Of a stretch of 64,000 nt of DNA, positions 1 to 64,000 are shown piece after piece. The notes beneath the pieces were generated by a model. The model ran no database searches, was not told the origin of the DNA, and saw only the letters and a program-made list of their open reading frames with translations. Numbering within the stretch: position 1 is the first letter of the stretch; every line of letters begins with the position of its first letter. The stretch is from positions 558,001 to 622,000 of the forward strand of contig NZ_VISM01000001.1 in assembly GCF_007827455.1 (NCBI RefSeq), in the 5' to 3' direction. Source of the stretch: Lutibacter sp. Hel_I_33_5 (GTDB lineage Bacteria > Bacteroidota > Bacteroidia > Flavobacteriales > Flavobacteriaceae). The position numbers were made by a program, and so were the translations under genes.

Positions 1-410
1 ATGTTATCTTCTAATACAACATTTTTACCTATATAACTATTAGCCCCAACTTTACACCCTTTACCAATTAAAGCAGTCTTATCAATTACCGCTGTTGGAT
101 GAATTTCGGTTTCAAAATGAGGAGTTTCTGGAAGAAAAGCATCTAACAATATGGCCATAGCTAAATCTGCATTTTCAACTTTTATAAACGCTTTATTATC
201 TCCTAATTCAATTTCTAAATCTTTATCAATAATGGCTGCACTTGCATTGGAACTCGCCCACATCTTTGCGTATTTTCTGTTGCCAATAAAAGTAATCTGA
301 CCTCTTTTAGCTTTTTCAATTTGCTCTGGAGCATTAATTTTTTCTTTACAATTTCCTTGTAATTCACCATTAACTAATGAATTAATTTCTTCTATGGTAA
401 ATGATATCAT
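1..410 (-). CDS. lpxD: UDP-3-O-(3-hydroxyacyl)glucosamine N-acyltransferase (LpxD), 3' end cut by window edge
   Basis: The minus-strand reading frame starts at ATG 410 (MISFTIEEINSLVNGEL) and runs off the left edge after about 136 residues. It has the LpxD N-terminal uridine-binding domain (AKRGQITFIGNRKY, then AAIIDKDLEI), followed by the start of the left-handed beta-helix with hexapeptide repeats (IHPTAVIDKTALIGKGCKVGANSYIG). LpxD adds the second 3-hydroxyacyl chain to UDP-acylglucosamine in lipid A synthesis, in the cytoplasm at the inner membrane. The catalytic His lies in the missing part. Bacteroidota often carry more than one LpxD-like protein, so this could be a paralogue. Confidence 0.88.
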   Translation of the reverse strand, partial: MISFTIEEINSLVNGELQGNCKEKINAPEQIEKAKRGQITFIGNRKYAKMWASSNASAAIIDKDLEIELGDNKAFIKVENADLAMAILLDAFLPETPHFETEIHPTAVIDKTALIGKGCKVGANSYIGKNVVLEDN

Positions 411-463
411 TTTTACTTTTTACTTTATGGATTGCTAAAAATACTATTATTTATTAAAATAGA

Positions 464-485
464 AAATCCTGCATCAGCAGGATTT
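464..485 (-). terminator. Rho-independent terminator after fadH
   Basis: A perfect 9-bp stem (AAATCCTGC / GCAGGATTT) with a 4-nt loop. On the minus strand it is followed by TTTTCTATTTT and lies 20 nt past the fadH stop. It separates fadH from lpxD. Confidence 0.75.
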
Positions 486-505
486 AAAATAAAATTTTGT
501 TATTA

Positions 506-2644
<2,139 letters not shown>

Positions 2645-3514
2645 TTAATATAAATATCCCATTTTTCCTTGCTGAAAATCTCGCATAGCTTCCATAATCT
2701 CTGTTTGAGTATTCATTACATAAGGTCCATATTGCGCAACCTTTTCCTTAATTGGTTCTCCAGAAAGAATTAACAACGTACTTTTTTGTGCAGCTTTTAT
2801 ATGTATTGAATTTCCATCGTGATTAAAAGTAACCATTTGAGTTGCTCCTTTTTTTAAGGTCGCTTCATCATTTATCAATACTTCACCATCTAATAAATAC
2901 ACTAAAGATTGATGATTTTTTGGGATTTCAACACCCATATTTCCATTTTCTGAGGCTTCTAAAGTGTACACATTCACCTCAGTTTGCGTTTTAATAGAAC
3001 CGTATTTTCCTTGCTGTTCTCCCGCAACAATTTTTAACGAAAATGTTTTATCATCATTTTGAATAACATTCATTTCTTCGCTTTTTACATGCTGATAATT
3101 AGCAGGCATCATTTTCTTTTCTTCAGGAAGATTTAACCATAATTGTATTCCTTCTAATTCTCCTCCCCTTTTTACAAACTCTTTTGTTGGACCTTCAGCA
3201 TGAACAATTCCTCTTCCTGCTGTTGTCCATTGTACATCGCCAGCATTTACTAACATCTCATTTCCTAAAGAATCTCGATGCAATTGTTCTCCTTTAAATA
3301 ATAACGTTATGGGTTCAAAACCTCTATGCGGATGTGGGCCTAAATCGAAAGGATTATTAAACTCACTTATTGCATAAGGCCCATAATGATGTAATAATAA
3401 AAAAGGGTCTACATTTTCTATTCCTTGTGTTGGTAATGGTTGACGTAATTTTATAGGTCCCATATTTACTAAAGGACTTCCAACTTTATGCTGTATTGAT
3501 TTTAAATTTTTCAT
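2645..3514 (-). CDS. Pirin family protein
   Basis: 289 aa from ATG 3514. The N-terminal cupin carries the pirin metal site: HPHRGFEPITLLF (two His), then LHRDSLGNEMLVNAGDVQWTTAGRGIVHAE with a further His and Glu. The C-terminal cupin (residues about 180-280) ends with the typical GEPIKEKVAQYGPYVMNT segment. Pirins are iron-binding bicupins; some have quercetin dioxygenase activity or act as redox sensors, and the substrate here is unknown. An upstream TTG at 3541 falls inside a putative operator and is rejected. It lies downstream of marR in the same direction with its own copy of the operator, so it is probably part of the MarR regulon. Confidence 0.92.
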   Translation of the reverse strand: MKNLKSIQHKVGSPLVNMGPIKLRQPLPTQGIENVDPFLLLHHYGPYAISEFNNPFDLGPHPHRGFEPITLLFKGEQLHRDSLGNEMLVNAGDVQWTTAGRGIVHAEGPTKEFVKRGGELEGIQLWLNLPEEKKMMPANYQHVKSEEMNVIQNDDKTFSLKIVAGEQQGKYGSIKTQTEVNVYTLEASENGNMGVEIPKNHQSLVYLLDGEVLINDEATLKKGATQMVTFNHDGNSIHIKAAQKSTLLILSGEPIKEKVAQYGPYVMNTQTEIMEAMRDFQQGKMGYLY

Positions 3515-3531
3515 TATTATTTCTATTAAAG

Positions 3532-3549
3532 TATTTTCCAAGGAAAATA
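3532..3549. promoter_or_regulatory. Putative MarR operator, copy 3 (upstream of pirin gene)
   Basis: TATTTTCCAAGGAAAATA is an inverted repeat broken only at the central dinucleotide. It is the same TTCC-N2-GGAA core as at 4302-4323 and 5795-5816. It sits between the marR stop (3565) and the pirin ATG (3514), 17 nt before the start codon. No TAnnTTTG box occurs at the spacing seen for the other two sites. Confidence 0.6.
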
Positions 3550-3564
3550 TTTTTATAATTTTTT

Positions 3565-4002
3565 TTATCTAATTTTATCTAATAAACCACTTAATTGAGT
3601 TGCTTCTTCTTTTGTTAAATTCTCTAAAAAATTTAATTTAGTAGAATTATCTATTGTGGTTAAAAGCGTTAAACCTTGTTTAGAAATATTGATAAATACA
3701 ACTCTTCTATCATGATCACAACGTGTTCTTTCTATCAGTTTTTTATCACACAACTTATCCATTAAACGTGTTGCATTTGGCGCACGTTCTATCATTCTTT
3801 CTTTAATAATTTGAACCTTTGTTGGCTCTCCAGCACCACGTAAAATTCTTAAAATATTGTATTGTTGTGGTGAAATTCCGTAAGGTTTAAAAAACTCTAT
3901 CTCCCTACTATTCAACCAATTTGCAGTATATTTTATATTAATTAACGCTTTTAATTTACTACTTGTAAATTTTGATTTTATGTCGTTAGAAATATCTCCC
4001 AT
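3565..4002 (-). CDS. MarR family transcriptional regulator
   Basis: 145 aa, a single winged-helix MarR domain. Visible features are the N-terminal dimerisation helix, the recognition region (QQYNILRILRGAGEPTKVQIIKERM, then APNATRLMDKLCDKKLIERTRC), the wing with the MarR-typical DHDRRVVFINIS, and the C-terminal helix (LLTTIDNSTKLNFLENL). One Cys in the recognition region (KLCDKKL) and one just before the wing (TRCDHDRR) could be thiol sensors; this is inference. It is downstream of the glutaredoxin-like gene by 13 nt, so the two are co-transcribed from a promoter with operator copy 2, which implies autoregulation. It probably also controls the doxX and pirin units. Confidence 0.92.
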   Translation of the reverse strand: MGDISNDIKSKFTSSKLKALINIKYTANWLNSREIEFFKPYGISPQQYNILRILRGAGEPTKVQIIKERMIERAPNATRLMDKLCDKKLIERTRCDHDRRVVFINISKQGLTLLTTIDNSTKLNFLENLTKEEATQLSGLLDKIR

Positions 4003-4015
4003 TCTAAATAAAATA

Positions 4016-4264
4016 TTAGTCTTTTATACTTGCTTCTTTAATAATCTTATTAAATTCATCAGAAGTTGGTGTTAAAAAAACTTTCCCATCAATAATTACT
4101 GTTGGACACTTTAACGCACCGTTATATAACTCTTTCGTATGCTTTTTTGCTTCTTCATCTGTAGCTATATCTTTATACTCAAATGGCATATCAGACATTC
4201 TAAAGTAATTCTTAAATGCTACTGTGTGTGCATGTCCTTTTCTACCGTAAATTATAATCTTCAT
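4016..4264 (-). CDS. Glutaredoxin-fold protein lacking the N-terminal active-site cysteines
   Basis: 82 aa from ATG 4264. It has a thioredoxin/glutaredoxin pattern: beta strand MKIIIYGRKG, helix, then the cis-Pro loop LKCPTVIIDGKVFLTP. Where glutaredoxins carry CPYC or CVQC just after the first strand, this protein reads GHAHTVAF, so there is no CxxC. Its only Cys directly precedes the cis-proline (KCPT). It is therefore unlikely to be a normal dithiol oxidoreductase. It could bind a metal through His residues, or be a sensor or partner of the downstream MarR. First gene of a two-gene unit with marR. Confidence 0.75.
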   Translation of the reverse strand: MKIIIYGRKGHAHTVAFKNYFRMSDMPFEYKDIATDEEAKKHTKELYNGALKCPTVIIDGKVFLTPTSDEFNKIIKEASIKD

Positions 4265-4282
4265 AATATATCGTTTATCGTT

Positions 4283-4290
4283 CAAAGTTA
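4283..4290 (-). promoter_or_regulatory. -7 promoter box for glutaredoxin-like/marR unit
   Basis: On the minus strand this reads TAACTTTG, an exact match to the Bacteroidota -7 consensus TAnnTTTG, 18 nt before the ATG at 4264. Eleven bases separate it from operator copy 2, the same gap as in the doxX promoter. Confidence 0.6.
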
Positions 4291-4301
4291 CTAAGAATTA
4301 A

Positions 4302-4323
4302 ATTATATTCCAAGGAATATAAT
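4302..4323. promoter_or_regulatory. Putative MarR operator, copy 2 (glutaredoxin-like/marR promoter)
   Basis: A 22-bp inverted repeat mismatched only at the central dinucleotide, core TATATTCCAAGGAATATA. It lies just upstream of the -7 box at 4283-4290 and would cover the -33 region. This is the layout expected for an autoregulated MarR repressor. Confidence 0.65.
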
Positions 4324-4345
4324 ACAAATGAAAATAACAGGATTT

Positions 4346-4447
4346 CTATCCAATAAAATTCACATCCTTATGTTTTCCGTCACAAAATGGCTTGTTTGTT
4401 GACGCTCCACATCTACAAAAAACAGTTGCTTTTTTTCCTTCTGACAT
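4346..4447 (-). CDS. CDGSH iron-sulfur domain mini-protein (33 aa)
   Basis: The protein starts MSEGKKATVFCRC and is 33 aa. It contains a full CDGSH-type 2Fe-2S motif, C-x-C-x2-S-x3-P-x-C-D-G-x-H, as CRCGASTNKPFCDGKH. The usual Ser/Ala/Thr before the last His is Lys. Three Cys and one His would ligate the cluster, as in mitoNEET-type proteins. It is almost nothing but the motif, so it probably works as a dimer or with a partner. It lies 15 nt after the FMN reductase stop (4463) in the same direction, so it is likely the last gene of the doxX unit. Its size makes it easy to miss in automatic annotation. Confidence 0.85.
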   Translation of the reverse strand: MSEGKKATVFCRCGASTNKPFCDGKHKDVNFIG

Positions 4448-4462
4448 CACAAATTGTTTTAT

Positions 4463-4996
4463 TTAAATTAATTTTCCTAAAATGGCAACTGCAGCTTTTA
4501 ACTGATTATTTAATTCTTCATCAACAATTTCACCATCCTTAAAATGATCATAGAAACTTGGTAATGAAAAATCAGAAACTATATTTCCTCCCATATGTGG
4601 AAATCCATTTTTTGCTGTTGACAAAACCGAAGTTCCTCCTCTACCTCCTGGTGAAGTAGCCATTAATAACATAGGAATATTACTCCATAATTTTTTCTCA
4701 ACTCTGGACATCCAATCGAAAATATTTTTAAAAGCTACTGTAAAATTTCCGTTATGTTCTGCTAAAGACAAAATGATTCCGTCTGCACTATGGATGTTTT
4801 GTAAAAATGTCTTAGCATTTTCAGGAATTCCATTTTCTGATTCTTCATCAACACCATATATTGGAAGAGGAAACTCATTTAAATCCAAAACTGTTACTTC
4901 AATATCCTTCAATAAACTAGATGCATAGATTGCTAATTGTTTATTAATAGATTTCTTACTATTACTTCCTCCAAACACTACTATTTTTTTCATCAT
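4463..4996 (-). CDS. NADPH-dependent FMN reductase / NAD(P)H-dependent oxidoreductase
   Basis: 177 aa flavodoxin-like fold. The phosphate-binding loop of FMN is VVFGGSNSKKSINKQLA at the N-terminus, followed by the hydrophobic strand with ILSLAEHNGNFTVAFKNIFDWMSR (family motif around the flavin) and the SPGGRGG loop near residue 115. It reduces FMN, quinones or azo compounds with NAD(P)H; the true substrate is unknown. The first ATG overlaps the osmC stop by one base (TAATG), suggesting translational coupling. A second Met follows directly, so the start could be 4993. Confidence 0.9.
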   Translation of the reverse strand: MMKKIVVFGGSNSKKSINKQLAIYASSLLKDIEVTVLDLNEFPLPIYGVDEESENGIPENAKTFLQNIHSADGIILSLAEHNGNFTVAFKNIFDWMSRVEKKLWSNIPMLLMATSPGGRGGTSVLSTAKNGFPHMGGNIVSDFSLPSFYDHFKDGEIVDEELNNQLKAAVAILGKLI

Positions 4997-5400
4997 TAAT
5001 TAATTTTTGATTCAATTGCTGTTTCTCCTTTTACCATTTTTGCAACCGGACATTTACCTGCAATTATTAATAATTTACTTTTCTGCTCTTCTGTGACCTC
5101 ATTTTCAAAAGATATTTCTTCTACTAAAGATTTTTTGATCCCGTCTTTTGTTAATTCTTCTTTTTGAGAAACTTCTACATGGATTTTTCCTAAATCCCAA
5201 CCTTTTCTTTCAGCATACATTCTTAGCGTGATAGAAACACAACCGCCAATAGCCGTTAACAGATATTCTACAGGAGTTGGTGCTGTATCTCCTCCCCCCG
5301 ATTTTAAGGGCTCATCAATAACCGCAAAATGATTTCTCATCTGCACTTCGGCTAAATATTTTTTATTGGTAAGGGTAACTTTAGAAACTTTACTTGCCAT
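4996..5400 (-). CDS. OsmC/Ohr family protein
   Basis: 134 aa. It shows the family pattern: an N-terminal beta sheet (VQMRNHFAVIDEP), the PTPVEYLLTAIGGCVSITLRMYAERKG helix with the first redox Cys, and a second Cys in IIAGKCPVAKMVKG. These two Cys reduce organic hydroperoxides in characterised members. The stop overlaps the next gene by one base, and the start abuts the doxX-like stop (5400), so the three genes are tightly coupled. The redox context supports a peroxide or thiol-stress role. Confidence 0.9.
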   Translation of the reverse strand: MASKVSKVTLTNKKYLAEVQMRNHFAVIDEPLKSGGGDTAPTPVEYLLTAIGGCVSITLRMYAERKGWDLGKIHVEVSQKEELTKDGIKKSLVEEISFENEVTEEQKSKLLIIAGKCPVAKMVKGETAIESKIN

Positions 5401-5753
5401 TACCCTATTTTTTTACTGTAGATATATGATACAATTAATAAAATCAAGGCAACCAAAGCTCCCATTTGATCTCCATCACCAATCATATAATGTGCAAAAA
5501 AGGCTAAAATAAATGCAAAGAAAAATCCTGCATACGCCCATTCATTTAAAAACTTACCTCTAAAAAACCAAAAAGCAACTATACCTAGTAATTTAATAAT
5601 TCCATATGGATAAATTAGATATGTTGGATATCCAAAACTTGTAAAAGCTCCTTGAATTACTTCATGATTAAAAAAATATTGACTAACCGAAAAAAGCATT
5701 AATAATGTTAATAAACCTGTTGATGCGTAAAAAATAATTCTATTTGTTTTCAT
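5400..5753 (-). CDS. DoxX-like family membrane protein
   Basis: 117 aa with four predicted transmembrane helices (residues about 7-23, 42-62, 71-90, 95-112), the size and layout of DoxX/DoxX-like proteins. It is the first gene of a unit that continues into osmC-like, FMN reductase and the CDGSH protein. DoxX-type proteins are linked to thiol or quinone redox systems in other bacteria, but the activity here is not shown by sequence. The promoter carries the best operator copy (5795-5816). Confidence 0.8.
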   Translation of the reverse strand: MKTNRIIFYASTGLLTLLMLFSVSQYFFNHEVIQGAFTSFGYPTYLIYPYGIIKLLGIVAFWFFRGKFLNEWAYAGFFFAFILAFFAHYMIGDGDQMGALVALILLIVSYIYSKKIG

Positions 5754-5775
5754 TGTATCTATTTTAAATTCAATA

Positions 5776-5783
5776 CAAATATA
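5776..5783 (-). promoter_or_regulatory. -7 promoter box for doxX-like unit
   Basis: On the minus strand it reads TATATTTG, an exact match to TAnnTTTG, 22 nt before the ATG at 5753. The gap to operator copy 1 is 11 nt. Confidence 0.6.
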
Positions 5784-5794
5784 GTAAAATATTT

Positions 5795-5816
5795 AATATA
5801 TTCCATGGAATATATT
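5795..5816. promoter_or_regulatory. Putative MarR operator, copy 1 (perfect 22-bp palindrome)
   Basis: The palindrome is perfect over 22 bp; its core is TATATTCCATGGAATATA. It sits where the -33 element of the doxX promoter should be and is 90 bp upstream of the divergent MarR-GNAT gene, so it may act on both. It shares the TTCC-N2-GGAA core and flanking TATA with copies 2 and 3. Confidence 0.7.
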
Positions 5817-5906
5817 TTCTAGGTATATTATTTTTTATCATATATATTTTGATATTAAAATAATAAACAATAATTTTACATAAGCACTTATATAAATAAT
5901 TATAAA

Positions 5907-6845
5907 ATGGATGCATTAATTGGTTTTGGAAATTTAGGGATTGGATCAAGATTAAAAAGAGTAAGCGAATATATGATGCGTGAAACTCAGCTAGTATATG
6001 ATGAATTTAATATAGATTTTGACCCTTACCTATTCCCAGTATTTAAAATAGTAAAAAATAATAAAGGAATTAATAATAATGAAATTACAACAAGCCTAAA
6101 TGTTTCTCAACCTTCAGTAACTCAATCTTTAAATAAACTTTTAAAGAAAGAGCTAATAGTTATCTCTGAAGATAAAAAAGATCGTCGTAAAAAAAATATT
6201 CAGTTATCAAAAAAAGGTGAAAAGCTTGCGAAAAACATAGACCCTATCTGGAAAAGTATTGAATATATGATTAAAGAATATACAAAAATCACTTCAGATT
6301 CATTAAACGAACATTTGAATATTTTAGAAAACAAATTTGAAAAAAACAGGTTTAGTAGTGCAATAATTAATCATATTAAAATCAACTCAAATAATATCAT
6401 TTCATTTAAAAAAGAATATGCCAATTATTTTTATGAGTTAAATATTGAATGGCTAAAAACTTATTTTTATGTAGAACCTTATGATGAGGAAGTTTTAAGT
6501 AATCCAGAAAAATATATCATAAACAAAGGTGGATACATATTTTTCTCGAAATTAAATAACGAAATTGTTGGTACGGTAGCTTTAATGCCAACTAAAGATG
6601 GCTTATTCGAACTTACAAAAATGGCAGTATCACCAAAGCATAGAGGTTTTAAAATTGGACAAAAATTAATGCAACATTGTATTAATTTTGCTAAAGAAAT
6701 AAACTTAAATTCTCTTATTTTATATTCAAATACAAAATTAGAAAACGCTATTTATATCTATAGAAAATATGGTTTTATAGAAATTCCTGTTGAAGAAAAT
6801 TCGCCGTACTTAAGAAGTGATATAAAAATGATTTTAGAATTTTAA
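5907..6845 (+). CDS. MarR-type winged helix fused to GNAT N-acetyltransferase
   Basis: 312 aa. Residues about 1-145 form a MarR winged helix (NNEITTSLNVSQPSVTQSLNKLLKK, wing KDRRKKNIQLSKKGEKL). Residues about 160-312 form a GNAT domain with the acetyl-CoA motif KMAVSPKHRGFKIGQKLMQH. Such fusions are a known family; targets are generally unknown. It is divergent from the doxX unit. Its stop overlaps by 3 bp the stop of the convergent membrane protein at 6842. It could bind operator copy 1 or an unrelated site. Confidence 0.9.
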   Translation: MDALIGFGNLGIGSRLKRVSEYMMRETQLVYDEFNIDFDPYLFPVFKIVKNNKGINNNEITTSLNVSQPSVTQSLNKLLKKELIVISEDKKDRRKKNIQLSKKGEKLAKNIDPIWKSIEYMIKEYTKITSDSLNEHLNILENKFEKNRFSSAIINHIKINSNNIISFKKEYANYFYELNIEWLKTYFYVEPYDEEVLSNPEKYIINKGGYIFFSKLNNEIVGTVALMPTKDGLFELTKMAVSPKHRGFKIGQKLMQHCINFAKEINLNSLILYSNTKLENAIYIYRKYGFIEIPVEENSPYLRSDIKMILEF

Positions 6846-8536
6846 TTACTAGCTTTAATAGAATCTATTTGCCTTTGTAATCTTTTAATTTTATTAAAAT
6901 CTTTTTCTTGTTTAGACAATAATTTTATTGAATCTAAAGAAACTATCTTTCTATCTAAAGACACTAAGTTCATGTTCTTTTTAAAGAACTCATTTGAGTA
7001 TTCACTTTCTCTCCAGGCTTCTCCTAATTGATCAAAAACGGTTAAATCCCATTTGCTTGGATGTTTTGCATCTATCCAAACAACATCTCTATATTCACTA
7101 TCAATTAAAGCTAAATCTGGTGTCGCAGAACCATCAAACTGAGAATTTTCTTTTTTAATTGCAGAAATTGTTCCTAAGAAAAACATTCGTTTTCTTCCTG
7201 CAATATTTTTAATATAAGGTCTAAATTCTACAGGTTTATTAACTGACCAATCGAATTCTTTCTTAGATTCTATCACTTTTAAAGGCATTGCAGATACACC
7301 TGCATATCCTTGTTTCTTAGTAGCATGATCGTAATAATACAATGCATCTGTTCCATCCGCAGGAATAAAAACACTATAAGTTAAACTTGTTCTTTCGTCT
7401 CCTACAGGTTCTAAACCAAACCAATGATATAATCCGTTAAATGTTTTAGTATTAGTATCAGAAAAATTAAAATCGGTTACAAAAGGTTGTTGATTTTGGT
7501 CGTCTGGTAAATCTGGAATCTTAACAGCCGTTTTCATATTCCAAGGTAAAGGATCTTTAAAACCTCCAATAAATTTTAAAGATTCTGCTTGTAAACGAGA
7601 TACTTTTTCTGCCAAAGTATTTTGTTTGGTTAAATATGGGTAATTTTTCATTTCATTTGGAGAAACATATGTTCCTTTTCCAATTAAAATACGCTCTATA
7701 TAATCTTTAAAATCATGTTCGCCATTATCAACCACCATAACACCACCAAAAGTTGGATACGGAAATAAAAAGCCTTTCCATTTAATTAAACTTACAACTT
7801 GTACCCATTGACCATTATCATTTTTTAAATAATAAGTATCACTCGGTTCCATTGTAAAAAGCTGAAAAATATTAAAACGCTGTACAACTGCATTATATGT
7901 GTTTCTACTAAATTTTAAGGATTCTCCTATAGAAAAGGTTACTGGAATTCTATTTTCTGATGAAAATCTTGGGAATGGTGTCGTACTTGAAACCGCAAAA
8001 ACTTCTTCTGTATTGTCTTTAATTCCTTGCCAAACATATTTTTCTGTTGGCTGAATTGCCATCGTCCATTTATTGACAGAATCTATTCTAACTAAATGAG
8101 GTAATGAAACATCTTTAGTTTCCCCAACTGATTCATTTGCCATCGAAAAAATATTTCTAAGTGGTTGAATTCGTTCATTTTGAGTTAATGGTAATTCGTT
8201 TATTTCAATGCGATTCAAATTATTAAAAACATTATACGTTCTCATATAATCGTACATTTTAAAATGCCATCCGGTTACATAAAGCAATCCGAAAAAAGCA
8301 ATTAAACCGATTAAAATACCAATTCGTTTTCCAGTACTTGCTGATTTTCGAAACTTTCTTAATCCAAAAAATAAGACCAAAAAAGAAACTAGAATTATAA
8401 AAATATATTTTCGAAGAAATAATAATGCTGGCTGATAATCATCACGTAAAATAAATAAAGCCATCAATAAAATGAATCCTAAAATAATTAGGTTTCTTTT
8501 CTGCTTCCCTCCTTTTTGCCAATATCTTTTAATCAT
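6842..8536 (-). CDS. Membrane-anchored protein of unknown function, last gene of AAA+/coiled-coil operon
   Basis: 564 aa from ATG 8536. An upstream ATG at 8563 would add nine residues and run into a short inverted repeat. Three transmembrane helices lie in the first ~100 residues (LIILGFILLMALFIL, YIFIILVSFLVLFFGL, IGILIGLIAFFGLLYVTG). A soluble domain of about 400 residues follows, rich in aromatic beta-strand-like segments, and then a C-terminal coiled coil (about 500-564, KEDFN/IKRLQRQIDSIK type). I do not recognise the family. The topology suggests a large extracytoplasmic domain. It is separated from the 173-aa gene by about 106 nt but has the same direction. Confidence 0.75.
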   Translation of the reverse strand: MIKRYWQKGGKQKRNLIILGFILLMALFILRDDYQPALLFLRKYIFIILVSFLVLFFGLRKFRKSASTGKRIGILIGLIAFFGLLYVTGWHFKMYDYMRTYNVFNNLNRIEINELPLTQNERIQPLRNIFSMANESVGETKDVSLPHLVRIDSVNKWTMAIQPTEKYVWQGIKDNTEEVFAVSSTTPFPRFSSENRIPVTFSIGESLKFSRNTYNAVVQRFNIFQLFTMEPSDTYYLKNDNGQWVQVVSLIKWKGFLFPYPTFGGVMVVDNGEHDFKDYIERILIGKGTYVSPNEMKNYPYLTKQNTLAEKVSRLQAESLKFIGGFKDPLPWNMKTAVKIPDLPDDQNQQPFVTDFNFSDTNTKTFNGLYHWFGLEPVGDERTSLTYSVFIPADGTDALYYYDHATKKQGYAGVSAMPLKVIESKKEFDWSVNKPVEFRPYIKNIAGRKRMFFLGTISAIKKENSQFDGSATPDLALIDSEYRDVVWIDAKHPSKWDLTVFDQLGEAWRESEYSNEFFKKNMNLVSLDRKIVSLDSIKLLSKQEKDFNKIKRLQRQIDSIKASN

Positions 8537-8555
8537 AATTATAGCCCATCTTAAT

Positions 8556-8570
8556 CTTCCCAAAGGGAAG
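8556..8570. repeat. Short inverted repeat between 173-aa and 564-aa genes
   Basis: CTTCCC-AAA-GGGAAG, a 6-bp stem with a 3-nt loop, 19 nt upstream of the ATG at 8536. Short GC-rich hairpins like this are often dispersed in flavobacterial genomes. Confidence 0.45.
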
Positions 8571-8642
8571 AAACTTACAGCGTGAGCAACTGTGAATTAA
8601 ATTATTATAATGAATTCTATGCTTAGACAAGAATAACAGTCT

Positions 8643-9164
8643 CTACATCAACCCTTTATCCTTCAAACGTTCTCTCGCGCTTTTCTCTTGTTCTTTTGGT
8701 TCTTCTTTTATCTTTTTTACTTCGGTAACTTCTTTATCATCTTTCGATTTTAAATCTTCTATAAAATCTTTTCCTTTTTCTAGGGTTTCATGAAAAACAT
8801 CTTCAATAGAATCGGATTTTTCTTCAATTACTTCATTCGATTTAAAAACAAAATTAGCTACATAAGTACCAATTAAAGTTCCTACAATCATGGATGCAAA
8901 GATTGAAATGGTAGCTAAATCAATTGGAATTAAAAATCGAGTAATTAAAATACCAATCAAAAAGAGCGCAGTAATAAAAACAATTCTTAGCAATAATGAT
9001 TGCTGATAAACAAATCCCTTTTTATCCGTTGATTTCATTTGCAACTCTTTCGAATTCATCAACTTATTAAAAAATCGATAGATTCCATTTCCTTGTGATT
9101 CTCTCCAATACAATAGAATTCCGAATAAAATTGCTCCAATAAATACAATAAGTTCTAATGTCAT
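8643..9164 (-). CDS. Small membrane protein with charged C-terminal tail, unknown function
   Basis: 173 aa with three hydrophobic helices (residues about 2-19, 56-75, 82-108) and a highly charged Lys/Glu-rich tail (about 115-173) likely to be a cytoplasmic helix. No enzyme motif is visible. It lies between the 411-aa and 564-aa genes in the same direction (gap 11 nt to the former), so it is most likely part of the same membrane assembly. Confidence 0.7.
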   Translation of the reverse strand: MTLELIVFIGAILFGILLYWRESQGNGIYRFFNKLMNSKELQMKSTDKKGFVYQQSLLLRIVFITALFLIGILITRFLIPIDLATISIFASMIVGTLIGTYVANFVFKSNEVIEEKSDSIEDVFHETLEKGKDFIEDLKSKDDKEVTEVKKIKEEPKEQEKSARERLKDKGLM

Positions 9165-9175
9165 AATCTATATTT

Positions 9176-10411
9176 TTAAATATTATTTTTTATCGTTTCA
9201 ATCACCCAATCTTGTTTAGAATCATCCCAATTTTTATATTGATTATAAAAGTCTTCTTTATCGTACCAATACCAAAACAACACATCTAAAGGAGAAATAT
9301 TTACCAAAAGTTTCCAAATTAAGTCTTGATGATTCGCTCTTAAAGATGAATGTGGATTATGCAAAGCCACGTAAAATTGTTCATCAACAATATCTTTAAT
9401 TTTTATATCGTTACTTATTGATTTCTTTTCTAAATAACGCTCTACACTCATTACTTTTTTCCGCACTTCTAAAGGTACTTTATTTAAATAACTTTTAAAT
9501 AACATCTTATCTTCTAGAATGTTACTTATAGGGTGTTGAGTTTCTTTTAAAGATTCAGAAAAGATAAACTTTTTTACTCGTTCATATCTTTTTGAACCAA
9601 CTTCAGTATTAAAATTAGACTCTATTATTAAATGTTCTTTTAATTGATCGATTAATTCAGGTTGTGAAATATGAAACATTATTATATCATGAACCGTATC
9701 TTTTATAGCTTCTTTATAAGCATCCTTACTTTCGAAAACGATAATGGGAGAAATAAAGTTTCGCAATAAATAAACACCTCCAAAAGCCTTTGTATAAAAA
9801 GAATCAGTTGTAAAAGTAACAGGATTTAATTTTAATTTTCGTTCTCTTAAATCTCCATATTTTTTTGCTGAATCCAATAATTCTTGATGAATATTTTCAT
9901 CAATAAAATTATTATCTGAATTAAATTTATCTATTAAAGCTAATTGTTCTTTTTTAGCTTTATCTAAATCATCTATCAATCTAAAACTAACTACAACATC
10001 TTTATATTTAAGAATATCTAAAGGCTCATAAAAAACGTCGATTTTCTGATCAAAATCAACACAAATAGCAGAATCTCTTGTTATATTCTGTATTTTTTTT
10101 CCATGCATTATAAAAACTCTTTTCATCACTTCTCTATCAAAAGAATGAAAGGGGTTATAAACTGGCAATCCTTTTTGTAACGGACTAATTAAAATACAAT
10201 GAGAATTTGCTTCTCCATTATTTAAATAGAAAATTTCTTTTTTCTCTTCTGCTATTTCTGGGCTCCAACCTATTCCGTCTATGGAAAAAGAAGTTAATTT
10301 AGTTGGAGTAAAACCTAATTTTTCTAAGCATTTATTATAACGCTCAACAAGTTTTCCATTAATAGAAATTAGCTCGCTTCTGTATAAATTTGCTTGTTTT
10401 AGTTTATCCAT
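9176..10411 (-). CDS. Conserved-looking soluble protein of unknown function
   Basis: 411 aa without signal peptide or membrane helix. Notable segments are IDGIGWSPEIAEE near residue 45, CILISPLQKGLPVYNPFHSFDREVM near residue 75, and a Trp/Tyr-rich C-terminus (LDVLFWYWYDKEDFYNQYKNW). I do not recognise the family. It lies between the two-helix membrane gene (42 nt gap) and the 173-aa membrane gene (11 nt gap), so it is probably a cytoplasmic partner in this operon. Confidence 0.7.
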   Translation of the reverse strand: MDKLKQANLYRSELISINGKLVERYNKCLEKLGFTPTKLTSFSIDGIGWSPEIAEEKKEIFYLNNGEANSHCILISPLQKGLPVYNPFHSFDREVMKRVFIMHGKKIQNITRDSAICVDFDQKIDVFYEPLDILKYKDVVVSFRLIDDLDKAKKEQLALIDKFNSDNNFIDENIHQELLDSAKKYGDLRERKLKLNPVTFTTDSFYTKAFGGVYLLRNFISPIIVFESKDAYKEAIKDTVHDIIMFHISQPELIDQLKEHLIIESNFNTEVGSKRYERVKKFIFSESLKETQHPISNILEDKMLFKSYLNKVPLEVRKKVMSVERYLEKKSISNDIKIKDIVDEQFYVALHNPHSSLRANHQDLIWKLLVNISPLDVLFWYWYDKEDFYNQYKNWDDSKQDWVIETIKNNI

Positions 10412-10453
10412 TATTATTTTTCATTCCTACTTTCTCAAGAATGATATTTTAAT

Positions 10454-11095
10454 TTAATATTTTTTTAATTTAGATACTTGATTATAATATTTAACGCTTT
10501 CATCTGTAGACAACTCCCAGTCTTTTAATAAAATTGGCTCAATATTATTATTTTTTAAAATTTGAGTTGCTTCTTCAATAGATTTTTTAATACGGTTATA
10601 ACTTGGCATCTTAATTCCATAAATTATATTTATTGTTAAAATATTAGAATTCCAAGTATAATTTTTCTTATTGATTTTATATAGTTTTTCAAAAATGTAG
10701 TTCGGAATAAATTGATTTTGTTGTTTTGGATTAAACAATAAAACAATTTCTATCCATTTTCTTGGTTGAACTCTATCTTTTTCTGGAGAAATAATTATAA
10801 AATAATTATTAAAATACCCTGAAACTGAAACTTCGTTATTTACAAAACCTTTAAAAACAAATTGCTTAAATAATTCTTTTTTTAATAATCTTTTTTTTCT
10901 TTTTAATTCAATTTTATTACCAAATTTATAATTAAATGTTCCTAAAAGAAGAGTTAAGATTATAATTAGTATCGATAAACTTAAAACTAGCTCATAAATT
11001 TTATCCGAATCATAGTTCATAATACCCATTGGAACTATGATTCCAAGACATAACCCAAAAACTGGGAAATAATACTTTAAAATTACATCTTTCAT
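10454..11095 (-). CDS. Two-helix membrane protein of unknown function
   Basis: 213 aa. Two transmembrane helices lie in the first ~55 residues (YYFPVFGLCLGIIVPMG and LVLSLSILIIILTLLLG). A basic stretch follows (KIELKRKKRLLKKE), then a cytoplasmic domain of about 140 residues with alternating strands. The ATG shares one base with the stop of the Nudix gene (TAATG), indicating coupled translation. The function is unknown. Confidence 0.7.
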   Translation of the reverse strand: MKDVILKYYFPVFGLCLGIIVPMGIMNYDSDKIYELVLSLSILIIILTLLLGTFNYKFGNKIELKRKKRLLKKELFKQFVFKGFVNNEVSVSGYFNNYFIIISPEKDRVQPRKWIEIVLLFNPKQQNQFIPNYIFEKLYKINKKNYTWNSNILTINIIYGIKMPSYNRIKKSIEEATQILKNNNIEPILLKDWELSTDESVKYYNQVSKLKKY

Positions 11096-11688
11096 TATAA
11101 CAATTTACAAATCAAAATATTCTGTAACAACATAATAGTTCTAGCATCAATAATTTCTTCTCTTTCTATCATTTTTAGAGCTTCCTCAAAAGAAATCTCT
11201 AAAACTTCAATTTCTTCATTTTCATTTAATAAACCACCACCATTATTTATTCTATCTTCATTTTTATATTCGCAGACATATAAATGAACTCTTTCTTTTA
11301 CAATTCCTGGTGATAAAAAAACGGTATTTACTTTTTTTAAGTTAGAAATTTTATAGCCAATTTCTTCCTCAGATTCTCTAATAACACAGGTTTCTGGCGA
11401 TTCATTTCCTTCTAACGCACCTCCGCAGACTTCAATAGAATATCCTTGATTAACTCCTGCAACAAAAACGGGCGTTCTAAATTGTTTAGACAGTACTACT
11501 TTTTTAGAATCTTTATTATAAAGTAAAATAGCAACACCATCATTTTTACCGTACACCTCATGTGTAAAACGTTTTGTTTCACCATTTTTGAATTTAAAAT
11601 CTAAACTTACGTGTTCTAATGTGCCCCAAAAATTTGAAATTATTTTTTTGGTAACATTACTTACGCTTTCTTTAATTACCGTTTTCAA
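11095..11688 (-). CDS. Nudix hydrolase, NudK (GDP-mannose pyrophosphatase)-like
   Basis: 197 aa. The Nudix box is complete: G-x5-E-x7-RE-x2-EE-x-G in GALEGNESPETCVIRESEEE then IGY. The surroundings follow E. coli NudK: HEVYGKNDGVAILLYN, VLSKQFRTPVF, LSPGIVKERVHLYVCEY and EEIEVLEISFEEALKMI. NudK hydrolyses GDP-mannose to mannose-1-phosphate and GMP. The ATG lies inside the 3' end of the AAA+ gene (17-bp overlap), and the next gene overlaps its stop by one base. It is therefore part of the unknown operon rather than a bystander, and its real substrate may be a related nucleotide. Confidence 0.85.
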   Translation of the reverse strand: MKTVIKESVSNVTKKIISNFWGTLEHVSLDFKFKNGETKRFTHEVYGKNDGVAILLYNKDSKKVVLSKQFRTPVFVAGVNQGYSIEVCGGALEGNESPETCVIRESEEEIGYKISNLKKVNTVFLSPGIVKERVHLYVCEYKNEDRINNGGGLLNENEEIEVLEISFEEALKMIEREEIIDARTIMLLQNILICKLL

Positions 11689-13633
11689 AATTTCTTCTTG
11701 CTTCTAAATCTATATTTAATTGATTTACCCTTGCATCAACTTTCCGTTTAAAATCAGTATCTGCAATAGTAGCTACATTATCTAAATAACGAACAACTTC
11801 TTGTCTTCTCACTTCAGAAAAATCCAATCCTTTCATATTCGATTTCATTAATTCTTGCAACATATTAAACTTTGTTTCATACGGTTGCTTAAAATAAGTT
11901 TCTGGATTCTCAAACCAATCTTGTTCTAAATCAAAATCTGTTAATCGCAATGAAATTGCAGATTGAATATTACGCACATCTCTTGATGAAAAGAATGGAA
12001 ATATTTTTTGAATTTCTTTATACAAACTCGCAAAGAATAAATGTTCGTTGGTTTTGTGCTTTTTCTCAGCTTTACTATAAGCATCTAAAACACGTTCTTC
12101 TGATGGCTTTTCAATGGAATTTAAAATGTCTCCCATATTTTTTGCCAAGCCTTGATCTTTTAAAAATTCATAATCAGTCGGATTCGTCATATTCACAAAA
12201 TCTGGCATTGTTTTTTTAAGTTTTCGCCACCATAAATGATCTTGATCTAAGAAATCATGTTCGGTTCTTGCTCCGTCAATTTTAAATCTACCTTGCACTC
12301 TAGAAATCACCGCTTTGTCTAACATTTCTGGTAAATTGGTAAATAAGCCAATCGAAGAATTTCCATAATTTACGGCATATGCACCTTCTGTATATCTAAG
12401 AAAAACTCCGATAACTTCTTTTACACCAGCAGAAACTCCTTGTGCAGTTCTTTCTTGTAAATTATTTTCTGCATCATCAATTGGCGCAAAAATTAATTTT
12501 GATGGATCTTGCATTGGTTTCATCCATTCTACCATTTTTTCTGCCGATCCTCCTTGAAAAGTAGAGATTAATGTATCTGGCATTGGATGAAATAAAAATG
12601 GAATCTCTAAATTATCTGAATGCTCTTTTAAACGAGTTGCAATTGCCGCAATTAACATCGATTTTCCTGTTCCTGGAATCCCATATCCCATAAAAACAGG
12701 CATAAAACCTCCTAATTCTTGAAACGGATTTTTCTTTGCATCAAAATCATAACTTAACATTCTTTCTGTTAATCTTCGTGCAAAATGCTTTGCATCTTTA
12801 TTTCCAACAATCTGTTCGAATTGAATTTTATTAAATTCAATACTAACCGCAGTTCCGCTAAATGTGTTTTCCCAACCAGAAATTGCAAATTCAGAATTTT
12901 CTAACTTATAAGTTCTATCAACTATCGTTTCGGTGTATTCTAAACTACTTTTTCTAAGATTGATTTCATTAATAAATGCTTCAAAATAAACAACCGTAAA
13001 ATCGATTACATCTTTATCCGATTTTATAATATCTGGGTGTCCCAAATATTTATCATAATAAAATAAACTACAAGCAACACCTTTTAATGGCGATAATAAT
13101 GATACTTCTGGAATACCTGCAAACTTTTGCTTCATCACAGATAAATCATCAGAAGCGTGAGGTTTTAAATCGTATAATATTTTATATGCTGATGCAAATA
13201 ACTGAAATGCAGTTGCAGTTTGCATTTTACTTTCAAATTCTCTTTTTCCGTTAGAATCTAAAGCTGATTTTCTTTCTGCTAAGCTGGATAAACCTGAAGC
13301 ATCATAATAAGAATCTTTAATCCAAATTCCTAAAGTTAAACCTTCTTGCACTGCATATAAAGTCTGATTTAAATACACAGGTATTGCAATAGAATCTGGT
13401 AACAAGCGCTTTTTTAAAGCTAAAATTGTTTTAGAAACTGATGTAATTTCTACATTACTTCCGCTATTTGCTCTGGATAAATACAATAAAATTGAATCAT
13501 CTTTTGCATCTTTATCTTTATTTTTTGCTCTTGTACTTTGCTCCCATTGTACAGTTTTTAAATAACCACTTGCTTCATCTCGAAGCATGTCTAATTCGTT
13601 TTGTTTTATAGGAAAAGTTGAATTGTGTTCCAT
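11672..13633 (-). CDS. AAA+ ATPase of unknown system
   Basis: 653 aa. The AAA+ core starts near residue 305: Walker A GYGIPGTGKSMLIAA, Walker B-like LIFAPIDDAENN, sensor-1 region SSIGLFTNLPEML and likely arginine finger in DKAVISRVQGRF. The N-terminal 300 residues are a helical domain of unknown type, and a helical C-terminal region of about 180 residues follows. An acidic pair DD followed by AEN replaces the classical DE. It is third in an operon after a coiled-coil protein and a 352-aa unknown, suggesting an AAA+ remodeler of a coiled-coil or membrane assembly. Specific function unknown. Confidence 0.85.
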   Translation of the reverse strand: MEHNSTFPIKQNELDMLRDEASGYLKTVQWEQSTRAKNKDKDAKDDSILLYLSRANSGSNVEITSVSKTILALKKRLLPDSIAIPVYLNQTLYAVQEGLTLGIWIKDSYYDASGLSSLAERKSALDSNGKREFESKMQTATAFQLFASAYKILYDLKPHASDDLSVMKQKFAGIPEVSLLSPLKGVACSLFYYDKYLGHPDIIKSDKDVIDFTVVYFEAFINEINLRKSSLEYTETIVDRTYKLENSEFAISGWENTFSGTAVSIEFNKIQFEQIVGNKDAKHFARRLTERMLSYDFDAKKNPFQELGGFMPVFMGYGIPGTGKSMLIAAIATRLKEHSDNLEIPFLFHPMPDTLISTFQGGSAEKMVEWMKPMQDPSKLIFAPIDDAENNLQERTAQGVSAGVKEVIGVFLRYTEGAYAVNYGNSSIGLFTNLPEMLDKAVISRVQGRFKIDGARTEHDFLDQDHLWWRKLKKTMPDFVNMTNPTDYEFLKDQGLAKNMGDILNSIEKPSEERVLDAYSKAEKKHKTNEHLFFASLYKEIQKIFPFFSSRDVRNIQSAISLRLTDFDLEQDWFENPETYFKQPYETKFNMLQELMKSNMKGLDFSEVRRQEVVRYLDNVATIADTDFKRKVDARVNQLNIDLEARRNFENGN

Positions 13634-13691
13634 ATTTCTTAATCTTTAGTTGTTAAAATATTAGTATTCGTATTTAGAAAAAATACTAATT

Positions 13692-14750
13692 TTAAACATT
13701 CGTAATTTTTACATCAGCCATATCAATTGGAGGTTTTGCTAAATTGTTTAAAACGTCCGGTATTTTATTATGTAATAATTGTATTATTCTATGCGGCGCA
13801 AAAACATATTTCTGAGGAATTACTTCGCTCCATTTTTGCATGGTTTGTTTTGAGAAAAAACCACCTTCTTTAAATGTTGATCCAGAAAAAACCTCATCGA
13901 TTTTAAATGATAAAGCGTAAGATTCTAAAGGAATTTCTTTTTTTGCTATTCCATCTAAAATTGCATGTGTAATTACATTTTCATCTTTTGCAAAAACATT
14001 ATGTATGGGTCCTAAATCAATTCTTTTAATATGCTTTGGATGAATGTCTGGTAATTTTCTATCAATATTATACGCCATTGTATCTAAAGCCATATCTCTA
14101 TCAGCACTTTCTTTTAAAACCTGATATAATTCTTCTTTATGATCCATAATTCTTTTACCGTCAAAATGGAAATACATAAAAAGAATATAGGGTCTATTAT
14201 TACTGACATCATAGAAACTCCAACTTGTCATTAAGTTAGCAAAGTTAGTATGTGAGTATTTGGGTGTTTCAATAATTTTCCCTTGAACAAACCTATTAAA
14301 TATATATTGCTGATTTACAGATTTGTAATATACAGTTGACGCTGCTTGAAACAATTTATTCTTCTTAACTTTTTGTTTCTTTCTAAGTAGTGTATCTAAA
14401 AAATCATCTTTAAGAATTTGTGTATCTACTAACTTATCTAAATACTCATTTCTGAGTTCCAAATCGTTATACAAATACCTAAACTCTAAATAATTTGGAA
14501 ATCCAGATTCTGTTAAATCTACTTTCATATTATCCTCTTCATCATACATATATTTTATACGCATGGCTTCTATAGAATATAAAAGTAAATCTGAATATTG
14601 CTTAAAAAAAATGAGTTCTTGTTGATTGCACAACTTTTCATTTTGTACTCGAACTAATAATTCTTTTAAAATAAAATCTACCATTTTATGATAAAAAACA
14701 TATTGTTCTTTAGAATTTAAAATAGCGGAATCTAATGGAGTTGTAATCAT
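13692..14750 (-). CDS. Soluble protein of unknown function upstream of AAA+ ATPase
   Basis: 352 aa, largely helical in the first 150 residues (LLVRVQNEKLCNQQELIFFKQYSDLLL) and mixed afterwards. No signal peptide or membrane segment. Motifs such as HPKHIKRIDLGPIHNVF around residue 240 are not ones I recognise. It sits between the coiled-coil gene and the AAA+ gene (59 nt gap), which suggests an adaptor or substrate of the ATPase. Confidence 0.7.
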   Translation of the reverse strand: MITTPLDSAILNSKEQYVFYHKMVDFILKELLVRVQNEKLCNQQELIFFKQYSDLLLYSIEAMRIKYMYDEEDNMKVDLTESGFPNYLEFRYLYNDLELRNEYLDKLVDTQILKDDFLDTLLRKKQKVKKNKLFQAASTVYYKSVNQQYIFNRFVQGKIIETPKYSHTNFANLMTSWSFYDVSNNRPYILFMYFHFDGKRIMDHKEELYQVLKESADRDMALDTMAYNIDRKLPDIHPKHIKRIDLGPIHNVFAKDENVITHAILDGIAKKEIPLESYALSFKIDEVFSGSTFKEGGFFSKQTMQKWSEVIPQKYVFAPHRIIQLLHNKIPDVLNNLAKPPIDMADVKITNV

Positions 14751-14783
14751 TTTTTAGTTGGCAGTACTTAGTAAGCTCAATAT

Positions 14784-14826
14784 CAAGTAGAGTTTACAGT
14801 CAATTATTGACTGCAAACTACTACTG
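14784..14826. repeat. Long imperfect inverted repeat between coiled-coil and 352-aa genes
   Basis: The arms AGTTTACAGTCAA (14791-14803) and TTGACTGCAAACT (14807-14819) pair at 12 of 13 positions around a 3-nt loop. The pairing extends outward through CAAGTAG/CTACTACTG with a one-base bulge. It lies between two genes of the operon and has no strong U-tract, so it may be a processing or attenuation hairpin. Confidence 0.6.
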
Positions 14827-14846
14827 TATAACTCTTTACTATTTTT

Positions 14847-16193
14847 TTAAGACAACAAATCGTCATCTCCACTTGCTTCTGGTTTTGGATTATCTGCAGG
14901 TTCTGCATCTCCGTCTGCTGGTGCATTAGGATCTGCTTTGTAATAATCTTCGAAAATCTCTTTCATATCGATTCCGTAACGGTCAGCAAAATTCTTTTGG
15001 ATGTCAATATCCTTTTCTCTAATTTCTTGTAATGCTTCTGCATACGTACTATACACACCTTTCATTACTTTTTCGTGAACTGGAATGTTGTCCATCATAT
15101 CTTGACGTGCTTTCGCACTTGCAGAATGCATAGAAGCTAAAGTTTCTCCGATATGTTCATCTGTTTTTACACCTAAATGTTCTAAAATTGCAGCAAATTC
15201 TTGATCTGTTCTTGCTTTTAAAGCAACAATATAACCATCATAATACTTTAATCTTTCTTCTGTGTCAGATTTTAATTTTGCTCTGTGCGTTTGCAAATTA
15301 GAACGTAAAGAAGTTAATACTTTAATGGTTAAATTATGTTTATGAACAAAACTATCTTTACTTGCTGCCAAAGTCGTATACGCATTTTTTAGACCTTCTA
15401 ATTCCTCTACTTTTTGTTCTATAGTTGTTACTTTACCAATTGCTTCAGAATATTCAGTAGATTGCTTATCAGCAATTTCTTCTAACTCTTGACGAGATTG
15501 TTTTAACAACGCATACTGTTCTTCTAATTTAGATTCTACCTCTTTCTTTTTCTCTAAAGCTTTCGTATGATTTTTAGAAGCTTCTACAATAGCGCCTTTT
15601 AGTTTTTCTTCTACTTCTTTAATTTCAATTTCCCTGTTTTTCAAACGTGTAACAGCTGCTTGAGATTTAAAAGAAAGTTCGCCTAATAAAGTTTGAATAT
15701 CGGCACTTTCTATACGTTGCTGAAACAATGCTTTTGCTTTATTATCTGCACCTGCACGTACTTTTTCTGCTGCTGCAAATTCTACTTCTTCTCTTTTAAT
15801 TCTAGATTTTCTTCCCCATAAATTATTCCACCAAGTATCTGGTTTATTTTGCGCATCTTCTAACTCTATCCTTGCTCTTTCTAATGCTTTTTGAGCATCA
15901 TCAATAACTTTTTGTTCTTCTTTATTTAAAGCTGAAAAACCTTCGAATTTTATACCAACTTCATCTTGATAGTCTGTTAAATCTTTAATAGCATCTAATA
16001 AAGAAGCTCTATCTTCTTTTGCCATATCTACAACATCATCTAATGTTGCATTTAATATTTTTTGCCTTGTTTGAGGATCATCTTCTTGCGCTAATTTAGA
16101 TTTCATTGTATCTATAGCTTTACCCCAATTAACATCTACTTTCTCAGTTTTTTCGTTAGATGTAGTTTCTAATAAATCAAAATCATCAGACAT
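14847..16193 (-). CDS. Long coiled-coil protein, first gene of the AAA+ operon
   Basis: 448 aa. Residues about 85-330 are rich in heptad-like Glu/Lys/Ala/Leu helices (KALERARIELEDAQNKP, KEVEEKLKGAIVEASKNHTK, KKKEVESKLEEQYALLKQSR). An aromatic patch, TWWNNLWGRKSR, lies near residue 120. The acidic Pro/Asp C-terminus ends GDDDLLS. There is no signal peptide or membrane segment. Proteins like this are sometimes labelled microtubule-binding by automatic pipelines, which is not informative. The layout loosely resembles TelA-type toxic-anion resistance proteins, but I cannot establish homology. Confidence 0.75.
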   Translation of the reverse strand: MSDDFDLLETTSNEKTEKVDVNWGKAIDTMKSKLAQEDDPQTRQKILNATLDDVVDMAKEDRASLLDAIKDLTDYQDEVGIKFEGFSALNKEEQKVIDDAQKALERARIELEDAQNKPDTWWNNLWGRKSRIKREEVEFAAAEKVRAGADNKAKALFQQRIESADIQTLLGELSFKSQAAVTRLKNREIEIKEVEEKLKGAIVEASKNHTKALEKKKEVESKLEEQYALLKQSRQELEEIADKQSTEYSEAIGKVTTIEQKVEELEGLKNAYTTLAASKDSFVHKHNLTIKVLTSLRSNLQTHRAKLKSDTEERLKYYDGYIVALKARTDQEFAAILEHLGVKTDEHIGETLASMHSASAKARQDMMDNIPVHEKVMKGVYSTYAEALQEIREKDIDIQKNFADRYGIDMKEIFEDYYKADPNAPADGDAEPADNPKPEASGDDDLLS

Positions 16194-16383
16194 ATTTTTT
16201 ATTTGTTTTTAAAGTTGAACAATTTTTGGAGAAGCAATTTCGTTATTTTTTTTAATTAAAACCAAATTTCTACCAGTTATATGTATTCAAACTCTTGAAT
16301 TTGTTACAAAAAGTTAAAAAACATTCAAAAAAACAGGTGTTTATTTCATCTTAATATTAAGTCCTGTATAAATTCTAACAAAA

Positions 16384-16416
16384 AAAGGCCGTCTTAATTT
16401 CTTAAAACAACCTTTT
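16384..16416 (-). terminator. Rho-independent terminator after aceA
   Basis: On the minus strand, AAAGGTTGTTTTAA pairs with TTAAGACGGCCTTT (G-U pairs allowed) around a short loop and is followed by a run of T. It is 30 nt past the aceA stop. The remaining part of the gap to the coiled-coil gene (16194-16380) is AT-rich with no clear signal. Confidence 0.7.
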
Positions 16417-16445
16417 ATTAACTAACAACAATGACTTTTAATTCG

Positions 16446-18077
16446 TTAAGCAACTACGCTTAACCCTTCTTTAACTACAACTTTCTTTGATTTAATTTCA
16501 AACTGATTTGATGTGTTTTTTTCTCCCCCAGCTTTTAACGCTTTATCACCTGCAAAGAACGATTTATGATCATCTCCTAAATCTGAACCCGCCATTCTTT
16601 GATGTTTTACACAAGACACTCCTTTTCTTAACTCTTGTCTTTGCACACCTTTTACATACGCTAACATACCTTGCTCTCCAAAATACCCTTCAGTTAAATC
16701 ATTCATATGAAGTGCAGTTGTATGGTAGGTTGGTAATGTAATTAAGTGATGAAAAATTCCTGCTTCTCTTGCTCCGTCAACCTGAAACGTTTTAATTTTA
16801 TCATCTGCCCTGTGACATAATTCAGAACCGTCATATGCTTCATCCATTAAATTATTTCTATCATACTCCGTCATGTTTTCACCTTCCTCTAACATTTCAT
16901 CAAATGCTTGATTTCGGAAATTTAAGGTCCAATTAAATGATGGTGAATTATTATAAACCAACTTTGCATTTGGCACAACTTCTCTAACCCTATTCACCAT
17001 ATGAGCAATCTGCTTTACATTCGGAGTTGGAGTTTCTATCCACAACAAATCTGCTCCATTTTGCAGACTTGTTATACAATCTAACACCACTCTATCTATA
17101 TTAGAACCATCTTTAAATTTATACAATCCATTTGCTAATCTTATTGGACGATATAATTTTCCATCTCTTTTTAACAATACATCATCATCTTTTGCATCTT
17201 TAATTTTAATTTCTTCAGCATCAACAAAAGCTAAATATTGAGAAGCTAAATCTCCTGGCTCCTGACTCACAGGAAGTTTTTGAGTTAAACCCGCTCCTTC
17301 CGAATCTGTTCTCGCTACAATAATTCCATCTTCAATTCCTAATTCTAAAAAAGCATATCTCACAGCATTCAATTTTGCTATAAAATCTTCATGAGGAACT
17401 GTTACTTTTCCATCTTGATGACCACATTGTTTCGCATCTGAAACTTGATTTTCAATTTGAATTGCACAAGCACCAGCTTCGATCATCTTTTTAGCTAACA
17501 AATAAGTAGCTTCTTCGTTACCGAAACCAGCGTCTATATCAGCAATAATTGGTACAATATGAGACTCATAATTATCTATTTGATCTTGCACATTTTCTCC
17601 ATTTTCTAAACGTCTAAACAAATCATTTAATTCAATTGCATCCGCTTGTTTTAAAAAATCATAGATTTCATTGATAAGCGATGGAACTGCAGTTTTTTCA
17701 TGCATTGATTGATCTGGTAATGGACCAAATTCTGAACGTAATGCTGCAACCATCCATCCTGATAAATACAAGTATTTTTTATTGGTAGTTTGATGATGTT
17801 TTTTTACAGCAATCATTTTTTGTTGCGCAACAAAACCGTGCCAGCAACCAAGAGATTGTGTATATTTTGAAGAATCTGCATCATATTCTGCCATATCTTT
17901 CCTCATAATTTTAGCAGTATGTTTTGCGATATCTAAACCAGATGTAAATCTATTTTGAGCAACCATTCTTGCTGCATTTTCAGAATTAATAGAACTCCAA
18001 GTTGCTCCGTATTTCTTTTTTAAACTTCTAACTGTTTCTAATGCTGAACTGTAATTTGTTTGTGCTAAATTTTTCAT
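16446..18077 (-). CDS. aceA: Isocitrate lyase
   Basis: 543 aa, the long subfamily of isocitrate lyase. The signature is AKQCGHQDGKVTVPHEDFI, with the catalytic Cys in QCGH. Other conserved segments are PIIADIDAGFGNEEATY, IVARTDSEGAG and LVYNNSPSFNWTLNF. It splits isocitrate into succinate and glyoxylate, the first step of the glyoxylate shunt, allowing growth on acetate and fatty acids. It follows aceB by 83 nt and is probably co-transcribed, with a hairpin between them. Confidence 0.96.
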   Translation of the reverse strand: MKNLAQTNYSSALETVRSLKKKYGATWSSINSENAARMVAQNRFTSGLDIAKHTAKIMRKDMAEYDADSSKYTQSLGCWHGFVAQQKMIAVKKHHQTTNKKYLYLSGWMVAALRSEFGPLPDQSMHEKTAVPSLINEIYDFLKQADAIELNDLFRRLENGENVQDQIDNYESHIVPIIADIDAGFGNEEATYLLAKKMIEAGACAIQIENQVSDAKQCGHQDGKVTVPHEDFIAKLNAVRYAFLELGIEDGIIVARTDSEGAGLTQKLPVSQEPGDLASQYLAFVDAEEIKIKDAKDDDVLLKRDGKLYRPIRLANGLYKFKDGSNIDRVVLDCITSLQNGADLLWIETPTPNVKQIAHMVNRVREVVPNAKLVYNNSPSFNWTLNFRNQAFDEMLEEGENMTEYDRNNLMDEAYDGSELCHRADDKIKTFQVDGAREAGIFHHLITLPTYHTTALHMNDLTEGYFGEQGMLAYVKGVQRQELRKGVSCVKHQRMAGSDLGDDHKSFFAGDKALKAGGEKNTSNQFEIKSKKVVVKEGLSVVA

Positions 18078-18122
18078 AATTTTGCTTTAATTATTAATGT
18101 TATTCTAAATTTTGATAATTAC

Positions 18123-18153
18123 GTCTCGTATACTATTGCCGTAGTTGCGAGAC
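18123..18153. repeat. Inverted repeat in the aceB-aceA gap
   Basis: GTCTCG at 18123-18128 pairs with CGAGAC at 18148-18153, with partial pairing inside (CTA/TAG). It lies between the aceB stop and the aceA start. The T-tract is on the plus-strand side, so it is not a good terminator for aceB. It may protect or process the aceA message. Confidence 0.45.
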
Positions 18154-18160
18154 ACTTTTT

Positions 18161-19756
18161 TTATATATAATTATATGCTGATAGGGTTAAAAACTCTTTA
18201 TATTCTTTTGATAAAACTAATTCATCAAATAATTCAATTGCTAACTGAAACTTCCCATTGGTATAATTTTCATCTCCAACCATTTTTTTGATTTTACTTA
18301 ACTCTTCTTTTTTTAATAAAAGATACATTTCAAAATCAAACTCTCTACCATCTTCTATTTGAACACCATTATGCAACCAGTGCCAAACTTGAGTTCTAGA
18401 TATTTCTGCAGTTGCAGCATCTTCCATTAAATTATATAAAGCCGCAGCACCATTACCTCTCAACCAACTTTCTATATATAGAATTCCCACATTGATATTT
18501 TTTCTAATTCCTTCTTCTGTAATTGTACCTATTGGCATTTCTACCAAATCCTCTTCTGTAATATTTATATCATTTCTACCAACATGAATCTGATTCTGCG
18601 TCAACATATTTTCATTAAAAACACTCATAGCTACAGAAACTAATCCTGGATGCGCAACCCAAGTTCCATCATGCCCATTTTTAACTTCCTGTTCTTTATC
18701 TGCTAATACCTTTGCAAAAGCCAAATCATTAGCCATTTCATCATTTTTAATTGGAATCTGAGCTGCCATCCCTCCCATTGCATGTACTTTTCTTTTATGA
18801 CATCGTTGAATAACTCGTAAAGAATACGCCTCCATAAAAGGTGATTTCATAGTTACTTGATCTCTATTCGGAACCATAAAGCCCTTATGATTTCTAAATT
18901 TTTTGATATAAGAAAAGATATAATCCCAACGACCACAATTTAATCCTGCCATATGATTTCTTAATTCATAAATAATTTCATCTAATTGAAAACTAGCAGT
19001 AATTGTCTCTATTAAAACAGTCGCTTTAACTGTATTCTGCGGAATGTTTAAATATTCTTGTGCAAAAACAAAAACATCATTCCAAAAACGAGCCTCTAAA
19101 TAATGCTCTAATTTTGGCAAATAGAAATAGGTAGCTGAATTTTGTTCTTGCAACGTTTTAATGTTATGAAAAAAGTACAAACCAAAATCAACTAAAGATC
19201 CCGACATCGCTTCACCATCAACTGTAAGGTGCTTTTCATTTAAATGCAAACCTCTAGGCCTTACTAATAAAGTTGCTACTTCATTATTTAATTGATACGT
19301 TTTATCTTTTTTCTCATTATAAAATGAAATTGTTTTATTATTTGCATCTCGCAAATTAATTTGACCATTCAAATTATTTATAATATTTGGAGAATTACTA
19401 TCCTCAAAATCTGCCATAAAAGTTTTTGCACCAGAATTCAACGCATTAATCACCATTTTTCTATCTACTGGCCCTGTAATCTCTACCCTTCTATCTAATA
19501 AATCTTCTGGCAACGGAGCACAAACCCAATCAGATTCTCTAATATTTTTTGTTTCTTCTGGAAACGAAGGATAATTACCAGCATCAAAAAAAGCTTGTTC
19601 AATTTCTCTAGTCTCCAACAACTTCAATCTTCTTTCATTGAATTTATCATGTAACGCTAACAAAAATACTTTTGCTTTGTTTGTTAAAACATCTTGATAA
19701 TCATCAACACTAAAGCCCTTAAAATCAATCTTTTTTAATAAAACATCTTGTTGCAT
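18161..19756 (-). CDS. aceB: Malate synthase A
   Basis: 531 aa, the usual length of MSA. Conserved segments in order: MADFEDSNSP (metal/substrate region), LLVRPRGLHLNEKHL with the catalytic Arg, VLIETITASFQLDEI, HMAGLNCGRWDYIFSYIKKF, and MGGMAAQIPIKND. It condenses glyoxylate with acetyl-CoA to malate. It is first in the aceB-aceA unit and divergent from a ScfR-type regulator, with a palindromic site in the shared 129-bp gap. Confidence 0.96.
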   Translation of the reverse strand: MQQDVLLKKIDFKGFSVDDYQDVLTNKAKVFLLALHDKFNERRLKLLETREIEQAFFDAGNYPSFPEETKNIRESDWVCAPLPEDLLDRRVEITGPVDRKMVINALNSGAKTFMADFEDSNSPNIINNLNGQINLRDANNKTISFYNEKKDKTYQLNNEVATLLVRPRGLHLNEKHLTVDGEAMSGSLVDFGLYFFHNIKTLQEQNSATYFYLPKLEHYLEARFWNDVFVFAQEYLNIPQNTVKATVLIETITASFQLDEIIYELRNHMAGLNCGRWDYIFSYIKKFRNHKGFMVPNRDQVTMKSPFMEAYSLRVIQRCHKRKVHAMGGMAAQIPIKNDEMANDLAFAKVLADKEQEVKNGHDGTWVAHPGLVSVAMSVFNENMLTQNQIHVGRNDINITEEDLVEMPIGTITEEGIRKNINVGILYIESWLRGNGAAALYNLMEDAATAEISRTQVWHWLHNGVQIEDGREFDFEMYLLLKKEELSKIKKMVGDENYTNGKFQLAIELFDELVLSKEYKEFLTLSAYNYI

Positions 19757-19813
19757 ACTCTTTAATTTTTAAATTCTACTCTGCAATGATATAAATATTT
19801 TTTGAACTCCACA

Positions 19814-19827
19814 AGCGAACGTTCGCT
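19814..19827. promoter_or_regulatory. Palindromic operator candidate in aceB/ScfR intergenic region
   Basis: AGCGAACGTTCGCT is a perfect 14-bp palindrome 58 bp upstream of aceB. It is unusually GC-rich for this gap. The half-site TTCGCTAA (19822-19829) recurs at 19858-19865. Confidence 0.6.
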
Positions 19828-19857
19828 AAATTATTAAAAAATATAATTTTTAACATA

Positions 19858-19865
19858 TTCGCTAA
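19858..19865. promoter_or_regulatory. Second half-site TTCGCTAA
   Basis: An exact direct copy of the right half of the palindrome plus AA, 36 bp further along and just upstream of the regulator gene's -7 box. Consistent with autoregulation of the divergent regulator. Confidence 0.45.
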
Positions 19866-19872
19866 TTTATTG

Positions 19873-19880
19873 TATCTTTG
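19873..19880 (+). promoter_or_regulatory. -7 promoter box of ScfR-type regulator
   Basis: TATCTTTG fits TAnnTTTG exactly and ends 5 nt before the ATG at 19886. Transcription from it would give a leaderless or near-leaderless message. Confidence 0.5.
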
Positions 19881-19885
19881 AATTT

Positions 19886-21370
19886 ATGACGATAGAAGAC
19901 GAATACATTCGATTAATTTTCGGACTTAAACTAAAGCAGATAAGGACTGAAAAAAACCTTTCACTATTTGGTTTAGCAAAACTAACTAGCTTATCTAAAT
20001 CGTATTTAAACGAGATTGAAAAAGGAAAGAAATATCCAAAAACTGATAAAATAATTTTACTTTCCGAAAGTCTAGAAGTACCATATGACCATATGGTTTC
20101 TTTAAAACTTGATAAAAACTTAGCCCCTATTGGGGAAATTTTACAATCGAAAATATTAAAAGAAATTCCTTTAGAATTATTCGGAATAAAAGAAAACAAC
20201 TTAATTGATATTGTAGCAAATGCACCAGCTAAAGTTAATGCGTTTATTAGCACTATTATTAAAATTTCTCAAAACTATAATCTAACTAGAGAAAGCTTCT
20301 TCTTAGCCTCACTAAGATCTTATCAAGAAGCGCATAATAATTACTTTGATGATATTGAAAAGGATGTTGAAAAGTTTGCTGAATCCTATCACATAGATTT
20401 ATCAAAAAAAATTACCCCCAAAGATTTAGAAGATATTTTAATTGAAGAATTTAACTACACCATAGACGAAAACACACTTTCTAAACATAATAATATAGGT
20501 TCGGTTAGGAATATTTTTATCCCAAAAAAGAAAGTCTTACTAATAGATAAAGATATTTCTGAAGCTCAAAAAACCTTTATTTACGGAAAAGAACTTGCCT
20601 ATAACTTTTTAAAGATTGAAGATAGACTCTACACGTTTCCATGGATTAAATTTGAAAATTTCGATCAAGTTTTAAATAATTTTATTGCTTCTTATTTCGC
20701 AGGTGCTTTAATCATTCCAAGAAAAATACTTACCGAAAAACTAACTGACTTTTTTGCACAAGAAGAATGGCAACCTTTAAAACTTCATCAAATAATTAAA
20801 CATTTTAATTGTTCGCAAGAGACTTTTTATCAACGCTTAACAAACATTTTACCTAAGTATTTTAATATAAAAAACCTATTCTTTTTAAGGTTTACACACA
20901 AAGAAAACTCTCCAGAATATAGATTAAGTAAAGAATTACACATTACACAACAACAAGCACCGCACGCTAACAGAAATAACGAACATTATTGTAGAAGATG
21001 GATTTCTCTTAAAACTATTGAAGATTTAGAAAAAACAGATAAAACTAGAGCTGCTTTTGGAGTTCAAATTTCCTCTTATGAAAACCAAAAGAATGAATAC
21101 CTAGTACTTTCTTCCGCTACCTCAGACCCTTTTCGAAAAGAAAATAGTAGAAGCATTAGTATTGGGATGTTATTATCTCCACACTTAAAAAAGAAAATTA
21201 ATTTCTTAAAAAACAACCCTTTCAATAAGAGAGAAGTTGGTGTAACTTGCGAAACTTGCTCAATTAAAAACTGTCAAGAAAGAGTTGCAGAACCAAAACG
21301 CTTAGAAAGAACAAATCGCTATAGGGAAATTGCCACTTCTGTAGAAAATATTATTAGTTCATACAGCTAA
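19886..21370 (+). CDS. XRE/ScfR (RamB-like) transcriptional regulator
   Basis: 494 aa. The N-terminal helix-turn-helix is of the XRE type (LKQIRTEKNLSLFGLAKLTSLSKSYLNEIEKGKKYP). The middle is an IrrE/peptidase-like region (about 150-330), and the C-terminal short-chain fatty-acyl regulator domain ends with a Cys cluster (GVTCETCSIKNCQERV). Members such as RamB and PrpR sense acyl-CoA-related metabolites and control glyoxylate or methylcitrate genes. Placement divergent to aceB-aceA makes it the likely local regulator; whether it activates or represses is not visible. Confidence 0.9.
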   Translation: MTIEDEYIRLIFGLKLKQIRTEKNLSLFGLAKLTSLSKSYLNEIEKGKKYPKTDKIILLSESLEVPYDHMVSLKLDKNLAPIGEILQSKILKEIPLELFGIKENNLIDIVANAPAKVNAFISTIIKISQNYNLTRESFFLASLRSYQEAHNNYFDDIEKDVEKFAESYHIDLSKKITPKDLEDILIEEFNYTIDENTLSKHNNIGSVRNIFIPKKKVLLIDKDISEAQKTFIYGKELAYNFLKIEDRLYTFPWIKFENFDQVLNNFIASYFAGALIIPRKILTEKLTDFFAQEEWQPLKLHQIIKHFNCSQETFYQRLTNILPKYFNIKNLFFLRFTHKENSPEYRLSKELHITQQQAPHANRNNEHYCRRWISLKTIEDLEKTDKTRAAFGVQISSYENQKNEYLVLSSATSDPFRKENSRSISIGMLLSPHLKKKINFLKNNPFNKREVGVTCETCSIKNCQERVAEPKRLERTNRYREIATSVENIISSYS

Positions 21371-21408
21371 AAAATTCTTATTTTAGCAATTGAAAACTTA
21401 CAATCTTT

Positions 21409-23037
21409 ATGGATTTAAACTTCAACAAAAACGAAGATTACAATAAACTTTTAGTAGCTGATTTACGCAAGCGTTTTGCAAAAGTAAAACTAGGTGGCGG
21501 TCAAAAAAGAATTGACAAACACCACGCTAAAGCTAAAATGACAGCTCGTGAACGTGTAGATTATTTATTAGACACTGATAAAAAGTCAATAGAGATAGGA
21601 GCTTTTGCAGGAGAAGGAATGTATGAAGAACACGGCGGATGTCCTTCTGGCGGAGTTATTGTAAAAATCGGCTATATAAAAAACAAGCAATGTATTGTGG
21701 TTGCAAATGATGCAACAGTAAAAGCTGGCGCTTGGTTTCCTATCACTGGAAAAAAGAATTTACGAGCTCAAGAAATATCCATAGAAAATAAATTACCCAT
21801 TATATATCTAGTTGATTCTGCTGGTGTTTATTTACCCATGCAGGATGAAATTTTTCCCGACAAAGAACATTTTGGAAGAATTTTTAGAAATAATGCTGTG
21901 ATGAGCAGCATGGGAATCACTCAAATTTCCGCTGTTATGGGAAGCTGTGTAGCTGGTGGAGCCTATTTACCTATTATGAGCGATGAAGCATTAATTGTAG
22001 ACAAAACGGCTAGTATTTTCTTAGCTGGAAGTTATCTTGTAAAAGCAGCCATAGGAGAATCTATTGACAACGAAACGCTTGGCGGAGCAACTACTCATTG
22101 TGAAATTTCTGGCGTTACAGATTACAAAGCTAAAGATGATAAAGACGCTTTAGATAAAATAAAATTTATTGTAGATAAAATTGGTGATGCTGATAAAGCA
22201 GGATTTAGCAAAACTGAATCTTTTCCTCCAAAAGAAAATGAAGAAGATATTTTCGGAATTCTTCCAAAAGAAAGAAATGCACAATACGATATGTTAGAAA
22301 TTATCAATCGATTGGTTGATAATTCTGAATTTGAACAATATAAACAAGGCTACGGAAAAACTATTTTAACTGGTTATGCTAGAATTAATGGCTGGGCAGT
22401 TGGCATTGTTGCCAATCAACGAAAATTAGTAAAAACCAAAAAAGGAGAAATGCAGTTTGGTGGTGTAATCTATAATGATTCTGCTGATAAAGCGACACGT
22501 TTTATTGCTAATTGTAATCAGAAAAAAATTCCTTTAGTATTTTTACAAGATGTTACTGGTTTTATGGTCGGATCGAAATCTGAACACGGTGGAATTATAA
22601 AAGACGGGGCAAAAATGGTAAATGCTGTTAGTAATTCTGTTGTACCTAAATTTACTATTGTAATAGGGAATTCTTATGGTGCTGGAAATTACGCCATGTG
22701 TGGTAAAGCATATGATCCTCGTTTAATTGTTGCTTGGCCAAGCGCTGAATTAGCTGTAATGAGCGGAAATTCAGCGGCAAAAGTTTTGCTACAAATTGAA
22801 ACCGCATCTTTGAAAAAACGAGGCGAAGAAATTACTCCAGAAAAAGAAGCTGAGCTGTTTGACAAAATTAAGTCACGTTATGATAATCAGATTTCTCCCT
22901 ATTATGCTGCAGCAAGAATTTGGACAGATGCCGTTATAAATCCTTTAGATACCAGAACATGGATTTCTATGGGAATAGAAGCTGCAAATAATGCGCCGAT
23001 TGAAAAGAAATTTAATATGGGCGTTTTACAGGTTTAA
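21409..23037 (+). CDS. Acyl-CoA carboxylase beta subunit (methylcrotonyl-CoA carboxylase-like)
   Basis: 542 aa biotin-dependent carboxyltransferase. Two crotonase-like halves are seen: MTARERVDYLLD and GGCPSGGVIVKIGYI in the N half with MGSCVAGGAYLPIMSDEALIV, and QDVTGFMVGSKSEHGG, VIGNSYGAGNYAMCGKAYDPRL and WPSAELAVM in the C half. The segment IFLAGSYLVKAAIGE then LGGATTHCEISGVTDYKA resembles MccB more than PccB. It would transfer CO2 from biotin to methylcrotonyl-CoA in leucine degradation. The alpha/biotin subunit is not in the window. It lies 38 nt after the regulator in the same direction, hinting at shared acyl-CoA control. Confidence 0.88.
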   Translation: MDLNFNKNEDYNKLLVADLRKRFAKVKLGGGQKRIDKHHAKAKMTARERVDYLLDTDKKSIEIGAFAGEGMYEEHGGCPSGGVIVKIGYIKNKQCIVVANDATVKAGAWFPITGKKNLRAQEISIENKLPIIYLVDSAGVYLPMQDEIFPDKEHFGRIFRNNAVMSSMGITQISAVMGSCVAGGAYLPIMSDEALIVDKTASIFLAGSYLVKAAIGESIDNETLGGATTHCEISGVTDYKAKDDKDALDKIKFIVDKIGDADKAGFSKTESFPPKENEEDIFGILPKERNAQYDMLEIINRLVDNSEFEQYKQGYGKTILTGYARINGWAVGIVANQRKLVKTKKGEMQFGGVIYNDSADKATRFIANCNQKKIPLVFLQDVTGFMVGSKSEHGGIIKDGAKMVNAVSNSVVPKFTIVIGNSYGAGNYAMCGKAYDPRLIVAWPSAELAVMSGNSAAKVLLQIETASLKKRGEEITPEKEAELFDKIKSRYDNQISPYYAAARIWTDAVINPLDTRTWISMGIEAANNAPIEKKFNMGVLQV

Positions 23038-23051
23038 AAGTTCTATAGTAT

Positions 23052-23819
23052 ATGAAAAAAGTATTATTATTTCTTCTTTTATTAGTAGGTCAATCTCTTT
23101 ATTCTCAAATAGAATTAAGGAATAATCCTTTTATTAAAGGGTTAATAGTTTTAAAAGATAATGATTCATTAAAAGGATATATTCAATTAAATGGCTCAGC
23201 ATTTGATATAAGATTTAAAGATAGCTTAAAACAGAGAAAACGAAAAAAAGTAAAATATAAAAAAGTAAGAAGCATAACTATCTTTTCAGATATAAATCAT
23301 ACTCGAAAATTTTATTATAAAAAAACTGATCAATCAAAATTTCTACATTTTGCTGAATTAGTTCATTTTGACGAACTGAGTGTTTACATTACCTCATCTA
23401 ATAAGTTAGAGTTATTTTATTTAAATAGTAAAGTTGATAGAAGGTCTGCTAATGAAATGATGAGAGATATGAAAACGGAACAATTTAAAATCACTGAAAA
23501 ACTTATTGAAAATTCTAAAAACTTCAAAAGTCATTCAGAGTTTAAAAATGGTCTTTTTTCTCATTTAACTTTTAATAATAATTTTGCCTATCATTTTAAA
23601 ATTGAAAGAATAGATTATTTTTTGAACAAAAAAACCGAAGATAAATTAACTTTAATAGGATCAAAAGGTAATTTTCTTTATAAAAATTTCAAAAAAACAG
23701 CATCAAAATATTTTGGAGATTGTCCTACTTTAGTCAACAAAATTCAATCAAAAGAATTCAAATTAAAACATTTACCTGAAATTTTAGAATTTTATAAGAA
23801 CAACTGTAATAAAGAATAA
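23052..23819 (+). CDS. Secreted protein of unknown function
   Basis: 255 aa with a clear signal peptide (MKKVLLFLLLLVGQSLYSQ). The mature part is Lys-rich with short beta segments (GLIVLKDNDSLKGYIQLNG) near its start, a pattern seen in many flavobacterial periplasmic proteins. Three Cys are absent until the C-terminus (FGDCPTL, NNCNKE). I do not recognise it. It lies between the carboxylase and yebC with gaps of 14 and 11 nt, so it may be co-transcribed. Confidence 0.75.
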   Translation: MKKVLLFLLLLVGQSLYSQIELRNNPFIKGLIVLKDNDSLKGYIQLNGSAFDIRFKDSLKQRKRKKVKYKKVRSITIFSDINHTRKFYYKKTDQSKFLHFAELVHFDELSVYITSSNKLELFYLNSKVDRRSANEMMRDMKTEQFKITEKLIENSKNFKSHSEFKNGLFSHLTFNNNFAYHFKIERIDYFLNKKTEDKLTLIGSKGNFLYKNFKKTASKYFGDCPTLVNKIQSKEFKLKHLPEILEFYKNNCNKE

Positions 23820-23830
23820 ATTAGTAAATA

Positions 23831-24547
23831 ATGGGAAGAGCATTCGAATTTAGGAAAGCAAGAAAAATGAAACGTTGGTCTGCAATGGCAAAAACATTTA
23901 CCAGAATTGGTAAAGACATTGTAATGGCTGTAAAAGAAGGTGGTCCAAGTCCAGAAACAAATTCTCGTTTACGTGCCGTAATACAAAATGCCAAGGCAGC
24001 AAACATGCCAAAAGACAATGTAGAACGCGCCATAAAAAAAGCTTCTGATAAAGATACTGCCAACTATAAGGAAACATTATTTGAAGGTTATGCACCTCAT
24101 GGAATTGCCATTGTGGTAGAAACTGCAACCGATAACAATAACAGAACTGTTGCTAATGTTAGAGCTGCTTTTACAAAATGTAATGGTAATTTAGGAACTT
24201 CAGGATCTGTAGTTTTTATGTTTGACCATACCTGTAACTTTACGGTAAAAAAAGAAGATATTTCTATTGATATGGAAGAATTAGAGCTAGAACTCATAGA
24301 TTTTGATGTTGAAGAAGTTTTTGTGGATGATGAAGGTGTTATTATTTATGCGCCTTTTGAACAATTTGGAGCAATTCAATCTTTCTTTGAAAAAGAAAAT
24401 GTTGAAATTTTATCTTCTGGATTTGAAAGAATCCCAACCACAACAGCAAAACTTTCTGAAGAACAGCAAGCTGATGTTGAAAAACTTTTAGAAAAACTAG
24501 AAGAGGATGATGACGTACAGAATGTATACCACTCGTTGGAAATGTAA
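23831..24547 (+). CDS. YebC/PmpR family protein (TACO1-like)
   Basis: 238 aa. The start MGRAFEFRKARKMKRWSAMAKTF is typical of the YebC-II type. Conserved segments include GGPSPETNSRLRAVIQNAKAANMPKDNVERAIKKA, YEGYAPHGIAIVVE-like (EGYAPHGIAIVVETATDNNNRT) and NLGTSGSVVFMF. The family was long called transcriptional regulators; recent work links several members to relief of ribosome stalling. It acts in the cytoplasm. Confidence 0.95.
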   Translation: MGRAFEFRKARKMKRWSAMAKTFTRIGKDIVMAVKEGGPSPETNSRLRAVIQNAKAANMPKDNVERAIKKASDKDTANYKETLFEGYAPHGIAIVVETATDNNNRTVANVRAAFTKCNGNLGTSGSVVFMFDHTCNFTVKKEDISIDMEELELELIDFDVEEVFVDDEGVIIYAPFEQFGAIQSFFEKENVEILSSGFERIPTTTAKLSEEQQADVEKLLEKLEEDDDVQNVYHSLEM

Positions 24548-24634
24548 TTATATATAACTCAAGCTAAATAAGATATAATAATATCAGATAAAATTTCCAA
24601 TACATAAGTTAAAATTTATTATTTACACTTAAAT

Positions 24635-24652
24635 ATACCTATTAGTAGGTAT
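24635..24652 (+). terminator. Hairpin after yebC-family gene
   Basis: ATACCTA-TTAG-TAGGTAT, a perfect 7-bp stem followed by TTTTA. It lies 88 nt past the stop and 44 nt before the next ATG, so it could alternatively be an operator of the T9SS gene. Confidence 0.5.
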
Positions 24653-24673
24653 TTTTAGTTAAAAAACTTTTTT

Positions 24674-24681
24674 TATTTTTG
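24674..24681 (+). promoter_or_regulatory. -7 promoter box of T9SS propeller gene
   Basis: TATTTTTG matches TAnnTTTG, 15 nt before the ATG at 24697. No clear -33 TTTG is seen at the usual distance. Confidence 0.45.
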
Positions 24682-24696
24682 ATATAAATATTAATA

Positions 24697-26169
24697 ATGA
24701 AAAAAATTATAATTTTTTTATTGCTTAATTCTGTAAACTTTTATTCACAAACTAAGATTAGCGATATTCAACAACCAGAAAACTGGAGTAGATTCGGAGC
24801 AACTACCGCACTTTCTGGTGATGGAAAAATACTTGCTATAAGCTCACCGAAAACAGATGAAAGCTTAGGTATAATTAAAGTATACATAAGAGACGGTGAA
24901 AATTGGAAAGAACATGGGCAAAATATTAAAGGTAGGGAGCATTTGTCAAGTGTAAGTGAAACTTTTGGCTATCGTATGGAATTATCATACAATGGTAGTT
25001 TCCTTTTAATTTCAGACATATCTTCAGGCCATACAAAGTCGGGAAAGGTATGGGTTTTTAAGTTTAACTATACAAGTAAAACTTGGGATAAAGTTGGAGA
25101 TTCTATTGTAGGAAAAAAACCTGGAGATAATTCTGGAAACAGTATAGCTATATCTAACGACGGAAAAACAATAGCTATAAGTTCACTGTATAATAAAAAG
25201 TATCAAATTGATAATGATATTATTACACCAGTACAATCTGGATATGTAAGAGTATTTAAATTAAATTCTAACGGTACAAAATATGAACTATTTGGTCAAG
25301 AAATCACAAGTATATTACCTCACTTAAAATATGGGTATTTAGACTATTTTGGATTTAGTATTTCATTATCTGGAAATGGTAATTATATTGCAATAACATC
25401 TAGAGGTTCTGTTTTTATTTATGAGTATAAACAAATTAACACTAGATGGAGTTTAAGCACTAGAATTGACAAATTAAACGAAGATGACTTTTATAGTAGA
25501 GTATGGTTATCAGAAAACGCAAAAGTTATAACTCTTGGTATGCCAGTAAATTACAAACAAAAAAATTATAAAGGATATATTGCTTCATTTAATTTTGACA
25601 CAATATCAAAAATAATTACAAAAAAAGGTGTAATTATTGGAGTTGATGATTACGATTATTACGGGAACTACAACTCTTTTTCTGTATCTAGTGATGGGAA
25701 TATTGTAGCAATAGGTACAAATAATAAAATTACAAGAGTTTATAATTTTCTTTCCAATGAGTGGAAATTAATTGATAATGGGATATATAATACTGCTAAA
25801 AATTTTGGATGGAGCACTTCATTATCTAAAAATGGTACTACTTTGGCAGTAGGTGCTCCTAATAAAGAAAATACTGGTTTTGTAAGCACTTACAGTACTG
25901 GTTTAACATCTTCATCTTCATATTTATCTACAAACAGTTTTACAGAAAAAAAAGTCAGTATAAGTCCAAATCCAGTTAAGAAAAAATTAAAAATTATTTT
26001 AAAAGACAATTATAAATTCCATAAATTAGAAGTAATAGATATCAATGGTAAATCTCTATTAAAAAATAATAAACCTGAAATCAATGTATCACATTTAAAA
26101 CAAGGTATATATATCCTTAAAATTGATTTAAAAAATGAAATGTTATTTAAAAAAATCATCAAATTGTAG
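24697..26169 (+). CDS. Secreted beta-propeller protein with type IX secretion sorting domain
   Basis: 490 aa. Signal peptide MKKIIIFLLLNSVNFYSQ. About seven repeats of a propeller blade motif can be read (FGATTALSGDGKILAISSP, NSIAISNDGKTIAISS, FGFSISLSGNGNYIAITS, FGWSTSLSKNGTTLAVGAP), so a seven-bladed beta-propeller is likely. The C-terminal ~75 residues are a type A sorting domain (VSISPNPVKKKLKIIL, LEVIDINGKSL, LKQGIYILKI) that directs outer-membrane export by T9SS. It stands alone with its own promoter and terminator. Ligand or surface role unknown. Confidence 0.88.
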   Translation: MKKIIIFLLLNSVNFYSQTKISDIQQPENWSRFGATTALSGDGKILAISSPKTDESLGIIKVYIRDGENWKEHGQNIKGREHLSSVSETFGYRMELSYNGSFLLISDISSGHTKSGKVWVFKFNYTSKTWDKVGDSIVGKKPGDNSGNSIAISNDGKTIAISSLYNKKYQIDNDIITPVQSGYVRVFKLNSNGTKYELFGQEITSILPHLKYGYLDYFGFSISLSGNGNYIAITSRGSVFIYEYKQINTRWSLSTRIDKLNEDDFYSRVWLSENAKVITLGMPVNYKQKNYKGYIASFNFDTISKIITKKGVIIGVDDYDYYGNYNSFSVSSDGNIVAIGTNNKITRVYNFLSNEWKLIDNGIYNTAKNFGWSTSLSKNGTTLAVGAPNKENTGFVSTYSTGLTSSSSYLSTNSFTEKKVSISPNPVKKKLKIILKDNYKFHKLEVIDINGKSLLKNNKPEINVSHLKQGIYILKIDLKNEMLFKKIIKL

Positions 26170-26287
26170 CAGTAATTTAAATAAAATCAAAAACGCATAA
26201 TACAGTACATTTTAATAAAATGGAATTAATTTGATGCTGAATTTTTTTTTTAATGATAATTTATAAAAGCCTAACAATTTAAAAAAA

Positions 26288-27364
26288 TCACACTACCAAA
26301 TCCAACGTTTTATTTCGTTGGATTTTTTTTGTTTCAGTTTCTATAAAACTTTCTACAAAATAAATTTCTTTTGGTATTTCATATTGTGAAAGTGAAGTAA
26401 GGCTTTTTATATCATTTTCTACTTGAGACTTCTCTATTGAACTCGAAGTGACATTTTTTTCAATACATAGTACTAACTTTTCCCCAAACTTTTCATCTGC
26501 AATTCCAGCTACAAAAAAACGTTGATTAATAACACTTAACAACTTCTCCTCTATTTTCTCAGAATGTAATTTTATTCCCCCTGAATTAATTACATTATCA
26601 AAACGACCAAGCCACTCAAATTTTGTATCAGAAATTAATTGTACAACATCATTTGTAAAAATGATTTCATTAGATACCTTTGGAGCTTCAATCACCAAAC
26701 AGTTTCGATGATCTTTATAAATACTAATACTTGGTAATGTTTGATAAAAAGATTTCTCGATTGCTCTCGAATTAACAACATTAAAATGATTTAACTTTTT
26801 GATTGCAATATGAGTAACAGTTTCCGTCATTCCGTAGGTTGCGAAAATTTGAGTTTCTGTCGATTGAATTTTATCTTTTAAACTTCTAGAAACTACTCCT
26901 CCTCCAACTATAAGCTTTCTAATAAAATGCAATTTATCTAATGAATTTTCTAACTGCATTGGTACCATCGCAGAAAAATCATATCCTGTACTATTTTCTT
27001 CTAAAGGATTTAAGCCAGGCGAAACAATATCCAATTGCCATCCTAAAGTTAAGGCTCTAACCAACATCATTTTACCAGCAATATAATCGGTAGAAAGACA
27101 TAATAAAGCTTTTGTATTTTCTTTTAAATCAAAATAATCACTTGTAGTAATTGCTGAATTTATTGCAAACTCTTTTTTGACTTTAATCGGTTTTGGTTTT
27201 CCTGTAGATCCAGAGGTTTGCACTAAAATAAAATCATCTTCATTAAACCATTCTGATAAAAAAGAATAGGTAGATTCATCAACACTACTTGAATAATCGA
27301 GCAATTCTTTTACAGTAGAAAACGACTTGTTATTTAATTTAAAGGCTTTATGAAACTGATTCAT
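26288..27364 (-). CDS. menE: o-Succinylbenzoate-CoA ligase (MenE), short Bacteroidota form
   Basis: 358 aa from ATG 27364 (27373 is also possible). AMP-forming ligase: the phosphate loop VQTSGSTGKPKPIKVKKEF near residue 50, IFATYGMTETVTHIA, and the hinge GRFDNVINSGGIKLHSEKIE. It is about 90 residues shorter than E. coli MenE at the N-terminus. It activates o-succinylbenzoate with CoA in menaquinone synthesis. It overlaps the CPBP gene end. A stretch near residue 305 (VTSSSIEKSQVE) is encoded by a copy of a dispersed repeat, and the 3' end contains a terminator for the convergent gene. Confidence 0.9.
   Translation of the reverse strand: MNQFHKAFKLNNKSFSTVKELLDYSSSVDESTYSFLSEWFNEDDFILVQTSGSTGKPKPIKVKKEFAINSAITTSDYFDLKENTKALLCLSTDYIAGKMMLVRALTLGWQLDIVSPGLNPLEENSTGYDFSAMVPMQLENSLDKLHFIRKLIVGGGVVSRSLKDKIQSTETQIFATYGMTETVTHIAIKKLNHFNVVNSRAIEKSFYQTLPSISIYKDHRNCLVIEAPKVSNEIIFTNDVVQLISDTKFEWLGRFDNVINSGGIKLHSEKIEEKLLSVINQRFFVAGIADEKFGEKLVLCIEKNVTSSSIEKSQVENDIKSLTSLSQYEIPKEIYFVESFIETETKKIQRNKTLDLVV
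26298..26330 (+). terminator. Plus-strand terminator embedded in the menE 3' coding end
   Basis: AAATCCAACG and CGTTGGATTT form a perfect 10-bp stem with an 8-nt loop, followed by five more T. It fits termination of the plus-strand T9SS gene, though it lies inside the coding sequence of menE on the other strand. Confidence 0.65.
26427..26455. repeat. Dispersed repeat copy inside menE
   Basis: A 29-nt stretch identical at 25 of 29 positions to 32472-32500. It starts GACTTCTC and ends CTCGAAGTGACATT. In the intact copy the middle makes a TTCTCGA...CTCGAAG-type inverted repeat; here the middle has diverged while the menE frame is open. Confidence 0.65.
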
Positions 27365-28316
27365 ATTCAGCATCTAACACTTTATAGTTTTCTTTTAAAT
27401 TCAATGGCTCTTCAATCTTTCCAAAAAGCTTTTCTCTCCAATTAGACCAACCATACTTTTTTGAATAAATAAAAATAAGTAACGGATACAGTACAAAAAT
27501 CGGAACAATTATCTCTAAAATTTCATTCTGTCCATTTTCTATTGTTGACATAAAAATTGCATCTGTTTGTAAAGCAGACCATTTAGAAGTCACTAAAATT
27601 GCGGCTAACAAATTATTTCCAAAATGAAAACCTAACGCCAATTCTAAACCATCATCCATCAAAGTCATAATTCCCAAAATCAAACCTGTTCCAATATAAA
27701 AAACCATAATTATTGGTCCTAATTCTTCTACTTCTGGATTTGCGCCATGCATTAATCCAAATAAAACTGAAGTCACAATTAGCGGAAACCATTTATTTTT
27801 CACAAACACACCAATATGCTGCATTAAATATCCTCGAAATAAATACTCTTCTAAACCTATTTGCAAGGGAAACAACAACAAACTTATCAATACTAAAATT
27901 GTGAATTTTACCACATCAAATTGCAAAACAACCTCTTCTGGAGCAATTATATAATTAATAGCAAAAAGAATTAAAGTAACCGTTGTTATCAGAAAAAAGG
28001 AAAATGCTACCCTTTTCCAATCTATTTTCCTCCTTGCTGTTGTTAAAGATTTCACACTTCTCTCATGCATAAATTTCACCAATAAAAACAACAACCCTAA
28101 CAATAAAGCAAAAGGCAATAAATTCATTGCTAGCCAAAAATTTTTGCTTGGAATTAATTCCATTAATTTTTGCTGTTCCTCTATAGCATTAAAATCTTCA
28201 GCAAAGAACAACAAATAAATGATGTTTCCTATAAACAATCCTCCTACTAGAATTATTGTTATTAAAAACATCCACCACTTATTTTGCCCTTTATATGCTT
28301 GTTGTATATAATTCAT
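27348..28316 (-). CDS. CPBP family intramembrane metalloprotease
   Basis: 322 aa with about eight hydrophobic helices. The three CPBP (Abi/Rce1-like) motifs are present: EEYLFRG (EExxxR, near residue 165), FGLMHG (FxxxH) and FHFGNN (HxxxN). These His/Glu residues form the active site of membrane-embedded proteases that process prenylated or peptide substrates. It lies between menC and menE in a tight operon, overlapping menE, but nothing shows a direct role in quinone synthesis. Confidence 0.9.
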   Translation of the reverse strand: MNYIQQAYKGQNKWWMFLITIILVGGLFIGNIIYLLFFAEDFNAIEEQQKLMELIPSKNFWLAMNLLPFALLLGLLFLLVKFMHERSVKSLTTARRKIDWKRVAFSFFLITTVTLILFAINYIIAPEEVVLQFDVVKFTILVLISLLLFPLQIGLEEYLFRGYLMQHIGVFVKNKWFPLIVTSVLFGLMHGANPEVEELGPIIMVFYIGTGLILGIMTLMDDGLELALGFHFGNNLLAAILVTSKWSALQTDAIFMSTIENGQNEILEIIVPIFVLYPLLIFIYSKKYGWSNWREKLFGKIEEPLNLKENYKVLDAEYESVS

Positions 28317-28319
28317 ATT

Positions 28320-29357
28320 CTATAAATTAAAATTCCATTTTTCTGTTGGATGATAGTGCAATGTACCATTTTTTACTCGTAAAGGAGATTCAAAATTATT
28401 GGTAAATAAACTTCCAGTACCTAAACCCTGAGGCATTTTATTTTGTAACGTATGTGTAAATTGAGCAATAGCATTTAACCCAACATTACTTTCTAAAGCT
28501 GATGTTACCCACCAACCAACACTTTGCTTATTAGCTATTTCTATCCACTTTTTACTTCCTGAAAACCCACCTATTAAACTTGGTTTTAGGATTATGTATT
28601 GCGGTTTTATTATTTCTATTAATTGTTGCTTTTTGTCTTGTGAAAATACACCAATCAACTCTTCATCTAATGCTATAGGTAGTGAAGTTTTGGAACACAA
28701 ATTAGCCATTTCTTCAATCTGACCTTGCCTGATAGGCTGCTCAATTGAATGAATTTCTAAATCAGATAATATTTTTAACTTTTCTAAAGCATTTTTTGGT
28801 TCAAAAGCTCCGTTAGCATCAACACGTAATTCAATTTCTGATTTAGTAAATTCTTTTCGTATTGATTTTAATAATTCAATTTCTGTATTAAAATCAATGG
28901 CCCCAATCTTCATTTTAATACAAGAAAAACCATTTTCAATCTTTTCTTTGATTTGGTTTTTCATAAACTGTTGATTGCCCATCCAGACCAAACCGTTTAT
29001 AGAAATTGATTGTTTCCCTTTTGTAAATTCTGAAGGAAATAATTCAAATGATGTTTTACTTTCTAGTGATAAAAAAGCCTGTTCTAATCCAAATTGGATA
29101 CTTGGAAACTCAACGAGTTTTAACAATAATTTTTCTAGACCAAGAATAATGTTTTTACAAGCCCATTTTAATTTTTCTTCATAATCATGAACATCATCAA
29201 TACTTAAACCTTGAAACAAACCTGTTTCTCCAACACCTATTTTTCCATCTTTTTTTAAGATGATAAACCAAGTTTCTTTGGTTCTTAAAATTCCACGAGA
29301 AGTTCCACTTGGGCTTTTAAAATTTAAAATATATTTATGATAACTGGCAGTAATCAA
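28320..29357 (-). CDS. menC: o-Succinylbenzoate synthase (MenC)
   Basis: 345 aa enolase-superfamily enzyme. The catalytic KxK is in CIKMKIG near residue 165. The metal ligands follow in VDANGAF, IEQPI and ALDEELIG, and the second catalytic Lys is in IILKPSLIGG. It dehydrates SHCHC to o-succinylbenzoate for menaquinone. It sits 3 nt from the CPBP gene and 2 nt from the SRPBCC gene. Confidence 0.93.
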   Translation of the reverse strand: MITASYHKYILNFKSPSGTSRGILRTKETWFIILKKDGKIGVGETGLFQGLSIDDVHDYEEKLKWACKNIILGLEKLLLKLVEFPSIQFGLEQAFLSLESKTSFELFPSEFTKGKQSISINGLVWMGNQQFMKNQIKEKIENGFSCIKMKIGAIDFNTEIELLKSIRKEFTKSEIELRVDANGAFEPKNALEKLKILSDLEIHSIEQPIRQGQIEEMANLCSKTSLPIALDEELIGVFSQDKKQQLIEIIKPQYIILKPSLIGGFSGSKKWIEIANKQSVGWWVTSALESNVGLNAIAQFTHTLQNKMPQGLGTGSLFTNNFESPLRVKNGTLHYHPTEKWNFNL

Positions 29358-29359
29358 AA

Positions 29360-29872
29360 TTAATTTTCTGCTAATTTCTTAAAACTATTCATATATTCTT
29401 GACTTTGTTTTTCAAACATTCCTTTAAAATAGGGAAACAAACATGCCATCATGTAAGATTTACTTTTTACTGTAGAATGTTGAATCATTTTTGTAGCACT
29501 TCCGTTTGATGTAAAATTAAAATCATCAACTTTTAGCATTTGATCAGAATCGAATTGAAAGGTCATTTTTTCATTTTCTACATAGGCTAATATTTTTTCA
29601 ATCATCACCATATCTTGACCTTGATTATCAACAATCATTTTATATGTACTACCAATTCTCCCTTCTTTTTCTTCAATAGGATCAAAAGATTTAACTTCTG
29701 GCAACCATTTTTTTAACGTTTCAGGATTAACAAAAAAGGCAAAAACCTCATCAATCGGTTTATTAATTTCTACCTCTGATGTATATGCAGTTTCTTTTAC
29801 AATTAATCCTGTAGCAAAAAAGATAATAACTAAGGCTGTAATAATTCCTAAAATAATTTTAATAGCTTTCAT
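29360..29872 (-). CDS. SRPBCC family protein with N-terminal membrane anchor
   Basis: 170 aa. One N-terminal hydrophobic helix (IKIILGIITALVIIFFATGLIV), then a START/polyketide-cyclase-like fold (EVEINKPIDEVFAFFVNPETLKKWLPEVKSFDPIEEKEGRIGSTYKM). The fold binds hydrophobic ligands. In a menaquinone gene cluster a lipid or quinone ligand is possible but unproven. Gaps to its neighbours are 2-3 nt. Confidence 0.85.
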   Translation of the reverse strand: MKAIKIILGIITALVIIFFATGLIVKETAYTSEVEINKPIDEVFAFFVNPETLKKWLPEVKSFDPIEEKEGRIGSTYKMIVDNQGQDMVMIEKILAYVENEKMTFQFDSDQMLKVDDFNFTSNGSATKMIQHSTVKSKSYMMACLFPYFKGMFEKQSQEYMNSFKKLAEN

Positions 29873-29875
29873 TCT

Positions 29876-30712
29876 TTATTTATTTTTTCTTTTGCGTCTC
29901 CATTTTCTAAACAAATAAAACACCATAAAACCAATAATTATAAATGGCCAAATATTTATGACACCTATAAAAAATGATTTTAAATTATTAAATCCATTTT
30001 TAAAACCTTCTTTTATTTTTCTTCCAAAACTAGTTTGATTTGCTTCTAATTTATAAAAAGTAATATTTAAAGTAGAAAATGACACTTGATTAGATAAATA
30101 CTTTAACCGACCTTCTGTAGACTCAATATCTTGTCTTAACTTTCCTAGCTCTCTTTCTACATCTAAAATTTCTCTAACAGTTTTAGCCTTCTGAAGAATT
30201 TCTAGGTATTTATTTTCAAGTTTTTTCTTATTCTTTAATCTAGACTCAATATCTAAAAACTGCTCGGTTACATCTCTAATATTGATATTTTTATTATCAA
30301 ATCGCTCTATACCTTTTGATATTTCTGATAAAAAAACATCAAAACTTTCAGAAGGAATTCTAACATTAATTGTACTACTTATTCTATCATCAGATTTATG
30401 TTCATTGTCCGAAGAAATGTACCCTTTATAAGTTTTTACGTTATCGTTTATAGTTTCTTTTGTTTTAGCTAAATCATATGTTTCAAAAGCTACATAACCG
30501 TTTTTAATAAGTTTTTTACTTAAACCTTGGTCAGTTGTCCTTCCATTATTTACACTTCCTTCTGAAGCCCTTTGTTTACTTAAACCTTTTAAAGAAACAA
30601 AACTATTAATTTCATCAGATTCTAAATTTGCTGAACCTAAATTTTCATTCTGATTATTTCCACATGAAAATAGCAGGCTACAAATTATAACTAATTTTAA
30701 TATATATTTCAT
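29876..30712 (-). CDS. DUF4349 lipoprotein
   Basis: 278 aa from ATG 30712. Signal peptide with lipobox (LLFSCGNN), so a lipoprotein. A DUF4349 region (about 75-225) has beta segments (INVRIPSESFDVFLSEI), a coiled coil (LDIESRLKNKKKLENKYLEILQK, LDVERELGKLRQDIE) and a C-terminal membrane helix (INIWPFIIIGFMVFYLF) with a basic end. A lipoprotein with a second membrane helix is unusual but typical of this family. Role unknown. An upstream in-frame ATG at 30766 lies in menA. Confidence 0.85.
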   Translation of the reverse strand: MKYILKLVIICSLLFSCGNNQNENLGSANLESDEINSFVSLKGLSKQRASEGSVNNGRTTDQGLSKKLIKNGYVAFETYDLAKTKETINDNVKTYKGYISSDNEHKSDDRISSTINVRIPSESFDVFLSEISKGIERFDNKNINIRDVTEQFLDIESRLKNKKKLENKYLEILQKAKTVREILDVERELGKLRQDIESTEGRLKYLSNQVSFSTLNITFYKLEANQTSFGRKIKEGFKNGFNNLKSFFIGVINIWPFIIIGFMVFYLFRKWRRKRKNK

Positions 30713-30731
30713 GATGATTTTTCTTTTCAAT

Positions 30732-31625
30732 TTACAAAACTTGTGCCAACCCAAAAAGGATTGCAAATAAAAATGTGCTTAAGGCTACTTTTTTTAGCTC
30801 ACCATCTAACTCAGAAAAAATAATGTTTTTAGCAACTATTTTAATATTTAAAAACAACGGAATAAAAGCTATCAAAAACAAATATTGAAATGGTGATTGA
30901 TAATTTAATTGCACATAAGTTATTGCCGAAATTAATGCTCCAATTATTAAACAATAATGATAGATTTTAGCTTTCTGACTTCCTAATTTTACCACCAACG
31001 TATTTTTATTATTTCTTTTATCTTCAATTTGATCACGCATATTGTTTAAATTCAAAACAGCAGCGCTTAACAAACCAATTGAAATTGCAGGTAAGAATAT
31101 CTGCAAATTAATATCCTTTGTAAATAAAAAACAGCTACCAACAACACTTAACAATCCAAAGAAAATAAACACAAAAAAATCACCTAAACCAGAATATCCA
31201 TATGCTGATTTACCAACTGTATATTTTATTGCCGCTGCAATAGAAGCGATTCCTAATAAAAAAAAGAGTACTGAATACTCAAAATTTTCTTTACCAAAAG
31301 CAACATAAATTAATAATAAAGCAATCACCAAAGTTATGATAGTAGTAACCATCATAGCAAATTTCATTTGCTTAGGAGATATTGCTCCAGAAGCCACCAT
31401 TCTTTCCTCTCCTTCTCTATTATCATCAGTTCCTTTTATTCCATCTCCATAATCATTTGCAAAATTGGATAATACTTGAAATCCGATTGTCGTTAAAATG
31501 GCTAAAACACAAATAACCCAATTAAATAGATTATGGGGTACCGACAAAAAACTACCAACAATAATTCCAGAAACAGATAATGGTAAAGTTCTTAAACGAG
31601 CCGCTTTTATATAGTTATTAATCAT
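30732..31625 (-). CDS. menA: 1,4-Dihydroxy-2-naphthoate polyprenyltransferase (MenA)
   Basis: 297 aa UbiA-family prenyltransferase with about nine transmembrane helices. Asp-rich motifs are present: NFANDYGDGIKGTDD near residue 65 and NMRDQIEDKRNNKNTL near residue 190. The N-terminal AARLRTLPLSVSGIIVGS is typical. It attaches the polyprenyl chain to DHNA at the inner membrane. The start at 31625 excludes 12 residues that would come from a repeat (MSFPRKRESHLK), which I consider non-coding. Confidence 0.94.
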   Translation of the reverse strand: MINNYIKAARLRTLPLSVSGIIVGSFLSVPHNLFNWVICVLAILTTIGFQVLSNFANDYGDGIKGTDDNREGEERMVASGAISPKQMKFAMMVTTIITLVIALLLIYVAFGKENFEYSVLFFLLGIASIAAAIKYTVGKSAYGYSGLGDFFVFIFFGLLSVVGSCFLFTKDINLQIFLPAISIGLLSAAVLNLNNMRDQIEDKRNNKNTLVVKLGSQKAKIYHYCLIIGALISAITYVQLNYQSPFQYLFLIAFIPLFLNIKIVAKNIIFSELDGELKKVALSTFLFAILFGLAQVL

Positions 31626-31636
31626 TTTTAAATGAG

Positions 31637-31656
31637 ATTCCCGCTTTCGCGGGAAT
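31637..31656. repeat. GC-rich hairpin repeat upstream of menA
   Basis: ATTCCCGCTTTCGCGGGAAT has an 8-bp perfect stem with a TTTC loop. This type of element, which gives a spurious N-terminal MSFPRKRES when read through, is dispersed in many Bacteroidota genomes. It sits in the 49-nt gap between the Fe-S protein gene and menA. Confidence 0.7.
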
Positions 31657-31674
31657 GACAATTTCGTTTATTTT

Positions 31675-32454
31675 TTATAAATTATTTGCTTCTGCAATGA
31701 GCTCTGCTATGTCTTGTACTTTTACTTGACTTTCTTTTTCTTTAAATTTAATTCCGTCTGTCATCATCGTATTACAATATGGGCAACCTGTTGCAATAAT
31801 CTGAGGCTTTGTTTCCAAAGCATCTTCTGTACGCAACACGTTAATATCCTTATCACCTTTTTCGGGTTCTTTAAACATTTGTGCCCCGCCAGCACCACAA
31901 CATAAAGCTGTTGCTTTACTACGTTTCATTTCTGTTAAATTAACGCCTAATCGCCTTATTAAATCTCTTGGAGATTCATATACTTCATTTGCTCTTCCTA
32001 AATAACATGGATCGTGATATGTTAATCTTTTTCCTTTTAGATTAGTATCATCTACAGTTAATTTCCCTTCATCAATTAATTTTTTGATGAACTGCGTATG
32101 ATGATACACTTTATATTTTCCTCCTAAAGATGGATATTCATTTTTTAATGTATTAAATGAATGTGGATCGCATGTTACAATGGTTTTTACTTCGTAACCG
32201 TTTAAAACTTCGATATTCATCATTGCCTGCATTTGAAACAAAAACTCGTTTCCTGCTCTTTTTGCTGCATCACCAGTAGAACTTTCTTCTGCACCTAACA
32301 CTGCAAAATCTACATTTGCCTGATGTAAAATTTTCACAAAAGCTCTTGATATTTTTTTAGCCCTGTCATCATAACTTCCTGCAGCGCCGACCCAAAACAA
32401 CACTTCTGGTTGCTTTCCTTGAGCCATCATTTCTGCCATTGTTGGTACGTTCAT
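31675..32454 (-). CDS. CCG-domain Fe-S protein (heterodisulfide reductase subunit B-like)
   Basis: 259 aa from ATG 32454. It carries two cysteine-rich CCG-type modules: VTCDPHSFNTLKNEYP, YHDPCYLGRANEVYESPRDL, then ALCCGAGGAQMF and IATGCPYCNTMM. These bind noncubane or 4Fe-4S clusters in HdrB/GlpC/LutA-type proteins. It is cytoplasmic and pairs with the membrane Fe-S protein 52 nt upstream. Together they likely pass electrons to or from the quinone pool. The 15 residues of the longer ORF come from a dispersed repeat. Confidence 0.9.
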   Translation of the reverse strand: MNVPTMAEMMAQGKQPEVLFWVGAAGSYDDRAKKISRAFVKILHQANVDFAVLGAEESSTGDAAKRAGNEFLFQMQAMMNIEVLNGYEVKTIVTCDPHSFNTLKNEYPSLGGKYKVYHHTQFIKKLIDEGKLTVDDTNLKGKRLTYHDPCYLGRANEVYESPRDLIRRLGVNLTEMKRSKATALCCGAGGAQMFKEPEKGDKDINVLRTEDALETKPQIIATGCPYCNTMMTDGIKFKEKESQVKVQDIAELIAEANNL

Positions 32455-32471
32455 GTTTTTTAGTTTTTTAA

Positions 32472-32500
32472 GACTTCTCGACTGCGCTCGAAGTGACATT
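32472..32500. repeat. Dispersed repeat copy between two Fe-S genes
   Basis: A 29-nt element with inverted arms CTTCTCGA and GCTCGAAG around the centre. It is closely related (25/29) to 26427-26455 in menE. If translated it would give MSLRAQSRS in front of the CCG protein, which is why the later ATG was chosen. Confidence 0.65.
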
Positions 32501-32506
32501 AAAATT

Positions 32507-33826
32507 TTATTCTTCGTCTTTCCAGTTTAATCTATCTTGTTGATTGTATTGCCAAGGCGCTCCATTATTTTCAATATTCGTCATCATCATATTTAATTCT
32601 TGTGGCGCAGCAGATTCTTCCATTACCAAATAACGTCTCATATCTGTAATGATAGACAATGGATCTATACCAATAGGACATTCTTCTACACAAGCATTAC
32701 AACTTGTACAAGCCCATAATTCTTCTGGTGTAATATAATCGTTTAACAACTGCTTTCCGTCATCTTTAAAAGAACCTCCATTTGCATCAATATTATTCCC
32801 CACTTCTTCTAAACGATCTCTCGTTTTCATCATAATATTTCTTGGAGACAATTCTTTACCTGTCAAATTTGCTGGACAAGAAGAAGTACAACGCCCACAT
32901 TCCGTACAGGTATAGGAATTCATTAATTGCACCCAATTTAAATCGGTAACATCGGATGCTCCAAATTTTTCTGGTACTGTTTCTTCTGCACCTTCCGCTG
33001 GAGCAGCATAAGGGTCTGCACTTGGATCCATCATTAATTTCACTTCATTAGTAACTGACTCTAAATTATCGAATTGTCCTTTAGGATTTATATTCGCATA
33101 AAACGTATTCGGAAAAGCTAATAAAATATGTAAATGCTTCGAATAATATAAATAATTTAAGAAAACTAAAATTCCTAAAATATGAATCCACCAAGCAGTT
33201 TTTTCTATTGTATGTATTGTTTCTGTAGAGAAATCACTAAACCAAGGTGCTACAAATTGACTTATTGGATTCCCAATACCAGCTTCTTGAAAAGGAATAT
33301 CTGTAGCATTCATAATTATGAATAAAGACATTAAAACCATTTCGAAATACAGAATAAAGTTTCCGTCATTCTTTGGCCAACCTTTCATTTCTTTACTCAA
33401 AAACCTTTTAATATTCGCTAAATTTCTTCGCAACCAAAAGATTATTACAGAGACAAAAACTAATGCTGCCAAAATTTCGAAAGTTCCAATTAAGAAAGCA
33501 TATAGATTATTACCTAGTATAGGTTGGAAAACTCTATGCGTTCCAAAAAGTCCATCAATAATAATTTCTAATACTTCAATATTAATAATGACAAACCCTA
33601 CATAAACTACAATATGCAAAAACCCAGCAAATGGTCTTTTTATCATTTTTGATTGCCCTAAAGCTATCATTGCCATATTTTTCCAACGTTGTGATTTATT
33701 ATCTGATCTATCTATATCTTTTCCTAGATTAATATTTCTAATTAATTTGCGAACATTCATCACAAAAAAACCAATTCCAAAGATTAAAGCTAAGGCAAAA
33801 AATAGGTTTGGTAAGTATTGCATCAT
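32507..33826 (-). CDS. Membrane (Fe-S)-binding electron transfer protein, HdrC/NarI-like N-terminus
   Basis: 439 aa. The first ~250 residues contain about five membrane helices with His residues that could hold haem (HIVVYVGFVIINIEVLE, GTHRVFQP, IHILGILVFLNYLYYSKHLHILL). The C-terminal part has two 4Fe-4S motifs, CTECGRCTSSCP and CTSCNACVEECPIGIDP. It resembles fusions of a NarI-like cytochrome with an HdrC-like ferredoxin. The CCG protein downstream would be its partner. The physiological donor and acceptor are unknown. A second Met follows the first. Confidence 0.9.
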   Translation of the reverse strand: MMQYLPNLFFALALIFGIGFFVMNVRKLIRNINLGKDIDRSDNKSQRWKNMAMIALGQSKMIKRPFAGFLHIVVYVGFVIINIEVLEIIIDGLFGTHRVFQPILGNNLYAFLIGTFEILAALVFVSVIIFWLRRNLANIKRFLSKEMKGWPKNDGNFILYFEMVLMSLFIIMNATDIPFQEAGIGNPISQFVAPWFSDFSTETIHTIEKTAWWIHILGILVFLNYLYYSKHLHILLAFPNTFYANINPKGQFDNLESVTNEVKLMMDPSADPYAAPAEGAEETVPEKFGASDVTDLNWVQLMNSYTCTECGRCTSSCPANLTGKELSPRNIMMKTRDRLEEVGNNIDANGGSFKDDGKQLLNDYITPEELWACTSCNACVEECPIGIDPLSIITDMRRYLVMEESAAPQELNMMMTNIENNGAPWQYNQQDRLNWKDEE

Positions 33827-33921
33827 ATTAAAGTAAGTATAATTTCGTCCTTAAAATTAAGGTAATTTTAGAACTTTTAAAAGGATTGATTTATAAACAA
33901 TCAATTTTACTGATTTAGTAT

Positions 33922-34872
33922 TTAATTTTTAATCTCTTCTGGCTTATATCCTTTTGCTTTTTTTCCAAATAATGAAAAATGTACAAATCTTTTCGGATTC
34001 AATTTCATTTCACGAAGCAATTCTTCTAATTCTTTTGATGCATTGGTAAGATTATTATACATAGCATCATCATTCATTAGCTTACCTAAGGAACCTTTAT
34101 TATCACTAGCCTTAGCTAATAAAGAATTTACGTTTTCCAATGTACTTTCAAGTTTCTTAATAGTTCCAGAAAAATTAACTTTTGCTAAATCTTCAGAAAC
34201 TTTAGAGAAATTATCAATAATGTTTTTAGTATTACTAAGAGTTTCTTCTAGTTTAGATTTATTTTTATCAATTAATGAGTTTGTATTTTTAATTGTATTT
34301 CTAACATCTAAAGTGATCGATTCTAAACTCAATATTGTATTATTCAAGCTTTTTCTCGCTTTTGCATTCATTACAGTATTAAAACCAACTAATAAAGAAT
34401 CTGCACTAACAATTACATTTTCCAGTTTTGCTTGAAGTGGATTCAATTTTTGACCTACTGATGAAAATATATCAGATTCAATTTCACCTTTTAAATAATC
34501 ACCAGAAACAGCCGATTCTCCTTCATATGAAGGGATAATTGCAAGATTCTGCCCTCCCATTAAACTAGCTGAATAAATTTTAGCTAAACTATTTTTAGAA
34601 AAACTAAAATCATTATCTACTGCCAGCTCAACTACTAAACTACCTCTTTTATCTGGTTTATCATTAAAACGAACACCAACAACTCTACCAACCTGTAATC
34701 CATTAATGGTCACCAAACTAGACTCATTCAATCCTTGAATACTATTATATTCCACAAAGAATTTTCTAGTTGAAGAGTTAAAAAAATCTTCTCCTTTTAA
34801 GAAACTATACCCCCAAATAAACAATGCAATAATAATTACTGCAATAGCACCTGTTTTGAGTTCTTTAGACAT
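33922..34872 (-). CDS. MCE/MlaD family lipid-transport protein
   Basis: 316 aa. One N-terminal membrane helix (TGAIAVIIIALFIWGYSFLKG), the MCE domain (FVEYNSIQGLNESSLVTINGLQVGRVVGVRF, then LMGGQNLAIIPS) at about 35-125, then a long helical region (about 150-300) predicted to extend into the periplasm. MlaD-type proteins carry phospholipids between inner and outer membranes with an ABC transporter not found here. It is downstream of the amidase, 55 nt gap. Confidence 0.92.
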   Translation of the reverse strand: MSKELKTGAIAVIIIALFIWGYSFLKGEDFFNSSTRKFFVEYNSIQGLNESSLVTINGLQVGRVVGVRFNDKPDKRGSLVVELAVDNDFSFSKNSLAKIYSASLMGGQNLAIIPSYEGESAVSGDYLKGEIESDIFSSVGQKLNPLQAKLENVIVSADSLLVGFNTVMNAKARKSLNNTILSLESITLDVRNTIKNTNSLIDKNKSKLEETLSNTKNIIDNFSKVSEDLAKVNFSGTIKKLESTLENVNSLLAKASDNKGSLGKLMNDDAMYNNLTNASKELEELLREMKLNPKRFVHFSLFGKKAKGYKPEEIKN

Positions 34873-34927
34873 AAATACTTTTATTTATAACAATATTACT
34901 AATTATTTTTGGGAGAATATATCTAAA

Positions 34928-36028
34928 TCACTGCAATTTTAGTGCGTTAGATACTGTAATTTTTTCTCCATTTTTATAAGCGACTATAAAAGCTGAAGTA
35001 TATCCTTTTTTCTTAACTGTTGTTAAAGACGTTTTTACATCTTTATATTGAGATGATTTTCCGTAATAATATTTATAAAAACTCCCAACTTTTATTCGTT
35101 CAACATTTTTTAATCCTTTAAAATTGTAAGATTTTGTGGGTATTTTACTTCTACCTGAAGCGATCTGGACTTTATACTCCACTAAGTCTTTAACTACTGC
35201 TTCGGATATTTGAACTGTATTTAATTTAATTCTATTAAAATATTTTCTTACCGCTGCTGCAATAGCTTTTGCCATTTGTCTTTGACCTGTTTTAGAATTT
35301 AGATATTTCCCTTCTTTTTTATTGGTTAAAAAACCTAACTCTACCAAAACACTTGGCATAATAGTTTCTCTTAAAACTTGAAAATTATCTTGTCGTACTT
35401 TTCTATCTAAACGTTTTAATTGACCAGTAAAGTTATCTTGTAATAAACTAGCAATTTCTAAACTTTTATCAAGATTCTCTTCTTGTAATAATGATAATCC
35501 TATAACCGACTCTGCAGAATTAGGATCAAAACCTTTATATTTTTCTTTATAGTTTTTTTCTTTTAAAATTGCAGCATTTTCTCTCTTTGCTACTTCTAAG
35601 TTTTTTTGATTCCCTCTAAGTCCAAGCACAAATGTTCCTGCTCCATGCGCCGCAGGTCTTGGCGTATAAGAATCACAGTGAATAGACACAAATAAATCTG
35701 CTTTCGCTTTATTTGCTATTTCACCTCTTTTCCATAATGGCGGATAAGAATCATTCTTTCTTGTATAAATTACCTTTATATCTTTATTCTTAGCTAAACT
35801 TTGACCAACTAATAGTGTAACTTTAAGTGCAATCTTTTTTTCAACATACCCATTTCCTAAATTTCCAGAGTCATGACCACCATGACCAGCATCTAGTACT
35901 ACTACATACTTTTTTTTCTGAGCAAACGTTTTACTAGAAACAGAAAGTAAAAAATAGCTTAAGACAAAAAGAAATATTATTTTCAGTTTGGTACTAAATT
36001 TGTGGAAAAGTAAGAATCGTATCAACAA
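34928..36028 (-). CDS. N-acetylmuramoyl-L-alanine amidase (AmiC-type)
   Basis: 366 aa. An N-terminal signal sequence (LKIIFLFVLSYFLLSVSSKTFA), then the Amidase_3 domain with zinc ligands: VVLDAGHGGHDSGNLG (His), VEKK (Glu), FVSIHCDS (His) and the catalytic Glu in SVLVELGFLTNKKEG. The C-terminal ~100 residues resemble an SPOR-like region (YKVQIASGRSKIPTKSYNFKGL). It cleaves the amide bond between MurNAc and the stem peptide in the periplasm, typically for cell separation. Divergent from lptD. Confidence 0.93.
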   Translation of the reverse strand: MLIRFLLFHKFSTKLKIIFLFVLSYFLLSVSSKTFAQKKKYVVVLDAGHGGHDSGNLGNGYVEKKIALKVTLLVGQSLAKNKDIKVIYTRKNDSYPPLWKRGEIANKAKADLFVSIHCDSYTPRPAAHGAGTFVLGLRGNQKNLEVAKRENAAILKEKNYKEKYKGFDPNSAESVIGLSLLQEENLDKSLEIASLLQDNFTGQLKRLDRKVRQDNFQVLRETIMPSVLVELGFLTNKKEGKYLNSKTGQRQMAKAIAAAVRKYFNRIKLNTVQISEAVVKDLVEYKVQIASGRSKIPTKSYNFKGLKNVERIKVGSFYKYYYGKSSQYKDVKTSLTTVKKKGYTSAFIVAYKNGEKITVSNALKLQ

Positions 36029-36036
36029 AATTTAAG

Positions 36037-36044
36037 TAATTTTG
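36037..36044 (+). promoter_or_regulatory. Possible -7 box for lptD
   Basis: TAATTTTG matches TAnnTTTG, about 70 nt before the TTG start at 36114. A TGGCTC/GAGCCA stem (36057-36078) lies in the resulting leader. Confidence 0.35.
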
Positions 36045-36113
36045 GCATTTCATATTTGGCTCTTCAATAATTGAGCCATATTTTTACCTAACACAAAAAT
36101 AGTATTTAAAGCA

Positions 36114-38783
36114 TTGCAATCAAATATATCTTCATATATACTTTTAATTTTTTGTTTTATTTCGCTACAAAATACTTTCGCACAAAAAAATAGCACAAAA
36201 AAAGATACCATAACCAGTATAAAAAAAGACAGTATTCTTTTAAAAACTAACGATACTATTAAAAAGGATACTATAGTAAAAAAGCAGCAAAAAATTACTG
36301 ATATTATTAAACATGATGCTAAAGATTATAAAATCAGTAATACTAAAAACAAAACGCTTACCTTATATAATGAGGCTCAGATAAAATATACTGATATTGA
36401 CTTAAAAGCTGGAATTATTATTATTAATTATGATAAAAACACATTATTTGCAAAAGGTATAAAAGACAGTACGGGCTATCAACAAAAACCCATTTTCATA
36501 CAAGGTGGACAAGAATCTGAGCAAGACTCATTGCTTTATAATTTTAAATCTAAACGTGCTCTAATCTATGGTTTAAAATCTCAACAAGGAGAAATGATTA
36601 CCTATGGAGAAAAGACCAAACGTGTTAACGATTCAACTATTTATATTAGAAAAATTAGGTTTACTACTTCAGAAAAGAAAAACCCAGATTATTATATTGC
36701 AACCGAAAAAGCAAAATTAGTTCCTGGTAAAAAAATAATTGTCGGTTTAAGTAATTTAGTTGTTGCAGATGTTCCAACACCTTTCTTTTTACCTTTCGCA
36801 TATTTCCCTCAAAGTGAAAAAAGTATTTCTGGATTTATTTTCCCAACTTTTGACACAGGAAGTACTAGTAGAGGAATTGGTTTTCAAAATGGTGGATATT
36901 ATTTTGCAATTAGTGACTATTTTGATTTAACACTACAAGGTGATGCTTACTCTAACGGAACCTGGGGTTTTAGAGCTGCCACCAACTATAAAAAAAGATA
37001 TAAGTTTAATGGAAATTTCAGTTTTAGATACGAAAACACGTTAAATAGCATTAAAGGTTTTGCCGACTACTCTAAATCTACAAATTACAATATTAACTGG
37101 AGACATTCTCAAGACACAAAAGCGAGTCCAAATGCACGTTTTTCTGCTTCTGTAAACATAGGAAGCAGCACTTATTTTAGAGAGTCTATTAATGAATTTA
37201 ACAATTCACAATTTTTAAATAACAATAGAAGTTCTTCTGTTTCTTTTTACAAAAAATTTGTTGGCACACCGTTTAACATGAATGTGTTAATGACCCACAA
37301 TCAAAACATTAGTTCAGAAAACACCGATGAGAACAATATCAACTTGACCTTACCTTCTCTACAAGTGAATATGGAAAGGGTTTATCCTTTTGCTGGAAAG
37401 GGTGGAGTAAAAAAGAATCCAATTCAAAAAATGGGTTTTAATTATAGCATGCAAGGTCAATACTTAATAAAAACTAATGATGAAGATTTCTTTACAGCTG
37501 CAATGTTTAAAACAGCTAAAGCAGGAATCGTTCATAATACCGGTACAAATACAAATATTAGAGCATTTAAGTATTTCACTTTGTCACCGAGCATATCCTA
37601 TAAAGAAGTTTGGAATTTTGATTATACTCAAAAAAGGTTTGATGAAACGATAACTGATACAAATGGAAATATAGTTGGAGGTATAGTAAAAGATACTGTT
37701 AGAGGATTTAAGAGTTTTAGAGAATATAATACTGGCGTAAGTTTATCAACTAATATTTACGGAACTTTCAACTTTAAAAAAGGACGATTAAAAGCAATAC
37801 GCCATACAATAAGACCTTCTATTTCTTATGGTTATAGACCAAATTTTGCAAGAAAATACGAACAACAAATACAATCTAATCTAGCTGCAACAGAATTTGA
37901 AACGTATTCTCCTTTTGAAGATGGAATGTATGGATCACCTGGTGCTGGATTAAGTAATTCAATAGGAATTTCCGTAAACAATGTTTTAGAAGCTAAAGTA
38001 GCACCAAAAGACCCTGACAGTGATAAAGAAGATGAAAAAGTAATGATTCTTAACAATCTAAACTTTAGCACATCTTATAATATTGCAGCTGATAGTCTAC
38101 GATGGTCTAATGTAAATGTTTCAGCTGGAACACGTTTATTTAAAGATAAAATGGCGTTAAATTTAGGCGCAACATTAAATCCATACCAAGTAAATGCTCA
38201 AGGTGTCACTATTAATAAATACAACCCAAATGTTTTTAGAGTCCAAAATGTAAACATTACTGCAAACTATTCACTTTCTAGTAAAGATTTTGAAAAAAAG
38301 GATGATAAAAAAAATAGTCAAGGAAATGGAGCTCAAAATACACCAGATATTCTAGGTGAAGAGATTCAACCTTCTAATACTTTTTCTCAATCTTCACAAA
38401 ATAACACTGACACAAAAGACAAAAAAGCAAAATTATATTTTGCTGATATTCCTTGGTCTATAAACTTTGCTTATTCTACATCGTATTCTAATAATGGTTA
38501 TCAAAATATCGGAATACAGAATCATACACTAATGTTTAGCGGAAGTTTTGAGTTAACTCCAAAATGGAAAGTAGGTTTTAATTCTGGATATGATATTAAA
38601 GATGGTGCCTTTACTTATTCAAGGTTTAATTTTGCTCGAGATTTAGATAGTTGGCAATTTAATTTTAACTGGGTTCCCTTTGGATTAAACTCTTCTTACA
38701 CATTTTTTATTGGGGTAAAATCTTCTATTTTACAAGATTTAAAGTGGGATAAAAATAAGCCGCCAGATAGACGACTGTTTTAA
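36114..38783 (+). CDS. lptD: LPS-assembly protein LptD (Bacteroidota type), TTG start
   Basis: 889 aa. Signal peptide SNISSYILLIFCFISLQNTFAQ, a Lys/Thr/Asp-rich linker (about 25-75), a short OstA/LptA-like region (YNEAQIKYTDIDLKAGIIIINY), then a large beta-barrel of LptD type ending YTFFIGVKSSILQDLKWDKNKPPDRRLF. It inserts lipopolysaccharide in the outer leaflet. In-frame upstream, a stop occurs at 36072-36074 with no ATG or GTG between; the only usual start codon is TTG 36114. Its position opposite the amidase and upstream of ridA is one gene-order clue only. Confidence 0.9.
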   Translation: MQSNISSYILLIFCFISLQNTFAQKNSTKKDTITSIKKDSILLKTNDTIKKDTIVKKQQKITDIIKHDAKDYKISNTKNKTLTLYNEAQIKYTDIDLKAGIIIINYDKNTLFAKGIKDSTGYQQKPIFIQGGQESEQDSLLYNFKSKRALIYGLKSQQGEMITYGEKTKRVNDSTIYIRKIRFTTSEKKNPDYYIATEKAKLVPGKKIIVGLSNLVVADVPTPFFLPFAYFPQSEKSISGFIFPTFDTGSTSRGIGFQNGGYYFAISDYFDLTLQGDAYSNGTWGFRAATNYKKRYKFNGNFSFRYENTLNSIKGFADYSKSTNYNINWRHSQDTKASPNARFSASVNIGSSTYFRESINEFNNSQFLNNNRSSSVSFYKKFVGTPFNMNVLMTHNQNISSENTDENNINLTLPSLQVNMERVYPFAGKGGVKKNPIQKMGFNYSMQGQYLIKTNDEDFFTAAMFKTAKAGIVHNTGTNTNIRAFKYFTLSPSISYKEVWNFDYTQKRFDETITDTNGNIVGGIVKDTVRGFKSFREYNTGVSLSTNIYGTFNFKKGRLKAIRHTIRPSISYGYRPNFARKYEQQIQSNLAATEFETYSPFEDGMYGSPGAGLSNSIGISVNNVLEAKVAPKDPDSDKEDEKVMILNNLNFSTSYNIAADSLRWSNVNVSAGTRLFKDKMALNLGATLNPYQVNAQGVTINKYNPNVFRVQNVNITANYSLSSKDFEKKDDKKNSQGNGAQNTPDILGEEIQPSNTFSQSSQNNTDTKDKKAKLYFADIPWSINFAYSTSYSNNGYQNIGIQNHTLMFSGSFELTPKWKVGFNSGYDIKDGAFTYSRFNFARDLDSWQFNFNWVPFGLNSSYTFFIGVKSSILQDLKWDKNKPPDRRLF

Positions 38784-38786
38784 GCT

Positions 38787-38850
<64 letters not shown>

Positions 38851-38858
38851 AAATTAAA

Positions 38859-38890
38859 AACTTTGAAACTTTGAAACTTTGAAACTTTGA
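38859..38890. repeat. Octamer tandem repeat (AACTTTGA, four units) before ridA
   Basis: Four exact copies of AACTTTGA, ending 4 nt before the ridA ATG. The unit contains CTTTG, close to the second half of the -7 box, so copy number could affect ridA expression. Confidence 0.95.
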
Positions 38891-38894
38891 TAGC

Positions 38895-39275
38895 ATGAAA
38901 AAAATAATAAAAACTACAAAAGCTCCTTTACCTATTGGCCCATATAATCAGGCTGTGTTAAGCGGAAATACTTTATATACTTCAGGTCAAATAGCAATCA
39001 ATCCTACAACTGGAGAGCTTATTTTAGAGTCTATAGAAGAAGAAACCAAGCAAGTTATGGAAAACATGAAAGAAGTTTTATTAGCTACTGATATGACTTT
39101 TGAAAACGTTGTGAAGACTTCTATCTTTATTTCTGACATGAATAACTTCTCGAAAATAAATTCAGTCTATGCTCAATATTTTGATGAAGAAAACGCACCT
39201 GCAAGAGAAACCGTGGAAGTTGCTAACCTACCAAAGTTTGTTAATGTAGAAATAAGTATGATTGCCGTAAAATAA
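38895..39275 (+). CDS. ridA: RidA family enamine/imine deaminase
   Basis: 126 aa, full length for RidA. Key segments are PLPIGPYNQAVLSGNTLYTSGQIAINPTTGEL, VVKTSIFISDMNNFSKINSVYAQYF and the catalytic Arg in APARETVEVANLPK. It hydrolyses reactive 2-aminoacrylate and similar enamines. It lies directly after the two tandem repeats and before a terminator. Confidence 0.95.
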   Translation: MKKIIKTTKAPLPIGPYNQAVLSGNTLYTSGQIAINPTTGELILESIEEETKQVMENMKEVLLATDMTFENVVKTSIFISDMNNFSKINSVYAQYFDEENAPARETVEVANLPKFVNVEISMIAVK

Positions 39276-39325
39276 AACATACTTTTTCTAAAACAATAAT
39301 ATATCAATTTCAACATTTTACGCAT

Positions 39326-39353
39326 AAAAAAAAGCCCTTAAAAGGGCTTTTTT
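39326..39353. terminator. Bidirectional terminator between ridA and gapA
   Basis: GCCCTT/AAGGGC stem flanked by an A-run on one side and a T-run on the other, between two convergent genes. Confidence 0.85.
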
Positions 39354-39375
39354 ATTTTATTATCTTTTTTAAAAC

Positions 39376-40368
39376 TTATAAAGATGCAGCATGTTCTACC
39401 ATATCTACAATCTTAGTTGCATAACCATATTCGTTATCATACCAAGAAATAATCTTAAAGAAATTTCCATTTAATTCTATACTTGCATCTGCATCAACAA
39501 TAGAAGTTCTAGTTTCTGAAACAAAATCTTGAGAAACTACTTGATCATTTGTTACACCTAATACACCTTTTAACTGACCATTTGCAGCTTCTTCAAACTT
39601 TGCAATGATTTCTGCTAAACTTGTTGTTTTTTCGGTTCTTACAGTTAAATCTACTAAAGAAACATCTGGCGTAGGAACTCTAACAGCCATACCTGTAAGT
39701 TTTCCATTTAATTCTGGAATTACTTTACCAACTGCTTTTGCAGCACCTGTAGAAGTAGGAATTAAGTTATTTAAAACAGAACGTCCTCTTCTCCAGTTCT
39801 TATTTGGACTATCTACAGCATCTTGACCAGAAGTTGCTCCATGAATTGTTGTCATTAAACCTTCAACAACACCAAAATTATCGTTTATAACTTTCGTTAT
39901 TGGCGCTAAACAGTTTGTAGTACATGATGCATTAGAAATAATTGTTTCATCAGCAGTCATTTCACTTTCATTTACACCCATTACATACATGTTTGCATCT
40001 GGAGAAGGAGCAGAAATAACAACTTTCTTTGCACCACCTTTTATATGTAAACCTGCTTTTTCTTTTGACAAGAAAAATCCAGTAGATTCAATTACAAATT
40101 CTGCACCAGCTTCATCCCACCTAATATCTTCAGGGTTTCTTTCTGCAGTAACTCTAATAGCCTGACCATTTACAACTAATTGACCATCCTTTACTTCAAC
40201 ATCACCATTAAAACGACCATGAACTGAATCGTATTTTAATAAATATGCTAAATAATCTACATCTAACAAATCGTTTATTGCAACAACTTGTACGTTTTCT
40301 CTTTGAATTGCAGAACGAAATGCTAATCGTCCAATTCTACCAAATCCGTTAATTCCTATTTTTGTCAT
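39376..40368 (-). CDS. gap: Glyceraldehyde-3-phosphate dehydrogenase, type I
   Basis: 330 aa. NAD-binding start [17 protein letters not shown]. The catalytic Cys is in [12 protein letters not shown] near residue 150 and the catalytic His in [10 protein letters not shown]. Other conserved segments are [37 protein letters not shown] and the C-terminal [16 protein letters not shown]. It oxidises glyceraldehyde-3-phosphate with phosphate and NAD. It follows pfkA by 21 nt, so the two glycolytic genes form an operon. Confidence 0.97.
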
Positions 40369-40389
40369 TTTGTTTGTTTACTAATTTAT

Positions 40390-41376
40390 TTATGTGGTCA
40401 TAATATCAGAAACTCGTAATAATTCTGAGTTTATTGAACTTTGACCTTTTATTGCTTTTTCTAAATTGGTTGCTGCTACTTTGTTATCTTTTAATCCAAC
40501 CATAACGTTTGTTGTACCATCTAACATTAACTCAACCGCTTTTACACCTAATCTACTTGCTAAAACTCTATCAAAACATGATGGAGAACCACCTCTTTGC
40601 ATATGCCCTAAAACAGAAACTCTAACTTCATATTCTGGCATATTGTCTTCAACATATTGTGCTAATTCATATACATTCTTACCAGAACGATCACCTTCGG
40701 CAACCACCACAATACTTGATGATTTACCTGAACGTCTACTTTTTTGCAATGATTCTAACATTCGTTCTAATCCTAGATCTTCTTCTGGGATTAAAATTTC
40801 CTCTGCTCCTGCTCCAACACCTGCGTTTAATGCTATAAAACCAGCATCGCGCCCCATTACCTCTACAAAGAATAATCTATTATGTGAAGATGCAGTATCT
40901 CTAATTTTATCAATTGCTTCAACCGCAGTGTTTAATGCAGTATCATAGCCTAAGGTATGTGAAGTACCAAAAATATCGTTATCAATAGTTCCTGGAATCC
41001 CTATAATTGGAAAGCCATATTCTTTATTAAAAACTACGCCTCCTGTAAAAGATCCATCACCACCAATGACGATTAATCCATCTACATTTTGCTCTTTTAA
41101 GTTTTCGTATGCTTTTTTACGACCTTCTTTTGTTCTAAAATCTTTTGATCTTGCAGATCTAAGAATTGTTCCTCCTTTATTGATGATATTATTTACACTT
41201 CTTGCTGTTAACGTAACAAAATCAGATTCTATCATTCCTTGATAACCTCTATATACACCAACACATTCTGCTCTGTAATATGCACAAGCTCTTACTACCG
41301 ATCTTATAGCAGCATTCATCCCTGGTGAATCTCCACCAGACGTAATAACAGCTATTTTCTTTACTTTTTTTGTCAT
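40390..41376 (-). CDS. pfkA: ATP-dependent 6-phosphofructokinase
   Basis: 328 aa. ATP-binding TSGGDSPGMNAAIRS, VIGGDGSFTGG, the catalytic Asp in PGTIDNDIFGTSHTLG, MGRDAGFIALNAGVGAGAEE, and VSVLGHMQRGGSPSCFDRVLA. The Gly after GGD supports the ATP-dependent rather than PPi-dependent form. It phosphorylates fructose-6-phosphate and is the committed step of glycolysis. First gene of the pfkA-gap pair. Confidence 0.96.
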   Translation of the reverse strand: MTKKVKKIAVITSGGDSPGMNAAIRSVVRACAYYRAECVGVYRGYQGMIESDFVTLTARSVNNIINKGGTILRSARSKDFRTKEGRKKAYENLKEQNVDGLIVIGGDGSFTGGVVFNKEYGFPIIGIPGTIDNDIFGTSHTLGYDTALNTAVEAIDKIRDTASSHNRLFFVEVMGRDAGFIALNAGVGAGAEEILIPEEDLGLERMLESLQKSRRSGKSSSIVVVAEGDRSGKNVYELAQYVEDNMPEYEVRVSVLGHMQRGGSPSCFDRVLASRLGVKAVELMLDGTTNVMVGLKDNKVAATNLEKAIKGQSSINSELLRVSDIMTT

Positions 41377-41387
41377 AAATTACACTT

Positions 41388-41395
41388 CAAAATTA
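41388..41395 (-). promoter_or_regulatory. -7 box of pfkA-gap
   Basis: Minus strand TAATTTTG, an exact TAnnTTTG, 11 nt before the pfkA ATG. No clear -33 element is seen. Confidence 0.45.
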
Positions 41396-41425
41396 GTTAA
41401 TATATACCATTTAAAATATAAAAAA

Positions 41426-41445
41426 ATGCGAAAACGTTTTCGCAT
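41426..41445. promoter_or_regulatory. 20-bp perfect palindrome between tamB and pfkA
   Basis: ATGCGAAAACGTTTTCGCAT. On the minus strand it is followed by seven T, so it can terminate tamB transcription. Its central CGAAAACGTTTTCG also resembles LacI/GalR-family operators, and it lies about 30 bp upstream of the pfkA -7 box. Both readings are possible. Confidence 0.6.
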
Positions 41446-41532
41446 AAAACCTTGTTTATAAAGTCTTTTTATAGGGAATCTATAATTTATTAATGTTTTA
41501 CAAAAACGAAGTCAGAGTTAAAAAAACTCAAA

Positions 41533-44500
41533 TTAATTTTTCTTTTGATTAATTAAACTTTTATGTTTTGATAAAACTTTAATCTTCTTTGCTGGTTTCT
41601 TTTTCTTTTTTAAGCCTGCTTTTTTAAGTAATTCAGATAAAGAATTAAAGTTTACTTGATAAGATAATCCAACTCCTTGGGTATACCCTTCTTCTTCTGT
41701 AGAATATTGTATTTCGTTTTGTCTATTAAAGATAACTGCTCTAAAATTTCCTTCATCGTTTAGTAATACCTCTACTTTTACTTCACCAACAACACTAGAT
41801 TGCGTTTTAGAACCAACCGGCACACCTACTTTTCCATTAATAATTACATTTCTACCAAGTTTTGTACTTACATTTAAATCTACTTGATTATCAGTATTTA
41901 AGCTTGCAACATCATTATTATCTCTTCCTTGCTTATATCCAACTCCTAATTTCAATTTACTATCTGGATTGTTTAATAAACTAGAAAAAGCTGCAGCAAT
42001 TGCACTAGAGGCTGTACCAGTTATTGCAGCATTACCATCAAAATTTACTTTATCTGGATTAACAAAACTACCTAATGCTAATAAAGACATAAACTGAATA
42101 TTTTTCTCTCCTACATCATTATTATTTAACACAAAATCTAATTCAGATTTTATTGCTGGATTTACATTTGGTAATTGAATATCTAATTCTTGTTTTGATG
42201 TAAATAAACCACCCGTAATTTTGGTTACTAAATCTATATCAATATTTCTATTGGTATTAAAACTTTCTAATAAAACTGCTGGGTTTGCCTTCGTTTTGTA
42301 AAATGCAACTATATCTAAGTTTGCATCAAACGGACTCCCATCCCAAGAAATTGTACCACCTTTTTGAATAACAAAAGGTTTATTAATACCTGGTAATTTA
42401 AAATCATAAACACCACTATCAACATTAAAAGTACCAAACATGTCGAACTTTCCATTGGTATTTATCTGAATATCTAAATTCCCAGTTCCACTTCCTTTTA
42501 ACTGACTTCCATATACTTTATCAATTACAACTTGTGCCACAGCATCTTTAGTGACCTCTAATTCGATATCTAATGACAAGCCTTTAAAAGCCTCTTTCGC
42601 TACTTCTTCTTGCTTGTCTTTAACGACTGTCTCTTTAGATTTAAAATGAATCAAATCAAAACTATCTACTGTTTCTACATCTTTTAATGGAATTACAAAT
42701 AATGTATTTGGCTGTGTAATTCCTTTAACAGTTATATTTAATTTATCAGTAACACCTTCTATAGCTGCTGTTCCTTTAATAAATCCAGTTCCGTAATATG
42801 GTGAGTCTTCAGTTTCTTGAGTATCCAGTATTAACAAATTATCTGTTTCTAATTCTAAATCTAAAAACCAAGTATCAAAATCTTTATGCAAAATGTTTCC
42901 AGACAACTTTCCTTTTGTATTGTACTTGGTATCAACCAAAGTTGTGTTTTCAATTATAAATTCTTGCGCTTGCAAACCAATAACTGCATCTCCTTCAAAA
43001 TCATAATCAGCATTTAAGTATGGAAATTTTAATCCTGCATCTTTCAATGTTAAAAAACCATCCATTTCGGGGTTACCTAAAAAACCTTTTAAAGTAAAAT
43101 TACCCGAGGCTTTACCTCGTAAGCTAGAGAGAACATCTTGACCTAAAGGGCTAAAAGCATCTAAAGAAAAATCTTCTAAAAACACTTCTAAATCTATGGT
43201 TGGAGTATTACTCGAGAAATCTAAACCACCAATGGCTGCAATACTTTTAGCCTCGTCTCTTAACAAAGAAATATTTACATCGTACTTTTTAAGAGAATTA
43301 TTTCCAACAATATTTAATTTTAAATCTCCTTGTTTAAATTTATTAATTTCAAAATCATTTATTTCTAATAAACCTTCTGGCTTGTATAATCCATCTTTCT
43401 GTAAAAACTCAACCTTACCATTTAATGTTCCTTTTAAAGCTAAACTATCTATTTCTGGCAAGAAACTTTCTAATGCCACATTAGATAAATCTGCAGTTAA
43501 TTCTTTTTGATTATCTCCTTTTAACTTCCCAGTAAAATTTATTTTTTGCTGATTAGAAACTAATTGAAAATCACTAAAGTCAAACTCATTATTTTTTAAA
43601 TCGAAAGTAACTTTGTTTTTATATTTTTTGGTAGGATTTATTTGCCAAGTATTATGCTTATAATCGAAAGATGATTTTTCAAATCCAATAACAGATTTAC
43701 CTTCTGGATTAATGGTATAGAAAAAATCTAGGTTATAGTTTTCTCTTATTTTCTCAGTTCCTTTAAAAATCGATTTAAAATATAACGTGTCATTTTCAGT
43801 CCTATTGATAAGGTTTAATTTTGACACTTTGTAATAATCCGTATTAATTTTATCGGCAGTTAAATGTGTATTATATAATTTATTTTGATTATCAGTTCTT
43901 AAAACAAGGTTTTCAATTTTATTACTATAAGCAACTATTTTGGGTGACGAAAGTGTTAATTTTAATTGATTTTTATCTGCTTTAATTTTCCCTTTAATCT
44001 TTGTATTGTTATCGACGGAAATCTTTGGGAAAAAAACATCTACAATCTGATTATATACTGTAAAATTAAAATCTAAAAATTGATGCGGTTGTACTGGATA
44101 CGGATTATAGTTTGTATAAATACTTCCTAAAGCATTTTGAGCTACAGGCTGTAATTCATCAAACGTAAATTTACCTTTTAAATACCCTTTTACAATATCT
44201 TTAGAGTCAACATCAATTGTTTTTACGCTGTCTTTTATTGATGATGAAACACGAAACTCTTTAAACAAATATTCTTTTTTAAGATTTGTATAAGAAATGT
44301 TTTTAAAGATTGCTTTTCCAACAATATCATCTAGTGTATTTCCATCTGCATCTAAAACAATATTTCCTTTTAAAACAGCTATGCTATCTCTATTAAAAAG
44401 ATGTGTTTTTTTAAGGTCTGCGTGTTTAATATCAGCATCAAAATCAAACTTATGAATGCTGGATGATAAATCTGCTAACCCTTTAAAATTCATTTTTAAA

Positions 44501-46005
44501 TTTTCATCATCAATACTTAAATCACCATCAAAAAGGTTGTTTTGATATTGTCCGTTTGCTTTTATATTTTTATAAGAATAATCATTAAAATCTAACTGAT
44601 AAACATCACCAATAAAACTCGTATTAATGTTTTCTACTTTAAATCCGCTTCCATTTACATCTCCTTTTAAAGATACTTTTCCAAATAATGGATCGTTAAA
44701 AAACACACCAATATCAAAATTATTAAATTCTACTTCTCCGCTATATGCTGCGTTATCAATATCGTCAATATTAGTTAACTGCAAATCTGAAATTATATTT
44801 CCAATTTTAGAATCTACATCTAATGTTGCTTCTAAATAATCTGGTGTAATCTTAGTAATTCCTGATAAATTAAAATTCCCAAAACGTTTAAACTCTGTTG
44901 GCAATGCCTTACCCAAGAGACTTGGTAATACATTAACTAACTGATTATAATTTGCTGAAACTTTCTTTAAATTCCCATCAAAAATAAATCCTCGTTCATT
45001 GTTTAAAGCATTTACAAAAGCTAAATCGCCAATAATTTGCATTCCGTTTTTAGAATACATTCTAACATTATTTGCACTAAAATTATTAAGAGTTCCTTTA
45101 ATTTTTCCAGTAAAATTTAAAACATCATTACCTCCAATTTCGTTATATAATTTTCTAATGTCTTTTACAGAGAAGCTACTCTTTTTAAAATTTGCAGTTA
45201 AAACAACCTTATCATTAAAGTGTTGTAAATCTTCTCTTTTATATGAGAAATGGATATCAGCAGCCAATTTAGAATTTGGAGTTTGCAACGTAGTGTTGTT
45301 AAAATCCATAGATGTTTTTGTATACGTAAAATCTGATGTTAGATTAGTTACTTTTAAACCTCTATTATCTACAAAATACAACCCTCTTATTTTAGTAAAA
45401 ACATTAGGACCTTCTACTTTAAAATCTTGTAAAGTTCCTCCACCATTTTTAGCCTCAAACTGAATGGAGTCTTTCTTATTTCCATCCTTAAAAACAAAAT
45501 TTAATTTATCAATATAAATATTTGAAGTCTTTAATATAAAAGGCGTACTGATGCTATCTTTTGGTTTATCATCCTCAAAGCTATCAATAAAAACACTTAA
45601 ATTATCATTCTGTTCTCCTTCATAAGTTTTCATAACAAAATCTAAGCCTTCTATAGAAATACTTCCTAAATCTACTTTATTATCTAGAATATTTTTTGCG
45701 TTTAATATTGATGTATTAAGTTTATCTACAAAAATAAGCGTGTCTTTATGATGATCTCTTATTTCTAAACCTTTCAAAGTTACTTTTCCTAAAAAGGAAA
45801 AATCAACTTTTTTAATCACCAAGTTAGTACCAAAATCATTATTCAATCTTTCAGTAGCATACTTTGCTAATTTTGTCTGTACTAATGGTAAGGAAGATAA
45901 AAGACTTATAAGCAATAAAAAAAGCACTAGGTACTTTATTATTTTTAGTAGTATTTTGCCTATTCTTTTGATAACGATTATTTTATTTACAAAGATACTT
46001 AGCAA
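41533..46005 (-). CDS. tamB: Translocation/assembly module TamB domain protein
   Basis: 1490 aa. One N-terminal signal anchor (IIKYLVLFLLLISLLSSLPLVQTKLA), then AsmA/DUF490-like long beta-rich region of repeated filament segments, and the TamB C-terminal domain (about 1100-1490) with the typical GKVGVPVGSKTQSSVVGEVKVEV and a basic Lys-rich tail. TamB-like proteins span the periplasm and move lipids or assist outer-membrane protein assembly. It is longer than E. coli TamB (1259 aa), as usual in Bacteroidota. It diverges from tsaD. Confidence 0.92.
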   Translation of the reverse strand: MLSIFVNKIIVIKRIGKILLKIIKYLVLFLLLISLLSSLPLVQTKLAKYATERLNNDFGTNLVIKKVDFSFLGKVTLKGLEIRDHHKDTLIFVDKLNTSILNAKNILDNKVDLGSISIEGLDFVMKTYEGEQNDNLSVFIDSFEDDKPKDSISTPFILKTSNIYIDKLNFVFKDGNKKDSIQFEAKNGGGTLQDFKVEGPNVFTKIRGLYFVDNRGLKVTNLTSDFTYTKTSMDFNNTTLQTPNSKLAADIHFSYKREDLQHFNDKVVLTANFKKSSFSVKDIRKLYNEIGGNDVLNFTGKIKGTLNNFSANNVRMYSKNGMQIIGDLAFVNALNNERGFIFDGNLKKVSANYNQLVNVLPSLLGKALPTEFKRFGNFNLSGITKITPDYLEATLDVDSKIGNIISDLQLTNIDDIDNAAYSGEVEFNNFDIGVFFNDPLFGKVSLKGDVNGSGFKVENINTSFIGDVYQLDFNDYSYKNIKANGQYQNNLFDGDLSIDDENLKMNFKGLADLSSSIHKFDFDADIKHADLKKTHLFNRDSIAVLKGNIVLDADGNTLDDIVGKAIFKNISYTNLKKEYLFKEFRVSSSIKDSVKTIDVDSKDIVKGYLKGKFTFDELQPVAQNALGSIYTNYNPYPVQPHQFLDFNFTVYNQIVDVFFPKISVDNNTKIKGKIKADKNQLKLTLSSPKIVAYSNKIENLVLRTDNQNKLYNTHLTADKINTDYYKVSKLNLINRTENDTLYFKSIFKGTEKIRENYNLDFFYTINPEGKSVIGFEKSSFDYKHNTWQINPTKKYKNKVTFDLKNNEFDFSDFQLVSNQQKINFTGKLKGDNQKELTADLSNVALESFLPEIDSLALKGTLNGKVEFLQKDGLYKPEGLLEINDFEINKFKQGDLKLNIVGNNSLKKYDVNISLLRDEAKSIAAIGGLDFSSNTPTIDLEVFLEDFSLDAFSPLGQDVLSSLRGKASGNFTLKGFLGNPEMDGFLTLKDAGLKFPYLNADYDFEGDAVIGLQAQEFIIENTTLVDTKYNTKGKLSGNILHKDFDTWFLDLELETDNLLILDTQETEDSPYYGTGFIKGTAAIEGVTDKLNITVKGITQPNTLFVIPLKDVETVDSFDLIHFKSKETVVKDKQEEVAKEAFKGLSLDIELEVTKDAVAQVVIDKVYGSQLKGSGTGNLDIQINTNGKFDMFGTFNVDSGVYDFKLPGINKPFVIQKGGTISWDGSPFDANLDIVAFYKTKANPAVLLESFNTNRNIDIDLVTKITGGLFTSKQELDIQLPNVNPAIKSELDFVLNNNDVGEKNIQFMSLLALGSFVNPDKVNFDGNAAITGTASSAIAAAFSSLLNNPDSKLKLGVGYKQGRDNNDVASLNTDNQVDLNVSTKLGRNVIINGKVGVPVGSKTQSSVVGEVKVEVLLNDEGNFRAVIFNRQNEIQYSTEEEGYTQGVGLSYQVNFNSLSELLKKAGLKKKKKPAKKIKVLSKHKSLINQKKN

Positions 46006-46073
46006 GTATCAAAAATATTGCCAATACCTACAAAGAAAAGTCATTTTTAACGAAAATCTAACGTATTTATGAA

Positions 46074-46081
46074 TATTTTTG
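46074..46081 (+). promoter_or_regulatory. -7 box of tsaD
   Basis: TATTTTTG matches TAnnTTTG, 17 nt before the TTG start at 46099. Confidence 0.5.
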
Positions 46082-46098
46082 CATTCTAAAACATTTTT

Positions 46099-47127
46099 TT
46101 GAGCACAACTAAAACATACATTCTTGGGATTGAAAGTTCTTGTGACGATACGAGTGCTTCAGTAATTTGTAACGGACGTGTTTTAAGCAACATTGTTGCC
46201 AACCAAGAAGTACATTCTAAATATGGAGGAGTTGTCCCTGAATTAGCCTCAAGAGCACATCAACAAAATATTGTTCCTGTTGTGCAGCAAGCGATTGAAC
46301 AAGCGGGAATTGATAAAAGAGATTTAAACGCTATTGCGTTTACACGTGGTCCAGGGCTCATGGGATCTTTACTAGTGGGAACTTCTTTTGCAAAATCATT
46401 AGCAATGGGATTGGATATTCCATTGATTGATGTAAACCACATGCAGGCACATATATTAGCACACTTTATTATTGAAGAGGACAGTAAAATTCCACCTTTC
46501 CCTTTTGTTTGTTTAACCATTAGTGGCGGACATACACAATTGGTAAAAGTTTCAAATCATTTTGACATGGAAGTTTTAGGCGAGACAATTGATGATGCAG
46601 TTGGTGAAGCATTTGATAAATCTGCAAAAATATTAGGATTACCTTATCCGGGCGGCCCATTGATTGATAAATATGCGCAACAAGGAAATCCGAAAGCATT
46701 TACATTTACAAAACCTAAGGTTGGTGATTTAGATTTTAGTTTTAGCGGATTAAAAACGGGTATTCTTTACTTTATTCAAAGAAATGTAAAAGAAAACCCA
46801 AATTTCATTAAAGAAAATCTTCTAGACATTTGTGCTTCAATTCAGCACACAATTGTTGAAATTTTAATGGACAAGCTTAAAAACACAGTTAAAAAAACAG
46901 GAATTACCAATATTGCAATAGCTGGCGGTGTTTCTGCTAATTCAGAAATTAGAAAACGGTTACAATTAGCTGAAAAACATATAGGATGGATAACTTTTAT
47001 TCCTAAATTTCAATACACAACAGATAATGCTGCGATGATTGCTATTACTGGATATTTAAAATATTTAAATAATACGTATGCTGATGTTGATGTGACTGCA
47101 AAAGCAAGACTAAAAGTTACTGAATAA
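46099..47127 (+). CDS. tsaD: tRNA N6-adenosine threonylcarbamoyltransferase TsaD, TTG start
   Basis: 342 aa. Conserved ILGIESSCDDTSASV, the metal site VNHMQAHILAHF, CLTISGGHTQLV, DDAVGEAFDKSAKILGLPYPGGP and IAGGVSANSEIRKRL. It transfers the threonylcarbamoyl group to A37 of ANN-decoding tRNAs and is near-universal. The frame opens after a TAA at 46087-46089 and has no ATG before the conserved part; TTG 46099 is the only common start. Confidence 0.95.
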   Translation: MSTTKTYILGIESSCDDTSASVICNGRVLSNIVANQEVHSKYGGVVPELASRAHQQNIVPVVQQAIEQAGIDKRDLNAIAFTRGPGLMGSLLVGTSFAKSLAMGLDIPLIDVNHMQAHILAHFIIEEDSKIPPFPFVCLTISGGHTQLVKVSNHFDMEVLGETIDDAVGEAFDKSAKILGLPYPGGPLIDKYAQQGNPKAFTFTKPKVGDLDFSFSGLKTGILYFIQRNVKENPNFIKENLLDICASIQHTIVEILMDKLKNTVKKTGITNIAIAGGVSANSEIRKRLQLAEKHIGWITFIPKFQYTTDNAAMIAITGYLKYLNNTYADVDVTAKARLKVTE

Positions 47128-47130
47128 AAA

Positions 47131-47154
47131 AAAGCGAACTTTTCAGTTCGCTTT
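47131..47154. terminator. Bidirectional terminator between tsaD and Trx-like gene
   Basis: AAAGCGAACT-TTTC-AGTTCGCTTT, a 10-bp perfect stem between convergent genes, with an A-run before it for the minus-strand direction. Confidence 0.85.
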
Positions 47155-47174
47155 ATAATTTCACAATCCTTAAT

Positions 47175-47786
47175 TTATAAGGTTTTAATTGAACAACCAA
47201 TTGCTCTGGTATATGTTTTCTTAGGTTTTTTTCCTTGTAATAACGCATCTACTGCATCTTCAACAAAACGTTCAGAAACATTAGACTCATCTCTAGAACT
47301 ATCGTCAATTGCACCAATATACTCTACAATTAATTTTCCTTTATTTTTATTTAAAATATATACATGAGGTGTTTTTGTAGCTCCATATTTTGGATATACT
47401 TTTTGACCTTCATCCAATAAATAAGGAAACGTAAACCCTTTTTCTTTAGCTCTAACTTGCATCTTTTCAAAACTATCTCCTTTTCTTGCTGCTGGATCAT
47501 TTGGATTGATTGCAATTACAGGATATCCTTTAGTTTTATATTTTTTATCTAAAGCGATTAGTCGATCTTCATTAGAAACAGAATATGGACATGTATTACA
47601 AGTAAAAACAAGAATATATCCTTTTGCTGTTGAATAATCTGACAAAGAGATCATTTTTCCGTCAATGTTTTTAAGCGAAAAATCTGATGCTACATCTCCT
47701 ACTTTGTATCCTTTTGAATTATTAATAGTAAAAGCTGTTAATCCAGTAAAAACTAAAAGTACTACTAGTGATTTTAAAATTTTCAT
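47175..47786 (-). CDS. Exported thioredoxin-family / AhpC-TSA-like protein
   Basis: 203 aa. Signal peptide MKILKSLVVLLVFTGLTAFTI, then a thioredoxin fold with CNTCPYS as the redox site near residue 62. Other segments are DFSLKNIDGKMISLSDY and a peroxiredoxin-like PHVYILNKNKGKLIVEYIG near the cis-Pro. The CxxC is offset as in the family of Trx-like proteins with a CNTCPY motif. It lies 3 nt from the TlpA gene, so they form an operon. Confidence 0.9.
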   Translation of the reverse strand: MKILKSLVVLLVFTGLTAFTINNSKGYKVGDVASDFSLKNIDGKMISLSDYSTAKGYILVFTCNTCPYSVSNEDRLIALDKKYKTKGYPVIAINPNDPAARKGDSFEKMQVRAKEKGFTFPYLLDEGQKVYPKYGATKTPHVYILNKNKGKLIVEYIGAIDDSSRDESNVSERFVEDAVDALLQGKKPKKTYTRAIGCSIKTL

Positions 47787-47789
47787 AAT

Positions 47790-48314
47790 TTATATATTTA
47801 GGTGGGGGGTTAATTCATTTTCTAATGTTTCATAATCAAATGATTGCTCATAAAACTTTCTTTTTTTAGCATTATATATTAATGTAGCTGGCAACGCCCC
47901 CGTCCAATTATCTGCAATGTCTTTTATCCAAAATTGTTCATCCTTATCTTCAAAATGAATCACTTTAGATTGTATGTTATTTTTAATAATAAATGGTATT
48001 AATCGTTTTTTAACTTGTTTTGGAAAATCTAAACTCACCAAAATAACCTCAACGTTTTTATCCTTATAATTGGCATGTAACTTTTCAAACTCTGGCAATT
48101 CTTTCACACAAGGCGCACACCAAGTCGCCCAAAAGTTAATCACATACGTCTTATCATTCATAAGATGTAATAATGGCTTTAATTTTTCATAATTAACAGT
48201 TTCAATGGCTATAGAAGTAGCTACTTCTGCAATTTTATTTACTTCTTTTTTAGGTTCTGTTTTACAAGAACTTACAATAAATAAAACACTACATAAAAAA
48301 AGGAATGACTTCAT
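47790..48314 (-). CDS. TlpA-family thiol-disulfide oxidoreductase (lipoprotein)
   Basis: 174 aa. Lipobox in VLFIVSSCKTEP, then a TlpA/ResA thioredoxin fold with WATWCAPCVKELPEF (CxxC active site near residue 87) and the cis-Pro region GALPATLIY. It likely keeps periplasmic thiols reduced, for example for cytochrome maturation, but its partner is unknown. Upstream of the Trx-like gene. Confidence 0.92.
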   Translation of the reverse strand: MKSFLFLCSVLFIVSSCKTEPKKEVNKIAEVATSIAIETVNYEKLKPLLHLMNDKTYVINFWATWCAPCVKELPEFEKLHANYKDKNVEVILVSLDFPKQVKKRLIPFIIKNNIQSKVIHFEDKDEQFWIKDIADNWTGALPATLIYNAKKRKFYEQSFDYETLENELTPHLNI

Positions 48315-48376
48315 ATTTTATAAAATTAGTGATAAATTCTTATGATAAAAAAGAATTAACGAATGATTAACAGCTT

Positions 48377-49159
48377 CTAACAAAATATATCATTCAATAA
48401 TTTTGCTAAACGAATGCCTCCTTTTTGTAATTGCTGTCTTACAATTGGAAAATATACATATGAATATCTATAACGCAAATTCTCACCTTGCTTAACAGAT
48501 TTATATACTTTCTTAGTAATTTTATGAGTATCATACACCCAATCTATCACAGATCCTTTTTCAATCGCTTTGATTTGTTCTTTTGATAAATCTTCAGCAT
48601 TATTTGCCAATTCTAAATAACTCATGTTCCATTCCTCAATCATATTTTCATCCCAAACTCTGTGCAGATTCGTGCCTCTTTTAAACCATTGTACTTGTAT
48701 CGTATTTCCACCTTTATCTTCTTTCTGTCCAATATGCATCGGTTGATGTAAATCCCCCATAAAATGCACCAACATCTTTAAAAAAAAGCGTTTATCTTCT
48801 AAAGTACTATTTTTATCTTTTAACACATTTACACAGTGTGCTACCCCAGTAACTATATCTCCTTTTGGATTTTTTTCTGAAGTTTCATAACTTCCATCCA
48901 AAGGAAAATTCACATAATGCCATGGATAATATTTACTATATTTTCTATCGGATTTTATCTGATCTGCATACGTAGAAACAAATGCTAAACTTTCGCCTTT
49001 TAATAATTTATCAATCTGTCTTTTTGCTTTTTTAGTTAAATGCATTTCTGCAATTTTCCCAGTTGCTCTATGTCCAGTTGGGCCCCAAATATCATCTGTT
49101 GCAAAAGAACTTGAAGTAATGAATATATAACTCAAAATAAAGAGAAGACGAATTTTCAT
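48377..49159 (-). CDS. S1/P1-type zinc nuclease
   Basis: 260 aa. Signal peptide ending in SSSFA, then near the mature N-terminus a Trp (DDIWGPTGHRATGKIAEMHL) that in P1 nuclease is the first zinc ligand. Other ligands are in YADQIKSDRKYSKYYPWHYVNF, LVHFMGDLHQPMHIG and NLHRVWDENMIE. It cleaves single-stranded nucleic acids in the periplasm or outside the cell, probably for nucleotide or phosphate scavenging. It lies 62 nt upstream of the TlpA gene. Confidence 0.92.
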   Translation of the reverse strand: MKIRLLFILSYIFITSSSFATDDIWGPTGHRATGKIAEMHLTKKAKRQIDKLLKGESLAFVSTYADQIKSDRKYSKYYPWHYVNFPLDGSYETSEKNPKGDIVTGVAHCVNVLKDKNSTLEDKRFFLKMLVHFMGDLHQPMHIGQKEDKGGNTIQVQWFKRGTNLHRVWDENMIEEWNMSYLELANNAEDLSKEQIKAIEKGSVIDWVYDTHKITKKVYKSVKQGENLRYRYSYVYFPIVRQQLQKGGIRLAKLLNDIFC

Positions 49160-49215
49160 AAGAAAAAATTTTATGTATTAATTATTGCTAAAATATAAAA
49201 ATAAATGCATAAAAA

Positions 49216-49248
49216 TTTGGAAATATCAAAAATTAACTTATATCTTTG
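49216..49248 (+). promoter_or_regulatory. Promoter of SPFH/Arc operon
   Basis: TTTG at 49216-49219 and TATCTTTG at 49241-49248, spaced 21 nt. Both elements fit the Bacteroidota sigma consensus (TTTG...TAnnTTTG). This is the clearest complete promoter in the window, 35 nt before the ATG. Confidence 0.7.
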
Positions 49249-49283
49249 TGATATCATTTTAATATCATATTAAATTCACACTT

Positions 49284-50144
49284 ATGAAGGCAGAGAAAAT
49301 TATTAAACTCACAAACGGATACCTAATGCTAGTTATAGCTTTATTGTTGTTTTTTGGAGGTATTACATTATGTATAGTAAATGAAACACCAATCTATTTA
49401 ATCTCAGTATTTATAGGTTTTATAACATTCTTTGGATTTATTTTAGTAAATCCGAATACTTCAAAAGTAATTTTACTTTTTGGTAAATATGTAGGTACTA
49501 TCAAAGAAAATGGTTTGTATTGGGCAAATCCACTTTATAAGAAAAAAACGATCTCTTTACGAGCAAGTAACTTTGATAGCGAACGTTTAAAGGTAAACGA
49601 CAAACTTGGAAATCCAATCATGATTTCTACCATTTTAGTATGGCGAGTTACCAATACATATAAAGCAGCTTTTGATGTTGATAATTACGAAAATTTCGTA
49701 AGAGTTCAAACTGATGCAGCTGTAAGAAAGTTAGCAAGTATGTATCCATATGATAATTTTGCTGATGAAGGACATGCAGAAGACATCACTTTACGTTCTA
49801 GTGTAAACGAAGTAAGTGAAGCCTTAGAAAAAGAACTGGAAGAGCGTTTATCAATTGCAGGAATTGAAGTTTTAGAAGCTAGAATTGGATATTTAGCCTA
49901 TGCACAAGAAATTGCAAGTGCTATGCTAAAAAGACAACAAGCAACTGCTATTGTAGCTGCAAGACATAAAATTGTACAAGGGGCCGTAGAAATGGTAGAA
50001 ATGGCTTTAGAAGAATTAAACAAAAAACAAATTGTTGATTTAGACGAAGAAAGAAAAGCCGCTATGGTTAGTAATTTATTAGTTATTTTATGTGGTGATA
50101 AGGAAGCTTCTCCAGTTGTAAATGCAGGAACATTAAGCCATTAG
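49284..50144 (+). CDS. SPFH domain (band 7) protein
   Basis: 286 aa. Two N-terminal membrane helices (LMLVIALLLFFGGITLCIV, LISVFIGFITFFGFILV), then the SPFH domain (VILLFGKYVGTIKENGLYWANPLYKKKTISLRASNF, NPIMISTILVWRVTNTYKAAFDV) and a helical C-terminus (VSEALEKELEERLSIAGIEVLEARIGYLAYAQEIASAMLKRQQA). The family scaffolds membrane microdomains. It is first in a run of small genes ending in an Arc-like protein, a known association for this SPFH type. Confidence 0.92.
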   Translation: MKAEKIIKLTNGYLMLVIALLLFFGGITLCIVNETPIYLISVFIGFITFFGFILVNPNTSKVILLFGKYVGTIKENGLYWANPLYKKKTISLRASNFDSERLKVNDKLGNPIMISTILVWRVTNTYKAAFDVDNYENFVRVQTDAAVRKLASMYPYDNFADEGHAEDITLRSSVNEVSEALEKELEERLSIAGIEVLEARIGYLAYAQEIASAMLKRQQATAIVAARHKIVQGAVEMVEMALEELNKKQIVDLDEERKAAMVSNLLVILCGDKEASPVVNAGTLSH

Positions 50145-50145
50145 A

Positions 50146-50328
50146 ATGAATAATAAACAAATACTAGCAATTGGTATTGGTGTGGCATTAGGTACTTCTA
50201 TTGGTACAACAATTGGCGCTGTAACTAATAATATTGCACTAAGCACAGTTTATGGTTCTATAACAGGAACAATAATTGGGATTCTATTAGCTTTTACAAT
50301 ATTTAAAGACAACAAAAATTTAGAATAA
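50146..50328 (+). CDS. Glycine-zipper-like small membrane protein
   Basis: 60 aa, almost all hydrophobic with repeated Gly/Thr at i, i+4 positions (AIGIGVALGTSIGTTIGAVTNN, GSITGTIIGILLAFTIF), two membrane helices. It starts 1 nt after the SPFH stop, and its stop overlaps the next ATG by one base. It may oligomerise with the SPFH protein; unproven. Confidence 0.75.
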   Translation: MNNKQILAIGIGVALGTSIGTTIGAVTNNIALSTVYGSITGTIIGILLAFTIFKDNKNLE

Positions 50329-50486
50329 TGAAAGAATATAAAATAGTATCGCCAAAATTAGGATGGAAAAACAGAACTCAAAAGTATGAAGACCTTTTAA
50401 ATCAAAACGCTCGAGAAGGTTGGGTTGTACACTCAATATTTCAAAATACTGGTGGTATACTTTTTGAAAGAGATAAAAATAGATAA
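50328..50486 (+). CDS. DUF4177-like protein (52 aa)
   Basis: The product begins MKEYKIVSPKLGW and ends GGILFERDKNR. The core KYEDLLNQNAREGWVVHSIF is the DUF4177 pattern of E-x-x-L-N-x-x-x-x-x-G-W. ATG overlaps the previous stop (TAATG), and the next gene's ATG follows the stop by one base, so this small gene is embedded in tight translational coupling. Function unknown. Confidence 0.85.
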   Translation: MKEYKIVSPKLGWKNRTQKYEDLLNQNAREGWVVHSIFQNTGGILFERDKNR

Positions 50487-50487
50487 A

Positions 50488-50988
50488 ATGAAAATTTTTA
50501 AAGAAGAACAACGCTTTACACAAACTTGGCTTATAGCGCTGTTAATTATTAGTGTTATCGTTCCAATACTATTAATAACAAAAGAATATATGGAAGAAAA
50601 CTCAAGCATGACCACCAATGAGTTTTTACTAACATTAGGCGTTATTATTATTTCGCTTTCTTTTATTTTCTTTTTTAAATTAACAACTAGGATCGATGAA
50701 AAAGGAATACATTATCAGTTTTTTCCTTTTCATTTTAGACTAAGAACAATTCAGTGGTCAGGCATATCTAAGGCATATGTTAGAAATTATGATCCAATTG
50801 GAGATTATGGTGGCTGGGGATTAAAAGGTGGTGCTCTTTGGAACAAAGAAAAAGGGATTGCTATTAATGTTTCTGGAGATGTTGGGATTCAACTAGAACT
50901 AAAAACTGGAAAGAAATTATTGATTGGCACACAACATAAAGAAAAAGCAATACAAGTACTAGAAACTTATAAAAACAAAATTCAATAA
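50488..50988 (+). CDS. Membrane protein of unknown function in SPFH operon
   Basis: 166 aa from ATG 50488. A longer frame from 50425 would overlap the DUF4177 gene and is rejected. Two membrane helices (WLIALLIISVIVPILLI, FLLTLGVIIISLSFIFFF), then a beta-rich domain (TRIDEKGIHYQFFPFHFRLRTIQWSGISKAYVRNYDPIGDYGGWG) resembling bacterial PH-like membrane proteins. It may be a membrane partner of the SPFH protein. Confidence 0.8.
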   Translation: MKIFKEEQRFTQTWLIALLIISVIVPILLITKEYMEENSSMTTNEFLLTLGVIIISLSFIFFFKLTTRIDEKGIHYQFFPFHFRLRTIQWSGISKAYVRNYDPIGDYGGWGLKGGALWNKEKGIAINVSGDVGIQLELKTGKKLLIGTQHKEKAIQVLETYKNKIQ

Positions 50989-50990
50989 CT

Positions 50991-51053
50991 ATGATACGTT
51001 TCATTTTATTTATAATTGTATATACTTTTCAATTAATAGGATCATTATTATAA
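50991..51053 (+). CDS. Possible 20-aa hydrophobic micropeptide
   Basis: MIRFILFIIVYTFQLIGSLL followed by a stop, 2 nt after the preceding stop and 6 nt before the Arc gene. Its single membrane helix and tight spacing make translation plausible, but nothing else supports it. Confidence 0.35.
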   Translation: MIRFILFIIVYTFQLIGSLL

Positions 51054-51059
51054 AACAAT

Positions 51060-51224
51060 ATGGCAAAGAAAAAAGCATTTGCACTCCGCGTTAACGAAGA
51101 CATGATAAAGGCCATTGAAAAATGGGCTGCAGATGAATTTCGCTCTACCAACGGACAAATAGAATGGATGCTAATGCAGTCTTTAAAAGATGCCAAAAGA
51201 GCCCCTAAAAAGAAAGATGAATAA
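51060..51224 (+). CDS. Arc-like ribbon-helix-helix protein (54 aa)
   Basis: The protein runs MAKKKAFALRVNEDMIKAIE and then KWAADEFRSTNGQIEWMLMQSLKD. The strand KKAFALRVNE followed by two helices and the NGQIE turn is the Arc/MetJ ribbon-helix-helix fold. Such Arc-domain proteins commonly follow this kind of SPFH gene. It may regulate its own operon. A terminator follows at 51254-51274. Confidence 0.88.
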   Translation: MAKKKAFALRVNEDMIKAIEKWAADEFRSTNGQIEWMLMQSLKDAKRAPKKKDE

Positions 51225-51253
51225 ACCTCTAACTTTTTTATAAATTATATTTC

Positions 51254-51280
51254 ATGTCCAATTTTATTGGACATTTTCTT
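51254..51280 (+). terminator. Terminator of the SPFH/Arc operon
   Basis: ATGTCCAA-TTTTA-TTGGACAT, an 8-bp perfect stem followed by TTTTCTTTTTG. Confidence 0.8.
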
Positions 51281-51318
51281 TTTGTATCTTGGAGCATTAA
51301 AATTCAATTCAAATACAA

Positions 51319-54300
51319 ATGAAAAAACTACTATCACTTATATTTTTCTTAACTACTTCCCTACTCCTTAGTCAAGAGTTTTCTATGGATTTAGTTAAAA
51401 ACATGAAACCAAGAAATATTGGGCCAGGAGGAATGTCTGGTCGTGTAACAACCATTGATGTTGTAGAAAGCAATCCTGACATTATGTATGTTGGTACTGC
51501 TTCTGGTGGAATCTGGAAATCAACTTCTGGCGGAATTAAATGGGATCCAATTTTCGAAAAAGAATTAACTGCTTCGATTGGGGCTTTAGCAATTCAGCAA
51601 TCAAATCCAAGTGTTATTTGGGCAGGAACAGGAGAAGGAAACCCACGAAATAGTTTAAATGGTGGTTTCGGAATTTACAAATCTTTAGATGCTGGAAAAA
51701 CTTGGAAAGCGATGGGATTAGAAAAAACACGTCACATTCATCGTGTTATTATTCATCCTACAAATCCAGATATTGTCTATGTTGGCGCTATTGGATCTCC
51801 CTGGGGAGAACATAAAGAACGCGGAGTTTATAAAACCACAGATGGTGGAAAAACATGGAAACAAATACTTTACAATAATATAAAAACGGGTGCTGCAGAT
51901 TTAATTATGGATCCAACAAATCCTAATAAATTGATTGCTGCCATGTGGGAACATAAGCGTGATCCTTGGTTTTTTAAATCTGGCGGAAAAGGAAGTGGAT
52001 TATATATTACTCATGATGGTGGAGAAAATTGGAAAAAAATTACTGATAAAGAAGGATTTCCTAAAGGCGATTTAGGACGTATTGGCGTTGCAATTTCTCG
52101 CTCAAACCCTGATGTAATTTATGCGTTGGTTGAAGCTAAGAAAAATGCACTCTACAAAAGTGAAGACGGTGGCTTTAAATGGAAAATGGTAAGTAATAAA
52201 CGAGGTATTGGAAACCGTCCTTTTTATTATTCAGAAATATATGTAGATCCTATTAATGAAAACAAATTATATACAGTTTTTACCTATGTAAATGTTTCGC
52301 AAGATGGCGGGAAATCATGGAATCAATTAATGCCAGCCTATAGAGCAAATAATGGCGTACATCCAGATCATCATGCATGGTGGATTCATCCTACCAATGG
52401 TAAATTTATGATAGATGGAAATGATGGCGGATTAAACATTACTAAAGATGGTGGAAAAACCTGGAGATTTATTGGCAACTTACCTGTAGCGCAATTTTAT
52501 CATATAAATGTTGATAATGAATTTCCGTATAATGTGTATGGAGGAATGCAAGATAACGGTTCTTGGCGAGGACCAGCTTATGTTTGGAAAGCGCAAGGAA
52601 TCCGTAATTCGTATTGGCAAGAAATTAGTTTTGGCGATGGTTTTGATGTTGTTCCCGATAAAGATGATTCTCGATTTGGATGGTCTATGAGTCAGCAAGG
52701 ATTTGTTTCTCGTTACGATTATAAAACTGGGAATAATTATTCTGTTCGTCCAACTCATGTAGACGCCAATGTAAAATTACGTTTTAACTGGAATGCTGCA
52801 ATAAATATTGATCCATTTGATAATTCAACGTTATATTTTGGAAGTCAGTTTGTGCACAAATCAACAGACAAAGGATTAACTTGGAAGGTAATTTCACCAG
52901 ATTTATCAACTAATAATCCAGAAAAACTAAAACAAGCAGAAAGTGGTGGATTAACAATGGATGCTACAGGAGCAGAAAATCATTGTACGGTTTTAGTAAT
53001 AGAACCTTCAGTTATAGAAAAAAACATGTTATGGGTAGCAACCGATGACGGACAAGTTCATATCACTCAAAACGGAGGTGCAACATGGACAAACGTTGCT
53101 AAAAACATAAAAGGATTGCCAGAAAATTCTTGGATAACACAGATAAAAGCGTCTAATAAAAATAAAGGCGAGGCATTATTAGTAGCCAATGATTATAGGC
53201 GTTTTAATTATACACCTTATGCCTATAGAACCAAAAATTACGGAAAAACTTGGGAGCGAATTGTAGATGAAAATGATGTAGAAAGTTATGCCCTTTGTAT
53301 TATTGAAGATCCAATTAATAAAAACTTATTGTTTTTAGGAACCGATGACGGCCTATATATTTCTGTTGATGCTGGAAATAAATGGACAAAATGGACAGAA
53401 GGTTTCCCTACAGTTCCTGTAAAAGATTTAATAATTCAACCTAGAGAGCACGATTTGGTTATAGGTACTTTTGGTAGAGCTGCTTGGGTTTTAGATGATA
53501 TTCGTCCGTTAAGAGCAATTGCTAAAAACAAAGCTGTCTTAAAAGATAAATTCAAGCTTTTTAAACCACCAAGTGCTTATCAAGCAAGATATCAACAACC
53601 AACAGGAAGTAGATTTGGTGGAGATGCTTTGTATAACGCAGAGAATAGATCTAGAGGTGCATTGATGCAATTTTATGTGAATAAACCAGAAGAGAAAAAG
53701 AAGAAAGATGAAAAGGTAAATGGTAAAAAGAAGGATGAGATCCAGAAAAAAGTTCAGGATGACAAAAAAAGTATCAAATACGATTCTATAAAATTTGAAA
53801 TCTTTTCGGGCAATACACTAATAAGAACACTTAAAAGGAAAACTCCGAAAGAAAACGGAATACATCAAGGAGTTTGGTATATGAGAGAAAAAGGTGTTGC
53901 AAGACCATCAAGAACCGTTAGAAAACAATCTAGTGAACCATCTGGAGTAACTGTTAAACCTGGTATTTATAGAGTAAAGGCTACATTTGGAGACGTAGTT
54001 TCTGAACAAAATATTAAAGTTGCTTTTGATCCTAGATTGCAAATGTCATCATCAGCAATAAATCAAAAATATGCAGTTAGTAAAGAATTAGAAGGGTATC
54101 AAAAAACAATGGCTGGTGCATTAAAACAATTGGCAGAAAGCAAAAATATTGTAAAAGAATTTACAAAAAAATTAAAAAAAGAGGATAAAAAGAAATATAA
54201 AGATCAAATAAAAGCCTCTTCAAAAATCAGTAAAAAAATAGATTCTTTACAAGCAATATATTTGGGTAAGGTTGATAAACGACAAGGAATTACCAGAAAT

Positions 54301-54534
54301 CCTGAAGTTACTGTAAATCAACGATTATTTTTAGCAAAAAGGTATGTAGGTTCTCGTTATGGCGAACAAACTGATACAGAAAGACAATTGATTCGTCAGT
54401 TTAAAAACTCTTTAAAAGATGCTTTAGAAAAAACCAATACTTTTTTCAATAAAGATTGGAAAGCATATAAAAGTTTAACTGAAAAAATTATAATTTCGCC
54501 ATTCAAAGAAACTAAAAACTATCAATTAGATTAA
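51319..54534 (+). CDS. Secreted BNR/VPS10-like beta-propeller protein (sialidase-like)
   Basis: 1071 aa. Signal peptide MKKLLSLIFFLTTSLLLSQ. At least eight Asp-box-type repeats (KTTDGGKTWKQ, ITHDGGENWKK, KSEDGGFKWK, SQDGGKSWN, TKDGGKTWRF, ISVDAGNKWTKW) in the first ~730 residues give a sortilin/BNR double propeller. A Lys/Glu/Asp-rich linker follows (about 795-820) and then a C-terminal helical region. The family is annotated as glycosyl hydrolase, but catalytic residues are not obvious. No T9SS tail, so it is likely periplasmic. Confidence 0.88.
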   Translation: MKKLLSLIFFLTTSLLLSQEFSMDLVKNMKPRNIGPGGMSGRVTTIDVVESNPDIMYVGTASGGIWKSTSGGIKWDPIFEKELTASIGALAIQQSNPSVIWAGTGEGNPRNSLNGGFGIYKSLDAGKTWKAMGLEKTRHIHRVIIHPTNPDIVYVGAIGSPWGEHKERGVYKTTDGGKTWKQILYNNIKTGAADLIMDPTNPNKLIAAMWEHKRDPWFFKSGGKGSGLYITHDGGENWKKITDKEGFPKGDLGRIGVAISRSNPDVIYALVEAKKNALYKSEDGGFKWKMVSNKRGIGNRPFYYSEIYVDPINENKLYTVFTYVNVSQDGGKSWNQLMPAYRANNGVHPDHHAWWIHPTNGKFMIDGNDGGLNITKDGGKTWRFIGNLPVAQFYHINVDNEFPYNVYGGMQDNGSWRGPAYVWKAQGIRNSYWQEISFGDGFDVVPDKDDSRFGWSMSQQGFVSRYDYKTGNNYSVRPTHVDANVKLRFNWNAAINIDPFDNSTLYFGSQFVHKSTDKGLTWKVISPDLSTNNPEKLKQAESGGLTMDATGAENHCTVLVIEPSVIEKNMLWVATDDGQVHITQNGGATWTNVAKNIKGLPENSWITQIKASNKNKGEALLVANDYRRFNYTPYAYRTKNYGKTWERIVDENDVESYALCIIEDPINKNLLFLGTDDGLYISVDAGNKWTKWTEGFPTVPVKDLIIQPREHDLVIGTFGRAAWVLDDIRPLRAIAKNKAVLKDKFKLFKPPSAYQARYQQPTGSRFGGDALYNAENRSRGALMQFYVNKPEEKKKKDEKVNGKKKDEIQKKVQDDKKSIKYDSIKFEIFSGNTLIRTLKRKTPKENGIHQGVWYMREKGVARPSRTVRKQSSEPSGVTVKPGIYRVKATFGDVVSEQNIKVAFDPRLQMSSSAINQKYAVSKELEGYQKTMAGALKQLAESKNIVKEFTKKLKKEDKKKYKDQIKASSKISKKIDSLQAIYLGKVDKRQGITRNPEVTVNQRLFLAKRYVGSRYGEQTDTERQLIRQFKNSLKDALEKTNTFFNKDWKAYKSLTEKIIISPFKETKNYQLD

Positions 54535-54537
54535 TCA

Positions 54538-55203
54538 ATGAAAAAATTATTACTAGCAAGCTTCATCTTGCTTTTTACAGCACAAAATTTTGCACAAAGC
54601 AACGCAGAGAAAGAATTAGGAGTATGGTATATGTTTGGAGGTTCTCATAAACTATCAGAAAAATTAACAATTAAATCATTAGCTCATTTTCGCTTTTTTG
54701 AATTTGGAGACGACATGCAACAATTGTTATTAAGAGCTGGATTAAACTATAAATTATCAGATCATTTTAGCGTACTTGCTGGATATGCTTTCTTAAATAC
54801 AGATGCAACCTATGATCTTGATGGTGGTAAAGCAAATGAGCACAGAATTTACGAAGACCTTTATGCAAGTCATAAAATTTCAAAATTAAGTTTTGCGCAT
54901 AGAATTCGACTAGAACATCGTTTTTTTAAGACAAATACTAATAATTGGATTCGTTATCAATTAGGATTAAGTCATCCAATAGATGATAAATGGTCTGCCT
55001 ACGTTTATGATGAAGTTTTCTTTAATTTTAGTGGTCAAGCCTATACAATGAATTGGCTGGGCGCTGGTTTTAAATACAAAATTTCTAAATCCACAAAATT
55101 ACAGTTAGGGTATATGAATATTTCTACTGTTAATGCTAATTTTAATAGATTACAAGTAGGAGTTTCATTTTCTACAAATCATATCAAAAAAAGAAAAATA
55201 TAA
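54538..55203 (+). CDS. DUF2490 outer-membrane-like protein
   Basis: 221 aa. Signal peptide ending in AQNFAQ, then alternating amphipathic strands (LTIKSLAHFRFFEFGDD, HFSVLAGYAFLNT, SFAHRIRLEHRFFK, AYVYDEVFFNF) typical of a small beta-barrel. DUF2490 proteins are porin-like and of unknown role. It follows the BNR gene by 3 nt and precedes DUF819 by 9 nt. Confidence 0.88.
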   Translation: MKKLLLASFILLFTAQNFAQSNAEKELGVWYMFGGSHKLSEKLTIKSLAHFRFFEFGDDMQQLLLRAGLNYKLSDHFSVLAGYAFLNTDATYDLDGGKANEHRIYEDLYASHKISKLSFAHRIRLEHRFFKTNTNNWIRYQLGLSHPIDDKWSAYVYDEVFFNFSGQAYTMNWLGAGFKYKISKSTKLQLGYMNISTVNANFNRLQVGVSFSTNHIKKRKI

Positions 55204-55212
55204 AAGGTGAGT

Positions 55213-56514
55213 ATGCCAACATTTACAAATGATGCTATAGTTTTTGGGATTCTAATGCTATCTCTTGGTTTTGTTTTTTATACTGAAAGCAAAGAGTCTG
55301 GGTTTTGGCATAAATTTTACAAAATTGTACCAGGGTTATTTATGGCATATTTTATTCCAGCTATTTTCACAACAGCTGGTATAATATCTCCCGAATGGGA
55401 AACAACAAATTCTGCAGGAGAAATTATTAAAAGCAAATCTCAACTTTATTATGTTGCTAGTAGATTTTTATTACCAGCAGCTTTAGTTTTAATGACATTA
55501 AGTATTGATTTAAAAGCCATATTTAATTTAGGCTCGAAAGCATTAATTATGTTTTTTACAGGTACAATTGGTATTATCATTGGTGGACCCATTGCTATAT
55601 TATTAATTTCTGTTTTTTCACCAGAAACTGTTGGCGGTGCAGATTTTGATGCCGTTTGGAGAGGTCTTTCTACATTAGCTGGAAGTTGGATTGGCGGTGG
55701 TGCAAATCAAACTGCAATGCTTGAAATTTATCAATACAACCCAGCAAAATATGGAGGAATGGTGTTTGTTGATATTGTTGTCGCTAATATTTGGATGGCA
55801 ATTTTATTAATAGGAATCGGTAAAAAAGATAGAATAAACAAATGGTTAAAAGCTGACACTTCTGCAATCGAAGAATTGAAAGAAAAAGTATCTAATTTCA
55901 CAAAAAAAGTAAAAAGAAATCCATCTTTAACTGATATTATGATTATGCTTTCCATTGCATTTGGAACTGTTAGTTTTGGTCATTTTGCAGCAGGTCATTT
56001 AAGTTCGTTTTTTAAAGATTTAGTTGCAGGAATTGGTTCTGAAACTTGGAGAAATATTTTCACCTTTTTAGGTTCTAGTTTCTTTTGGCTAATCAGTATT
56101 TCTACTATAATCGCAATTATTTTATCATTTACAAAAGCTAAGAATTATGAAGGTGCAGGTGCAAGTAAATTTGGAAGTGTGTTTATATATATTTTAGTCG
56201 CTACCATTGGTATGAAAATGGATTTAGCGTTAATTTTTGATAATCTAGGTTTAATTGCTATTGGTATTGTTTGGATGACAATACATGCTGTTTTATTAAT
56301 AGTTGTAGCTAAAATAATTAAAGCTCCGTACTTCTTTTTAGCAGTAGGTAGTCAAGCAAATGTAGGTGGAGCAGCTTCTGCTCCAATTGTAGCATCTGCT
56401 TTTCACCCATCATTAGCAACCGTAGGAGTTTTATTAGCTGTTTTTGGTTATGCCATTGGAACAATAGGTGCAATTTTATGTACCATTTTAATGGAAATAT
56501 CAGCAACAGTTTAA
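55213..56514 (+). CDS. DUF819 family membrane protein
   Basis: 433 aa from ATG 55213 (a GTG at 55207 is less likely). About eleven membrane helices with a cytoplasmic loop near residue 210 (DTSAIEELKEKVSNFTKKVKRN). The family signatures are GIIIGGPIAILL, GSWIGGGANQTAMLEIY and GSQANVGGAASAPIVASAF. These look like the repeated Gly-rich ion/solute sites of secondary transporters. Substrate unknown. Confidence 0.9.
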   Translation: MPTFTNDAIVFGILMLSLGFVFYTESKESGFWHKFYKIVPGLFMAYFIPAIFTTAGIISPEWETTNSAGEIIKSKSQLYYVASRFLLPAALVLMTLSIDLKAIFNLGSKALIMFFTGTIGIIIGGPIAILLISVFSPETVGGADFDAVWRGLSTLAGSWIGGGANQTAMLEIYQYNPAKYGGMVFVDIVVANIWMAILLIGIGKKDRINKWLKADTSAIEELKEKVSNFTKKVKRNPSLTDIMIMLSIAFGTVSFGHFAAGHLSSFFKDLVAGIGSETWRNIFTFLGSSFFWLISISTIIAIILSFTKAKNYEGAGASKFGSVFIYILVATIGMKMDLALIFDNLGLIAIGIVWMTIHAVLLIVVAKIIKAPYFFLAVGSQANVGGAASAPIVASAFHPSLATVGVLLAVFGYAIGTIGAILCTILMEISATV

Positions 56515-56554
56515 TTTAAAATCTGCATATTTGCACATCAAATAATTTAGGTTA

Positions 56555-57256
56555 ATGAGAAATAATATCTTCATTTTAGTAGCATCAATTTTTATATTAT
56601 CATGTACTTCAAAGAAAGAAGGGAATATGATAGTTTCTGGTCAAATTAAAGGCCTAAAAAAAGGGACTTTGTATTTACAAAAAATGAAAGACACCTCTTT
56701 ATTTTCTGTAGATTCTTTAAAATTAATCGGTACAAATATATTTACTTTATCCGATAATGTTGAAAGTCCTGAATTGTACTACTTGACATTTAACACCAAT
56801 AACAAGGAACAACGAATTTTATTTTTTGGTGAACAAGGAACTATAACAATCAATGATAACCTTGAAAAATTTGGAGTAAAGACCGAAATTACAGGTTCTA
56901 AAAATCAAGAGATTTTAGAAAGATATTTTAAAATAAATAAGCAATTTAAAAACAAGCAATTAGATTTACTTAAAGAAAACTTTGATGCTAAAATTAGTAA
57001 AGACGAAACTAAAATAGCTGAAGTAGCTAAAAAATCTAAAAACTTATTAAAAAGAAGTTATCTGTTCACTGTTAATTTTGCTATGAATAATAATGAATAT
57101 GAAGCTGCTCCATATATAGCATTAACAGAGTTAGCAAACGCAAACATTAAATTCTTAGACACTATAAATAGGGGCTTAACAGAGAAAGTTAAGAATTCTC
57201 TCTATGGTAAACAGTTTCAAAACTTCATTGACAATATTAAAAAGAGTGAAAAATAA
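56555..57256 (+). CDS. DUF4369 lipoprotein
   Basis: 233 aa. Lipobox in ASIFILSCTSKK. The DUF4369 domain (VSGQIKGLKKGTLYLQKMKDTSLFSVDSLKL, YLTFNTNNKEQRILFFGEQGTITINDNL) covers about residues 25-115 and a helical region follows. DUF4369 normally precedes a thioredoxin domain, which is absent here. It is thus a stand-alone periplasmic lipoprotein, function unknown. Confidence 0.88.
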   Translation: MRNNIFILVASIFILSCTSKKEGNMIVSGQIKGLKKGTLYLQKMKDTSLFSVDSLKLIGTNIFTLSDNVESPELYYLTFNTNNKEQRILFFGEQGTITINDNLEKFGVKTEITGSKNQEILERYFKINKQFKNKQLDLLKENFDAKISKDETKIAEVAKKSKNLLKRSYLFTVNFAMNNNEYEAAPYIALTELANANIKFLDTINRGLTEKVKNSLYGKQFQNFIDNIKKSEK

Positions 57257-57297
57257 ATAAAAAAGAAAATTATTTATGTAGTAAAAATAAACAAAAA

Positions 57298-57322
57298 CAC
57301 CTCATTTTCATGAGGCGTTTTT
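57298..57322. terminator. Bidirectional terminator between DUF4369 gene and sucC
   Basis: CCTCAT-TTTC-ATGAGG, flanked by AAAAACA on the left and CGTTTTTT on the right, between convergent genes. Confidence 0.8.
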
Positions 57323-57345
57323 TACTAACTATATTTTCTAAGAAT

Positions 57346-58542
57346 TTAAGCTTCTAATACTTCTTGTACTTTATCTGCAGCTTCTTGAAATTCTGTAGCA
57401 GAAATAATTTCCATACCAGAATTGTCAATTAATTCTTTTGCTTCTTTTGCGTTTGTACCTTGTAATCTACAAATAATTGGCACATTAATCTTATCACCCA
57501 TATTTTTATATGCATCTACAACACCTTGCGCTACTCTATCGCAACGAACAATACCACCAAAAATATTTACTAAGATTGCTTTTACATTAGAATCTTTTAA
57601 AATAATTCCGAATGCTTTTTCTACACGTTCAGCATCAGCAGTACCACCAACATCTAAAAAGTTAGCAGGCTCTCCTCCAGATTCTTTAATTAAATCCATA
57701 GTTCCCATTGCTAAACCAGCACCGTTTACCATACAACCTACATTACCATCTAAATCTACATAATTTAAACCAGCAGCGTTTGCTTCTACTTCAATAGGAT
57801 TCTCTTCACGTAAATCACGCATAGCTGCATAATCTTTATGTCTGTATAAAGCGTTATCATCTAAAGAAACTTTAGCATCAACAGCCATAATTTTATCATC
57901 AGATGTTTTTAATACTGGATTAATCTCAAACATCGAAGAATCAGATTTAATATAAGCAGTATATAAGGCCATCACAAATTTTGTCATGTCTTTAAATGCT
58001 GCGCCAGATAATCCTAAGTTAAAAGCAATTTTACGTGCTTGAAAAGGTAATAATCCTGTTCCTGGATCTACTTCTTCAGTAAAAATTAAATGTGGAGTTT
58101 CTTCAGCAACTGTTTCAATATCCATTCCACCTTCCGTAGAATACATTATCATGTTTCTACCTGTACCACGATTTAATAAAACAGACATATAAAATTCATC
58201 TGTTTCAGATTCTCCAGGATAATATACATCCTCACAAATCAAAACTTGATTTACCAACTTTCCTTCTGCTGAAGTTTGTGGCGTAACCAACATCATTCCA
58301 ATAATATCATCAGCAATGCTTTCTACTTCTTGTAAGTTCTTAGCAAGCTTTACTCCACCACCTTTTCCACGTCCACCAGCATGAACTTGTGCTTTTATCA
58401 CATGCCAACCAGTACCCGTATCTTCGGTTAATTTTTTAGCTGCAGCAACTGCTTCTGCAGGTGTACTAGCAACAATACCGCGTTGAATTCTAACGCCAAA
58501 ACTATTTAAAATCTCTTTTCCTTGATATTCGTGTAAATTCAT
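57346..58542 (-). CDS. sucC: Succinyl-CoA synthetase beta subunit
   Basis: 398 aa. ATP-grasp start MNLHEYQGKEILNSFGV, nucleotide-binding AQVHAGGRGKGGGVKLAKN, FEINPVLKT, and the CoA-ligase part NVGCMVNGAGLAMGTMDLI, ANFLDVGGTADAERVEKAF, VNIFGGIVRCDRVAQGV. It makes succinate from succinyl-CoA with nucleotide phosphorylation. sucD is not next to it here. Confidence 0.97.
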   Translation of the reverse strand: MNLHEYQGKEILNSFGVRIQRGIVASTPAEAVAAAKKLTEDTGTGWHVIKAQVHAGGRGKGGGVKLAKNLQEVESIADDIIGMMLVTPQTSAEGKLVNQVLICEDVYYPGESETDEFYMSVLLNRGTGRNMIMYSTEGGMDIETVAEETPHLIFTEEVDPGTGLLPFQARKIAFNLGLSGAAFKDMTKFVMALYTAYIKSDSSMFEINPVLKTSDDKIMAVDAKVSLDDNALYRHKDYAAMRDLREENPIEVEANAAGLNYVDLDGNVGCMVNGAGLAMGTMDLIKESGGEPANFLDVGGTADAERVEKAFGIILKDSNVKAILVNIFGGIVRCDRVAQGVVDAYKNMGDKINVPIICRLQGTNAKEAKELIDNSGMEIISATEFQEAADKVQEVLEA

Positions 58543-58568
58543 TTGTAAGAATATTATTTTATCGTGAG

Positions 58569-58576
58569 CAAAAGTA
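58569..58576 (-). promoter_or_regulatory. -7 box of sucC
   Basis: Minus strand TACTTTTG fits TAnnTTTG exactly, 26 nt before the sucC ATG. Confidence 0.5.
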
Positions 58577-58780
58577 CAAATTCCATATTAAAAATCTTAC
58601 TATAATTATCGAATAAAAAATAGCTTTTTTAAAGTAGTATCAACAATTCACTACAAATCTTTTACAGTTCAATACAAATCATTTTTTAGCAGTATAAAAA
58701 CCCAATAATTTAGCTTAAAAATAATTTAAGATTTAATTAACATCTATAAAATGTAACACTTTAAAGTTTACCTAGTCCTT

Positions 58781-58794
58781 ATGTTAATTAACAT
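58781..58794. promoter_or_regulatory. 14-bp palindrome upstream of DUF5916 gene
   Basis: ATGTTAATTAACAT, perfect. Its part TTAATTAACAT also occurs at 58733-58743, 51 bp away, so a regulator with two sites is possible. AT-rich palindromes also arise by chance in such DNA. Confidence 0.35.
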
Positions 58795-58858
58795 GATTTT
58801 ATGATTCATTTTTATAATTCATAAATAATTTAGCTAAAAAAACTAACATACAACCAAC

Positions 58859-61285
58859 ATGAAAAAGTTTTTAATTACTACACTATTATTAGTCTTTAGT
58901 ATCATACAATTATCTGCACAAGTAAACACTAATAGAAAAAAAATGGGGGCTACAAGAATAGAGAAAGCGCCCAAAATAGACGGAATTCTAGATGATGAAG
59001 CTTGGAAAAATGCAAAAATAGCAAAAGATTTTATCATGATGCGACCTGATAATGGGAAGGCAGAAGTTGATACCCATAAAACAGAAGTAAAACTTGTGTA
59101 CGATGATGATGCAATTTATATAAGCGCATTAATGTATGATCCAGACCCTACAAAAATTCCAGCAGAATTTACCAGTAGAGATAATTTTGGAAATGCAGAC
59201 TTTTTTATGGTCATGGTCAATCCAATTGATGACGGTCAAAATCCAAATATGTTTATTGTTTCGGCTGCTGGTGTACAAACAGATTCAAAAGTTTCTAATG
59301 GTAATGAAGATTATAATTGGAATGGTGTTTGGGAAAGTGGGTTTAAAATTAATAAAGATTCTTGGACTGTTGAGATAAGAATCCCATATCGTGCGTTACG
59401 TTTTTCTAATAAACCAATACAATCTTGGGGATTTAATTTTCATAGAGACATTAAAAACTTAAATGCACGTTACACCTGGAATCACATTGATAATCAACAA
59501 GGAAGATGGACACAATACGATGGCTTAGTAGAAAATTTTAGAGATATTAAACCACCTACACGACTATCTTTTTACCCGTACGCATCAGTAATCTCAAATA
59601 CTTTTGATGGACATACAACAGGTGATTGGAGTGCTGGTATGGATTTAAAATACGGTTTAACAGAAAATTTCACCCTAGACGCAACATTAATTCCTGATTT
59701 TAGTCAAGCTGGCTTTGATAATGTGGAGCTTAATTTAGGGCCTTTTGAACAGCGATTTTCTGAACAACGACAATTTTTCACTGAAGGAACAGAACTTTTC
59801 ACCAAAGGAAGATTATTCTATTCTAGAAGAATTGGAGCCTCACCAACAGATCAATTTGATGTAGAAAGTCAATTAACAACCAACGAGGTAATTACAGATA
59901 GCCCGGGTAAAGTTGATATGTTAAATGCAGTAAAAATTTCTGGACGTACAAAAAAAGGGTTAGGAATTGGTTTTTTTAATGCTATTACAGCTAAAACAGA
60001 AGCAAAAGTACGTGATACACTTACTGGAAATACCAGAGAATTAGTCACAAATCCATTTACTAACTATAATATTATGGTCTTAGACCAGCAATTTAATCAA
60101 AACTCTTCCGTGTCTTTAATTAACACTAATGTTACTAGAGACGGGAAATTTAGAGATGCAAATGCCACAGCATTAGATTGGCATATAGAAGACAAAGGGA
60201 GTAACTACAATATTGATGGTTCTTTTAAAATGACAAACATTTCTGATGATCCAAGTGAAACAAATACTGGATATTCTTTTGATACAAGTATTGGTAAACA
60301 ATCTGGAAAATGGCGAGGTGAAATTGGGTATAATTTTGAAAATAAAGATTACAATCCAAATGATTTAGGAATTCTTTTTAGCAATAATGAGCAGACACTT
60401 TATGGTTTTTTAGGCTATAGAATACTAAAACCAACAGGCAATATTAACAATGGAGGTATTACACTTTATTACAATGTTAATTGGCTGCACAATCCTGGCA
60501 CTTATACAGGTACAAATGTAGGTATTGGCTCTTGGTTTAATACCAAGGGACGTTTTAATTTTGGAGGTAATTTGAATTTTAGTTCTAAAGGAAGAGATTT
60601 TTTTGAGCCAAGACAAGGGAGTACTAGTGGAGTTTTCTTTGAAACACCTTTACGTTTTAATGTAAATCATTGGGGAAATACAGATAGAAGAAAAAAATTA
60701 TCTTTTAATTATTTCTGGTATTACACCTTCTTTAAAAACAATCCAAGAGAAAATTATGGGTTTAGAATCGCTCCAAGATATCGTTTTAACAATCAATTTT
60801 CTTTGAGTTATAGCTTCAGGTATAATCAATCTAATGATGAACAAGGCTATGTAAACGAAGTTAATAACGATATTATTTTTGGTCAACGAGATAGAGGATC
60901 CTATGAAAATTCAATTTCTGGAAAATACACCTTTAGTCCTATGTCTTCATTATCATTAACATTCCGTCATAATTGGACTAAAGTACCATATGATACTCAA
61001 TTTTATAATTTAACTTCTGAGGGGTTATTAACTCCTAACAACTATTCTGACATGCATGATGTCAATTTTAATAGCTGGAATTTAGATTTAAATTATATTT
61101 GGCAGTTTGCACCTGGTAGCCAGTTAATTGCGTTTTATCGAAACTCTATTTTTAGCCAAAATGACAATACAAATCCTAACTTTTTTCAAAACTTAGAAAA
61201 CCTATTTGAAGAACCTAATCAACATATATTCTCTTTACGATTAGTTTATTTTATTGATTATAATAATATTAAAAATATTTTTTAA
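58859..61285 (+). CDS. DUF5916 protein with CBM9-like domain, outer-membrane beta-barrel likely
   Basis: 808 aa. Signal peptide ending LSAQ. Residues about 30-225 are a carbohydrate-binding family 9-like domain (RIEKAPKIDGILDDEAWKNA, VKLVYDDDAIYISALMYD, WTVEIRIPYRALRF). The rest, DUF5916, has strand after strand and repeated NFGGNLNFSSKGRDFF-like segments, ending in a likely beta-signal (SLRLVYFIDYNNIKNIF). It may be an outer-membrane protein for sugar binding or uptake; no partner genes are adjacent. Confidence 0.88.
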   Translation: MKKFLITTLLLVFSIIQLSAQVNTNRKKMGATRIEKAPKIDGILDDEAWKNAKIAKDFIMMRPDNGKAEVDTHKTEVKLVYDDDAIYISALMYDPDPTKIPAEFTSRDNFGNADFFMVMVNPIDDGQNPNMFIVSAAGVQTDSKVSNGNEDYNWNGVWESGFKINKDSWTVEIRIPYRALRFSNKPIQSWGFNFHRDIKNLNARYTWNHIDNQQGRWTQYDGLVENFRDIKPPTRLSFYPYASVISNTFDGHTTGDWSAGMDLKYGLTENFTLDATLIPDFSQAGFDNVELNLGPFEQRFSEQRQFFTEGTELFTKGRLFYSRRIGASPTDQFDVESQLTTNEVITDSPGKVDMLNAVKISGRTKKGLGIGFFNAITAKTEAKVRDTLTGNTRELVTNPFTNYNIMVLDQQFNQNSSVSLINTNVTRDGKFRDANATALDWHIEDKGSNYNIDGSFKMTNISDDPSETNTGYSFDTSIGKQSGKWRGEIGYNFENKDYNPNDLGILFSNNEQTLYGFLGYRILKPTGNINNGGITLYYNVNWLHNPGTYTGTNVGIGSWFNTKGRFNFGGNLNFSSKGRDFFEPRQGSTSGVFFETPLRFNVNHWGNTDRRKKLSFNYFWYYTFFKNNPRENYGFRIAPRYRFNNQFSLSYSFRYNQSNDEQGYVNEVNNDIIFGQRDRGSYENSISGKYTFSPMSSLSLTFRHNWTKVPYDTQFYNLTSEGLLTPNNYSDMHDVNFNSWNLDLNYIWQFAPGSQLIAFYRNSIFSQNDNTNPNFFQNLENLFEEPNQHIFSLRLVYFIDYNNIKNIF

Positions 61286-61306
61286 CATTTGTTTTCCCAC
61301 GTGATG

Positions 61307-61346
61307 AATCGGATAAGATGTAAAAAGTCTATCCGATTTATTTTTT
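61307..61346 (+). terminator. Terminator after the DUF5916 gene
   Basis: AATCGGATA (61307-61315) pairs with TATCCGATT (61330-61338) and is followed by TATTTTTTAG. Confidence 0.75.
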
Positions 61347-61388
61347 AGTCAAGTCTTTTTAATACTTTCGTTGTATTGATTTTAAAAT

Positions 61389-62048
61389 ATGATAAAAGCA
61401 AAAAACATACATAAATATTTTGGCGATATTGAAGTTTTAAAAGGCGTAAATCTTCATATTAAAAAAGGAGAAATAGTTGCTATTGTTGGCCCTTCTGGTG
61501 CTGGAAAAACCACACTATTACAAATTTTAGGAACTTTAGATAAGCCAACTAAAAATGAAGATTATCATTTAGAATTAAATAACATATCACTTAAAGAATT
61601 ATCCGATGTTAAAGTTTCATCATTTAGAAATTCACATATCGGCTTTATTTTTCAATTTCATCAATTACTACCAGAGTTTACCGCTTTAGAAAATGTGTGT
61701 ATTCCCGCTTTTATTGGTGGGAAATCCAAATCCGAAACAGAAAAAAAAGCAAAAAAATTATTAGCTTTCTTAGGATTAACTGATAGAGAAGATCATAAAC
61801 CAAACGAGCTTTCTGGAGGAGAGCAACAACGTGTTGCCGTCGCAAGAGCATTAATAAATGATCCATCAGTAATTTTTGCCGATGAACCTAGTGGAAATTT
61901 AGATTCTGCCTCAGCAAAAAACCTACATGAACTTTTCTTTAAACTAAGAGATGAATTTGGTCAAACCTTTGTATTGGTTACCCACAATAAAGAGCTAGCT
62001 AAAATGGCGGATAGAACGTTAACAATGAAAGACGGTATCATTATATAA
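61389..62048 (+). CDS. lolD: LolD-type ABC transporter ATP-binding protein
   Basis: 219 aa. Walker [14 protein letters not shown]-loop in [18 protein letters not shown], the ABC signature [15 protein letters not shown], Walker [13 protein letters not shown], and the switch His in LVTHNKELA. The sequence matches LolD/MacB-type ATPases. It would power extraction of lipoproteins from the inner membrane with LolC/E permeases that are not in the window. Confidence 0.9.
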
Positions 62049-62055
62049 CACTGTT

Positions 62056-63084
62056 ATGAAAAAATTATCTTTATTATTATTTGCACTTTTAATATTTAGT
62101 TCTTGTGCAACTATTTTAAATAAAAAGACTTCTGTAGTTAAAATTTCTGCAGATAAAGAAAGTAAGATTATCTTCCAAAAAGATACCATTCTAATTAATA
62201 AAAAGCAGATAAAAATAAGACCTATTCGCTCTAAAAAAAACTTAAAGGTAACAGTTTTAAAGGATAGTTTAAAGAGAGATTTTTATTTTGAAAACAAAAT
62301 CTCACCTCTTTTCTGGATGAATATTACAAGTATTTATAGTATTGGAATGCTAGTAGATTTATTCAGTGATAAACGTTTTACTTATAAACATAATTTACAT
62401 TTTATAACAGATCGTCTTTCAAAAAAAATAGAACTAAGCAGCAAAAAAATAGCTTTAATTCCAAAAAATAAACTTTTTATATACACTTCCCCAATAAAAC
62501 TAGTTGATTTCACCTCCATACCAATGACAACTTTAGGTGTAGAATATTTTGTGAAAAATAATTTTAGTATCAGTGCAGAATACGGTACATTTTTAAGAAC
62601 CAAAAAACTACGAAGACACAATGTTACTTACCTAAGAGAGAATGCATATACGTATAGGTTGGAAACAAAAGTATACAACATCATTAATTTAACTCAGAAC
62701 GTACATTCAAATGAATATATAGGATTAGAATTTCGCAAAATAGTTAGTCAGTATAATGATTATTTAGATTATTCTGAAAGAACAGACAAATATCAATATA
62801 ATTATACAAGAGATGATTTTGCTACTTATAAAAATGTAACAGTTGTTAATTTTAAATATGGAATGATTGTTCCTATTGGTAATAGGTTATATTTTGATTT
62901 TTATGGTGGTTTAGGCATAAGAACAAAAAGATTTGATCATATAAATTTAGAATATGATAAATCACTACATAGTTTATTTGACTTAGACGACTTTCCTACT
63001 TTCGATTTAAACTATTTTAGAGATTATAATAAAAGAAGCCTGTTAAATATATCTCTTGGTTTTAAGTTCGGTTTTAAATTATAA
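62056..63084 (+). CDS. Lipoprotein with membrane beta-strand region, unknown function
   Basis: 342 aa. Lipobox in LLIFSSCATIL. The N-terminal ~130 residues carry a beta-rich domain (VVKISADKESKIIFQKDTILIN) and a hydrophobic segment (FWMNITSIYSIGMLVDLF). The C-terminal ~200 residues have outer-membrane-like strands (MTTLGVEYFVKNNFSISAEYGTFL, LYFDFYGGLGIRTKRF, LNISLGFKFGFKL). Unrecognised. It starts 7 nt after lolD and ends 2 nt before the next gene. Confidence 0.75.
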   Translation: MKKLSLLLFALLIFSSCATILNKKTSVVKISADKESKIIFQKDTILINKKQIKIRPIRSKKNLKVTVLKDSLKRDFYFENKISPLFWMNITSIYSIGMLVDLFSDKRFTYKHNLHFITDRLSKKIELSSKKIALIPKNKLFIYTSPIKLVDFTSIPMTTLGVEYFVKNNFSISAEYGTFLRTKKLRRHNVTYLRENAYTYRLETKVYNIINLTQNVHSNEYIGLEFRKIVSQYNDYLDYSERTDKYQYNYTRDDFATYKNVTVVNFKYGMIVPIGNRLYFDFYGGLGIRTKRFDHINLEYDKSLHSLFDLDDFPTFDLNYFRDYNKRSLLNISLGFKFGFKL

Positions 63085-63086
63085 CA

Positions 63087-63851
63087 ATGAACCAAATAGA
63101 ACTGGAAGAATTCTTAGAAGAGAAAGTCTCTCTATACAATCAACCAAAGTTTATAGAATCTGACCCAATTCAAATTCCACATCAATTTTCTTTAAAAGAA
63201 GATATAGAAATTGCAGGTTTTTTAACCGCTACAATTGCTTGGGGAAATAGAAAAATGATTATCAAAAATGCTTCTAAAATGATGGAGCTATTAGGGAATT
63301 CACCTTATGATTTTATCCTAAATCATAAAAAAAATCATTTAGATTCTATAGAGAATTTTGTACACCGAACATTTAATGTTATTGATTTTCAGTATTTTAT
63401 CACTTCTCTTCAAAATATTTACAAAAATCATAACGGAATAGAAAGCGCTTTATCAATAAAAGATAACACTTCAAATTATAAAACAAGTATAGCTAGTTTT
63501 AAAAAATTGTTTTTTGAAATTCCACACCCAGAAAGAACAACAAAACATGTTTCTGATCCATTAAAAAACTCAGCTTCCAAACGCATCATCATGTTTTTAC
63601 GTTGGATGGTTAGAAATGATACTGTTGGTGTAGATTTTGGAATTTGGAAAACTCACAACCCATCAAATTTATCCTGTCCGTTAGATGTACATTCAGGAAA
63701 TATCGCTAGAAAATTAAAAATCCTTTCTAGAAAACAAAACGATTGGAAAGCCGTTGAAGAATTAGATCTTATTTTAAGAGATTTTGATAAAAATGATCCT
63801 TCAAAATATGATTTTGCATTATTTGGCTTAGGTGTTTTCGAAAAGTTTTAA
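63087..63851 (+). CDS. TIGR02757 family protein
   Basis: 254 aa. Helical protein with the conserved segments ATIAWGNRKMIIKNASKMMELLGNSPYDFIL, LFFEIPHPERTTKHVSDPLKNSASKRIIMFLRWMVR, VDFGIWK and PLDVHSGNIARKLKIL. The family resembles helix-hairpin-helix DNA glycosylase-like folds; its role is unknown. It is last in the lolD-lipoprotein run. Confidence 0.88.
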   Translation: MNQIELEEFLEEKVSLYNQPKFIESDPIQIPHQFSLKEDIEIAGFLTATIAWGNRKMIIKNASKMMELLGNSPYDFILNHKKNHLDSIENFVHRTFNVIDFQYFITSLQNIYKNHNGIESALSIKDNTSNYKTSIASFKKLFFEIPHPERTTKHVSDPLKNSASKRIIMFLRWMVRNDTVGVDFGIWKTHNPSNLSCPLDVHSGNIARKLKILSRKQNDWKAVEELDLILRDFDKNDPSKYDFALFGLGVFEKF

Positions 63852-63919
63852 TTAGAAGTTAACAACGGTATTATTCTTTCTCTTTTTTAAATTAAATTAG
63901 TCTTTTAAATATTTTAATC

Positions 63920-64000
63920 ATGAAAAGACTATTATATATTCTATCGTTTGTTTTTATTTATAATGCAAATGCACAAGACCCAAGAATTCCTTTAGACACA
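63920..64000 (+). CDS. Secreted protein, 5' end only (cut by window edge)
   Basis: 27 codons are visible: MKRLLYILSFVFIYNANAQ is a signal peptide, then DPRIPLDT. Too short for a family call. Confidence 0.6.
   Translation, partial: MKRLLYILSFVFIYNANAQDPRIPLDT

Follow-up and report, generated by a model that had tools for sequence, protein, structure and literature searches.

In the available part of one account (PMC6798810), MarR-family regulators are described as acting at palindromic operators of 16 to 20 bp, and MhqR as a quinone-sensing MarR repressor whose response to quinones involves no thiol mechanism. We compared such systems with a MarR unit in a 64,000-nucleotide stretch of Lutibacter sp. 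Hel_I_33_5 (contig NZ_VISM01000001.1, positions 558,001 to 622,000), here called the window. The half-site of MhqR in Staphylococcus aureus and Bacillus subtilis is TCTCGA/TCGA, whereas that of the present palindromes is TTCC. The S. aureus operator, in the part of the source that gives its position, spans −6 to +12 and thus lies over the transcription start, whereas the operators here would be centered near −34.5, as their core precedes the putative −7 box by 17 nt. The MhqR regulon includes ring-cleavage dioxygenases; pirin, an FMN reductase, and YceI occur here instead, without such dioxygenases. There is likewise no operon like that of HpaR from Xanthomonas campestris (22oz), and the protein scores below the NCBIfam cutoff for HpaR. 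The nearest solved sequence is a MarR protein of Planctomyces limnophilus (3u2r; profile E value, 6.9e-24). In the open-licence PMC literature, a scope that does not establish absence in print, we found no report of a TTCC-N2-GGAA operator, no paper combining the MarR family, pirin, and DoxX, and none on a "Bacteroid-" operon with the MarR family and YceI. The best explanation of the locus as a whole, to which we assign a probability of about 0.9, is that its palindromes are operators of the MarR protein encoded at 3565 to 4002, which would repress a redox unit.

The cluster is read from the minus strand in the order site 1-doxX-osmC-fmn-cdgsh-site 2-grx-marR-site 3-pirin, and Pfam upheld the gene names given in the original prediction. 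It encodes a DoxX-like membrane protein (117 aa, 5400 to 5753; DoxX_2), an OsmC-like protein (134 aa, 4996 to 5400; OsmC), an NADPH-dependent FMN reductase-like protein (177 aa, 4463 to 4996; FMN_red), a CDGSH iron-sulfur protein (33 aa, 4346 to 4447; zf-CDGSH), a glutaredoxin-fold protein (82 aa, 4016 to 4264; Glutaredoxin), the 145-aa MarR-family regulator, and a pirin (289 aa, 2645 to 3514; Pirin and Pirin_C). The MarR protein is the predicted binder of all three sites by its Pfam matches, its fold, and the co-occurrence of gene and motif. The three near-identical palindromes, also on the minus strand, were all in place when the sequence was read. Predicted operator 1 (5795 to 5816) is a perfect 22-bp palindrome, aatatattccatggaatatatt, lying 5' of doxX-osmC-fmn-cdgsh; predicted operator 2 (4302 to 4323), attatattccaaggaatataat, is a 22-bp palindrome with only the central AA unpaired, 5' of grx-marR; and predicted operator 3 (3532 to 3549), tattttccaaggaaaata, is an 18-bp palindrome with the same central AA unpaired, between marR and pirin, whose core ends 21 nt before the pirin ATG. 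The bare 10-bp core, TTCCNNGGAA, was found three times in the window, where 0.85 occurrences are expected; three or more turned up in 3 of 100 shuffles, and by itself the core is therefore weak evidence. The 18-bp form, unlike the bare core, is strong evidence; it occurs three times exactly in the window and never with one or two mismatches, the other 12 among the matches listed all having three.

The motif exactly as first proposed has three exact matches in the whole 3.1-Mb genome, all at this locus, and the same pattern read backward as a control has none there. A refined consensus drawn from relatives, TAKWTTCCNNGGAAWMTA, gave exactly four sites in this genome at no more than one mismatch (control, 0), the additional site preceding a YceI gene with a spacer of 12 nt. 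The original prediction had named random scatter of the motif, unrelated to redox genes, as what would count against it; this check did not refute it, the refined motif being confined in this genome to the marR locus and this one YceI promoter. A weight matrix built on 62 sites, the window's three among them, scored those three at 27.0 to 29.9 and the YceI site, which was outside the training set, at 29.8; nothing reached 8 in a scan of 400 kb of the same genome. Three other genomes of the genus were searched, and one of them (G131) also had a YceI-promoter operator, far from marR and with TACATTTG at 17 nt. The other two (G218 and G348; MarR 66% identical) carry a marR-locus operator at 9 nt and had no strict YceI site in the refined-motif search. 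The analysis thus yields a sequence-defined operator, a probable regulator, and a small regulon of four genomic sites for a unit that is widespread in Flavobacteriaceae.

Of 149 genomes of the family, 62 have an orthologue of the MarR protein and 87 have none; the refined motif was present in 45 of the former and 3 of the latter (Fisher's exact test, 2e-20), which supports the enclosed marR gene, the obvious candidate in the original prediction, as the source of the regulator. In 246 genomes drawn from the order, some of them shared with the family draw, the corresponding counts were 7 of 8 versus 3 of 238. The distance to the marR orthologue was at most 2.3 kb for 57 of 63 sites; around motif matches in three genomes (G080, G120, and G031), no MarR unit was seen by eye in the surrounding open reading frame lists. 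In the 62 orthologue loci, TTCC-N2-GGAA has 100 matches, in 54 loci, against 5.0 expected, and TTCC with a gap of 2 has the top ratio when four-base palindromic cores that reach 8 or more matches are compared over gaps of 0 to 8. Thirty-six of the 100 matches lie in coding sequence and were excluded from the operator count. The strict motif is absent from 17 of the 62 orthologue genomes; 12 of these loci have a weaker variant 17 to 19 nt before TAnnTTTG (TACC-NN-GGTA in four), 3 have a variant at 8 to 12 nt, and 2 have none. No MarR residue separated the four TACC-type loci from the others.

The FMN reductase (62/62), MarR (62/62), and pirin (57/62) form the conserved core of the unit in the orthologue loci. 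Matches to the window's other proteins were less frequent (doxX, 22/62; CDGSH, 6/62; osmC, 2/62; glutaredoxin, 1/62, the window itself), so the wider "thiol" part appears to be a lineage-specific addition, and these accessory genes are commoner in named Tenacibaculum and Polaribacter loci. The original prediction of a coherent thiol/flavin stress regulon is supported with this qualification. Among the ten proteins sought in these loci, MarR is the sole DNA-binding protein that recurs in nearly all. We regard it as almost surely the protein that binds the palindromes.

TAnnTTTG is the −7 box of flavobacterial sigma-A promoters in the available parts of PMC9723704 and PMC6847099. The putative −7 boxes of the doxX promoter, TATATTTG (5776 to 5783, minus strand, read 5783 to 5776), and of the grx-marR promoter, TAACTTTG (4283 to 4290, minus strand, read 4290 to 4283), each begin 17 nt after the operator core and 11 nt past the 22-bp repeat. 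The same exact spacing was found at 43 of 47 promoter sites, the window's own two included, and the predicted arrangement of operator and promoter recurs in much the same form in dozens of related bacteria. The fixed promoter geometry first claimed applies to sites 1 and 2 and to these promoter sites; site 3 does not share it. No TAnnTTTG occurs between 70 nt upstream and the pirin ATG, and site 3, just before that ATG, is a different class of site, without a −7 box. Such a leader operator precedes pirin in 15 of the 57 loci with pirin, no promoter was seen at it in those loci, and a short hairpin with a T-run lies beside the site in 4 of the 15 operator-bearing marR-pirin gaps.

The centers of the operators showed an unexpected bias toward TT at promoters. 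In sites drawn from 108 loci with duplicates removed, the coding-strand center of promoter-class sites, which falls at −35/−34, was TT in 67 and AA in none among 92 sites, and that of the 31 sites lacking a −7 box was AT in 20, AA in 6, TT in 4, and AC in 1. To a symmetric dimer TT and AA are equivalent, but the promoter sites read TT 67:0, and it is possible, at slightly less than even odds, that the central dinucleotide also provides the two T's in a −33 promoter element, TTG. Whether Bacteroidota promoters have such an element is disputed. Promoters without operators count against the dual use, since TTG at the operator's spacing occurred in 2 of 52 from the window and relatives (spacers of 16 to 22 together gave 12, slightly more than expected) and in 2 of 50 from the Lutibacter genome, and genome-wide counts of TTG-N19-21-TAnnTTTG were 159 + 186 versus 169 + 163 for the control. 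On these counts, a general −33 TTG was rejected. No −33 element was evident in the 50 operator-free promoters of this genome, nor is one evident in Flavobacterium johnsoniae in the available part of PMC6847099. For the open question of −33 recognition by flavobacterial sigma-A, the operator promoters offer a ready set of natural test cases. If the dual use is real, they would show that the element functions in Flavobacteriaceae and that the bases recognized by the repressor are also those recognized by the sigma factor.

The sites, with their number, geometry, and conservation, and their pairing with MarR, rest on sequence and comparison; binding, repression, the leader block, and the signal are inferred. 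A MarR dimer would bind the 18- to 22-bp palindrome TA(T/G)WTTCC-NN-GGAAW(A/C)TA. The sites before doxX and grx-marR would be centered near −34.5, 17 nt before TAnnTTTG, so that the −33 region should lie beneath a bound dimer, to the exclusion of RNA polymerase; at the grx-marR promoter the regulator would thereby repress its own gene. An activator that recruits RNA polymerase through the same sites at −33, a position with little sequence conservation in flavobacterial promoters, is unlikely, although the rigid distance to the −7 box would suit a protein that contacts the polymerase and the lack of an evident −33 element at operator-free promoters points the same way. Leader sites before pirin are ill suited to activation, and MarR repressors typically overlap the −33 region and autoregulate, which also argues against it. 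Repression of the detoxification gene cluster by MarR is the likely mode. At pirin, the leader operator would most likely act by stopping transcription that reads through from upstream or by shutting off a weak promoter that was not seen, and through the fourth operator the distant YceI gene would share this control. From gene content only, we suggest that quinones, related electrophiles, or flavin-reducible toxicants are the most likely signal, which would free the dimer and induce the FMN reductase, pirin, and accessory redox genes.

The 145-aa protein has a winged-helix MarR domain by profile (Pfam MarR_2, 38.1 bits against a cutoff of 27; MarR, 36.9 against 24.6) and the MarR fold, and the palindromes at its own operon are 18 to 22 bp long and conserved with the gene. 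The NCBIfam equivalogs HpaR (49.4 versus 121.2 bits), SlyA (39.9 versus 120), and MarR (30.9 versus 240) are ruled out by scores below the curated cutoffs. The osmC-like gene, which is part of the window's unit and has counterparts in 18 of the 46 named loci, might suggest an organic-peroxide sensor of the OhrR type. OhrR has a conserved reactive N-terminal cysteine; the first cysteine of the window's protein is at residue 85, its score with the NCBIfam OhrR model is 23.5 bits against a cutoff of 200, and an OsmC-like match occurs in 2 of 62 orthologue loci, which makes this type of sensor improbable. Cys85 is present in 46 of the 62 orthologues, Cys95 in 45, both in 33, and neither in 4. These counts rule out a Cys85/Cys95 thiol switch as a shared mechanism, and any shared thiol switch is unsupported because 4 of the 62 contain no cysteine at all.

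It is more doubtful still that the palindromes are bound by the divergent MarR-GNAT fusion (5907 to 6845), which contains a MarR domain and adjoins operator 1 at 96 nt. Nine of the 46 named loci, every one from Tenacibaculum, contain the fusion, and it was matched in 3 of 62 orthologue loci, versus 54 of 62 for the core motif and 62 of 62 for FMN reductase-MarR; the operator keeps its place where the fusion is missing, and the fusion was rejected as the regulator on this distribution. Chance or transcript-level features such as terminators are the least credible source of the palindromes, for although the bare core is only mildly enriched in the window, some core matches in relatives are coding, and a few marR-pirin gaps have a hairpin and T-run, the 18-bp form occurs elsewhere in the genome only at the YceI promoter, tracks one MarR orthologue, and mostly stands at a distance from the −7 box that is exact to the base.

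The enclosed MarR, as the preferred regulator, has a paralogue in the same bacterial family, represented here by 15 loci of many weaker matches (MarR 40 to 47% identical). These loci resemble the window in having a MarR unit with a palindrome in a fixed place at a TAnnTTTG promoter, and in 14 of 15 the partner is YceI. Their palindrome is not TTCC-N2-GGAA but ACAA-N3-TTGT, and it follows the −7 box at a distance of 5 nt; it lies behind a −7 box in 13 of the 15 loci, at the same distance in 12 of the 13. TTCC-N2-GGAA is not enriched in the 15 loci (2 versus 1.2 expected), and the 18-bp form does not occur in them. Since regulator and paralogue differ both in operator and in the fixed place that it takes at the promoter, the pair would suit studies of change in DNA specificity as well as inducible expression work in Flavobacteriaceae. 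At residues 74 to 76, just before the recognition helix predicted by the model, the paralogues mostly read MSN, whereas the orthologues read (A/S)PN.

The three palindromes predicted on the minus strand of the window are present as described, each with a TTCC-N2-GGAA core: a perfect 22-bp palindrome before doxX (operator 1, 5795-5816), a second of 22 bp before grx-marR in which only the central AA is unpaired (operator 2, 4302-4323), and one of 18 bp with the same AA centre between marR and pirin (operator 3, 3532-3549). On its own, the bare core is no more than slightly over-represented in the window, with 3 matches against 0.85 expected and three or more in 3 of 100 shuffles. Chance does not account for the 18-bp form, because the rest of the 64-kb window holds no further match, at up to two mismatches, to the refined consensus TAKWTTCCNNGGAAWMTA (read off the sites in loci with an orthologue of the enclosed MarR) and because all three exact matches of the originally predicted pattern in the organism's own genome (3,101,420 bases) fall in this locus. 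The next-best match to that pattern, with one mismatch, precedes a YceI gene. Rather than being scattered at random places, the refined motif occurs at up to one mismatch at exactly four sites in the genome (control, 0), namely, the MarR locus and one YceI promoter. This fourth operator (L005:3329-3346, equal to C1:1338328-1338345 of the genome) lies upstream of the YceI-family gene, 12 nt before TATATTTG. In the same-genus genome G131, an operator precedes the same YceI gene, far from marR, with TACATTTG 17 nt on; the strict YceI site was not found in two other genomes of the genus, G218 and G348.

Of 149 family genomes sampled, 62 carry an orthologue of the enclosed MarR (145 aa, 3565-4002, minus strand), defined by at least 51% identity and an E value of at most 9.7e-41, and all 62 loci were studied, as the window and 61 fetched stretches, 6 of which were short at contig ends. 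Ten proteins were searched for; counted as matches to the window's proteins only, and so possibly underestimated, FMN reductase is present in all 62 loci, pirin in 57, doxX in 22, CDGSH in 6, the MarR-GNAT fusion in 3, osmC and OYE in 2 each, and glutaredoxin in the window itself. Organism names are available for 46 loci (Tenacibaculum, Polaribacter, Lutibacter, Tamlana, and others); osmC, doxX, and glutaredoxin each occur in 18 of these. The OYE/dienoyl-CoA reductase-like gene, which follows pirin in the window (506-2530) with no operator match before it there, is matched in 26 of them. The core unit is small, consisting of fmn-marR-pirin, and the window holds an enlarged version.

The 62 loci were surveyed for every four-base palindromic core (256 in all) with gaps of 0 to 8, the expectation being taken from base composition. 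TTCC at gap 2 gave 100 matches in 54 loci against 5.0 expected, and this 20-fold ratio exceeded that of every other core with 8 or more hits. Of these matches, 36 fall in coding sequence and are false positives; a single conserved segment of an ABC-ATPase gene accounts for 32 of the 36. The others comprise 47 sites upstream of the leading gene of a transcription unit, in 46 loci, together with 15 in the marR-pirin gap and 2 elsewhere. Because these sites supplied the refined consensus, its finding the same loci again is in part circular, and the independent evidence for it is its absence elsewhere and its genome-level pairing with MarR. In the family draw, which spans 148 genera and so holds almost one genome for each genus, 48 of 149 genomes contain the refined motif. 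It is present in 45 of the 62 orthologue-bearing genomes and in 3 of the 87 others (Fisher 2e-20, such p-values being optimistic owing to relatedness). An order draw of 246 genomes, which overlaps the family draw in some genomes, gave 7 of 8 with the orthologue versus 3 of 238 without. The originally predicted pattern shows the pairing too, occurring in 32 of 149 genomes against 2 for its backward control. Most refined-motif sites (57 of 63) lie within 2.3 kb of marR; the remaining six comprise the two YceI sites (own genome and G131) and one each in G071, G080, G120, and G031, the last three being motif-bearing genomes without a MarR orthologue. These comparisons support and extend the interpretation of the locus as a MarR regulon, one that is conserved, has four sites in its own genome, and is predicted to be autoregulated.

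The 11 nt noted between the 22-bp arm and the flavobacterial sigma-A -7 box, TAnnTTTG, in the window correspond to 17 nt from the core, and the box starts exactly 17 nt past the core at 43 of 47 promoter sites, including the window's two. The four others have the box at 18 nt, TATATTCG at 17 nt, TATCTTTA at 17 nt, and neither, respectively. A larger collection of 92 distinct sites, all chosen because a -7 box stands 16-19 nt away, has 83 at 17 nt. According to PMC9723704 and PMC6847099, the flavobacterial -7 box occupies -12 to -5, so that the core falls between -39 and -30. The 17-nt spacing is usual but not absolute, because the spacer is 12 nt at the own-genome YceI promoter and because the marR-locus operators of G218 and G348 (L226 and L227; MarR 66% identical) lie only 9 nt before TATCTTTG. 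The proposal of a fixed promoter geometry thus stands for the great majority of promoter sites but not for these exceptions or for the third palindrome, which has no TAnnTTTG.

In the 15 loci with an operator between marR and pirin, the core ends 11-26 nt before the pirin ATG in all but one, where the distance is 113 nt, and no TAnnTTTG was found from 70 nt upstream to the pirin ATG in any of them. The marR-pirin gap is 41-185 nt where an operator is present and at most 41 nt in 32 of 39 loci without any form of it; three more loci have a doubtful variant in the gap. In 4 of the 15 (L082, L089, L110, and L119), the end of marR carries a short hairpin followed by a T-run, which overlap the stop codon and lie immediately upstream of the operator. 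We infer that the pirin site is a leader operator, predicted to halt either read-through or an unseen promoter.

The operator is symmetric save at its centre, where an asymmetry is plain in the alignment itself. On the coding strand, the centre is TT at 40, TA at 4, AT at 3, and AA at none of the 47 promoter sites, versus AT at 14 and TT at 1 of the 15 pirin sites (Fisher 5e-8, with the effective number lowered by relatedness). TT at the promoter accompanies AT at pirin in 13 of the 14 loci with both kinds of site, the exception being the window, whose own doxX operator has AT. Across 108 loci, the centres are TT 67, AT 13, TA 11, AC 1, and AA 0 at 92 promoter sites and AT 20, AA 6, TT 4, and AC 1 at 31 sites that lack a -7 box. 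Because a homodimer should be indifferent to direction, it may be the polymerase, rather than the MarR homodimer, that reads the centre; TT followed by G at -35 to -33 may then represent the TTTG-like -33 element described for Bacteroidota in PMC7366714. Against this reading, that element is barely visible in F. johnsoniae (PMC6847099), TTG at the operator's spacing was present in only 2 of the 50 promoters without an operator taken from the own genome and in 2 of 52 such promoters from the window and relatives, and a genome-wide count of TTG at such spacing gave no excess.

The strict motif is absent in 17 orthologue loci, 12 of which instead have a weaker form of it with TAnnTTTG following after 17-19 nt (TACC-NN-GGTA in four); of the other five, three have a variant at 8-12 nt and two have none. 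A set of 15 paralogue loci (L104-L107 and L137-L147; MarR 40-47% identical), taken from many weaker hits, contains TTCC-N2-GGAA twice against 1.2 expected, and the 18-bp form was not found there. YceI adjoins in 14 of these 15 loci, and in 13 a different palindrome, ACAA-N3-TTGT, follows the TAnnTTTG box before marR, at the same place, 5 nt past the box, in 12 of the 13. The paralogue and orthologue proteins differ in sequence directly before and within the recognition helix. Given these different palindromes, placements, and helices, each MarR probably has its own operator at its own fixed position, that of the orthologue at -33 and that of the paralogue over the start.

Polymerase exclusion is the usual mode of MarR proteins. 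A MarR dimer on a palindrome over the -33 region should keep RNA polymerase off, and marR would belong to its own regulon. Ligand binding appears at least as likely a candidate mechanism of release as a thiol switch, since cysteines are not universal in the orthologues. The gene set (FMN reductase and pirin, in places with DoxX, OsmC-like, CDGSH, glutaredoxin, and OYE) resembles the quinone/electrophile detoxification of the MhqR regulon as outlined in PMC6798810 and PMC12893000. The CDGSH gene of the window (4346-4447) is very small, encoding 33 aa, and falls under the usual ORF length cut. The MarR-GNAT fusion gene (5907-6845) is transcribed divergently from doxX, lies 96 nt away from operator 1, and is found in 9 of the 46 named loci, all nine from Tenacibaculum.
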